Assembly: GCA_946403625.1 (NCBI GenBank)
Contig: CAMJAP010000022.1
Coordinates: 1 to 34,815 of the forward strand
DNA: 34,815 nucleotides
Reading direction: 5' to 3'
Source of the DNA: an uncultured Lachnospiraceae bacterium
GTDB lineage: Bacteria; Bacillota; Clostridia; Lachnospirales; Lachnospiraceae
Below the pieces are notes generated by a model. That model had not been told where the DNA came from and did not search any database. It saw only the letters and a list, made by a program, of their open reading frames with translations. Numbering within the stretch: position 1 is the stretch's first letter; each line of letters opens with the position of its first letter. Of the stretch, positions 1 to 34,815 are shown piece by piece. The position numbers and the translations under genes are program-made.

Positions 1-383
1 TGCGGTGCGTCAAAGACGATGACATCCCCGACCTGATAGTCGTGCCGCAGTTTGCTCACCGCTACGATCTGCCCGCTGTGGTAAGCCGGCTCCATCGATG
101 CATCCCGGATCAGCACCAGCTGTACAAGGCATTTCGATATGAGAAAGGCCGCCAGGACAGCCACGGCGGCACACACTAAGAAACCCTTATGTTTTCGGGC
201 AAATCTGCGGATCTGTTTTATTACAGAAGTCTTCCGGCTCTTTTCCGCCGCTTTCTTCCCGGTGCCGGCCTTTCGCACACGATCTTTTCCCGAAGATTGT
301 GCGGATTCATTCCCGGACATCTGCGCATCCTGCTTTGCGGAACTATTCTCATTTTTCTTCCGGTTTTCGGTAGACGACATCAT
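1..383 (-). CDS. lepB: Type I signal peptidase, 5' part only (runs off the left edge)
   Basis: The 127 visible codons start at tandem ATGs (383 and 380) behind a GGAGAG ribosome site. The protein has a Lys/Arg/Ser-rich cytoplasmic tail of about 65 residues, one membrane helix (about 67-83), and then the ASMEPAY block, whose Ser96 matches the catalytic serine of signal peptidase I (SM-x-P motif). The family removes signal peptides from exported proteins using a Ser/Lys dyad; the lysine lies outside the window. The start overlaps the end of the upstream 91-codon gene by about 35 bases, so the two are probably translationally coupled. The basic, Ser-rich N-terminal tail is longer than in short Gram-positive SipS-type enzymes. 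Identification is confident; choice of the first or second ATG is not. Confidence 0.88.
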   Translation of the reverse strand, partial: MMSSTENRKKNENSSAKQDAQMSGNESAQSSGKDRVRKAGTGKKAAEKSRKTSVIKQIRRFARKHKGFLVCAAVAVLAAFLISKCLVQLVLIRDASMEPAYHSGQIVAVSKLRHDYQVGDVIVFDAP

Positions 384-624
384 CGCTCTCCACTTCTTTG
401 CCACGGTTCTCATCGATATGTAAGAAGGCAAACAGCGCCTTTTTCATCTTGCGGAAATAGATGCCGAAGACCGCACCCAGCGCGATCACCACACCGGCCA
501 CCGCCTGGATCACATAGGTCATGACCGAGGGATCGATGTAGGCATAGGCCGTCACGCCAAAGAGCAGCATCGCCGAAACGAAACACCAGGCCGTAAATAT
601 AGCATACTTCAATACTCTTCTCAT
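349..624 (-). CDS. Small two-helix membrane protein with an AYAYIDPS motif
   Basis: This 91-residue protein has a signal-like first helix (about 7-28) ending in AYA, then YIDPS, a second hydrophobic helix (about 35-57), and a charged C-terminus. A short hydrophobic protein with a YIDP motif after the first helix is a pattern I have seen beside sulfatase-type envelope genes, but its function is not known to me. It lies between the triple-domain envelope enzyme (whose stop overlaps this start by 4 bases) and the signal peptidase gene. The overlaps on both sides indicate one operon. A role as accessory or partner of the upstream enzyme is inference from position only. Confidence 0.75.
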   Translation of the reverse strand: MRRVLKYAIFTAWCFVSAMLLFGVTAYAYIDPSVMTYVIQAVAGVVIALGAVFGIYFRKMKKALFAFLHIDENRGKEVESDDVVYRKPEEK

Positions 625-3600
625 CCTGCCTGTGCCTCCTTTCTGCGCGCGATCTGCGCCAATACTTCCGATACGATCACATCGCCGCCCACGTTGGCTG
701 CGTGGTCCGGATGGCAGATGTATTCCTGCACCAGTGCCTCCGTATGCTCCTGATACTCGGCCGAATGCGCCAGCAGATCCTCCGCCAGTGCGCGGATGTC
801 TCCCATCTTTTCGGGGCTCAAGCGCTTGCCGATCATATCCCGCAGTTTGATATCAAAAGGCTCGATATCGATCTCTTTGTAATCCTCGTTCATGATCTTC
901 ATCGGCGTATCAATATACAGTACCGGCCGTCCCGTGGTAAAGGCGTATTCCCAGGCAATGCCCGACCAGTCGGTGATCAGCAGGTCCGCTTCCATCACCG
1001 TATTATTGGAAGAAAAGTCTGTCTGGATGTGCACATGCTCCGTCTCGTACTTTTCCTTCAGCTGCTGCATATACTCGGCCTTCAGTCGCACTTCCTGCGG
1101 ATGCGGCCGTACGGTCACATCGTAATCGCCCGCAGACAGTTCCTTGAGCATCTCTTCCAAGCAGCTGTCCACGATGTTATCCGCCTGCCAGGACGGCGCG
1201 ATCAGGATCTGCTTGCGCTCGTGCTTTTCATGAGTCCCTGCACGATAAGCTGCACGCATATCGTCCAGCAACGGATAGCCCACCTCCGCCAGCACTTTCT
1301 TGCGCAGGCCGTACTTTTCTTCGATGGCCAGCTCCTCTTCCTTCTGCATCTTGTCCGCGCAGAAGACGATGTCAAAATACTCACAGCACATCTTGCGCAT
1401 GGTCAGGTTGTTACTGCCGATGTTGTGCTGTACATAGACATATTTGATGTCCGGCCGGATGTAACTGCGCTTGATGTGGAAATGCTCCAGATCCGGCATG
1501 GTCATTACCACCACATCCGCCTCCAGCTTCATCATCAGCGTGATCAGCTTGTTCTCGCCGATGTAATACGCGCGGATGCGGGGCTCTTCCTCTGCCTTGG
1601 CAAAGATCGCATCCTCCGGATCACTCGTCACATAGTGAATGGTCAGATCCGTATACTTTAAGATGTACTCGATATAGCCCTTGAAATACTTGTAAAATCC
1701 GCTGCCCTCGGAATAAAACACCAGATGCTTGTTCAGCACGGAGAAGAAACGCTTGTAATCCTTCCGCTCCCGCTTGCGGTTGGCGGAGAAGTACCCTTCC
1801 TTCTTCTTGCTGCCCACGCTCTGCAGTCCGGCCAGCGCTTTGCGGCTCTCTTCCAGCGCATCGTAATCCACGTATTTCTTCGGTGAGATCACGGCGTTGA
1901 GTACATACATCTGCACGATGGACAGCAGGTTGGATGCCACCCAGTACAGCGCCGTTCCCACCGGCACAAACCAGCCCAGATACAGAGACAGTCCCACGGA
2001 AAATACCATCATTCCGTACTGGTTCCATTTGCTCTGCTCTGCCTGCAATACATTGCTCTTGTTCTGTGTGTAGCTCATCAGCCACGCCGATGCAGCCGCC
2101 GCCAGCGGAGACCACAACAGGGTCAGTCCGGTCTGCGCGGGTACCTGTCCCAGGTTGATCGGGCCCCAGCTCATATCGATGGTGGGATCTTCGATGCCGG
2201 CACGGATGGCCGCCACCACACCGATCAGCAGCACCAGCTGTACGATCATCGGAATGGTCGACAGCAGCGGATGATAGCCTTCTTCCTTAAAGATGCGGGT
2301 CTGCTCCTCGCCCACCTTATCTTTCTGCCCGTAATACCGCGCCTTCAGGTGATTGATGGCCGGCTGTATGCGGATCATGGTGATGGAATTGATGTGCGTC
2401 CAAATGGAAAGCGGCAACAATACCAGCTTGGAAAACAGGGTAAATAACAGGATGGCCAGACCGTAATTGCCGCACAGACGATAGCAGGCATCCATACATT
2501 TTTTCAGCAGTACAGAAAGCGGCCCTTCCCCGGCTGCACGCTCCTTGGTGCCGCTGGGCTGATAGACCACGCCGGTCTCCCGCAGCGCCGCTGCATCAAT
2601 GGCACGCCCGTCCTCCTCCATTTCCACGATGACCGGCAGGTACAGATCTTCCCAGCGGTCGTCCCAGCTGTAATAGAGGAATCGTCTGCTCGCGCCGTCC
2701 GGATTGCAGGCATGCACCGCTTCCTCGGTGAGCGGCTGCCCCTCCAGCACGCCTTCCAACAGCGTCTTCATATAGGTGAAGGACATCTTCTCCGACGAGA
2801 TCGTAAACGGATGATGCTCCCCGGCATTCTTCACAAAAAAGATGGGATACTGACTATAGGTATGATACCCGTGGTCCGCCGTCACGATGATGGTCGCATT
2901 GTCATACAGTCCCTGCGCTTTCAGATCATCAAAGTACAGCTGCAGCATGGTGCAGTTTCCCTCGGCCTCGTCCAATGCACTGTAGATACGCTCCGCCTCC
3001 GAATGCAGTTCTCCGTCAAAACTGTACGGTGCGTGAATGCCCTCCAGATGATACACGTGCAGGCCCCGGTCACTGTCTCCGACGGACAGCCCCTTTTGCG
3101 TAAGTGCCGTATAAAAATCCTGTACATCCCACGAAAACGCCTCATCCCCGGCCTGCGTTGCCTGCAGGCTTTCAAACGTCGCGGTATCCACAAAGAAAAA
3201 GCGCTTCAACTGGTGCGGCATATAGTTAAATGCCACCAGGGAATACATATCTTTTGCAAATTCGCCCCAATTACCGATCCGGTACTGCCCGTGCTCGATA
3301 TTGGTATACTTTGCACAGTCCTGATCCAGAAATGCGCCGTCATCCGTATAAACGCTCAAACGATAATCACCCTGTGCCAGCTGCTCGTACAGGTCCGTCT
3401 GCGCATAGGCCCGTTTGATATACTCCGCATAGGTTTCCTGATTGAGGTACTCCACTCCGGTCAGCAGATACGGAAGCGATGCCTTGGTCGAAGGATACAA
3501 GGCCAGCGTATCCTGATAATAAGTAAAATCCTCAAACATTTCCTGATACCTTCCGGCATAGTTCTCGCGGAAGAACAGGTCCTCCATATCCTCGCCGTCA

Positions 3601-4229
3601 AAGGTATCCAGGATAAAGATGATGATATTTTCGTCTTTGGAAAGTGTCAGCAGATCCCGGTCGGTCACAACCACTTCGGTCCGAACCGGTGCATTCAAAA
3701 TATGATTCTTATAAAACGATACACACAGGGTTACCAGCTGCAGCCCCAGCAGCACGGCACAGACAAAACGCCCGAACGCATAGATCTTTTCCCGGATCAC
3801 AAAGATGCTGAAAACCGCTGCCGCAAGCGCCCCGACGATCAGCACGATGCTCGCATACGCATACACCGGATGCCGGTCAAAATCGATGGCCACGCCGTTT
3901 AATACACCGTAATGTCTGGGGATAAAATTGCCCTGCACATAAAAATACAGCAGGATATTGAGCAGGAAGGTAAAGACGATATACCCGCTTTTTTTCTTTC
4001 CGATGGTCCGGTACAGCACTTCCGCCACCGCCAGAAATACGACAAAAGCGCACACAAAACAAACTGCCACCACCGGCAGCAGTTGCATCAGGCGAAACCA
4101 GAATTCGTTTTCATTGGAGAAAAAAGCATCTAACGGTGCAAAGACCGTAAACATAAACGCCGAGACCAGCGCCCATAACAGCCAGCCTCGTGCGTTTTTT
4201 TCTTCCTTCCGATTTTTGATCAAGTGCAT
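621..4229 (-). CDS. Triple-domain envelope protein: phosphoglycerol transferase / YidC insertase / CDP-glycerol glycerophosphotransferase
   Basis: This 1202-residue protein starts with about five membrane helices (15-172). Residues about 195-500 are an alkaline-phosphatase-fold transferase like LtaS or sulfatases: ILDTFD (D208), YPSTKASLP (probable nucleophile T248) and TADHG (D452/H453). Residues about 585-782 match YidC/Oxa1: a GNYGLAILLFT helix, a charged loop, GYHPLLSTIPMIVQ and three more helices. K601 stands where SpoIIIJ-type YidC has its groove arginine. Residues about 830-1195 resemble TagB/TagF CDP-glycerol glycerophosphotransferases: VQHNIG (H935), RPHP (1041-1044) and LLITDWSG (1083-1090). 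The topology is consistent: five helices place the first enzyme outside, the YidC helices return inside, and the CDP-glycerol enzyme is cytosolic. It probably makes or modifies a glycerol-phosphate polymer. The ribosome site is GGCGGAG. Confidence 0.9.
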   Translation of the reverse strand: MHLIKNRKEEKNARGWLLWALVSAFMFTVFAPLDAFFSNENEFWFRLMQLLPVVAVCFVCAFVVFLAVAEVLYRTIGKKKSGYIVFTFLLNILLYFYVQGNFIPRHYGVLNGVAIDFDRHPVYAYASIVLIVGALAAAVFSIFVIREKIYAFGRFVCAVLLGLQLVTLCVSFYKNHILNAPVRTEVVVTDRDLLTLSKDENIIIFILDTFDGEDMEDLFFRENYAGRYQEMFEDFTYYQDTLALYPSTKASLPYLLTGVEYLNQETYAEYIKRAYAQTDLYEQLAQGDYRLSVYTDDGAFLDQDCAKYTNIEHGQYRIGNWGEFAKDMYSLVAFNYMPHQLKRFFFVDTATFESLQATQAGDEAFSWDVQDFYTALTQKGLSVGDSDRGLHVYHLEGIHAPYSFDGELHSEAERIYSALDEAEGNCTMLQLYFDDLKAQGLYDNATIIVTADHGYHTYSQYPIFFVKNAGEHHPFTISSEKMSFTYMKTLLEGVLEGQPLTEEAVHACNPDGASRRFLYYSWDDRWEDLYLPVIVEMEEDGRAIDAAALRETGVVYQPSGTKERAAGEGPLSVLLKKCMDACYRLCGNYGLAILLFTLFSKLVLLPLSIWTHINSITMIRIQPAINHLKARYYGQKDKVGEEQTRIFKEEGYHPLLSTIPMIVQLVLLIGVVAAIRAGIEDPTIDMSWGPINLGQVPAQTGLTLLWSPLAAAASAWLMSYTQNKSNVLQAEQSKWNQYGMMVFSVGLSLYLGWFVPVGTALYWVASNLLSIVQMYVLNAVISPKKYVDYDALEESRKALAGLQSVGSKKKEGYFSANRKRERKDYKRFFSVLNKHLVFYSEGSGFYKYFKGYIEYILKYTDLTIHYVTSDPEDAIFAKAEEEPRIRAYYIGENKLITLMMKLEADVVVMTMPDLEHFHIKRSYIRPDIKYVYVQHNIGSNNLTMRKMCCEYFDIVFCADKMQKEEELAIEEKYGLRKKVLAEVGYPLLDDMRAAYRAGTHEKHERKQILIAPSWQADNIVDSCLEEMLKELSAGDYDVTVRPHPQEVRLKAEYMQQLKEKYETEHVHIQTDFSSNNTVMEADLLITDWSGIAWEYAFTTGRPVLYIDTPMKIMNEDYKEIDIEPFDIKLRDMIGKRLSPEKMGDIRALAEDLLAHSAEYQEHTEALVQEYICHPDHAANVGGDVIVSEVLAQIARRKEAQAG

Positions 4230-4279
4230 CTTTCAAACTCCGCCCAAAGCCCTTTCGGCCTCCGGACTGTTCCGACCGT

Positions 4280-5584
4280 TTACGCCAGAACCTTTCTGAT
4301 ATTTGCAAGTATTTCTTCTTCGTTGAACGGCTTGCTGATAAAGTACTTCGCACCGGCCCGCAGAGCACGCATCAGTTTGTCCTGCTGCCCGGCCGCCGTG
4401 ATCATGATCGCATTTGCCTTGGCGTCATAGGAAAGGATCTTTTCCAGTGCTTCCAGACCGTCCATCTCCGGCATCGTAATGTCGAGCGTTACCAGATCCG
4501 GCTTGCACTTCATATACGCCTGCAGACCTTCCAGACCGTTGCTTGCTTCCATTACCACGCGGTAACCGTCCTTTTCGAGGATGTTACGCAACATCTGTCT
4601 GGACATCTTGGAATCGTCCACGATCAGCACTCTTGCGCCGTCGCCCTCGCTCTCGTTTGCCTCCTGCTCTGCCACCGCGCCCAGCGTCAAAGCATCCGTG
4701 CCCGGAACAAAACTGCTGTTTACGGCGATCAAAAGTTCCAGTCTGCGTCCTTCCAGGATCACCGGCAGGATGTAAAAATCACCCTTGGCCGCCTGCTCCG
4801 CAAATGCCAGAGGCGGTTTCATATCGATGTCTACCGACTTGCCGCTCAGCGCAGTTGCCAACAGACCGCTGGTCACGTTGATGAACTCGCAGACGGAATC
4901 GTATGCGTCATCATAGACTTCATCCATCTCCTGCTTGGAGAATGCGGATGCTACCTGCAGGAATGCACCCTGCTCCTCTTTCTCCGCCACGGCGATAAAT
5001 ACGCTGTGATCTCCGGCCAGTTCCTGGCAAGCCAGATGCGTATAGGACAATTCCGTTGCTTTTCTTGCTTTTTCAATGTAAAAATCACGGCTGACAAAAC
5101 GCGTGATATTTCTGGTCAGCAGTCCTGCGATATCCAGCACATACGGCTTGGACGAATATACAAACATCGGCAGCAGCTCATCCAGATCATCCTTCTTGAG
5201 GATCTCCATCTCGTCCGGAGTAAATCCGATCTTTTTGCGGAAATCTTCCAGGTACTCTTCGAGTTTTTCCTTGGTGATATCCGTCATATCCATCAAAAGC
5301 TGCACAAACTGCATATATGCGTTGCCCTGCTTTTTCAGGAGCGCCCCAACCTGCTCGTCCGTCAGCAGCCCCTCGTCCACGGCGATGTCACCAAAACGAC
5401 GGTCCTGCGTCTTCTGCAGCTGATTGATCTTTTCTACCTGTTCCTCGGTCAGGATCCCGTCCATCACAGCGATGGTTCCCAGCTTTACACGGACGGACAT
5501 CTGCTCCTGAATCAGTTGTCTGTAATCGAATTCATTGATAACTTCCTGTTCCTGCAAATAGTTTCCAAATAATTGACAAAACAT
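4280..5584 (-). CDS. Response regulator with MshEN-like N-terminus, CheX-like phosphatase domain and CheY receiver
   Basis: This 434-residue protein starts at the ATG at 5584, eight residues inside the longest frame, because GGAGGT lies directly before it. Residues 34-57 and 63-86 are two 24-residue units, K/R-[LF]-G-x3-V-x2-G-x-L-x4-V-x2-[IL]-x3-Q, separated by five residues; this is the spacing of the c-di-GMP-binding MshEN domain. Residues about 145-300 look like CheX, with E233-x2-N236 as the CheC/CheX/FliY phosphatase signature. Residues 316-434 are a receiver with D323/D324, phospho-acceptor D368, T396 and K418. The family role would be tuning CheY-P or another phospho-signal. c-di-GMP binding is inference from the motif. 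It is a single gene, with a terminator in the leader between it and the ATPase gene. Confidence 0.85.
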   Translation of the reverse strand: MFCQLFGNYLQEQEVINEFDYRQLIQEQMSVRVKLGTIAVMDGILTEEQVEKINQLQKTQDRRFGDIAVDEGLLTDEQVGALLKKQGNAYMQFVQLLMDMTDITKEKLEEYLEDFRKKIGFTPDEMEILKKDDLDELLPMFVYSSKPYVLDIAGLLTRNITRFVSRDFYIEKARKATELSYTHLACQELAGDHSVFIAVAEKEEQGAFLQVASAFSKQEMDEVYDDAYDSVCEFINVTSGLLATALSGKSVDIDMKPPLAFAEQAAKGDFYILPVILEGRRLELLIAVNSSFVPGTDALTLGAVAEQEANESEGDGARVLIVDDSKMSRQMLRNILEKDGYRVVMEASNGLEGLQAYMKCKPDLVTLDITMPEMDGLEALEKILSYDAKANAIMITAAGQQDKLMRALRAGAKYFISKPFNEEEILANIRKVLA

Positions 5585-5643
5585 ATATGCACCTCCGGTT
5601 TTTATCACTTATACTGATTATATTGCATCTGTATAAATAATTC

Positions 5644-5672
5644 AAGACAGCGACCGGTTAAGTCGCTGTCTT
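5644..5672 (-). terminator. Hairpin terminator after the P-type ATPase gene
   Basis: A perfect 11-bp stem (AAGACAGCGAC paired with GTCGCTGTCTT) encloses a 7-base loop, 14 bases past the ATPase stop. The tail on the minus strand is AT-rich rather than a pure T run. On the plus strand the stem runs into TTTT, so it could act in both directions. Confidence 0.7.
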
Positions 5673-5685
5673 TTCTGAAAAAATC

Positions 5686-8307
5686 TTATAAATTTCTCTC
5701 TCTGCGGATGTCCAGACGCTCTTTTGCAAGAGTAATCGCTGCATTCACCATTACGCCGACCACAGCCAGCACCAGGATCGTCAGGATATCGCCTGCACCG
5801 ACCGTTGCCAGTTTCAGCAGATTACGCAGCGGCGGGATCACCAGCACACCCAGCTGCAATGCGATACCGATCACGGTGATCACATTGAGTGCCTTGTTGT
5901 TCCAGGACTCCTTGGTTGCAAATGCCAGGCTGCCCTTGGTCTTGCAGACATATGCCATCAGCATCTCGTTGATCGCCAGCGTGCTGAAGCAGTAGGTACG
6001 GCACATACGGAGCAGTTCTTCGTTGCCCTTCAGATTGCCCAGGATATTGCCCAGACCGTACTGACTGATCACCGGCAACAGGAACGCCAGCAGGGTAACC
6101 GCACCGCTGATCACGCCCTGGATCACGATGTTTAAGTAGTCACCGCGGTTTAAGATACCGGATTTTACGTCACGCGGCTTTTCGTTCATAACCGCATCCG
6201 AGCCTACGTCCATACCCAGTGCCAGAGACGGCGCGGTATCGGTCAGCAGGTTCACCCAGAGGATCTGGATGGTGGACAGCGGCGAGGACAGGCCTGCAAA
6301 GATCGCGGATGCCATCAGTACCACTTCACCGAAGTTGGAACGCAGCAGGTAAACCACGGATTTCTTGATGTTGTTAAACAGGTTACGGCCTTCCATTACG
6401 GCGTTCTTGATGGTGATGAAGTTGTCATCTACCAGGATCACTTCCGCCGCATCCTTGGCTACTTCGGTACCGCCGATACCCATCGCTACACCGATGTCGG
6501 CAGCCTTCAAGGACGGAGCGTCGTTTACACCGTCACCGGTCATAGAGCAGATCTTTCCGTGGGACTGGAATGCCTGCACGATCTGCACCTTGTTCTCCGG
6601 AGATACACGGGCAAATACGCGGTAGTTCAATACATTCTTGCGGAACTCTTCCGGATCCATCTCGTCGATCTCGGCACCGGAGATGCTCTGGGAGATATCG
6701 GTCGCGATGTCCAGTTCCTTGGCGATGGCAAATGCCGTGATCTTGTGGTCACCGGTGATCATCGCCACGTCGATGCCTGCGTGATGGCATTCGTCAACGG
6801 TTTCTTTTACGCCTTCCTTCGGCGGGTCGATCATCGCTGCCAGACCGACAAAGATCATATCCGCTTCCTGCGGCTTCTCATCGCCTTCGCGATAAGCCAG
6901 CGCCAGCACACGCAGTGCTTCGGAACTCATCTTGTCTGCGGACTTGGTGGCGCGCAGCACGTCTTCGTTGGTGATATCGCGCACACCGTTCTGATCCAGG
7001 ATACGGTTGCATCGTACGATAACGGAATCGATGGCACCCTTGGTAAAGGAAACGTTCTTGCCGTCTTTTACGTGATGCAGGGTGGTCATCATCTTTCGGT
7101 CGGAATCGAACGGGATCTCGTCGAAACGGTCGATGCCGGCCATGATCTGATCATAGCCCAGCTTGTTGTCTTTTGCATATTTTACGAAAGCGGTCTCGGT
7201 CGGATCACCGATCTCCTCGCCGGTCTCTTCGGAATACTTCGCATCGTTACATCCCAGGAAACCGAGCAGCAACTGCTGGAATACCTTGTCTTCCTTGTTC
7301 ACTTCCGCTGCCGGCTTCTCTTCGCCCAGCAAAAACCACCGTACTACGGTCATCTTGTTCTGGGTCAGGGTACCGGTCTTGTCCGAGCAGATAACATTTA
7401 CCGCCCCCAGGGTCTCTACCGCGTGGATCTGCTTTACGATGGCATTACGCTTGCTCATCTTCTGGATACCTGCGGAAAGTACCAGGGTAACTACCGTCGC
7501 CAGACCTTCCGGGATAACCGCTACCGCAAATGCGATGGAGATCATCAGGGTTTCGATCGGCTTGGTATTATAAATAAAGATCTGGCAGACAAACATCAGT
7601 ATGCACAGTACCACGCCCGCGATACCCAGCACCATGGAGATGCTGTTTAAGTTCTTCTGCAGCGGAGTTTCCTGCTTGGTGATCTTGTTGAGCATCGTGG
7701 AGATCTTACCGATCTCGGTATTGTCACCGATCTTTTCTACCACACCTTCGCCACGGCCGTATTCTACCAGGGTGGACATAAACACCTTGTCCTTACGGTC
7801 GCCCAGCGGAGTCTTTTCATCACTCTCTTCTCTGTGGTCTTTCTCTACCGCAACGCTCTCACCGGTCAGCGCCGACTCATTGACTTTCAGCGAGCTGGTT
7901 CCGGTCAGATGCAGGTCCGCCGGTACCACACGTCCGGCTTCCAGGATAACGTAGTCACCGACTACCAGATCTGCTGCCGGGATCTCTTTCTGCTCCCCGT
8001 CACGGATCACGACTGCCGTTGACGCATTGATCTGTTTCAAAGCCTCTACGGATTTTTCCGCCGATACTTCCTGTACCGTACCGATGATCACGTTCGCTGC
8101 CACGACCACGATAATGATGATACCGTCTACCAGCTCACCGGTTGCGATCGAGATGACCGCTGCCACGATCAAGAGTAACAGCAGCGGCGATGCAAACTGC
8201 CCCAGGATGATCGAGAACATGCTCTTTTTCTTTCCCTGGGTCAGAACATTTCTGCCGCTCTTGGCCCGTTCCAGTGCTTCCTGTGTTGTTAAACCTTTCT
8301 GTTCCAC
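5686..8307 (-). CDS. Cation-transporting P-type ATPase, Ca2+ type
   Basis: This 873-residue P2-type ATPase, close in plan to SERCA/PMCA-like bacterial Ca2+ pumps such as YloB and PacL, has TGES (148-151) in the actuator domain, PEGLA (266-270) in helix 4, and CSDKTGTLT with phosphorylated D309. It also has TGDGVNDAPSL in the hinge, and NLLTDTAPSLALG in helix 6, where N and D are the usual Ca2+ ligands. It should export Ca2+ from the cytosol using ATP. The start is GTG with an AAGGAAAGG stretch about 8-14 bases upstream; no better ATG lies nearby. It stands alone between two hairpin terminators. Mn2+ or another divalent ion cannot be excluded from sequence alone. Confidence 0.93.
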   Translation of the reverse strand: MEQKGLTTQEALERAKSGRNVLTQGKKKSMFSIILGQFASPLLLLLIVAAVISIATGELVDGIIIIVVVAANVIIGTVQEVSAEKSVEALKQINASTAVVIRDGEQKEIPAADLVVGDYVILEAGRVVPADLHLTGTSSLKVNESALTGESVAVEKDHREESDEKTPLGDRKDKVFMSTLVEYGRGEGVVEKIGDNTEIGKISTMLNKITKQETPLQKNLNSISMVLGIAGVVLCILMFVCQIFIYNTKPIETLMISIAFAVAVIPEGLATVVTLVLSAGIQKMSKRNAIVKQIHAVETLGAVNVICSDKTGTLTQNKMTVVRWFLLGEEKPAAEVNKEDKVFQQLLLGFLGCNDAKYSEETGEEIGDPTETAFVKYAKDNKLGYDQIMAGIDRFDEIPFDSDRKMMTTLHHVKDGKNVSFTKGAIDSVIVRCNRILDQNGVRDITNEDVLRATKSADKMSSEALRVLALAYREGDEKPQEADMIFVGLAAMIDPPKEGVKETVDECHHAGIDVAMITGDHKITAFAIAKELDIATDISQSISGAEIDEMDPEEFRKNVLNYRVFARVSPENKVQIVQAFQSHGKICSMTGDGVNDAPSLKAADIGVAMGIGGTEVAKDAAEVILVDDNFITIKNAVMEGRNLFNNIKKSVVYLLRSNFGEVVLMASAIFAGLSSPLSTIQILWVNLLTDTAPSLALGMDVGSDAVMNEKPRDVKSGILNRGDYLNIVIQGVISGAVTLLAFLLPVISQYGLGNILGNLKGNEELLRMCRTYCFSTLAINEMLMAYVCKTKGSLAFATKESWNNKALNVITVIGIALQLGVLVIPPLRNLLKLATVGAGDILTILVLAVVGVMVNAAITLAKERLDIRRERNL

Positions 8308-8352
8308 CTTCGTTTTCCTTTCCTTTTGATTGCCCTGTTGTTTTCCTCAAAA

Positions 8353-8381
8353 ATGGACCCCACCCTTCCGATGAAGTCCAT
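8353..8381 (-). terminator. Hairpin downstream of the PrsW-like gene
   Basis: ATGGAC pairs with GTCCAT, with an inner CTTC-CGAT-GAAG hairpin. A T5 tract follows on the minus strand and a T6 tract on the plus strand. It lies between the PrsW-like gene stop (8485) and the ATPase start (8307). Confidence 0.55.
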
Positions 8382-8484
8382 CTTTTTTGCAAAATGGTTT
8401 CCTTATTGAATCAACCCAACTATAATACTCTGACCTATGATCAAATGTCAATTCCCTGCCGGGTGCTTTTCCGCAACTGCAGGT

Positions 8485-9744
8485 TTACACCCCGCCTGAA
8501 GAATTGCCGCCGTTCTGTCCGCCGTTCTGCTGCTGCAAAAACTGCTGTGTCATATTCTGCGGCTGCATTCCCGGCTGCGGTATGTTTCCGTACGGCGGTT
8601 GCATATTCTGCTGCGGTGCGCCCATATACGGCTGCTGCATATTCTGCTGCGGTACGTTGCCATACGGCTGCGGCATTCCCTGCTGCGGCACGTTCACATA
8701 CGGTTGCGGCATTCCCTGCTGCGGCCTGTTGACATACGGCTGCGCCATTCCCTGCTGCGGCATATTCCCATACGGCTGCGGTACATTCACATACGGCTGC
8801 GCCATTCCCGGCTGCGGTACATTCACATACGGCTGCACCGGTGCCGGAGCCCCGCATCTGCCGCAGAATTTCAAGGTAGAAGGTGCGCCGCACTGCGTAC
8901 AGGTCCATACCTCTACCATCGGACGAGGTTTGCCGCAGGTGCAGCAGAAGTTCAGCTGATTTTCTCTTCCGCAGGTACACATCCAGTTTCCGGCAACGGA
9001 AGGCCGATATACGATCGGTCCGGCCTGCGGCATTACAATAAAGCAGAAGTCATTCTTGGATGAGCGGACAACCACGATCACTGCCGCAATAAACATCGCG
9101 ATCACAAATACCAGCCAGAGGAGCAGGCTGAGTCCGGCGGTAAGCAACTGTCCGGTGGCCAAACCGCCCATCAGAATCGCATCGTAGATTCCGTGTACCA
9201 GCGCCGGCAGCCAGAGTGCCAGTCTTTTGTACTTCTTATAGTCGGCCCGGTTGCCGGTAAGATCGGCGTACTTTGCTTTACTATAGAAAGCACCCATAAA
9301 TACACCGAAGCAGGCGTGTCCCGGTACGGCCGTGAACATACGCAGGATAGCGGTAGCCAGGCCGCCCTCGTTTACATAGAGCACATTTTCGATGCAGGCA
9401 AATCCCAGCGAGCAAAATACCGCATAGACGATGGCATCGAAGCTGTAATCAAAATGCTTGCTCTTCCAGGTCAGCTTCCGCAGCATCACATATTTTCCCA
9501 TTTCCTCTGCCGGTCCCACGAGGCAGGCTGCCACCACGACTTTCTGCAATACCTCATCGTACGGAATGGCCGCCTGCAGGATCGCCTCTCCGATCAGTTC
9601 GATGATGCCCACCGGAATGACCGAGACCATTCCCAGAAAAAACAATCCGATCAGCAGCCTAAGCGGCTCTTTTTCCTTCTTATCTTTTACATAGATAAAG
9701 ATCAGCAGTGCGATGACCGGTATCAGTGCCAAAGCAAATATCAT
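8485..9744 (-). CDS. PrsW-like intramembrane protease with two zinc ribbons and a Pro/Gln repeat tail
   Basis: This 419-residue protein has about seven or eight membrane helices in residues 1-226. They carry the PrsW glutamic-protease signatures: GPAEEMGK (E80/E81, K84), FACIEN (E119), PGHACFG (H143) and HGIYD (H184/D188). PrsW enzymes cleave membrane anti-sigma factors at site 1. Two short Cys4 zinc ribbons follow (C256/C258/C267-270 and C282/C285/C294/C297), then about 115 residues of degenerate repeats of the form QPYxNxPQxGM, ending in Gly/Asn. The tail should be cytosolic. It may bind partners or form assemblies; this is inference. The start follows GGGAGG. The gene sits 16 bases after the 59-residue gene, so the two form an operon. 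No sigma or anti-sigma gene is present nearby. Confidence 0.85.
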   Translation of the reverse strand: MIFALALIPVIALLIFIYVKDKKEKEPLRLLIGLFFLGMVSVIPVGIIELIGEAILQAAIPYDEVLQKVVVAACLVGPAEEMGKYVMLRKLTWKSKHFDYSFDAIVYAVFCSLGFACIENVLYVNEGGLATAILRMFTAVPGHACFGVFMGAFYSKAKYADLTGNRADYKKYKRLALWLPALVHGIYDAILMGGLATGQLLTAGLSLLLWLVFVIAMFIAAVIVVVRSSKNDFCFIVMPQAGPIVYRPSVAGNWMCTCGRENQLNFCCTCGKPRPMVEVWTCTQCGAPSTLKFCGRCGAPAPVQPYVNVPQPGMAQPYVNVPQPYGNMPQQGMAQPYVNRPQQGMPQPYVNVPQQGMPQPYGNVPQQNMQQPYMGAPQQNMQPPYGNIPQPGMQPQNMTQQFLQQQNGGQNGGNSSGGV

Positions 9745-9760
9745 TGTTTTGTCCTCCCGC

Positions 9761-9940
9761 TTACGCTTCCTGTGCCAGAGAATATTGCATCCACTCGTAT
9801 TTCAGTTTGGAACCTTCCGTGATCTCGGCCGGAAGCAATGCTCTCGCCACCAGCTTCAGATCGTCGGACTCCACATCCGTCCGTTTCAGATTTGCATAAT
9901 CTCCGTCAATACTGACCACTTCATAAAACCATGTCTCCAT
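9761..9940 (-). CDS. Small conserved-looking protein of unknown function (59 residues)
   Basis: The reading frame starts at the ATG at 9940 behind AGGGGGG and ends in TAA at 9761. The product starts METWFYEVVSIDGDYANLKR and continues with an acidic stretch, VARALLPAEI, and KLKYEWMQYSLAQEA. It is soluble and looks like a single small beta-rich domain. It has a near-consensus promoter just upstream and is the first gene of an operon with the PrsW-like protease. I do not recognise a function; regulation or binding of the protease would be a guess from position. Confidence 0.78.
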   Translation of the reverse strand: METWFYEVVSIDGDYANLKRTDVESDDLKLVARALLPAEITEGSKLKYEWMQYSLAQEA

Positions 9941-10024
9941 ACAGGCCCCCCTGTTCCTTTCTCCGGCCCGGCCGGCAGGCTTGCAAACAACTGCATCGTG
10001 CCAAAAAGTTGCACATACGATTTG

Positions 10025-10053
10025 ATTATATCATAAGAACTCTTCCGTGCCAA
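10025..10053 (-). promoter_or_regulatory. Sigma-A-type promoter for the 59-residue gene and prsW-like gene
   Basis: On the minus strand, TTGGCA (10053-10048) is followed by a 17-base spacer and a perfect TATAAT (10030-10025). Transcription would start near 10018, about 80 bases before the ATG at 9940. Confidence 0.75.
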
Positions 10054-10088
10054 AGGATATCTTATCGCCATCTAATATTCATTCTATG

Positions 10089-10117
10089 TTGAAAGCTCCC
10101 CGCAGATATGGTATTTT
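10089..10117 (+). promoter_or_regulatory. Probable promoter of the yesN-like gene, leaving almost no leader
   Basis: TTGAAA (10089-10094), a 17-base spacer and TATTTT (10112-10117) lie directly before the gene. Only six bases separate the -10 box from the ATG at 10124, and no purine-rich ribosome site precedes this ATG. This suggests a leaderless transcript. Confidence 0.5.
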
Positions 10118-10123
10118 AAACCT

Positions 10124-11749
10124 ATGAATACCAATTCGGAAAACACATCATATAAGGTATTGATCGCCGATGACGAACAGATCATCCGTCGCGGTCTTCA
10201 CAATATCCTGGACTGGAACGCATTGGGCTTTGACATTGTAGGCGAAGCCGCTTCCGGTTCGGAAGTTCTGCGCGCCATCCATCCCGATCCGGATCCGGAT
10301 TTTGAGTCCGATGCTCTCATCCCGGACCTCATCCTTATGGATATCCGTATGCCCGGTCTGAACGGTCTGGATACGATCCGTCAGGCACGGGAAGATGGTT
10401 TTACCGGACATTTTATCGTACTGAGCGGTTATTCCGATTTTCAATACGCCCAGACGGCGATCCGCCATGGCGTAACGGCCTACCTGACCAAACCGGTGGA
10501 TGTAGAGGAATTAAAGCACGCTCTGGAACAGGTTCTGGAAGAAATCCGGGAAAAAGACCGTCAGCACAGTTCCCAGGCAGTACTGCTCTCCCACGCCCGC
10601 TCCTCGGTACTGAGCGATCTTTTGCTCAAAAAACTGAGCGATGAGGAACTGGCCGCATTGCTGCCCAATCCTGCGGAACTGCATTTTACCGACAATCTGT
10701 ATCAGGTGATCCTGTACGAAAAATACAGTCACAACCTGTCCGATCCTTCCTATTCTTTTGCCGAGTTGCTGCGTATGACCGGCTGCAGTTCTTCTTCCTT
10801 TGACGAACTCACTTCGGAAGGACGCAATGTCATTATCCTGAAAGGGGAAGCGATCCTCGACAAATTCGATGCGATGCTGGAGCATTTCGAACGCGAGCTT
10901 CCTCCGGAAAAGAATTCTCCTTTGGACAGTATCTTCCTCACCTGCGGACGGCGTGTATCCGATCCGGCCGGCCTGCACGATTCCTATGCGGATGCCTGCG
11001 ATCTGATCAGCCATCGTTTCTACAGTGCGGAAGGCCAGCACATCATGCGTTACGGCGATGCCCTGCCGAAAGATACCGATGCCGCAGGCGGTCGCTATTG
11101 CTGCGAGCTGCTGGATGAATATACCACGACCTTTATGGGCCTGATCCAGGCATTCCACCGCGGTACCATCGCGGATACCCTGCAGCAGCTGCAAAATACC
11201 ATGTACCACTCGCCCGATTCGATCCCGGTGCAGAAAAATTTCCTCCTGGATCTGTATCTGCGCATCAAGGAGCAGTTCCGCACGCAGTATCCGGCGGTTG
11301 AGATCCCGTTCGTCAGCGGTTCGGAAGCGGTCGAGCGTATTCAGAACAGCTACTATCTGTACGAGATCATCGCTTTTCTTTCCGAACAGTTTGAAGGCAT
11401 CATGTCCCGGCTGAGCAACGGCAAGAGCGAAAGCGTGATTGATGATATCGTCAACTACATCAACCACAATTACACGGAAAATATCACTCTGGAAAAGATC
11501 GCGCCGCTCTTCGGCTACAATTCTTCCTACCTGGGCAAGATCTTCAGCCGCAAGATGTCCGTGAACTTCAATACCTACCTGGACCGCACGCGCATCGAAC
11601 ATTCGCTGGATTATCTGTGCAATACCAAAGAGCCGGTCTATCGCATCTCGGAAATGGTCGGCTACAAAAATGTGGATTATTTCCACATCAAATTCAAAAA
11701 ACATATGGGAATCTCTCCGGCAGAATACCGGAAGCAAAACGGCGGCTAA
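10124..11749 (+). CDS. yesN: YesN-like response regulator, AraC-type DNA-binding
   Basis: This 541-residue regulator has an N-terminal receiver (about 10-130; D16/D17, phospho-acceptor D73 in LILMDIRMPG, S101, K123), a long middle region without recognisable motifs, and a C-terminal AraC-type double helix-turn-helix (about 443-538) ending in the usual GISPAEYRK. YesN-type proteins activate carbohydrate uptake and degradation genes when phosphorylated by a YesM kinase. The likely partner is the kinase at 18726-20519, seven kilobases away at the other end of the sugar cluster. It is the only confident plus-strand gene here. It converges with yesL and shares a bidirectional terminator with it. 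Confidence 0.92.
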   Translation: MNTNSENTSYKVLIADDEQIIRRGLHNILDWNALGFDIVGEAASGSEVLRAIHPDPDPDFESDALIPDLILMDIRMPGLNGLDTIRQAREDGFTGHFIVLSGYSDFQYAQTAIRHGVTAYLTKPVDVEELKHALEQVLEEIREKDRQHSSQAVLLSHARSSVLSDLLLKKLSDEELAALLPNPAELHFTDNLYQVILYEKYSHNLSDPSYSFAELLRMTGCSSSSFDELTSEGRNVIILKGEAILDKFDAMLEHFERELPPEKNSPLDSIFLTCGRRVSDPAGLHDSYADACDLISHRFYSAEGQHIMRYGDALPKDTDAAGGRYCCELLDEYTTTFMGLIQAFHRGTIADTLQQLQNTMYHSPDSIPVQKNFLLDLYLRIKEQFRTQYPAVEIPFVSGSEAVERIQNSYYLYEIIAFLSEQFEGIMSRLSNGKSESVIDDIVNYINHNYTENITLEKIAPLFGYNSSYLGKIFSRKMSVNFNTYLDRTRIEHSLDYLCNTKEPVYRISEMVGYKNVDYFHIKFKKHMGISPAEYRKQNGG

Positions 11750-11778
11750 GGGTCACTCCCCTGCCGCCGTATTTTTTT
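11739..11778. terminator. Bidirectional terminator built into the ends of yesN and yesL
   Basis: ACGGCGGC (11739-11746) pairs perfectly with GCCGCCGT (11763-11770), with an inner AGGG/CCCT stem. On the plus strand it is followed by A and seven T, and on the minus strand by TTTTG. The left arm lies in the last codons of yesN; the right arm and T tract encode the last residues of YesL. Confidence 0.85.
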
Positions 11779-12457
11779 CGATCTGTTTGAATACCGGTTT
11801 GGCCATCACCGCCACCGAATAGATGATCAGGCCGAATCCTATGATCACACCGACAAACATCGTCGTATAATTCCACAGAAACACCGCGATCTCCAATCCC
11901 ACAATGGCCAGTGTAAACACACTGCGGAAGAAATATTTCATCGAGATCCGGAACGAATTTTTCAATATTCTGGGCAGCGTATTCTCATAACGCGCCGTCA
12001 GCGCAAACGAATACAGGAGCGTAAACACGAACACAAACGCGGACACGCAGCCGACGATCAGCATCCCGACATTTCCCTCTTCCGAAAGCGTCACGATCTG
12101 AAGATCCAGATACAGCACATAAGCGCAGACCAGCGTGATCAGCCCCAGCGGCAGTCCCTGTTTCCAGTTTGCTTTGTACGCCTTGAAAAACTGCGGCATC
12201 ACATAGCCTTCCTCATTATCCGCCATACGCAGTGCCACATCAAAGGCCGCCACCGTAGAGATCCCTATGGTCACGATGGGCAGACTCCCGATCAGCCAGC
12301 ACAGGTTCAGAAGAAACATATTTTTCAGTCCGTCCATAAAACGATACAGCGGGCTGTCCACACTAAAGAATTTCAAACGCCACTTCCTGCCTTTCCGAAT
12401 ACCAAAACCAAAATTATGAAACAACTGCCGGAGACTTTTCATGCCCCCGGCAGTCAT
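11753..12457 (-). CDS. yesL: YesL-family membrane protein (DUF624)
   Basis: This 234-residue protein has about five membrane helices. The FFSVDSPLYRFMDGLKNMFLLN stretch followed by WLIGSLPIVTIG is the YesL family hallmark. YesL proteins accompany YesM/YesN and sugar ABC genes; their biochemical role is unknown. The ATG at 12457 has TAGGAGAG upstream. However, the first 27 residues are a basic extension before the usual family start, and an 8-bp hairpin covers this region. A TTG at 12376 with AGGA eight bases upstream is an alternative start. The gene lies 46 bases after the solute-binding protein, so it may be the last cistron of that operon. Confidence 0.85.
   Translation of the reverse strand: MTAGGMKSLRQLFHNFGFGIRKGRKWRLKFFSVDSPLYRFMDGLKNMFLLNLCWLIGSLPIVTIGISTVAAFDVALRMADNEEGYVMPQFFKAYKANWKQGLPLGLITLVCAYVLYLDLQIVTLSEEGNVGMLIVGCVSAFVFVFTLLYSFALTARYENTLPRILKNSFRISMKYFFRSVFTLAIVGLEIAVFLWNYTTMFVGVIIGFGLIIYSVAVMAKPVFKQIEKNTAAGE
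12424..12454 (-). other. Hairpin at the 5' end of yesL, possible terminator or translation control
   Basis: ACTGCCGG (12447-12454 read on the minus strand) pairs with CCGGCAGT (12424-12431) across a 15-base loop, followed by a loose T-rich stretch (TTGTTTCATAATTTT). It could end the binding-protein operon if YesL starts at the TTG at 12376. Otherwise it would lie directly over the first codons. Confidence 0.45.
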
Positions 12458-12503
12458 TATATATCTCTCCTACTCCCCCTGCAAGTAAGTTCGATACCAA
12501 AGA

Positions 12504-14210
12504 TTATTGAGACACCTCATCTTCCGCTGCTTTGCGGATGGCTGCCTCTTTTACGGACCACTCTACGCACTCGTCATAGCCGTATTCCTTTGCCAGAGAG
12601 ATCATTTCGTCAACGATCTTTTCATACTCTGCATCGTCTTTTGCGTAGATGGCTTTCCAGCTGTAGGTAACGATGGTGTTGGTTACCTGATCCCAGGTGG
12701 TCTTGAATGCATCGGACTTCTGGGTTGCTACATAAGCGCTGGACGGAGATACGGTGTAGTTTCCGCCGACCATGTACTCATCGGTACTCTGGCAACCGGA
12801 CCAGCTTCTCCAGTCTTCCTCGGTCTCGCAGCGAGCGGTGCCCTGCTCGGACTTCCAGAATTTCCAGTTGTAACGTTCGCCGTTGGAATCCGGGTTAAAT
12901 GCATCGATAGACCAGGTGGTGTTGTTGATCTGCAGCATACCGTCGTGGAAAGAACCTGCATACGGCTCCGGCATCTGTGTGCCGTCCTGATCGGTATATG
13001 CGCTCTTACCAAACTCGGTAAAGTAGGTGTTGCCGTCTTCGTCATAATCCCAGCACAGTTCACGCGGACCGTATTCCATAGTCATACGGCCTTCCGGTGT
13101 GCACAGATAGTTCAGCACTTCCATACATACATCCGGATACTCGGTGTTGGCACCGATGCACCAGTAACGGTTGCCGCCCAGCGGGCTCTGGCCGTAAACG
13201 ATCGGAGACGCGTTCTTCGGTACCAGAGAGCACATCATCTGATTGTTTGCCAGATGTGCTTCGGAGTTGAACAGGTCGGAACCTGCATAGTTAAAGATGG
13301 AGAAGAACACACCGCCCTTCTGTACCTTCTCTGCCATGGTGGTGTACTCGGTAGTCATGGAGTCCGGGCAAAGCAGGTCGTTCTGATACAGCTGATTGTA
13401 GAACTTCAGGCAGCGCAGATACGGAGAATCCTTATCCAGTGCTCCGTAGAAGCTGCCGTCGGTCGGATTGTACAGACCGATTTCAAACTCATCATATCCG
13501 TAGAAAGATGTTGCGGTAGACTTTACATACATTACCATGTTGGCATCCCAGTCCGGCCACGGATATACCGCATAAGTCGGGTTGCCGGCTTCGTCGGTCG
13601 GGCAGAGCGCCTTCATATCCTTGAATACCTGCACCAGATCTTCCAGTTCTTTTACTTCCGGATATCCCAGCTCTTTGTACAGATCCCAGCGGATATCCCA
13701 GGTATAGAAGAATGCATCGAAGGAACCGCTTTCGGAAATGTTATGACCGAAGCCATGGATCTTTCCGTCGGAGCTCATGGATCTGGTCTTTTCCAGAGCG
13801 ATGCTCATATGCTCCTGCATGTACTTGCCGTGATTTGCCAGCATATCATACTGCTCAAAGTCAAAGAGCAGGCCGGCCTGTTCCGCACGCTGAAAACTTT
13901 CATCTGCGCCCAGTACGACGATGTCGCCCAGGTTACCGGATTCCATACGGGTATCGAACGCACCGTTCTGATCCGGGATGATGTTCAGGACCACCGGTAC
14001 GCTGATGCCGGTCTGCGCCGGATCCAAAAACAGATCTGCCGACCAACCGGTCTGTGTACCGGAGTAGTTTGCCAACTGTGAGAATACAGTCAGTGTGACG
14101 GTCTCGTCTTTCTTTGCACCACCGCCGCCGCCGTTATCACAACCGCTCAGCATTCCGGCCGTCATCACACCGCACATTCCCAGTGCCAGCGCTTTTTTCC
14201 AAGATTTCAT
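12504..14210 (-). CDS. Extracellular solute-binding lipoprotein of a carbohydrate ABC importer (LplA-like)
   Basis: This 568-residue protein has a lipoprotein signal ending in the lipobox LSGC (C24), followed by a Gly-rich spacer. The mature part has the features of large family-1 solute-binding proteins that pair with LplB/YtcP permeases (about 550 residues, Trp- and Asp-rich, e.g. FAWPWPD-like segment YPWPDWDANM). It would capture an oligosaccharide outside the cell and deliver it to the permeases encoded just upstream. The substrate cannot be read from sequence. Its start is behind AAAGGAGG. The gene is almost free of TTA, CTA and TCA codons, which suggests high expression. It is 60 bases downstream of the YtcP-like gene. 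Confidence 0.9.
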   Translation of the reverse strand: MKSWKKALALGMCGVMTAGMLSGCDNGGGGGAKKDETVTLTVFSQLANYSGTQTGWSADLFLDPAQTGISVPVVLNIIPDQNGAFDTRMESGNLGDIVVLGADESFQRAEQAGLLFDFEQYDMLANHGKYMQEHMSIALEKTRSMSSDGKIHGFGHNISESGSFDAFFYTWDIRWDLYKELGYPEVKELEDLVQVFKDMKALCPTDEAGNPTYAVYPWPDWDANMVMYVKSTATSFYGYDEFEIGLYNPTDGSFYGALDKDSPYLRCLKFYNQLYQNDLLCPDSMTTEYTTMAEKVQKGGVFFSIFNYAGSDLFNSEAHLANNQMMCSLVPKNASPIVYGQSPLGGNRYWCIGANTEYPDVCMEVLNYLCTPEGRMTMEYGPRELCWDYDEDGNTYFTEFGKSAYTDQDGTQMPEPYAGSFHDGMLQINNTTWSIDAFNPDSNGERYNWKFWKSEQGTARCETEEDWRSWSGCQSTDEYMVGGNYTVSPSSAYVATQKSDAFKTTWDQVTNTIVTYSWKAIYAKDDAEYEKIVDEMISLAKEYGYDECVEWSVKEAAIRKAAEDEVSQ

Positions 14211-14270
14211 TAAGATAGTACCTCCTTTTTATGTTTTCACAGCCCACAGCTGCAAAAAGATTCGAGTTGC

Positions 14271-15257
14271 TTAGCCCTTGACTGCTCCGAGCATAATACC
14301 TTCCTCAAAGTAGTTCTGCAGGAACGGATATACGCAGAGGATCGGGATAATGGATACCATCGAGATCGTGTATTTTACGATCTTGCCGTTTACCGCAAAG
14401 TTGAGCACCGACGAACTGGTACCACCGGTGTTCATCACGCTTGCCAGGTTGGTGGACTGATTGAGGTAAACGTACAGTTTGTGCTGCAGTGTGTGCAGTT
14501 CTACCGCATTCGGCATCAGGATCAGGGAATCCTGGAAGGAGTTCCAGTTACCTACCGCACCGAAGATGGCGATCGTAGCCAGGATCGGCTTGGACAGCGG
14601 CCAGATGATCTTGCGGAACACCGTCATATAGGACGCACCGTCAATGAACGCACTCTCCTGCAATTCTCCCGGGATGGACTCGATGTAAGTCTTTACCAGG
14701 ATGATGTTGTAAGGTGCCACGATACCCGGGATGATATATGCCGCAAAACTGTCGGTCAGACCGAGCATCAGCATATTCAAGTACCAGGGGATCAAACCTG
14801 CGTTAAAGTACATGGTGATCACAAGGAAACGGTACCAGAACTTGCGGTGCCACATTTCTTCCTTCGTCACCAGATATCCCACGAAACTGGATGCCGCTAC
14901 CATCAATGCCGTGCCCAGGATGGTACGGGCGATCGTTACTACTACCGAACGTCCCAGATCACTAACACTGGTCAATGCGATGTAGTTCTCCAGCGTAAAT
15001 CCGCGGGGAATGAAGTTGATCTCACCACGGCCTACAAACTCCGGTGCGGAGATCGTATTGATGAAGAGATAGTAAAACGGGAACAGGCATGCCAGGGTAA
15101 ACACGATAAAGAATGCGTAGTCCACGATGTAAAAGACGATATCGCCCGCTTTACGATCCTTGCGGCCGGCGCCCTTTTTGTCATCCACCACATTGATCTT
15201 GAGCTTGCCCTGCTTGTTCTCCTGCATATTGTTTTGTTCAAAATTCTTTTCTTCCAT
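14271..15257 (-). CDS. Carbohydrate ABC transporter permease, YtcP/AraQ type
   Basis: This 328-residue protein has a charged N-terminal cytosolic tail of about 40 residues and then six membrane helices. The EAA loop GELQESAFIDGASYMTVFRK near residues 217-236 contacts the ATPase. It ends in EEGIMLGAVKG, the typical C-terminus of YtcP-like permeases. It pairs with the LplB-like permease encoded 15 bases upstream (shared operon; start behind AAGGAGGAG). No ATP-binding subunit is encoded in the cluster; such CUT1 systems commonly share an MsmX-type ATPase encoded elsewhere. Confidence 0.92.
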   Translation of the reverse strand: MEEKNFEQNNMQENKQGKLKINVVDDKKGAGRKDRKAGDIVFYIVDYAFFIVFTLACLFPFYYLFINTISAPEFVGRGEINFIPRGFTLENYIALTSVSDLGRSVVVTIARTILGTALMVAASSFVGYLVTKEEMWHRKFWYRFLVITMYFNAGLIPWYLNMLMLGLTDSFAAYIIPGIVAPYNIILVKTYIESIPGELQESAFIDGASYMTVFRKIIWPLSKPILATIAIFGAVGNWNSFQDSLILMPNAVELHTLQHKLYVYLNQSTNLASVMNTGGTSSSVLNFAVNGKIVKYTISMVSIIPILCVYPFLQNYFEEGIMLGAVKG

Positions 15258-15272
15258 TTGCGTCTCTCCTCC

Positions 15273-16724
15273 TTACACAATGCTCTCGCCACGCACAAAC
15301 TTCGATATGGAATTCGCCACAAAGAAGAGAACCACACTGACAATGGATTTCGTCATACCGATAACCGTGGACAACGGGATGGATCCCTTTTCCACACCCA
15401 GCTTATAGACGAACAGATCCAGGACCTGCATATGCTCCAGGTTGGAAGCATTGGAGAATACCAGGTACTGATCCAGACCGTTGGACAATGCGCCGGCTAC
15501 TGCAAGCAGAAGCATTACCATATACGTCGGCATCAGGCCCGGAAGGGTTACATGAAGCATTCTCTGGAAACGGCCCGCACCGTCTACGGTTGCCGCCTCG
15601 TACAGCTGCTGGTCGATACCGGAGATACCTGCAATGTAGATGATCGCACTCCAACCGGTACCTTTCCAGATACCCCATGCGAGCATCTTCAGCCATGTGT
15701 GGCTGTCGCCCATCAGGTAGTTGGTTGCCGTGCTGGCATCGATCCATCCTCTTGCCTGTGCAAAGGTATTGATGAAACCTTCGGTAGAGAAGATCGCCAA
15801 TGCTACGGTGTATACAAGCACCCAGCTGATGAAGTTCGGGATCGTGGTAAAGGTCTGTACAAAACGCTTGAAGGTCTTGTTGTGGATCTCTGCCAGAAAT
15901 ACCGCAAATGCCAGCGGTACCCAGCTGGTGAGCAATCCCAGACCGGACATTGCCAGAGTATTGCGCAGTACCGTCACGATATCACGACGGGTTGCGGAAT
16001 TCTCAAACAGATATTTGAACCAGTAGAAACCTACAAAATTATCCGCAGAAAGCTCTCCGCCCGAACGATAGTCAAAGAAGGAATATCTCCATCCCCAAAG
16101 CGGCAGGTAGCTGAATACAAATGCCAGCATACCAAACGGAAGGAACATCAAAAACAACTGATACTTGGTCTCCATATGCATGGACACCGAGGAATCTGCC
16201 TTCGGCACGGTCACCATCAGGATCAGATTGAGCACCAGGATCACGACGGCCAATGCCGTATAAAGGATAACGCCCGCCGGCAGCATTGGTCCGACATTCG
16301 GATCGGCACTGATCTGTCCGTGGCTGATAAAGATCAGTACCAGACCGATCAGAGACAAAACGGAACCGGGCAGACTGACAAAGATGGAGATCCGCTTCAT
16401 CGGCTGATTGCCGAGAGAGATACATGCGCCTGCACCGATCACCACAATACCCAGAGCGAGCACGATCGCACCGGCATACAGCAGTGCAAAGCTTCCCTGG
16501 TTAAGATTGCCGTAACGAAACAGCTGTTTCATATCCGCAACGATACTGGAATAAGATACTGCCGAAGTAAACAGGGACAGCTTATTACTGATCTTTTCGC
16601 AGATACGCGCCGGATTCATACCCGGAATAAAAAGAAAGAAAAAGCCGAGAAATGCCAGGATACGATCCGCAGCAAACACCGGGGCCATCTTCTCTTTTTC
16701 ATTTTCAATAGGCTGTTGTGCCAT
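15273..16724 (-). CDS. LplB-type carbohydrate ABC permease with an extra membrane domain at the N-terminus
   Basis: Residues about 186-483 are a standard LplB-like permease: PLWGWRYSFFDY after the first helix, and the EAA loop LYEAATVDGAGRFQRMLHVT (374-393). Residues 1-185 are extra, with about four hydrophobic helices (22-34, 79-101, 112-134, 149-173) and a conserved-looking FIPGMNPARICEKISNK segment. LplB proteins are normally about 300 residues, so this one is enlarged by more than half. The extension shows no known domain to me. It lies downstream of a terminator-like hairpin that follows the surface-protein gene and so may be expressed by readthrough. Confidence 0.88.
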   Translation of the reverse strand: MAQQPIENEKEKMAPVFAADRILAFLGFFFLFIPGMNPARICEKISNKLSLFTSAVSYSSIVADMKQLFRYGNLNQGSFALLYAGAIVLALGIVVIGAGACISLGNQPMKRISIFVSLPGSVLSLIGLVLIFISHGQISADPNVGPMLPAGVILYTALAVVILVLNLILMVTVPKADSSVSMHMETKYQLFLMFLPFGMLAFVFSYLPLWGWRYSFFDYRSGGELSADNFVGFYWFKYLFENSATRRDIVTVLRNTLAMSGLGLLTSWVPLAFAVFLAEIHNKTFKRFVQTFTTIPNFISWVLVYTVALAIFSTEGFINTFAQARGWIDASTATNYLMGDSHTWLKMLAWGIWKGTGWSAIIYIAGISGIDQQLYEAATVDGAGRFQRMLHVTLPGLMPTYMVMLLLAVAGALSNGLDQYLVFSNASNLEHMQVLDLFVYKLGVEKGSIPLSTVIGMTKSIVSVVLFFVANSISKFVRGESIV

Positions 16725-16742
16725 TTCTTTCCCCTTTCCTGC

Positions 16743-16777
16743 AAAAACTCCCGTGCAGATGAGCCTCTGCGCGGGAG
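16743..16777 (-). terminator. Terminator between the surface-protein gene and the permease genes
   Basis: On the minus strand CTCCCGCGCAG pairs with CTGCACGGGAG (6 bp, one mismatch, 4 bp; 8-base loop), followed by TTTTT. It lies 20 bases past the stop at 16797 and 19 bases before the permease start. Partial readthrough would give much surface protein and less permease. Confidence 0.75.
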
Positions 16778-16796
16778 CATTCCAATAAAAGACGAT

Positions 16797-18617
16797 TTAT
16801 TCGCCTTCTTTGTTATTCTTCTTTTTGGACAGAACGACTGCTGCACCGCCTGCAGCTGCTACTGCTGCGATCAGTGCTACGATTGCGCCGGTATTGCTGC
16901 CGCCTTCGGTTGCCGGAGCTGCGGTATCGTTGCCTGCTGCCGGAGCTGCTACATCGGCTGCCGGAGCTTCTGCTGCTGCTGCAGTATCGTCTGCTGCCTT
17001 GTCATAAGCAAAACCGCTTACGGTAAAGGTGATCTCCAGATCCGTTACCGGAGTCTGATAGAACGGGAGCTCTGCGATGCCGTTGTCGGTATCCCAGATA
17101 TTCTGCAGCATAACACGCAGACAGGTGGTTTCATCATCGATAAAAGTGTTGCTGATACTTACATTATTTCCGTTTACCTTCAACTGTACATCCGAGAAGG
17201 TGATCTCGGTGGTGTTCGGGATATCGGTGGAGAAGAAGATCAGGTTCATATGATCCTGGCTCCAGTCATCGGTCTGGAAATCCAAACCGTGTGCAGCTAC
17301 GGTGTAGGTACCGTTACCTGCGATCTCCACATCATCAAAGGTACCCGGGATCACCAGCTCGGTGCTGCCTTCCCAACCGGTTACCTGATTGAACTCCGGA
17401 GTGTCATGACCGTATCCGTCATCACCGTCCCAAGCGTTACGGAAGGAATAGGTCGGAGACTGGAAACCGATGTATGCGTGATATACGCCGTTCAGATCGA
17501 TCTCTGCTGCTGCAGCTGCTTCCTCACCTTCTGCTGCTACAAAGGTACCGAAATCGGAAACCGTAAAGGTTACTTCGATGCTCTCTACGCCTGCCAGCTT
17601 GTCTTCCGGAATGATGCATGCGGAAGTGTCTGCCAGATCGGATGCGCTACGTACGTCGCTTGCGCTCGGTGTACCGTCATCGTTGGTCGGGTTGTTGTAG
17701 ATGTTCCACAGGTTGACACGGGTAATGATGCCTGCGCCGTCTGCAGAGCAGGTGTAACTGTCTGCTGCCAGCTCTACTGCTTCGCCGTTGATCTTGATCT
17801 CATCAACGGTTACGATGGAGCCGTTGCCCAGCAGGTGCTCACCATCGGTGATCTCCAGTGCGTTGAAATCGCCGAGGTCGATCGCCTCAGCCATGGTCTT
17901 GGATACGGTATAAGTACCGTCACCATCAACGGTCACCTTGGTGTCCTCGCTCTTGTACTCGGACCAGTCCGGCTTGTTGATGTTCAGATATGCTTCACCG
18001 GCATCTTCTGCCAGTACGTACTCTTCGTCATCCGCTGCGGTCTCTACAAATACGCCGTAATCGGAAACGGTAAAGGTTACTTCTACAGACTGTACGCCGG
18101 TCTGCAGATCGGTGCTCCAAAGCATTGCAGTGGTATCTGCCGGATCGGACAGGGAACGGAAATCATCGCCGACCTTGCCGTCTGCATCTACCGGAGTATT
18201 CCACTCGTTGTACAGGTTCACACGGGTATCCACGCCTGCACCGTCTACGGAACAGGTATAAGAATCACCCTGCAGTTCGATCACTTCGCCGTTGATCTTG
18301 ATCTCGTCAACGGTCAGGATGCAGCCGTTACCCAGAACGGATTCGCCGTTCTTCACCTGCAGTGCGTTGAACTGTACCAGGTCCTGCGGCTCGGCAGCTT
18401 CCATGGATACGGTATACTGACCGTCTCCGGTGATCAGTGCATTGGTGTACTCCGCCTCATAGTCGGACCAATCCACATTGTTGATGGAGAGATACGCAGT
18501 ACCATCCTCCAGCGCGTCCACATCTACTGCAGCGAATGCACTCATAGGAGCCGTATTTCCGAAGATCAGAGCGGCTGAAAGGAGTGCCGATGCAGTCTGT
18601 TTCCACATCTTTCTCAT
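16797..18617 (-). CDS. Secreted, membrane-anchored surface protein with three beta-rich repeats
   Basis: This 606-residue protein has a signal peptide (cut near AFA, residue 29), two close repeats of about 155 residues (39-191 and 207-361) and a third divergent copy (376-537). Each repeat has a GxGxYTV strand, a VDEIKINGE-like strand, a RVNLxN segment and a TFTVSDxGxF end strand. An Ala/Pro-rich linker (541-572) leads to a membrane helix (577-597) and a KKKNNKEGE tail. No clear LPxTG precedes the helix. The repeats look like carbohydrate-binding jelly-roll units; this is inference, supported by its place as first gene before sugar permeases and right after the sensor kinase. The start is behind AAGGAGG. 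Confidence 0.85.
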   Translation of the reverse strand: MRKMWKQTASALLSAALIFGNTAPMSAFAAVDVDALEDGTAYLSINNVDWSDYEAEYTNALITGDGQYTVSMEAAEPQDLVQFNALQVKNGESVLGNGCILTVDEIKINGEVIELQGDSYTCSVDGAGVDTRVNLYNEWNTPVDADGKVGDDFRSLSDPADTTAMLWSTDLQTGVQSVEVTFTVSDYGVFVETAADDEEYVLAEDAGEAYLNINKPDWSEYKSEDTKVTVDGDGTYTVSKTMAEAIDLGDFNALEITDGEHLLGNGSIVTVDEIKINGEAVELAADSYTCSADGAGIITRVNLWNIYNNPTNDDGTPSASDVRSASDLADTSACIIPEDKLAGVESIEVTFTVSDFGTFVAAEGEEAAAAAEIDLNGVYHAYIGFQSPTYSFRNAWDGDDGYGHDTPEFNQVTGWEGSTELVIPGTFDDVEIAGNGTYTVAAHGLDFQTDDWSQDHMNLIFFSTDIPNTTEITFSDVQLKVNGNNVSISNTFIDDETTCLRVMLQNIWDTDNGIAELPFYQTPVTDLEITFTVSGFAYDKAADDTAAAAEAPAADVAAPAAGNDTAAPATEGGSNTGAIVALIAAVAAAGGAAVVLSKKKNNKEGE

Positions 18618-18671
18618 ATTCTACCTCCTTAATGGTTAGCACGGAGAAACCTCTTCCCCGTTTTACCGCTC

Positions 18672-18677
18672 ATTATA
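18672..18677 (-). promoter_or_regulatory. -10 box (TATAAT) before the surface-protein gene
   Basis: A perfect TATAAT on the minus strand lies about 55 bases before the start codon at 18617. A -35 box is weak at the right distance, which fits an activator-dependent promoter such as one driven by YesN. No matching operator motif could be defined from one site. Confidence 0.45.
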
Positions 18678-18725
18678 CAAGCGTCCGCTCCGGAATAATA
18701 CCTCAGAAATTTAAGTCAATTTGCC

Positions 18726-20519
18726 CTAACTTTTATACCCTTTTTTTTCGTCATCCAAAAGCGGCATACGGATCTCCACCCGGGTGCCCTTTCCCTTGGC
18801 ACTTCGGAACTGTACGCCGTACTCTTCGCCGAAACGTAAACGTATACGCTGGTTCACATTGGCAATGCCGATGTGGGTCCGGTCCAGATTTTTGTAATCG
18901 TTCATACTGTTCATCAGGCTTACGACCTCGTCGGTCTCCATCCCCTTTCCGTTATCTTCCACATAGAACAGCAGCTGGTCCGTGATCCCGATACCGATGC
19001 GGATATCGCCGCCCTCTTCCATCTCCTCCATCGCGTGCACATAGGCATTCTCGACAAAAGGCTGTAAAACAAAGGGCAGCACCAGATAATGATCCGCCAC
19101 CTCTTTGCGTTCCGTAAGCTCCCCATCCTCGATCGTCGCGTGGATACGGTCTCCGAAACGATAGTCCTGGATCTTGATGTAGCAGCGCACCATCTCCAAT
19201 TCCCACGAGAGCGGACGCAGATTGCCTCCCGCTTCCAGGGAACCGCGCAACAGTTTGGTCAGCGTCACCGCAATATCCGCGATCTCGTTTTCGTGATCGA
19301 TCAGCGCCAGCATACGGATGGTCTCCAGCGTGTTGTAGAGGAAATGCGGATTGATCTGCGCCGAGAGCATCTTAAATTCCACATCGCGCTGTCTGGAATA
19401 GAGCTGCTCACGCTCCAGGCGTTCCTTCGATGCCGTCAGTGTCAGCTGCTGCATCTTGGTCACCATCTCCTGCAGATCGTTGTACAGATCCCAGATCTCG
19501 TCCTTGGTATCACCAATACCGGTCCAGGTCACATCGCCGCCGGTCGTCACCTCTTCCATCGCACCGGTCAGCGCTTTCATTCGCTTGTCAAACCAGTCGG
19601 TCAGCAGCCAGACGGATAATCCCATGACCGCTGCACCGAACAGCATGGGCACCAGCGCCTGCAACGCACTGCGGTTGGCCGTGGAAACGATCTCGCCGAA
19701 GGGCCGCAGCGTCACGATGGTATATTCGTCAAAGGAGTAACGCGGCCGCACCGATTCCGAAACGATACTGCATCGCTGCCCGCGGAACATCAGATATTCC
19801 TCTTCCGGATTCTGCAGTGCCTCCGCGATCTGCTTTACCTCTTCGCGGCTCAGGGTATCTTTGCCGTTGATCACCGTCTCGTTGTTATAGAGCAGACAGC
19901 CGAATCCGTTTTCCGCGTCCGCTGCCACATCCCCGGTCTTTAAGCTGATGCTGATCACACCGATATTCCTGTCGGCGGTATCGCGCAGCACTTTGGACAT
20001 ACGCAGACTGCGCAGCCGGCTGGGGATCGCCGTTGTGTAGGACCAGTCGCAAAGCCCCACGTGACTGTAGGTGCCGATGTACCATTCTTTCTGGCGGATG
20101 GTATCGGTGAGCAACTTGTAATACCAGTTATCCACCCGGCGCGATTCTTCAAAATACACGCTGATATTGCTGATCGCCGGATATTCCTTTTCCACTTCCG
20201 TCAAAAGCAGATCAAAATCACGGTAGCCCGCCGATACCTCACGGTATACGACCTCTTCCGTATTCTCATCAAAATACAGCTCGTTGGATAATGCCCAGGC
20301 CTGCTCCATGGCAGCATTCAGTTCCTCGGCCTCTTTGTGGATGCGGGCCGTGCGCGTCGTTCGTTCTCTGCTGATGGTCGCCAAGCTGAAGGAGCGAAAC
20401 ATATAGAAATAGACAAACAGAAGCGGAAGCATTCCGCCTACGATATAAACCAGGATCATTCTCTGCCGCAGTTTCATCTGCCGCAGACGATCTCTTATTT
20501 TTCGGAACAGTTTTCCCAT
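18726..20519 (-). CDS. yesM: YesM-like sensor histidine kinase
   Basis: This 597-residue kinase has one helix near residues 20-42, an extracellular sensor region (about 43-285), a second helix (288-307) and a HAMP linker. The His-kinase box is SAQINPHFLYNTLE, with phosphorylated H392, followed by an HATPase domain: N-box FVENAYVHAM (N491), G1 EDNGKGM (521-527) and a GKGTRVEI G2 box. YesM kinases sense extracellular sugar status, often with help from the ABC transporter, and phosphorylate YesN. The gene directly precedes the surface-protein gene but has its own transcription unit, because a 108-base gap with a -10 box separates them. The ribosome site is weak (AAGAAG), so the start is less certain than the domain call. 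Confidence 0.92.
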   Translation of the reverse strand: MGKLFRKIRDRLRQMKLRQRMILVYIVGGMLPLLFVYFYMFRSFSLATISRERTTRTARIHKEAEELNAAMEQAWALSNELYFDENTEEVVYREVSAGYRDFDLLLTEVEKEYPAISNISVYFEESRRVDNWYYKLLTDTIRQKEWYIGTYSHVGLCDWSYTTAIPSRLRSLRMSKVLRDTADRNIGVISISLKTGDVAADAENGFGCLLYNNETVINGKDTLSREEVKQIAEALQNPEEEYLMFRGQRCSIVSESVRPRYSFDEYTIVTLRPFGEIVSTANRSALQALVPMLFGAAVMGLSVWLLTDWFDKRMKALTGAMEEVTTGGDVTWTGIGDTKDEIWDLYNDLQEMVTKMQQLTLTASKERLEREQLYSRQRDVEFKMLSAQINPHFLYNTLETIRMLALIDHENEIADIAVTLTKLLRGSLEAGGNLRPLSWELEMVRCYIKIQDYRFGDRIHATIEDGELTERKEVADHYLVLPFVLQPFVENAYVHAMEEMEEGGDIRIGIGITDQLLFYVEDNGKGMETDEVVSLMNSMNDYKNLDRTHIGIANVNQRIRLRFGEEYGVQFRSAKGKGTRVEIRMPLLDDEKKGYKS

Positions 20520-20571
20520 ATCCCTTGTATCTTCTTAACGGATTTATTTACAGATTTTTCCCGGGCCTGTT

Positions 20572-21675
20572 TCAGATCTCCAGCCGGTTTCTGCCGTTCT
20601 CTTTTGCTTTGTACAGATTTTTATCGGCCCGGCTGATCGCCTCCGTATAGTTCGGAACATCTCCGCAGCATACCATACCGCCGCTGAAGGAGGTAACCAG
20701 TTCGTCGTGGCCTTCCCATTTGGTGCCGGAAAAACGCTGCCGGATCCGTTCCACCCGCTCGATCGCCTGCGCTTTCGTTTCGGCCTTGACGACGATCAGG
20801 AATTCCTCGCCGCCGTATCTGGCCGCCAGTTCTCCCGCATCCGAGCGCACCTCTTCATTCAATATCCCCGCCAGCGTACGTAACACCACATCGCCGAATA
20901 CATGCCCGTAGGTATCGTTGACATTTTTGAAATGATCGATATCGGTCATGCACAGATAATACTGCGCATCCCCGGCCGGCATCTTCTCCAGGAACAAAAA
21001 CAGCTCACGACGGTTGTAGAGCCCCGTCAGCGCGTCCCGCTTGGACAGATCGTCCAGTTTGAGCAGCAATTCCTCTCTGCTCGCACGCTCTTTCTGATAG
21101 GCATCCATGATCAGCGCCGTTGTGATGATGATAAACAGGCTGATCAAAAGAAGCGAGCTGACCACATCCATGTAGCGCGATTTTTCCGACAGGGTCGGCA
21201 TAAAACTCAGCTGGCTCGCCACAAAGCCGTCCGGATTTTGCACCACATAATACGCCAGTCCGATGCAGACAATATCCATAGTAAAGGAGATCAGCAAACA
21301 GATGATCCGCTGTCGGCCCTTCAGAACCGGGACCAGCGTAAAGATGCCCGCCAGCATATAAAGCGGCATTCCGGAATTGATCCCGCCGCAGCAAAAGAAC
21401 GTGATCGGGATCACCACACAGTTAAAGGCGTAGCAAAGCATCACCCTCGCTGCTTCCATGCGCTTGCGGATATAGGCTTCGTAAACAACGATCAACAGCA
21501 TCAACGCGCCGATCGCCGTCCCGATATTGGCAATATATCCGATATCTTCTATAAAGGTTACGATCTCGGATACCGTTACAATCGTCAGCCCCACCAAAAC
21601 AACCACTGCAAAGAAACGGTCTTCCAGTGTCTTTTGTTCCTTAATCGCCTGTGTCAGTCTTGTCCTTTTATTCAT
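20572..21675 (-). CDS. Membrane-bound diguanylate cyclase (GGDEF family)
   Basis: The 367-residue protein starts at the ATG at 21675, five codons inside the longest frame, because GGTGA lies just before it. About six membrane helices fill the first 190 residues. A coiled linker leads to a GGDEF domain with DALTGLYNRR, the TDIDHFKNVND metal/GTP site and RYGGEEF as the active loop. The enzyme makes cyclic di-GMP from two GTP. The RxxD inhibitory site five residues before GGEEF is absent, so product inhibition through that site is unlikely. It lies upstream of yesM with a 52-base gap, and could be cotranscribed with it. The receiver protein at 4280-5584 may be a reader of its product. Confidence 0.9.
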   Translation of the reverse strand: MNKRTRLTQAIKEQKTLEDRFFAVVVLVGLTIVTVSEIVTFIEDIGYIANIGTAIGALMLLIVVYEAYIRKRMEAARVMLCYAFNCVVIPITFFCCGGINSGMPLYMLAGIFTLVPVLKGRQRIICLLISFTMDIVCIGLAYYVVQNPDGFVASQLSFMPTLSEKSRYMDVVSSLLLISLFIIITTALIMDAYQKERASREELLLKLDDLSKRDALTGLYNRRELFLFLEKMPAGDAQYYLCMTDIDHFKNVNDTYGHVFGDVVLRTLAGILNEEVRSDAGELAARYGGEEFLIVVKAETKAQAIERVERIRQRFSGTKWEGHDELVTSFSGGMVCCGDVPNYTEAISRADKNLYKAKENGRNRLEI

Positions 21676-21732
21676 TATCTTCACCGGCAAAAGCGTGCTA
21701 AATAACCTACATATAATATTGATTATATCATA

Positions 21733-21791
21733 AAAATCGGTATAGCAAACGGCAAATCAACAAACTTTGCACATTTTACCATACCGATTTT
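21733..21791 (-). terminator. Long inverted repeat between the Cys-rich gene and the diguanylate cyclase
   Basis: AAAATCGGTAT (21733-21743) and ATACCGATTTT (21781-21791) form a perfect 11-bp stem around 37 bases, which can fold a second GCAAA/TTTGC hairpin. On the minus strand the stem ends in TTTTT and is followed within a few bases by TATAAT of the cyclase promoter. It may be a terminator, an operator, or both. Confidence 0.5.
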
Positions 21792-21833
21792 CGGAAAGGA
21801 TCGCTTTATTTCCCGTCCGCCACAGTACTTCCC

Positions 21834-22010
21834 CTATTGTTCCTGCGGCTGTCCGGCCTCTTTTTCTTCCTTCGCCTTCGGTGTCCTGCACCAGTGTTCA
21901 CAGGCTTTGAACAGAAGGAAACTGCCGTACTTTTTGGATTCCCCGCACAGGCAGGTTCCTTCATAATAATAGCAATCCTTACATTTTTTGACTTCCTCAC
22001 CTTTTGCCAT
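21834..22010 (-). CDS. Small Cys-rich protein, probably metal-binding
   Basis: The 58-residue product starts at the ATG at 22010 (GGGGG nine bases upstream; an in-frame TTG at 22019 is less likely). It contains CKDCYYYEGTCLCG and ACEHWC, six or seven cysteines in a C-x2-C...C-x-C...C-x3-C layout, and a Lys/Glu/Gln-rich tail. This resembles small zinc- or iron–sulfur-binding proteins of Clostridia. I do not recognise a named family. It has its own promoter and a strong inverted repeat after the stop. Confidence 0.7.
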   Translation of the reverse strand: MAKGEEVKKCKDCYYYEGTCLCGESKKYGSFLLFKACEHWCRTPKAKEEKEAGQPQEQ

Positions 22011-22069
22011 ACGCAACAACCCCCATTGTTCAATGTAGTCAAGTCAAAATATGCAACTTCGATGCTATT

Positions 22070-22098
22070 ATTTTATACCTTATCTAGTGCATGTTCAA
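22070..22098 (-). promoter_or_regulatory. Promoter of the small Cys-rich gene
   Basis: On the minus strand TTGAAC (22098-22093), a 17-base spacer and TAAAAT (22075-22070) lie about 60 bases before the ATG at 22010. Confidence 0.5.
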
Positions 22099-22129
22099 TA
22101 GCAAATCCCCTATATTAACGGATTCTTCA

Positions 22130-24238
22130 TTACTCCACCGTGATCTCGGAGCCGCTTCCGTCATCCGTTCCTTCGATCACTACTCTCACGCTGTTGTTGC
22201 CCGTGATCGTCACAAAAACACGTCCCGTCGCTCCGTTCGAACGCAGCTGATCGCTCAGTTCGCTCAGATCATTAAGTCCCAGGATCTCCGCTGCCGCATC
22301 CAGTATCACATTATCACCGATCGGGCAGGATGTGATATCCGTTGCCGTCTTCAACGCATTTTCGGAGTCAATGTACTCTTTCCGGTTCACCACTTCCGGA
22401 TCAAACATCGCGGTCAGAACGGCCGTATGAACGCTGTCTGCCACCATGGTATCCGAAGCGACCTTGCTGCTGTTGATGTAGCCCATGGTGCCGCCCACGG
22501 ATCCCGTATCTCCGTCAAATCCGCTCGGTCCGTTCATCAGCGCATCGATCAAGCCCAGATCTTCCATCTTCTCCTGCAGACCTTCCACATCGCAGTCATC
22601 GATATATTCCTGAATATCTGCATTATCCGCCACATCTACGGTGTCGGAGTCCTTCGGGATCTTGATGGTGCCGCCGTCCCCAAACTTGCCGCTCATCGTA
22701 ATGGCTGCAAACATCTCGTCTCCGTCCTCTAAGCGCAGCTCGAACTTGTTGCTCTTGTCCGTCATATCCACGCTGAATCGCAGTGACTGATCCTTCAGTT
22801 CCTTGATTCCGATGGCATTCAGAGTGTCCTTGAACTGCTTCAGGTCAAATACCAGATCTCCGGCGATATGTCCCTGCTTGAGCCCGGCCACATCTGCATT
22901 TTCGATGCGGAACTCCACTTCGTTATCGTCGCTTGCCACTTCAAACTCCGCATTCAGTTTGCCGAGTGCCAGTGTACCTTTTCCGCTTAAGTTTACTTCT
23001 ACCGGTTCCCAGCCAAAGGTACTCTCATACTTTCCTTCGATCGCGATATTGTTTCCTTTGGTCACATACGCATAGTATACTCTTCCCGTTTCGATGTTCT
23101 CGTCGTTCTCACCGTTCACTACCGAAAAGTCCATACCCTGCACCTTGCCCGTACCGGAAACATACACATCGACCTTGTATTCCCAGCCGTCGAAGTTAAT
23201 GTCTTCTACCGCCTCGTCGATATTTGCCAGGCTTTCCTGAAACTCTTCCCATTCGGCTTCCGGATCCGTATCGTTGCCGGTAAATGCAAGCATTTCCCCA
23301 AAGGAGGACAGATACATCTCCTTCAGCACATCATCCCCGGCCGCTTCTTCTGCCCAGGCCCTGATCATATTGCCCGCCTGCTCCTCATCGAGCTGAATGG
23401 TCAGAACCGTGAATTTCTGTGAGATCCCGTCGATGGTCACTTTTTCACTGCTTTCCTCCACATCGTCAATCTGATCGATCAAGAGCCCCAGATACCGTTC
23501 CTGCACATCCTGTACGACTTTCGGCTCCGGATAGGCATCCGCCATCACATCGATCATATTGAACATTTCATCCAGCCGATCAAGCTGTTGACTGTCAAAC
23601 TTTTCTTCCAGCGACAGGCTGGCGTATTTTTTGTTGAGTTCCGGAACCACCGCATAAAGCATATAGTCATCCCGGTCAAAGATCATTTCGGCGGATACGA
23701 TGCTCTCTTTTCCGGCACTCAGTTTTGCCTCCAGAGATGCCTGGTTGTCCTTGACCCGCTGCGTATAGTTCAGGCGGATATCGCTGATCCCGTCCAGATC
23801 ATCGGTCTCAAATCCTTTTTCCAATACATCTATGGCACCATCGCCCAGCTGCAGCGCCAGTTCTCCGGTGTAAGAGCAGTCGTTTCTGGACTGTATCTTC
23901 TGATATACATACGAATCATAGATCCCGGCTCCCACCTCTGCCGACTCCGTAACATTCTGCTTCAGCACATACTGGCAGTACTGCTTCGGTGAATTCGTCA
24001 GTTTCTTGATCGTATTATTCACATACGGCGCGAAGGTGATCGCTCCCGCAGTCACTACACCTGCTGCCGCAACGACGGGTACGATGATCTTCCATTTCCC
24101 GCCCTTTTTCTTCGGCGGCATCGCATTTCCGGCGCCGTTTGGTACGCCTGCTGCCGCATTCACGATCACACTCTGTCCGCAAACTTCGCAGGTCCCGTTG
24201 TAACCGTTCACTTCTTTTCCGCAATGTGCACAAATCAT
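22130..24238 (-). CDS. Large zinc-ribbon membrane protein with a long extracytoplasmic domain, function unknown
   Basis: This 702-residue protein opens with a Cys4 zinc ribbon (C3, C6, C17, C20), a Gly/Pro/Lys-rich linker, and one membrane helix (about 48-70). More than 600 residues follow that should lie outside the cell. They are acidic, rich in beta-type sequence and Asp/Glu, and have no motif I recognise. A cytosolic N-terminal zinc ribbon plus a single helix and a large outer domain is a common design in Lachnospiraceae and Clostridia, without known function. The start is behind AAGGAGATGG. The gene is monocistronic as far as can be seen. Confidence 0.85.
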   Translation of the reverse strand: MICAHCGKEVNGYNGTCEVCGQSVIVNAAAGVPNGAGNAMPPKKKGGKWKIIVPVVAAAGVVTAGAITFAPYVNNTIKKLTNSPKQYCQYVLKQNVTESAEVGAGIYDSYVYQKIQSRNDCSYTGELALQLGDGAIDVLEKGFETDDLDGISDIRLNYTQRVKDNQASLEAKLSAGKESIVSAEMIFDRDDYMLYAVVPELNKKYASLSLEEKFDSQQLDRLDEMFNMIDVMADAYPEPKVVQDVQERYLGLLIDQIDDVEESSEKVTIDGISQKFTVLTIQLDEEQAGNMIRAWAEEAAGDDVLKEMYLSSFGEMLAFTGNDTDPEAEWEEFQESLANIDEAVEDINFDGWEYKVDVYVSGTGKVQGMDFSVVNGENDENIETGRVYYAYVTKGNNIAIEGKYESTFGWEPVEVNLSGKGTLALGKLNAEFEVASDDNEVEFRIENADVAGLKQGHIAGDLVFDLKQFKDTLNAIGIKELKDQSLRFSVDMTDKSNKFELRLEDGDEMFAAITMSGKFGDGGTIKIPKDSDTVDVADNADIQEYIDDCDVEGLQEKMEDLGLIDALMNGPSGFDGDTGSVGGTMGYINSSKVASDTMVADSVHTAVLTAMFDPEVVNRKEYIDSENALKTATDITSCPIGDNVILDAAAEILGLNDLSELSDQLRSNGATGRVFVTITGNNSVRVVIEGTDDGSGSEITVE

Positions 24239-24280
24239 GTTTCCATCTCCTTTTCCGTTCTTCCCCCTGTATCACGGGTT

Positions 24281-24326
24281 ATACCATAGTTACGAATGTT
24301 CCCCCAAACATTTATGGTATTTTTTT
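24281..24326 (+). terminator. Terminator-like hairpin facing the plus strand, overlapping a minus-strand promoter
   Basis: ATACCATA (24281-24288) pairs with TATGGTAT (24313-24320), and AATGTT (24295-24300) pairs with AACATT (24307-24312), leaving a six-base bulge. A T7 run follows on the plus strand. On the minus strand the same bases hold TTGGGG, 18 bases and TATAAC, a possible promoter for the gene starting at 24238. Confidence 0.5.
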
Positions 24327-24348
24327 ACATTCTTCCTCATTCCTTCCG

Positions 24349-25221
24349 TTACAGTTCCAGTCTCTTGCCGCAGCTTTTGCAGAAGGTTCCGTGTCCGCTC
24401 TTTTCGAATCGTGTGCCGCAATAAGGGCATTCATTCGCCCCGCTGATAAACGAGTATACCCACGCTACCACCAGCATAACCACGCCGAGGATCGTCGGGA
24501 TCATGGTAGACTCGGCGAGTGCCATCCCGCTGAGCAAAATTATAATTCCCCACACATACAAAATATACATGATCTCTCGTTTGCGTTGCAGTTCCGCTAT
24601 GACCTGCGCCTCTTCCTCGTGGTTCTGTTTCTCCTTCTTCGCATCCCGAATGATATCCGCATCCGGCAAAAAATCGCCCACTTCTCCGAGCATCTCTCCC
24701 AGGCTGTGGTAACGCCCCGAATAAATGACCGGATCCAGCACCGTCAGGTCCACATCGAATTGGTCTTCGCCGCCCAGATTGATATCCTTCTGTATATTAC
24801 GGATATCACAGAAAAAGGTGGTCGAGACTCCGTTATTGACGGTCTTATCCACTTCACACTCGTATACCCAGGGGCTGGCGTCCAGGGTCGGAACATCTAT
24901 GTTCTTTCCCCTGCCTACACCGTAATAGATATCATCTTTCGGTCCGTCTTCACCGTGTTTGGATCCGAGATAATCCATCAGTGTGAGCATATCCCGGCTC
25001 ACCAGATTGACGCTGAGCCGCCCGTCACGCATCATATTTTCCTTGGTTCGCGATGTCCCGGTCATGCTGATCACCAGCATGTATTTTCCTTCTTCTTTCT
25101 CCGTTCCGCTGACCCAGCTGGCCGGCGCAAAATTATACGTTTTGTCCTTGTTGTTGGTCCCGATGATAAACGCCGGCTGAACACACACCGGATAGATCGG
25201 TTCCACATTATTCCTGATCAT
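24349..25221 (-). CDS. Flavin-reductase-like domain fused to two membrane helices and a zinc ribbon
   Basis: Residues 1 to about 185 match the flavoredoxin/flavin-reductase-like FMN-binding fold: YPVCVQPAFIIGTNNKDKTYNFAPASWVSG, then SRTKENMMRDGRLSVNLV and MDYLGSKHGEDGPKDD. Residues about 217-236 and 240-260 are two membrane helices. The end is a Cys4 zinc ribbon (C265, C268, C281, C284). The fold normally occurs as a soluble protein of about 190 residues that reduces or carries FMN. Here both the flavin domain and the ribbon should face the cytosol, held by the helical hairpin. The gene stands between two other unknown membrane proteins. The domain call is fairly sure; the activity is not. 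Confidence 0.8.
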   Translation of the reverse strand: MIRNNVEPIYPVCVQPAFIIGTNNKDKTYNFAPASWVSGTEKEEGKYMLVISMTGTSRTKENMMRDGRLSVNLVSRDMLTLMDYLGSKHGEDGPKDDIYYGVGRGKNIDVPTLDASPWVYECEVDKTVNNGVSTTFFCDIRNIQKDINLGGEDQFDVDLTVLDPVIYSGRYHSLGEMLGEVGDFLPDADIIRDAKKEKQNHEEEAQVIAELQRKREIMYILYVWGIIILLSGMALAESTMIPTILGVVMLVVAWVYSFISGANECPYCGTRFEKSGHGTFCKSCGKRLEL

Positions 25222-25293
25222 ATTCCCCTCACATTCTGTCTTACATACGCCGTATTTAACAGGTTCACATCTTCTTTATCGTCTGCGGCAATT

Positions 25294-25506
25294 TTACCAT
25301 TCTTTGGTGCTCGCATCGGCCTTTGCTTTGGCAGCCGCTACACCGATCACCACCATGCTCGCCACGACGAGCACACCGCCTATGATCTCCTTATACAGGT
25401 CCGGCAGCTGCATCATATAATACGAGCCGATCAGTACGACGGCCGAAAACAATAACACGCCGAAAACCGTTGCGATCGTGTTCTTCTTTTTCCCTTTCTT
25501 CTGCAT
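25294..25506 (-). CDS. Small two-helix membrane protein, unknown function
   Basis: This 70-residue protein has a Lys-rich N-terminus (MQKKGKKKN), helix 1 (about 10-32), a short loop with LPDLYKEI, helix 2 (about 38-58) and a Lys/Ala-rich tail. The ribosome site AAAGGAGG is excellent. A perfect 14-bp palindrome lies 38-51 bases upstream. It is followed after 72 bases by the flavin-reductase-like membrane gene and may be in the same operon. I do not recognise it. Confidence 0.7.
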   Translation of the reverse strand: MQKKGKKKNTIATVFGVLLFSAVVLIGSYYMMQLPDLYKEIIGGVLVVASMVVIGVAAAKAKADASTKEW

Positions 25507-25543
25507 CGATTTTTCCTCCTTTTTTCAAACAAACCGTGCCCAT

Positions 25544-25557
25544 ATTCGTTAACGAAT
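25544..25557. promoter_or_regulatory. Perfect 14-bp palindrome, possible operator
   Basis: ATTCGTTAACGAAT is its own reverse complement. It sits in the leader of the 70-residue membrane-protein gene. A dimeric repressor site is possible; no second copy was noticed in the window. Confidence 0.35.
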
Positions 25558-25649
25558 CTTTCTATTTATCGTAGCAGAAAAAAAGAAGTTTTCCATCAAT
25601 CCGGCATGACATTTGTGCTACTTTGCGTTGCAGCCCCTGGGAAATACCA

Positions 25650-26864
25650 TCATCTCAACTCAAAATCACCATATACATGCATCATCAAACGGAGCATACT
25701 CAGGTCTTCGATCTTGCTTCCGCCTTTGATGGCCTGATGCAAAGCATTGCATATCGAACTGTAGCCGATCATATTTTGCCAGATATTATCCGTCTCTTCG
25801 CCGAATTCCTGTTTGCTCATAATGTCATTCAGACAGCGTAACAGCATTTCATAGTCCGACAGCTGTGAGAAATAGACTTCCATATTGTTTCCGGTCTTCG
25901 GAACAAGCGTGATCATATCCGAAACCTTCACTTTGCCTTCCAGCGCATTGATTGCTGCCATTTCCGGCAGAATGTTGCAGCATTCGTTTGCCAGCGTCAC
26001 ATCTCCGATCTTTTGTACGGTATCGTCAAACAATCTGTCATGCAGTTCTCTCGTGGTTGCTGCCGCAAACAGTTTCAGATACTCCACAACGGCCGACCGC
26101 ATCTTGCGAAAACCTTCCTCGCCGTCATACAAAGAAGGACTGTAGGTACTCTCCTTCTGACGAATAAAGAAAAACTGTTTCTCCGAAGCGAACTGCTCCA
26201 CCTTCCATGTTTCAGCCATTTCGCGAACCATCTCACTGAGCTCGTGAATCTCAACATCATCGATCCGCACTTCCCCTATGGCATCCGTCGGGAACCGCGC
26301 CGCATACACTTTCACCAGTGCCACTTTTTGATTTCCCAGACGCTTTTTCACTTCCGGTTCCAGCAGGTTCCAAAACGCAACACTCAGATCCTCCGTTTTG
26401 TTCTGGATGGTGCCTGCCCCTACCGTACAACTGTTATACCCTTCCCACTCGTGTTTTTTACCCGCAAACTCTGTCGGAAACTCTGTCGGCGTATCCTTTT
26501 CCAGCATGCGCTGATACCCGTCCATAAAGCAAAACACAAAGGAACCGGCAGCCATCCCAACGGCCGACTTGCAGTCTTTTCCGCCCCCTGCGCAGTATTC
26601 ATAAAAATGTTTTCCGATCGATCTTGCATAAACATAAAACGCCAGACCGACATTATTCGGCTGCGGCATATGAACATCCACTGTGATTTCCGTATCCAGT
26701 TCCGGCAAATACAGCATATTTCCCTGTCTTTCCGTTTTGTAATTCAGTGTTTGCGGAAGAATATGACTTAAGAGATGTTCCAGGATTTCATCGGTACTTT
26801 TAAAATCGTCTACCTCCGGCTGCTCCTCTTTCTTATTCTTCTTAAACATGTCAAATAATCCCAC
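25650..26864 (-). CDS. Cytosolic protein of unknown function, 404 residues
   Basis: The start is taken as the GTG at 26864, giving MGLFDMFKKNKKEEQ, because GGAGG lies seven bases upstream; the longer frame would begin inside a terminator. The protein has no membrane helix. Notable pieces are YVYARSIGKHFYEYCAGGGKD, a Gly/Cys-rich stretch in the first third, and a helical C-terminal half rich in Leu, Met and acidic residues. A start like GLFxMFKKK often marks proteins with one N-terminal amphipathic helix. I do not recognise a family with confidence. It follows the terminator of the 109-residue gene closely. Confidence 0.75.
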   Translation of the reverse strand: MGLFDMFKKNKKEEQPEVDDFKSTDEILEHLLSHILPQTLNYKTERQGNMLYLPELDTEITVDVHMPQPNNVGLAFYVYARSIGKHFYEYCAGGGKDCKSAVGMAAGSFVFCFMDGYQRMLEKDTPTEFPTEFAGKKHEWEGYNSCTVGAGTIQNKTEDLSVAFWNLLEPEVKKRLGNQKVALVKVYAARFPTDAIGEVRIDDVEIHELSEMVREMAETWKVEQFASEKQFFFIRQKESTYSPSLYDGEEGFRKMRSAVVEYLKLFAAATTRELHDRLFDDTVQKIGDVTLANECCNILPEMAAINALEGKVKVSDMITLVPKTGNNMEVYFSQLSDYEMLLRCLNDIMSKQEFGEETDNIWQNMIGYSSICNALHQAIKGGSKIEDLSMLRLMMHVYGDFELR

Positions 26865-26894
26865 GATACTGCCTCCGCTCTTTTTATTCATATA

Positions 26895-26928
26895 CAAAAT
26901 AAAGGACAGAGCGCTGAACCTCTGTCCT
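26895..26928 (-). terminator. Terminator of the 109-residue gene
   Basis: AGGACAGAG pairs perfectly with CTCTGTCCT (9 bp, 8-base loop), followed on the minus strand by TTTATTTT. It lies about 25 bases past the stop at 26952. Confidence 0.8.
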
Positions 26929-26931
26929 CGT

Positions 26932-26963
26932 AACATCAACAAAATTCAACATCAACAAAATTC
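26932..26963. repeat. Tandem 16-bp duplication across the stop codon of the 109-residue gene
   Basis: AACATCAACAAAATTC occurs twice in a row (26932-26947, 26948-26963). The upstream copy encodes the end of the gene; the other lies in the 3' untranslated region. It looks like a replication-slippage event. Confidence 0.8.
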
Positions 26964-27281
26964 AACATCTTCAAAATCGATACTGTCGTATTCCTCGGTA
27001 TCTCCTACCGCATCGATCTCCACATAATAAGTATCGTCAAATGTTATGATCTCTCCTGTTGCCGTGCCGGTACTCTCATTGATCAGATCGTCGCAGGCCT
27101 CGCTGTATGCATCTTCATCGGCAAATTCGCTTCGCGCGATGATCTTTGTGATCTTACACGGTGTGTACTCTCTCTCATCTACGATCTGCGCCGCATCCGC
27201 CCCGTCCTCCGTTTTTTCGATCCACAGGATCTGATCATCGTACTCCGAAGCATATCCGCCTCTGATTTCTTTTGTGTTCAT
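26952..27281 (-). CDS. Small acidic protein of unknown function (109 residues)
   Basis: The product is strongly acidic (many Asp/Glu), has no signal or membrane helix, and ends in DFEDVEFC before TGA. It has a beta-rich look with DDQILWIEKTEDG near the start and GEIITFDDTYYVEIDA near the end. The start lies behind AAGGGGG. A TATAAT is found about 45 bases upstream on the minus strand, and a clear terminator follows. The stop codon lies in a tandem 16-bp repeat. I do not recognise a family. Confidence 0.7.
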   Translation of the reverse strand: MNTKEIRGGYASEYDDQILWIEKTEDGADAAQIVDEREYTPCKITKIIARSEFADEDAYSEACDDLINESTGTATGEIITFDDTYYVEIDAVGDTEEYDSIDFEDVEFC

Positions 27282-27401
27282 GCATTACCCCCTTGTTTTA
27301 TTTCGGGCCACGATATCAGCCGTGTTTATTATACCCCAGTTTTTACTTTCCGTATATAGTTATTGTTTTATCAATTGTGTGAAAATGGATTCCGAATCTT
27401 C

Positions 27402-27581
27402 CTACGAGCAGTTCGCACTGATCAGCGTATCCACGGGATCGTCATCCGTTTTGGCCTTGCTGGCCAGATAGATCCGCTCGATCTCTTCCCTGGGAAATTT
27501 CGGGAAGCAGGCATACAGCCCCTCCAGCTCCATCCCCGTCAGACACATGTTCTCCACTGCTCTGCAATCCTGTTCGTTCAT
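27402..27581 (-). CDS. Small protein in a LexA-controlled operon, unknown function (59 residues)
   Basis: The start is taken as the ATG at 27581 behind GGGGG; an in-frame GTG at 27593 is possible. The product MNEQDCRAVENMC...GLYACFPKFPREEIERIYLASKAK has three cysteines and a helical segment resembling a small DNA-binding or zinc-finger unit, but no family is clear. It lies 28 bases after the 96-residue gene, which has a LexA-box promoter, so it should be co-induced by DNA damage. Confidence 0.65.
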   Translation of the reverse strand: MNEQDCRAVENMCLTGMELEGLYACFPKFPREEIERIYLASKAKTDDDPVDTLISANCS

Positions 27582-27609
27582 AGCTACCCCCACATAATAA
27601 TATATTTTT

Positions 27610-27900
27610 TTACCCCGTCATCTTCCAGATCGTCTTGCCCGGCTCATAGTACAGCCGTATCACCCGGAACCGGTCAAAGACCACGATCCGGCATTCGTAG
27701 ATCAGGGTATTGTTTGAAACATACACACCGTCCGGCATCATCCGTGTCCCCTGATGCGACAGATCGCGATATCCCTTGATGGTATAGGTCTGCTTCATGC
27801 CGTCTTCATCCGTCAGCCGTATCCGCAGCGGAATGATGGTTCCGTCCGTCGAATGCTGGCAGATCACATCCACCGGTTTGATCCTCTCCAAAACGCCCAT
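27610..27900 (-). CDS. SOS-controlled protein of unknown function (96 residues)
   Basis: The product starts MGVLERIKPVDVICQHSTDG, continues with a beta-rich run (PLRIRLTDEDGMKQTYTIKGY, CRIVVFDRFRVIRLYYEPG) and has no membrane segment. It looks like one compact beta-barrel domain. The ribosome site is AGGTGA. Its promoter carries a perfect LexA/DinR box between the -35 and -10 boxes, so the gene should be repressed until DNA damage. I recall similar short proteins near Y-family polymerase genes of Clostridia, but cannot confirm this here; none lies in the window. Confidence 0.75.
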   Translation of the reverse strand: MGVLERIKPVDVICQHSTDGTIIPLRIRLTDEDGMKQTYTIKGYRDLSHQGTRMMPDGVYVSNNTLIYECRIVVFDRFRVIRLYYEPGKTIWKMTG

Positions 27901-27922
27901 ATTGTTCTCACCTCTTATCCAG

Positions 27923-27951
27923 AGTATAGAACATATGTTCTTGTTTGTAAA
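27923..27951 (-). promoter_or_regulatory. LexA-controlled promoter (SOS box GAACATATGTTC at 27929-27940)
   Basis: On the minus strand TTTACA (27951-27946), a 17-base spacer and TATACT (27928-27923) form a near-consensus promoter. The spacer contains the perfect palindrome GAACATATGTTC, which fits the Bacillus/Clostridium LexA core GAAC-N4-GTTC exactly. LexA bound here would block RNA polymerase. Confidence 0.88.
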
Positions 27952-27984
27952 GGGCTATTTTCCCCCCTCCGCGGCGCCGATCTC

Positions 27985-28146
27985 CTACAGAAATTCCTCC
28001 AGGGAATCGCAATATTCCTCAAATTCCCACTCGCCCCTGCCGTGCGAACTGTCATAAGCGCGGATGATCTTTACATATTTTGCAAAATTACCGTCCTTAT
28101 CAATCTGAACCGTAGTCAGATTCGTAAATGTTCCAAATCCTCCCAA
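27985..28146 (-). CDS. Small protein after the GNAT gene, unknown function (53 residues)
   Basis: The start is taken as the TTG at 28146, because AGGAGG, located just after the GNAT stop, lies nine bases before it; a longer ATG-initiated frame (28200) would overlap the GNAT gene by 41 bases. The product MGGFGTFTNLTTVQ...YDSSHGRGEWEFEEYCDSLEEFL is acidic at the C-terminus and soluble. I do not recognise it. It is cotranscribed with the acetyltransferase. Confidence 0.6.
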   Translation of the reverse strand: MGGFGTFTNLTTVQIDKDGNFAKYVKIIRAYDSSHGRGEWEFEEYCDSLEEFL

Positions 28147-28159
28147 CCTTTTAAACCTC

Positions 28160-28633
28160 CTACTGACGGATTTCAAAAGCGAAAACCGTTTCCTCTTCAT
28201 TCAAATGATGCACCCTCGGCGCGTAGGCTTCCGTCACCTGTGTCCACAGACTTTTGGCACCGCGGTTTTTCTCATTGTATTTGATCTCCCACTTCCCGGG
28301 ATGCTTCGCCAGGATCATACGGGCCGCATCCAGCGCATAATGCCGTCTGCGGTACGCCGGAAAGATCGTAAACTCTGCCATAATGTAATCCGGCTCCTCC
28401 CCTATGTTGGAATAGGGACAAAGCATGGCAAACCCGACCAAGGAATCCTCGCTGTAGATAAAATAGGCCACTCGTCTCGGATCCGTAAAATAGTCTTCAA
28501 AATGTCCGTAATGAAAATTCCCGTTCTCATCCATCGGATCATCATAATAGTTCGTCATTTCATAAAGGTACTTCTGATTGATGTTCCAAAGTAAATCTCT
28601 GTCCTTGGACTGCACCGTCTGTAATCTTAACAT
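28160..28633 (-). CDS. GNAT-family N-acetyltransferase
   Basis: This 157-residue protein has the GNAT pattern: a central beta strand LVGFAMLCPY, then YIMAEFTIFPAYRRRHYALDAARMILAKHPGKWEIKYNEKNRGAKSLW. The YRRRHYA segment corresponds to the Q/RxxGxG/A acetyl-CoA loop in a degenerate form. The substrate cannot be predicted. Related proteins act on small molecules or amino groups of proteins. The start is behind GGAGAG. A 53-residue gene follows in the same operon. Confidence 0.8.
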   Translation of the reverse strand: MLRLQTVQSKDRDLLWNINQKYLYEMTNYYDDPMDENGNFHYGHFEDYFTDPRRVAYFIYSEDSLVGFAMLCPYSNIGEEPDYIMAEFTIFPAYRRRHYALDAARMILAKHPGKWEIKYNEKNRGAKSLWTQVTEAYAPRVHHLNEEETVFAFEIRQ

Positions 28634-28668
28634 AAAACACTCTCCACTACCATCAACTGATTCGGTTC

Positions 28669-28690
28669 GGGCGTTTCCGAAATGACGCCC
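28669..28690. other. Short hairpin between the flavodoxin and GNAT genes
   Basis: GGGCGT pairs with ACGCCC over a 10-base loop. No T run follows on either strand, so it is not a standard terminator. Confidence 0.35.
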
Positions 28691-28708
28691 CTGTTATATT
28701 ATCATATT

Positions 28709-29200
28709 TCATTTTTCCATCAGGCTTTTGCAGAAGTCCGCAATCTGCTGATTCTTACTGTCCTCCGGCTTTGCCTTGGGATCGATAAACACCGCAGTCC
28801 GATCAAACCCTTCCATGCCCAAAGATTTCGCCAGCTTGGCAAACGCCTTTTCCGCACCGCCTCCGCTCTGACAGGCAAAAGCCGAAAATGTCTTTCCCTG
28901 CAACTGCGCTTTATTATCCTCTATGAAGGTACGAAGCGGAGGCGTATAATTCGAAGCCCACACCGGAAATCCGAATATGATGCGATCATACTCCGCAAGA
29001 TTCACATCGTATGCCTTAAGCTCCGGCTTCTCCGCCATCACCGCGCTCTTCCCGCCCCAGAAGAACTTCGCAAAGCCCTTATCATGATATGCCTTCCTGG
29101 GAACAAGTTTCAACAGATCCGCCCCGGTCTTTTCCTTTATCAAACCGGCTACATACTCCGTATTTCCTTCTAGCGAATAATATACAACCAGAGTCTTCAT
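28709..29200 (-). CDS. Flavodoxin-family protein
   Basis: This 163-residue protein starts MKTLVVYYSLEGNTEYVAGLI, the FMN phosphate-binding loop of flavodoxins, and has FGFPVWASNYTPPLRTFIE as the second FMN loop and FACQSGGGAEKAF as the third. The domain is the flavodoxin_4/NrdI-like short type that carries electrons for oxidoreductases. Its position beside the GNAT and NUDIX genes gives no clear partner. The start is behind GGACAGGA. It is read from its own leader, about 60 bases from the NUDIX gene stop. Confidence 0.85.
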   Translation of the reverse strand: MKTLVVYYSLEGNTEYVAGLIKEKTGADLLKLVPRKAYHDKGFAKFFWGGKSAVMAEKPELKAYDVNLAEYDRIIFGFPVWASNYTPPLRTFIEDNKAQLQGKTFSAFACQSGGGAEKAFAKLAKSLGMEGFDRTAVFIDPKAKPEDSKNQQIADFCKSLMEK

Positions 29201-29261
29201 GTTTCCTGTCCTTTACCTTCCTCTACTAAAGTTCCCACAACCTTTTTTCGCAAACCTTTTT

Positions 29262-29864
29262 TCACCAAGCTTCCTTGATTGCTTCAATAATTTCCAAATC
29301 TGCCGGTAGCCATTTAACGGCATCCAATTCTTCTTTGGAAAGCCATCTCGCATCCATCGCTTCCTTCAACACCAGTTGTCCTGTTCTGATCTCTGCCCAA
29401 AAACAATCCATGGACAGGTGAAATGTCGGATAATCATACTCCACTGTTCCGATCAAATCTCCAACCGCTATTCCCGCTGTCAGTTCCTCTCTTATTTCTC
29501 TTTCCAGCGCCTGTCGCGGTGTTTCGCCCGGCTCGATTTTTCCTCCCGGAAATTCCCACCAACCTTTAAACTCTCCATAGCCACGCGCTGTTGCAAAAAC
29601 CTTCTTATCTTCCTTCTCGTTTTCACTTATCACAGCAGCCACTACACGAACATATTTCAGAATCTTCCCCGAATCAGTAATGCAGACTTTCTTTCCTTCG
29701 GCGATCCCATAATGCTCGAGATCAGCTTCGGATACTTCTGCATATCTATCCTCTGTATTTTCCGAACAACCTATTAACTTTAGTAAGGCCATAGGCGTTT
29801 TTCTTCCGGTTTCCTCACATCCATAATCTGCCTCAGAAATGCTTTGTACTGTATAGATCCTCAC
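29262..29864 (-). CDS. NUDIX hydrolase (MutT type) with a 70-residue N-terminal extension
   Basis: The C-terminal domain (about 70-200) carries the NUDIX box G108-x5-E114-x7-R122-E-I-R-E-E, preceded by GWWEFPGGKIEPGE, and ends with the usual ARWLSKEEL and WLPAD pieces of MutT-type enzymes that hydrolyse nucleoside triphosphates such as 8-oxo-dGTP. Residues 1-69 are extra, with an ADLEHYGIAEGKKVCITDSGK segment of unknown role. The start is GTG behind GGAGG. It lies 21 bases after the helicase gene and is its likely operon partner; both are AT-rich compared with the rest of the window. Confidence 0.85.
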   Translation of the reverse strand: MRIYTVQSISEADYGCEETGRKTPMALLKLIGCSENTEDRYAEVSEADLEHYGIAEGKKVCITDSGKILKYVRVVAAVISENEKEDKKVFATARGYGEFKGWWEFPGGKIEPGETPRQALEREIREELTAGIAVGDLIGTVEYDYPTFHLSMDCFWAEIRTGQLVLKEAMDARWLSKEELDAVKWLPADLEIIEAIKEAW

Positions 29865-29885
29865 AACACCCTTCCTCCAAAATAA

Positions 29886-32876
29886 TTATGCATTAACAAT
29901 ATACTCATATATATCTTCCCTGACCGGCTCATTCAGAATCCACTCTATCTCTACCGCAGTTTTATCCGTATTTGCCATCGTAAATACGTGTGCCCTGCCA
30001 CTGGCCGTCATTGTTCCAAGATAATAAAACTCTTTCGAAATCTTATCATCTTTATTTTTTCTGACGAACAATTCAACACGTATTCCCCGTTCTTTTGCTT
30101 TCAGAAAATTCTGTACATCTTCAGATTCCAAACTTCTTCCGGATTTAGAGATTGCAACAAGCATTCTTCTGTTGACAAAATGATCCTCATATTTTGTCGT
30201 ATCACTAATATCTTCCGCCTTATCATAATTGATAAAAACCGGAAATGTCTTCGTCTTACGATCAAACTTATATCCACCAATATTCAGCGGGACTTCATTG
30301 TTTTCCCAGTTCAAAAGTCTGCAGACATCTTCATATGTATACTTTTGATACAAAACAAGATCCGTACTTCCATAAGCATTGCTATAATCCCGTTTATATC
30401 TGCTAATGCCAAAGTCTATCAATTCTTCGATAATATGATAAAAGTCATCGTTTCTCAACATATCGTCAAAAGATGATGTCGGCTTATAATCTGATGAATC
30501 CTCCTCTATGAATACGCATTTTGAATATGTTTTCTTCCCCGATCCAGCCGGGAACTCATTAGTCAATACATTTGCTATATTCTTCTTTTGTTCCTCACTT
30601 ATCTCTTTTCCATAGCCTTTAAGATCTTCTGCTAATCCTGCAAACAATCCGCATTTTGCAATACCTCTGGAATATGCCAGCACACGTTTCAACATCTGAA
30701 GTTCCTGAATTCGTTTCCCACTCGCCAACTTCTTTGATATAAACTCCACAACAGATTCTTCATCAGAAGACAATCGAACCGTATATTCTTTTTCATACTT
30801 CAAAAGAAATTTATAATAGGAGCCAAGACTGCTATTATCAAATATTCTCAAGACATCCATTTCCCCATAATCATCAAAATCTTTCAATGCAGGAATTCGT
30901 CCAAGTTTGTTCTTCAAGTTAGTATAGTTTTCCTTGATCAGCTTTATATCACTAAAATTTGCATTATCTACAGAAGCAAAAATCTTTTTCCTGCTGATTT
31001 CATCAAAATGTATTGTCGATGCTCCCGGAAGCACCCTGCATCCCTCCATAACAAATCTCCGAATATTGTCTTTATTATAGGATCTGTCTCCGGAAAGTGC
31101 GATCGGTATCATAAAATTGTTATTGTAATTTCCGATGAAATCAAGTATTACAACATATTCTTTCCCTTCTGCTTTTCGTAGTCCTCTTCCCAACTGCTGT
31201 ATAAACACAATCGGCGACTCCGTAGGCCGAAGCATGATTACCTGATTCACCTCAATGATATCAACACCTTCGTTTAATATTTCTACAGAAAGAATATAAT
31301 CTAATGGTTGTCTCCCCTCCAAATCATCTTCGTCTGCCGCCAAACGTTCAAAAGCTTCCTGGCGTTCCTCTTCTGAAGCACTGCCATTTAAAGCAATCGT
31401 TCTAAAATATTTTCCAGTTGCCGGATTAATCGTATGATTCAGTTTATCCGCCAGCACTTCGGATTCCTTAATTTTACTACAGAAAATGAGTCCCTTTACC
31501 TTTTTACCGCTGTATCCGTAATAATCTGCCTGTTCAACGATATGCTTTATTCTTTCATCACTGGTCAGCATATTGAAATCACGTGATTCGTTCTCATCAT
31601 CGCCAATAACAGAAAGGTCTGTAATTCCAAAATAATGAAACGGACACAGCAGATTTTCTTCCATAGCCTGCTGCAACCGAATTTCGTGAGCTATATTATA
31701 ATGGAAAAGCTCATAGACATTCCGTCCTTCAATATGATCATCCCTCTTATCCGGTGTTGCAGTCATTCCAAGCCAAAGTCTTGGCTTGAAATAGTGCATA
31801 ATCTTCTGATATGTATTCGCTACCGAATGATGCGTTTCATCCAAAATGATTGCGCTGAAATAGTCCGGGGCAAAATAGCAAAGATTTTCATCTCTTGAGA
31901 GTGTCTGAACGGTTGCAAATACAAAATCTTTATCTTTGCAATTATCCAGCGAATCTTTGCCACATACGATTCCCATAGAAACTGTACTTGAGAAAACTTT
32001 TTCGTAAGACTTTTTCGTTTGTCGGGCCAATTGATTTCTGTGAACCAAGAACAGTACTCGTTCAAAACCCAATTCTCTCATAGCAAACGCAGATGCATAA
32101 GTCTTCCCGGTTGCTGTTGCACTGATCAATAATGCCCTATCTTCACCAGCCTCAACAATTTTTCGAAGTCCGGCAATAAACCTCTCCTGCATAGAATTCG
32201 GTTTCAGCGTATATTTCTCAAGAGAAGGAATCTCTTCCGTTTTGGCGATCTTCCTCTGATGATCTATGATCCGATATCGTTCTTTGTATATATCATAAAA
32301 ACGTTCGTAATCCAGTGCCCATTCGCTGTTCCATAACTGTTCAAACTCTTTTATGATCAGTGACGCCATTTCCCCTTTCTCGGTAGAAACAAGCTTCGTA
32401 TTCCACTCCCAATTACTGGTCAACGCTGTACTCGTCATATTGGAACTGCCAATAATGATCCGGTACACTTCAGCCTTCTTGAATATATAACCTTTTGTAT
32501 GAAAACCGGTTCTCGCCTCTTCCGCATCATACATTTTTATTTTGATATTCTTTAACTCGTGAAGTTTTTCTAACGCTTTGGGTTCACTAAAACTCAAATA
32601 GTTTGTTGTAAGAATTCTTCCAGGAATATTCTTTCGCTCGAGTTCTTTCAATGTCTGAAGCAACGGGGTTATTCCCCCCAATGTAATAAAAGCCACGCTT
32701 ATCTCAAAACGATCGCATCTAAGCAACTCATCTTCCACAGATGAAAGCACCTTTTTCCCCCGAAAACGATCATTGGTGATAAACTCCGGTTTATATACAG
32801 GATCAACTACTGTTGTCCCATCTATATAAGCAGCATCCAATCCATTTTTTATCAGATTTGTTATTGTCACAGACAT
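29886..32876 (-). CDS. PLD-nuclease / superfamily 2 helicase / DUF3427 protein, candidate defence factor
   Basis: This 996-residue protein has a PLD-like phosphodiesterase domain (about 30-185) with one HxK (H126-T-K128) and SSNMT (144-148). The helicase core (about 225-580) has Walker A ATATGKT (253-259), DETH (346-349), MTATP (371-375), the FCSK motif and QLGRGLRK (561-568). The long C-terminal part (about 640-990) resembles DUF3427. This combination is known in prokaryotic helicases and is often found in defence islands. A role in cleaving or unwinding foreign DNA is inference. The gene is AT-rich (23 of 60 G/C in 30601-30660, against 36 of 60 in 1081-1140), which suggests horizontal transfer. 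It shares an operon with the NUDIX gene. Confidence 0.88.
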   Translation of the reverse strand: MSVTITNLIKNGLDAAYIDGTTVVDPVYKPEFITNDRFRGKKVLSSVEDELLRCDRFEISVAFITLGGITPLLQTLKELERKNIPGRILTTNYLSFSEPKALEKLHELKNIKIKMYDAEEARTGFHTKGYIFKKAEVYRIIIGSSNMTSTALTSNWEWNTKLVSTEKGEMASLIIKEFEQLWNSEWALDYERFYDIYKERYRIIDHQRKIAKTEEIPSLEKYTLKPNSMQERFIAGLRKIVEAGEDRALLISATATGKTYASAFAMRELGFERVLFLVHRNQLARQTKKSYEKVFSSTVSMGIVCGKDSLDNCKDKDFVFATVQTLSRDENLCYFAPDYFSAIILDETHHSVANTYQKIMHYFKPRLWLGMTATPDKRDDHIEGRNVYELFHYNIAHEIRLQQAMEENLLCPFHYFGITDLSVIGDDENESRDFNMLTSDERIKHIVEQADYYGYSGKKVKGLIFCSKIKESEVLADKLNHTINPATGKYFRTIALNGSASEEERQEAFERLAADEDDLEGRQPLDYILSVEILNEGVDIIEVNQVIMLRPTESPIVFIQQLGRGLRKAEGKEYVVILDFIGNYNNNFMIPIALSGDRSYNKDNIRRFVMEGCRVLPGASTIHFDEISRKKIFASVDNANFSDIKLIKENYTNLKNKLGRIPALKDFDDYGEMDVLRIFDNSSLGSYYKFLLKYEKEYTVRLSSDEESVVEFISKKLASGKRIQELQMLKRVLAYSRGIAKCGLFAGLAEDLKGYGKEISEEQKKNIANVLTNEFPAGSGKKTYSKCVFIEEDSSDYKPTSSFDDMLRNDDFYHIIEELIDFGISRYKRDYSNAYGSTDLVLYQKYTYEDVCRLLNWENNEVPLNIGGYKFDRKTKTFPVFINYDKAEDISDTTKYEDHFVNRRMLVAISKSGRSLESEDVQNFLKAKERGIRVELFVRKNKDDKISKEFYYLGTMTASGRAHVFTMANTDKTAVEIEWILNEPVREDIYEYIVNA

Positions 32877-32895
32877 TTGCTTTTCCCCACGTTGA

Positions 32896-32933
32896 TGCCT
32901 GTCGCTTTGAATAACAATTCACCGTAACAGGCA
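32896..32933 (-). other. Stem-loop in the 5' leader of the helicase gene
   Basis: TGCCTGT and ACAGGCA form a perfect 7-bp stem with an inner GAAT/ATTC hairpin, about 20 bases before the helicase start. It could affect translation of the helicase. Confidence 0.45.
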
Positions 32934-32994
32934 ATGCGTTTTCCAGAATATATGATGGCACTCTAAACCTTTAGCCAAAAATCATGCACTGTAA

Positions 32995-33023
32995 ATTGTA
33001 CCATTCCCAAACGCTTTTCTCAA
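32995..33023 (-). promoter_or_regulatory. Promoter of the helicase–NUDIX operon
   Basis: On the minus strand TTGAGA (33023-33018), a 17-base spacer and TACAAT (33000-32995). The start would be near 32988, giving a leader of about 110 bases. Confidence 0.65.
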
Positions 33024-33131
33024 GTTTTATAGGATAATATGCACAAATCCATGTTGGTTTGGTTTACATAACTCATCCCAGATTTAATATGTTGTTGATG
33101 GTCTTATTCAGAATATGATAGAATCCCCTTC

Positions 33132-33223
33132 GAGGTGCCAAGCACCTCCCCTGGCGTGCTTCACTGATAGTTGCACGCATTACATAACAGAAAGCCGGGA
33201 AGCTCCTATGCTCCCCGGCTTTT
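33132..33223 (+). ncRNA. Three-hairpin structured element, possible small RNA ending in a terminator
   Basis: GAGGTGC-CAA-GCACCTC (33132-33148), then GCGTGC/GCACGC (33154-33178), then AAAGCCGGG/CCCGGCTTT (33191-33222) with an inner AGC/GCT stem and TTTT after it on the plus strand. Three close, near-perfect hairpins are more than chance would give. It could be a plus-strand small RNA, the 3' end of the minus-strand gene at 33288, or a dispersed repeat. The strand is uncertain. Confidence 0.4.
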
Positions 33224-33287
33224 ATCCTATATCCTTTGATGATCCCATGATCCGGATACAGACAATCCGAGGCCCCACTCCCCCGGA

Positions 33288-33479
33288 TCATCCGGCTCTT
33301 TCTTCCGTATCCTCCTCATCGACACAACTTGTCAGATGATACCCTTTGCAGTAACCGCACCAATAGTAGTCCAGTTTTTTCCCTCTGGCCTGTTCGCATT
33401 TCTTACGAAACTGATTCGCCGTATGCTCGTCCCGATACCGCTTCTTTCTACCGCATTGCCACCAGATCATTCTTGACAT
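33288..33479 (-). CDS. Small zinc-finger-like protein (63 residues)
   Basis: The start is the ATG at 33479 behind GGAGG, 27 residues inside the longest frame. The product has WQCGRKKRYRDEHTANQFRKKCEQARGKKL, then YYWCGYCKGYHLTSC. The YxCxxCxxYHLT ending with a preceding CG pair is a small zinc-binding pattern that is common in bacterial and phage hypotheticals; its function is unknown. It has its own promoter (33533-33560). The neighbouring hairpins at 33132-33223 lie after its stop. Confidence 0.75.
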   Translation of the reverse strand: MSRMIWWQCGRKKRYRDEHTANQFRKKCEQARGKKLDYYWCGYCKGYHLTSCVDEEDTEERAG

Positions 33480-33532
33480 AACGCCTACCTCCTCTGTCTG
33501 TGTGTGCCCCCTCGGTATGTTCCGTGCTGCTG

Positions 33533-33560
33533 GGTATATTTTAAATCTCGGAGTGTCCAA
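33533..33560 (-). promoter_or_regulatory. Promoter of the small zinc-finger-like gene
   Basis: TTGGAC (33560-33555), a 16-base spacer and TATACC (33538-33533) on the minus strand, about 50 bases before the ATG at 33479. Confidence 0.45.
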
Positions 33561-33673
33561 TTAATCCCGCAGCAAAATCGAATCTTTGTTCGCTTTTTTC
33601 GTTCGTCACGGCTTGCCGGCCAGCCAAATCGCCAATCCCGTAACCACATCGGCATCTTTTGGAGATGCAGCTC

Positions 33674-34594
33674 CTACCCCAACGCCTTAAGGCTTGCGGC
33701 AATGCCCTGTTTCAGATGAACAGAAGGCATTTTTACTCCGGTTTCCCTAAGTTTCGTCAGATCATATACTCGGTGGCAGAGGTGGCCGGAGTATTCGGGA
33801 TGCTTCTCAAGATATCCGGCTAACGGAATCTCCTCCAGTTTCAGTTCTACGCCCAGGCACTCCGCTATGGTCTCGTAATATGTTTTGTTTTCCACCGCTT
33901 CCGGCCCGCCGATGCAAAAGATCTGCTGATAGGTTTTGGGATTTGCCGCACAATCGACCAGCGTCTCCGCCAGATCATCCACATAGATCGGATGGATCAC
34001 ATAGGTCCCCATACCGACCAGCCGGATCGGTTCACCCTTCCGGATCAATTCGGGCAGTTCCTTCTGCCGGCTATGCTCCGGAAAGCATCCGAGCAAAAAG
34101 CCCGGCCCGTATATATGCCCTGGCCGGAAAATGGTGATCTGTAGTCCGGACGCTCCGGAACGCATATCCTGAAGAAAGACCTCTTCCATACGCCTTTTAT
34201 TCCCCGCATATGAGCACTCTTCGTCAGAGCAGCTTTCTTCCACACAGATCCCGTCTTCCGTCTCCGGGATCCTTTTAAAGCGCCCGTCATACACAGAATC
34301 CGTAGAAACCACCACCAGTCGGTCCGTAAATGCCGGCAGTATCTCCAGATCGTTCATGGCATGCGTACGGTTCATACAAATGCAATCAAACACCACATCC
34401 CATTTTCTGTTGCAAGCCGCCAGGACTTCCTTCAGTTTTTCCGCATCATTACGATCGGCCTTCAGGGCATTCACGCCGTCCGGCAACTCCCGCTCGCCGC
34501 GTGTCACCGTCCACACCCGGTAGTTATTCTTCATTGCGGTTTTCGCCACCACACTGCTCAAACCGCCGCTTCCGCCAATGATCAATGCTTCCAT
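33674..34594 (-). CDS. Extended SDR-family NAD(P)-dependent epimerase/dehydratase-like protein
   Basis: This 306-residue protein starts with a Rossmann fold, MEALIIGGSGGLSSVVA, and has the active-site Y-x3-K (YAGNKRRMEE), the SDR substrate motif FRPGHIYGPG and IHPIYVDDLAETLVD. Extended SDRs of this kind change nucleotide sugars or similar substrates. GGSGGLSS is a variant of the usual GxxGxxG. No sugar-nucleotide partner genes lie near. The start is behind AGGGGAG. Isomerase, reductase or regulatory (NmrA-like) roles remain open. Confidence 0.85.
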   Translation of the reverse strand: MEALIIGGSGGLSSVVAKTAMKNNYRVWTVTRGERELPDGVNALKADRNDAEKLKEVLAACNRKWDVVFDCICMNRTHAMNDLEILPAFTDRLVVVSTDSVYDGRFKRIPETEDGICVEESCSDEECSYAGNKRRMEEVFLQDMRSGASGLQITIFRPGHIYGPGFLLGCFPEHSRQKELPELIRKGEPIRLVGMGTYVIHPIYVDDLAETLVDCAANPKTYQQIFCIGGPEAVENKTYYETIAECLGVELKLEEIPLAGYLEKHPEYSGHLCHRVYDLTKLRETGVKMPSVHLKQGIAASLKALG

Positions 34595-34627
34595 ATCATC
34601 TCCCCTATCCGCCGTTGTCCTTTTTAA

Positions 34628-34660
34628 AAAAGCAGCGGATTGTTGTGATCTGCTGCTTTT
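34628..34660 (-). terminator. Terminator after the partial gene at the right edge
   Basis: AAAAGCAGCGGAT pairs with ATCTGCTGCTTTT (13 bp with one G·U), seven-base loop, followed on the minus strand by two more T. It lies 17 bases past the stop at 34678. Confidence 0.85.
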
Positions 34661-34677
34661 CGATGCCTGTCGTTATT

Positions 34678-34815
34678 TTATTTGGTTGCCGGGGCGGCTT
34701 CTTCGGCCTCTTCCAGCCACTGCTGGATGGTGTTGATATTCCTATCAATAATCGTTGCTATTGTGTCCGCAGTAAGTCCGTTCTGATACATTCCAATCGC
34801 ATCTTTCCGTGCCTG
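34678..34815 (-). CDS. C-terminal end of a probable Rpn/PD-(D/E)xK-type protein (cut by the right edge)
   Basis: Only 45 residues and the TAA stop are visible. The text ARKDAIGMYQNGLTADTIATIIDRNINTIQQWLEEAE resembles the small helix-turn-helix that ends many Rpn-family recombination-promoting nucleases and related transposase-like proteins. The catalytic part lies outside the window, so the family is a guess from the tail. A strong terminator follows. Confidence 0.5.
   Translation of the reverse strand, partial: QARKDAIGMYQNGLTADTIATIIDRNINTIQQWLEEAEEAAPATK

Follow-up and report, generated by a model that had tools for sequence, protein, structure and literature searches.

A single-chain protein of Lachnospiraceae that joins an LtaS-like phosphotransferase, a YidC/Oxa1 domain and a TagF-like transferase: a possible lipid head-group transfer machine

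The window, that is the whole stretch of 34,815 nucleotides analysed from an uncultured Lachnospiraceae bacterium, begins with three genes on the minus strand (Table 1), the largest of which encodes in a single 1202-aa frame, in this order, a set of N-terminal helices, a Sulfatase/AlkP domain (S), a YidC domain (Y) and a TagF-like domain (T). A hyphen is used here for domains in one chain (S-Y-T) and a solidus for two genes (S/Y-T). An earlier note on this DNA had proposed that three domains shared one chain and an HMM search bore this out, with Sulfatase, 60KD_IMP and Glyphos_transf all above their Pfam cut-offs. A simple hydropathy scan placed five helices at the N-terminus and, of the five helices expected for YidC, brought four over threshold, and the predicted helices are compatible with the topology claimed in the note, in which S lies outside, Y in the membrane between and T in the cytosol. 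The N-terminal membrane domain is also found in stand-alone S proteins. The start codon of sm overlaps the stop codon of the S-Y-T gene, and sm lies within 6 kb at all 11 loci with an S+Y+T fusion, at 21 of 31 Y-T loci and at none of 23 loci where T stands alone. The signal peptidase gene is a neighbour at 4/11 fusion and 6/31 Y-T loci.

Table 1. Features at the start of the window
Feature	Position	Strand	Basis and remarks
Signal peptidase S26-type gene	3..383	minus	Pfam on relative L056; profile match of the window copy 97 bits; truncated by the window edge; uncertain start codon (open frame reaches 431)
sm, 91-aa small membrane protein	349..624	minus	AYIDPSxxTYxIQAVAGV motif
S-Y-T gene	621..4229	minus	1202 aa; ATG start; stop codon 621-623
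T, TagF/TarL-like transferase domain, residues 836-1195	645..1724	minus	Pfam, invariant positions, solved relatives
Y, YidC/Oxa1 domain, residues 586-790	1860..2474	minus	Pfam, NCBIfam, alignments
S, outward AlkP-superfamily phosphotransferase domain, residues 181-545	2595..3689	minus	Pfam, conserved positions, profile vs LtaS 2w5q
N-terminal membrane domain, residues 1-180, five predicted helices	3690..4229	minus	hydropathy scan

The gene is intact, with the same domain order, in three relatives (L010, L011, L012) at 84% identity, and a fourth genome (G310) carries it divided over contig ends. In each of six parts of the gene, both linkers included, dN/dS was 0.06-0.24, indicating purifying selection, and the indel columns in this comparison numbered 0, 4 and 4. 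Because of the three intact orthologues and the low dN/dS in every part, and with the G310 copy besides, an assembly error that joined separate genes is out, and neither this nor the lack of any relative with the same order, both raised in the note as objections, held. A phage origin was likewise rejected, a PHROGs search with P0001 and sm having given no match.

LtaS has five N-terminal helices. The Pfam match of S (PF00884, residues 201-466) is a narrow pass at 27.0 bits against a cut-off of 25, D208, T248, H399, D452 and H453 are invariant in 21 of 21 rows, and in profile comparison LtaS (2w5q, E 7e-11) is the closest solved relative. From comparison with LtaS we take D208, D452 and H453 to be metal ligands, with T248 the putative nucleophile, and S is predicted to be an AlkP-superfamily phosphotransferase of the LtaS/OpgB/EptA type, with a threonine rather than the cysteine or serine of sulfatases as nucleophile. 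S-Y-T shares with LtaS-type synthases and AlkP-superfamily lipid head-group transferases (2w5q) the five helices, the AlkP-type profile, the threonine at the nucleophile position and the DH pair; the likeness to lipoteichoic acid synthase as an enzyme is one of profile only. Unlike LtaS, S is joined to Y and T and has relatives linked to donor genes of the cytidylyl-phosphonate and choline type. At the other end of the chain T matches PF04464 (Glyphos_transf) over residues 963-1105 with 44.8 bits against a cut-off of 22.1, and H935, RPHP 1041-1044, D1071 and S1089 are invariant in 18/18 rows. This profile and these residues it shares with its solved relatives, Cps3D (8qoy, E 1.8e-11) and TarL (8va1, E 5.6e-8), the latter one of the TagF/TarL CDP-alditol phosphate transferases.

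Y matches PF02096 (60KD_IMP) over residues 589-778 with 102 bits (cut-off 35) and NCBIfam TIGR03592 (yidC_oxa1_cterm) with 95.6 bits (cut-off 84.3). As in the YidC/Oxa1 insertases (solved structures 3wvf and 3wo6) the whole profile is matched, the first helix, the cytoplasmic hairpin and the last helices can be aligned, and the Y-T proteins have lysine at the groove position. Y has the full-length YidC/Oxa1 profile and a positive groove residue; it is not the housekeeping yidC, and its being the organism's only YidC is out, for a separate copy lies elsewhere in the window's genome (G000:C48), as the note had suggested should be looked for. Y differs from those insertases in being fused to envelope enzymes beside a normal yidC and in having its own invariant positions, which few or none of 18 housekeeping rows share. 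Q722 and Q732 are found in 42/42 rows of the Y-T group and in 0/18 housekeeping rows, N726 and Q729 in 42/42 and in 1/18 and 2/18 respectively, while N715 is found in 39/39 rows of proteins in which Y is fused to S (Y-S) and in 0/18 housekeeping rows. The note had also singled out K601 as replacing the groove arginine of YidC. It does lie in the first Y helix, in the profile's K column, and aligns with that arginine in solved YidCs, and the Y-T group has K there in 41 of 42 rows (one gap), but it is not peculiar to these proteins, since the housekeeping YidCs of Lachnospiraceae have K in 9/18 and Y in 9/18, and its standing as a special replacement is weakened. In Y-S proteins the position is N in 27, S in 8 and another residue in 4 of 39 rows. 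One branch of the Y tree (SH-aLRT 88) parts 16 housekeeping rows from all 60 fused rows. Very long branches (1.82 and 3.7) come together in this tree, which may be a false join, so that the Y of Y-T and that of Y-S may or may not go back to one origin.

In Lachnospiraceae the modules occur in four arrangements, two of them as pairs of genes (S/Y-T and T/Y-S) and two as single chains (S-Y-T and a permuted Y-T-S, of which the window's own genome has one copy). S lies within 6 kb of Y-T on the same strand at 20/31 Y-T loci, at 18 of them within 500 bp, and at 14/20 of those with flanks of 2.5 kb or more on each side; 11/31 have no same-strand S within 6 kb and 10/31 no cytidylyltransferase over threshold, some of them being cut by contig ends. 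These 31 include the G310 S-Y-T gene cut by a contig end (L013), two sets of close relatives (the five loci L016-L019 and L021, and the three L023-L025) and three loci supplied by G283, and the locus counts leave out L020 (a near-duplicate), L106 (a repeat), loci that are short fragments and L147-L155, which were added later. Y-S was found within 6 kb of T-alone at 20/23 loci; of these 23, eight (L090, L091, L125, L126, L130-L132 and L146) had been chosen after T and YidC matches on one contig. A count free of such choice, the best T-alone match in each of 13 genomes, gave Y-S on the same strand in 12 (second T-alone copies of G261 and G004 being left out). Across the genus a fused-type YidC domain lay on the same strand within 5 kb at 15/30 T-alone places and within 10 kb at 18/30, with one further YidC domain at 10.7 kb and 11/30 places having none on the contig and strand. 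S has been fused to Y-T both at the front and at the back. In quick trees of Y, of T and of S, S-Y-T and Y-T-S each come out as one clade and lie separately among unfused forms, with SH-aLRT values of 74-100, of which the smallest belongs to Y-T-S in the tree of Y. Y-T was present in 5/391 genomes of the class, two of the five not Lachnospiraceae, and Y-S in 2/299 genomes of the phylum, both Lachnospiraceae, a family thinly covered by such a sample. Several of the Lachnospiraceae carriers are rumen-derived. Among the matches listed from open-licence PubMed Central papers no description was found of a YidC fused with such enzymes. The repeated co-occurrence of the rearranged modules is strong comparative evidence that in Lachnospiraceae the inner transferase, the YidC module and the outer transferase work together as a single device. 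The co-option of the insertase that the note had suspected gains support, because Y is fused to S, T or both in several arrangements beside an ordinary yidC.

Genes for cytidylyl donors cluster near the relatives of S-Y-T. A LicC/PntC-type cytidylyltransferase lies within 6 kb at 21/31 Y-T and 13/23 T-alone loci, and PEP mutase at 7/23 T-alone and 14/31 Y-T loci, although the latter are not independent, five of the 14 (L016-L019 and L021) being close relatives. In the Lachnospiraceae sample a public PEP mutase model was matched in 10/16 Y-T genomes against 21/283 others (p 1.7e-7) and in the genus in 8/9 against 12/26 (p 0.048), these, like the other such test here, being Fisher tests that ignore relatedness. 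A cytidylyltransferase profile (A4) was matched in 16/16 Y-T genomes against 118/283 others (p 1.6e-6), a difference partly by construction, because rows from 10 of the 16 Y-T genomes went into the profile; it also matches all six Y-T genomes that gave no rows (G022, G086, G189, G216, G251, G257), and is common where Y-T is lacking as well (134/299 in all). In another bacterial family Y-T, PPD, cytidylyltransferase and PEP mutase stand in a row (L152). A choline/ethanolamine kinase is fused to or beside the cytidylyltransferase at L071, L138, L140 and L144, class I aminotransferase fusions occur at L061 (CobD-like), L065, L067, L139 and L146, and an Fe-alcohol dehydrogenase, which would yield hydroxyethylphosphonate, at L104 and L152. 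As predicted from sequence, the linked genes would make CMP-aminoethylphosphonate, CMP-hydroxyethylphosphonate or donors of the CDP-choline/ethanolamine type, so that the donor genes which replace one another at this place resemble each other in their chemistry. PEP mutase, phosphonopyruvate decarboxylase, AEP aminotransferase, the PntC/LicC-type cytidylyltransferase and the choline-kinase fusions are all shared with the Pnt phosphonyl-tailoring and Lic phosphocholine pathways as outlined in PMC6697681. No donor gene was found within 6 kb of S, Y and T fused in one chain at any of 11 loci, the window included, where flanks are mostly short and a complete 6 kb to either side is available at L100 alone, with L012 and L102 coming close; the window's genome has its phosphonate operon on a different contig (L087). 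No PEP mutase passes the cut-off in 6/16 Y-T genomes or in the S-Y-T genome G311, of 89% completeness.

It may well be, though we hold this only tentatively, that S-Y-T is a single-chain machine for head-group transfer, in which T charges a lipid, Y provides the crossing and S makes the transfer outside. Inside the cell the substrate of T would be a cytidylyl donor, in the window's genome most likely CMP-2-aminoethylphosphonate, whose small phospho- or phosphono-alkyl head group T would place on a membrane lipid; Y would offer the charged lipid head group a thinned, polar path across the membrane; and on the outer face S would take the head group on T248 and hand it on to an acceptor such as a surface glycan. 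The data show the three domains, their recurrence together in four arrangements and a link, statistical as well as physical, of the relatives to cytidylyl-donor genes; which donor is used, that a lipid is the intermediate, that Y flips it and what accepts the head group are inferred. Counted in its favour are the occurrence of the modules together whether split or fused, the two separate fusions of S, the linkage of donor genes, the conserved metal and nucleophile positions of S and the phospholipid scrambling described for E. coli YidC in vitro (PMC10491306). Counted against it are the want of a donor gene at the fused loci, with the phosphonate operon of the window's genome lying elsewhere, the N or S at the K601 position in 35 of 39 Y-S proteins, the Y-T genomes and G311 lacking PEP mutase, the Y-T loci lacking S or a cytidylyltransferase, the kinship of the loci, and the fact that characterised TagF/TarL relatives have CDP-glycerol or CDP-ribitol as donor. 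That the Oxa1/YidC insertase fold has here become a flippase dedicated to lipid head groups, with a phosphonate or an ethanolamine/choline-type phosphate charged, flipped and handed over outside, is possible but somewhat doubtful.

The complete YidC profile and the positive groove residue of the Y-T group would suit a Y that is still a protein insertase, tied to these enzymes through its substrate. It would then help S, sm or a partner to insert or fold, and the overlap of sm with the S-Y-T stop codon and the company that sm keeps with all the fusions and with most Y-T loci point the same way. However, sm cannot be a general substrate of Y, because it is missing near the T-alone loci; aid during the synthesis of S is ill-suited to an order that varies, Y preceding S in Y-S and Y-T-S and following it in S-Y-T; and each lineage has invariant residues of its own, so that we consider such a role unlikely. 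It is also improbable that Y is a passive scaffold joining the inner and outer enzymes, with lipid or polymer crossing by another flippase. The different linkers and orders tolerated among the arrangements would fit a scaffold, yet a scaffold has no need of a complete YidC fold, which is under strong purifying selection (Y dN/dS 0.06-0.08) and would have been kept in two deeply separate lineages.

The earlier note had T as a CDP-glycerol enzyme, and a teichoic-acid-type protein, in which T builds a glycerol phosphate polymer from CDP-glycerol, Y lets this polymer through and S adds or transfers phosphoglycerol, would accord with the PF04464 match and with Cps3D, TarL and LtaS as nearest solved relatives. 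Against this, the TagD model (glycerol-3-phosphate cytidylyltransferase, TIGR01518, cut-off 165.4 bits) is passed in only 2/24 Y-T genomes, so that 22 are without a TagD over the cut-off, a difference from TagF/TarL systems to which the linked donor genes add another; the sole match in the window's genome (G000) scores 33.6 bits and lies inside a PEP mutase fusion. Five further Y-T genomes (G022, G086, G213, G283, G328) have weaker matches outside such a fusion, the best of 59-128 bits, and there a divergent CDP-glycerol synthase is possible. The linked cytidylyltransferases are LicC/PntC-like, and the genes beside the relatives are instead those for CMP-aminoethylphosphonate or CDP-choline/ethanolamine-type donors. 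Gene context thus points away from CDP-glycerol as the donor of T, which is disfavoured, and the teichoic-acid explanation as a whole seems very unlikely. The same linked genes, being those of the Lic and Pnt pathways, would suit a LicD-like T that decorates a lipid-linked glycan inside the cell, with another exporter and with S a separate outer phosphotransferase that merely shares the chain, and LicD-like transferases are mentioned for other phosphonate clusters in PMC6697681. This would leave the co-occurrence of S and T through Y in four arrangements without a reason, and we consider it unlikely.

PMC6697681 calls unknown the steps that lead from activated phosphonates (CMP-AEP) to phosphonylated surfaces and proposes that carbohydrate or lipid nucleophiles capture CMP-AEP; its main text has no occurrence of 'YidC', 'TagF' or 'sulfatase'. 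A three-module machine with relatives physically linked to CMP-phosphonate and CDP-choline/ethanolamine genes is a concrete candidate for the late steps of phosphonyl tailoring, and the flippase reading, if true, would supply the missing late step of this process in bacteria. The in vitro scrambling by E. coli YidC may be incidental; if Y does move lipid, it would be a natural case of an Oxa1-family protein for which this activity of insertases had become the chief function. The arrangements found in the relatives, often next to genes for activated phosphonates or choline/ethanolamine-type donors, suggest a YidC module repurposed to assist in decorating the cell surface.

The earlier note read the S-Y-T gene as one chain joining an LtaS/sulfatase-like domain with N-terminal helices (S), a YidC/Oxa1 domain (Y) and a TagB/TagF-like domain (T), and this was borne out, since Sulfatase (by a narrow margin), 60KD_IMP and Glyphos_transf all passed their Pfam cut-offs in it. 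Its expectation that relatives would keep this domain order was also upheld: unbroken orthologues with 84% identity to the window protein occur in three Lachnospiraceae MAGs (L010-L012), one from sheep omasum and two from rumen (of sheep and of water deer). In the genus sample S-Y-T was found in 5 of 35 genomes, counting a copy in genome G310 that is divided over contig ends. Across all six parts of the protein, both linkers among them, dN/dS between the window and its relatives was 0.06 - 0.24; identity was 92 - 94% for Y and T and 70 - 71% for S, indicating that S evolves faster. Upstream of S-Y-T, the order of the CheX-like/response-regulator protein and the P-type cation ATPase is conserved in L011 and L012.

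Coordinates and assignments of the features discussed (window positions unless a locus or contig is named)
Feature	Location	Strand	Description
S-Y-T gene	621-4229	minus	1202-residue open frame
sm	349-624	minus	91-aa membrane protein, motif AYIDPSxxTYxIQAVAGV
Signal peptidase S26 gene	3-383	minus	adjoins S-Y-T
CheX-like/response-regulator protein, P-type cation ATPase, PrsW-family protease	4280-9744	minus	upstream of S-Y-T
Helicase/PLD-like protein	29886-32876	minus	996 aa, with DUF3427
Clustered Y-S-type proteins (loci L097, L098)	genome G321, contig C73, 488-540 kb		about 850-910 aa
YidC-domain places	genome G321, contig C73, 489-554 kb		nine
Y-T, then aminotransferase, then cytidylyltransferase/GFO-IDH-MocA fusion	L023:3523-5943		
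2-aminoethylphosphonate (AEP) aminotransferase	L019		TIGR03301, 467 bits, above cut-off
PEP mutase	L019		TIGR02320, 412 bits, above cut-off
Phosphonopyruvate decarboxylase	L019		TIGR03297, 441 bits, above cut-off
NTP transferase	L019		closest solved relative LicC (1jyk), E 1e-33

The start codon of the small protein sm lies within the S-Y-T stop codon (ATGA overlap), and sm was found near all 11 S+Y+T fusions and 21 of the 31 Y-T loci, in which Y and T are fused, and near none of the 23 loci with T alone. It is fused to S in L058, and sm-type proteins occur at L006, L056, L061, L062 and others; the L061 relative had no match in Pfam and the window sm none in PHROGs. The signal peptidase gene likewise recurs beside S-Y-T and its nearer Y-T relatives (L011, L012, L056, L065, L067 and L072).

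The separate standard yidC raised in the earlier note was found on contig C48 of the window genome, which also contains S-Y-T, a 1359-aa chain with the permuted order Y-T-S (C44) and a pair of Y-S chains, each roughly 900 aa long (C74, C78). Four arrangements occur in the family: S adjoining Y-T, T adjoining Y-S, S-Y-T and Y-T-S. A same-strand S lies within 6 kb of Y-T in 20 of 31 loci, 18 of these within 500 bp, and a Y-S gene lies within 6 kb of T in 20 of 23 T-alone loci (within 500 bp in 17); the best T-alone locus adjoins Y-S in 12 of the 13 family-sample genomes with a T-alone match, L089 being the exception. Y-T itself was present in 16 of 299 genomes of the family sample and 5 of 391 of the class sample, two of these five being outside Lachnospiraceae. 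In trees of Y, T and S, which are quick searches with deep joins on long branches, S-Y-T forms one clade and Y-T-S another, both amid unfused forms (support 74 - 100). The closest Y beyond the S-Y-T orthologues belongs to the Y-T of L057, the T of which was left out of the T tree as it is interrupted by a contig end. Upstream of this Y-T and on the same strand are two S genes, the first being the nearest relative of the S of S-Y-T, and this gene order would be needed for an S-Y-T fusion.

Pfam and NCBIfam searches of a single locus, L019, served to identify the gene clusters round Y-T; the NTP transferase of this locus matched the PntC fusion 6pd1 at E 3e-9, on par with other NTP transferases; LicC and PntC are the cytidylyltransferases of the Lic phosphocholine and Pnt phosphonyl-tailoring pathways. 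Within 6 kb of the 31 Y-T loci there were 21 with a cytidylyltransferase, 14 with PEP mutase, 13 with the decarboxylase and 16 with the aminotransferase, the corresponding figures for the 23 T-alone loci being 13, 7, 7 and 6; none of the 11 S+Y+T fusions had any of the four within 6 kb, most of these fusions having a shorter flank than this on at least one side. Some of the loci counted are close relatives of one another. PEP mutase scored above cut-off in 10 of 16 Y-T genomes of the family sample compared to 21 of the remaining 283 genomes (p 1.7e-7, with no correction for relatedness). At L152, in a genome from another family, an unbroken row of genes runs from Y-T through decarboxylase and cytidylyltransferase to PEP mutase, and next comes an Fe-alcohol dehydrogenase, also present at L104, which would yield hydroxyethylphosphonate.

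CDP-glycerol, proposed in the earlier note as the donor for T, fared poorly: the glycerol-3-phosphate cytidylyltransferase (TagD) model TIGR01518 was above cut-off in 2 of 24 Y-T genomes (G294, G297), and the window genome was not among them, its only match (33.6 bits) lying within a PEP mutase fusion. Weaker matches elsewhere in five further Y-T genomes (best per genome 59 - 128 bits) may represent a divergent enzyme of this type. Other loci carry a choline/ethanolamine kinase fused to or adjoining a cytidylyltransferase (L071, L138, L140, L144) or a class I aminotransferase fused to one (L061, L065, L067, L139, L146; CobD-like in L061, where the best solved relatives of the cytidylyltransferase domain are 6pd1, E 3e-14, and 1jyk, E 1e-11), and these would produce CDP-choline or CDP-ethanolamine-type donors. 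A cytidylyltransferase above threshold was absent from ten of the 31 Y-T loci, of which five (L013, L014, L022, L025, L057) are closely bounded by contig ends, one (L023) carries a cytidylyltransferase of the PF01467 type joined to an oxidoreductase domain, its genes possibly serving a different CDP-amino-alcohol donor, and the rest (L024, L056, L058, L063) have none. Genome G283 holds three Y-T systems (L070, L071, L104), each in a different setting: one lies by phosphonate genes and an Fe-alcohol dehydrogenase, one by a fusion of cytidylyltransferase and choline kinase, and one by a cytidylyltransferase that adjoins an NTP-transferase/RmlD/phosphoribosyltransferase-like fusion. In the window genome the sole LicC/PntC-type match at E 1e-25 sits in the phosphonate operon (L087), making CMP-AEP the best guess as donor there; S-Y-T itself has no visible donor-gene linkage and its substrate would be that read from its relatives.

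In S, D208, T248, H399, D452 and H453 are invariant in 21 of 21 rows, and by comparison with lipoteichoic acid synthase (LtaS) we take them to be metal ligands and the threonine nucleophile. T, which is similar to both Cps3D and TarL, has H935, RPHP, D1071 and S1089 invariant in 18 of 18 rows. In Y, K601 is found in 41 of 42 Y-T-group rows, with a gap in the other, and Q722, N726, Q729 and Q732 in all 42; these four letters occur in 0, 1, 2 and 0 of 18 housekeeping YidC rows and in none of 39 Y-S rows. Housekeeping yidC was taken from L001, L107-L117, L119-L124 and L145, and in Lachnospiraceae the groove-arginine position of solved YidCs is occupied by K in 9 of 18 and Y in 9 of 18. The likeliest scheme is one in which T would pass the head group from donor to lipid, as gene linkage and fold suggest, and S, from its fold and residues, would transfer the head group to an acceptor. 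Between these steps Y would carry the lipid across the membrane, as suggested by its position between the inner and outer enzymes and by the scrambling described in vitro for E. coli YidC (PMC10491306). The faster change of S might suit an enzyme whose outer acceptor varies.
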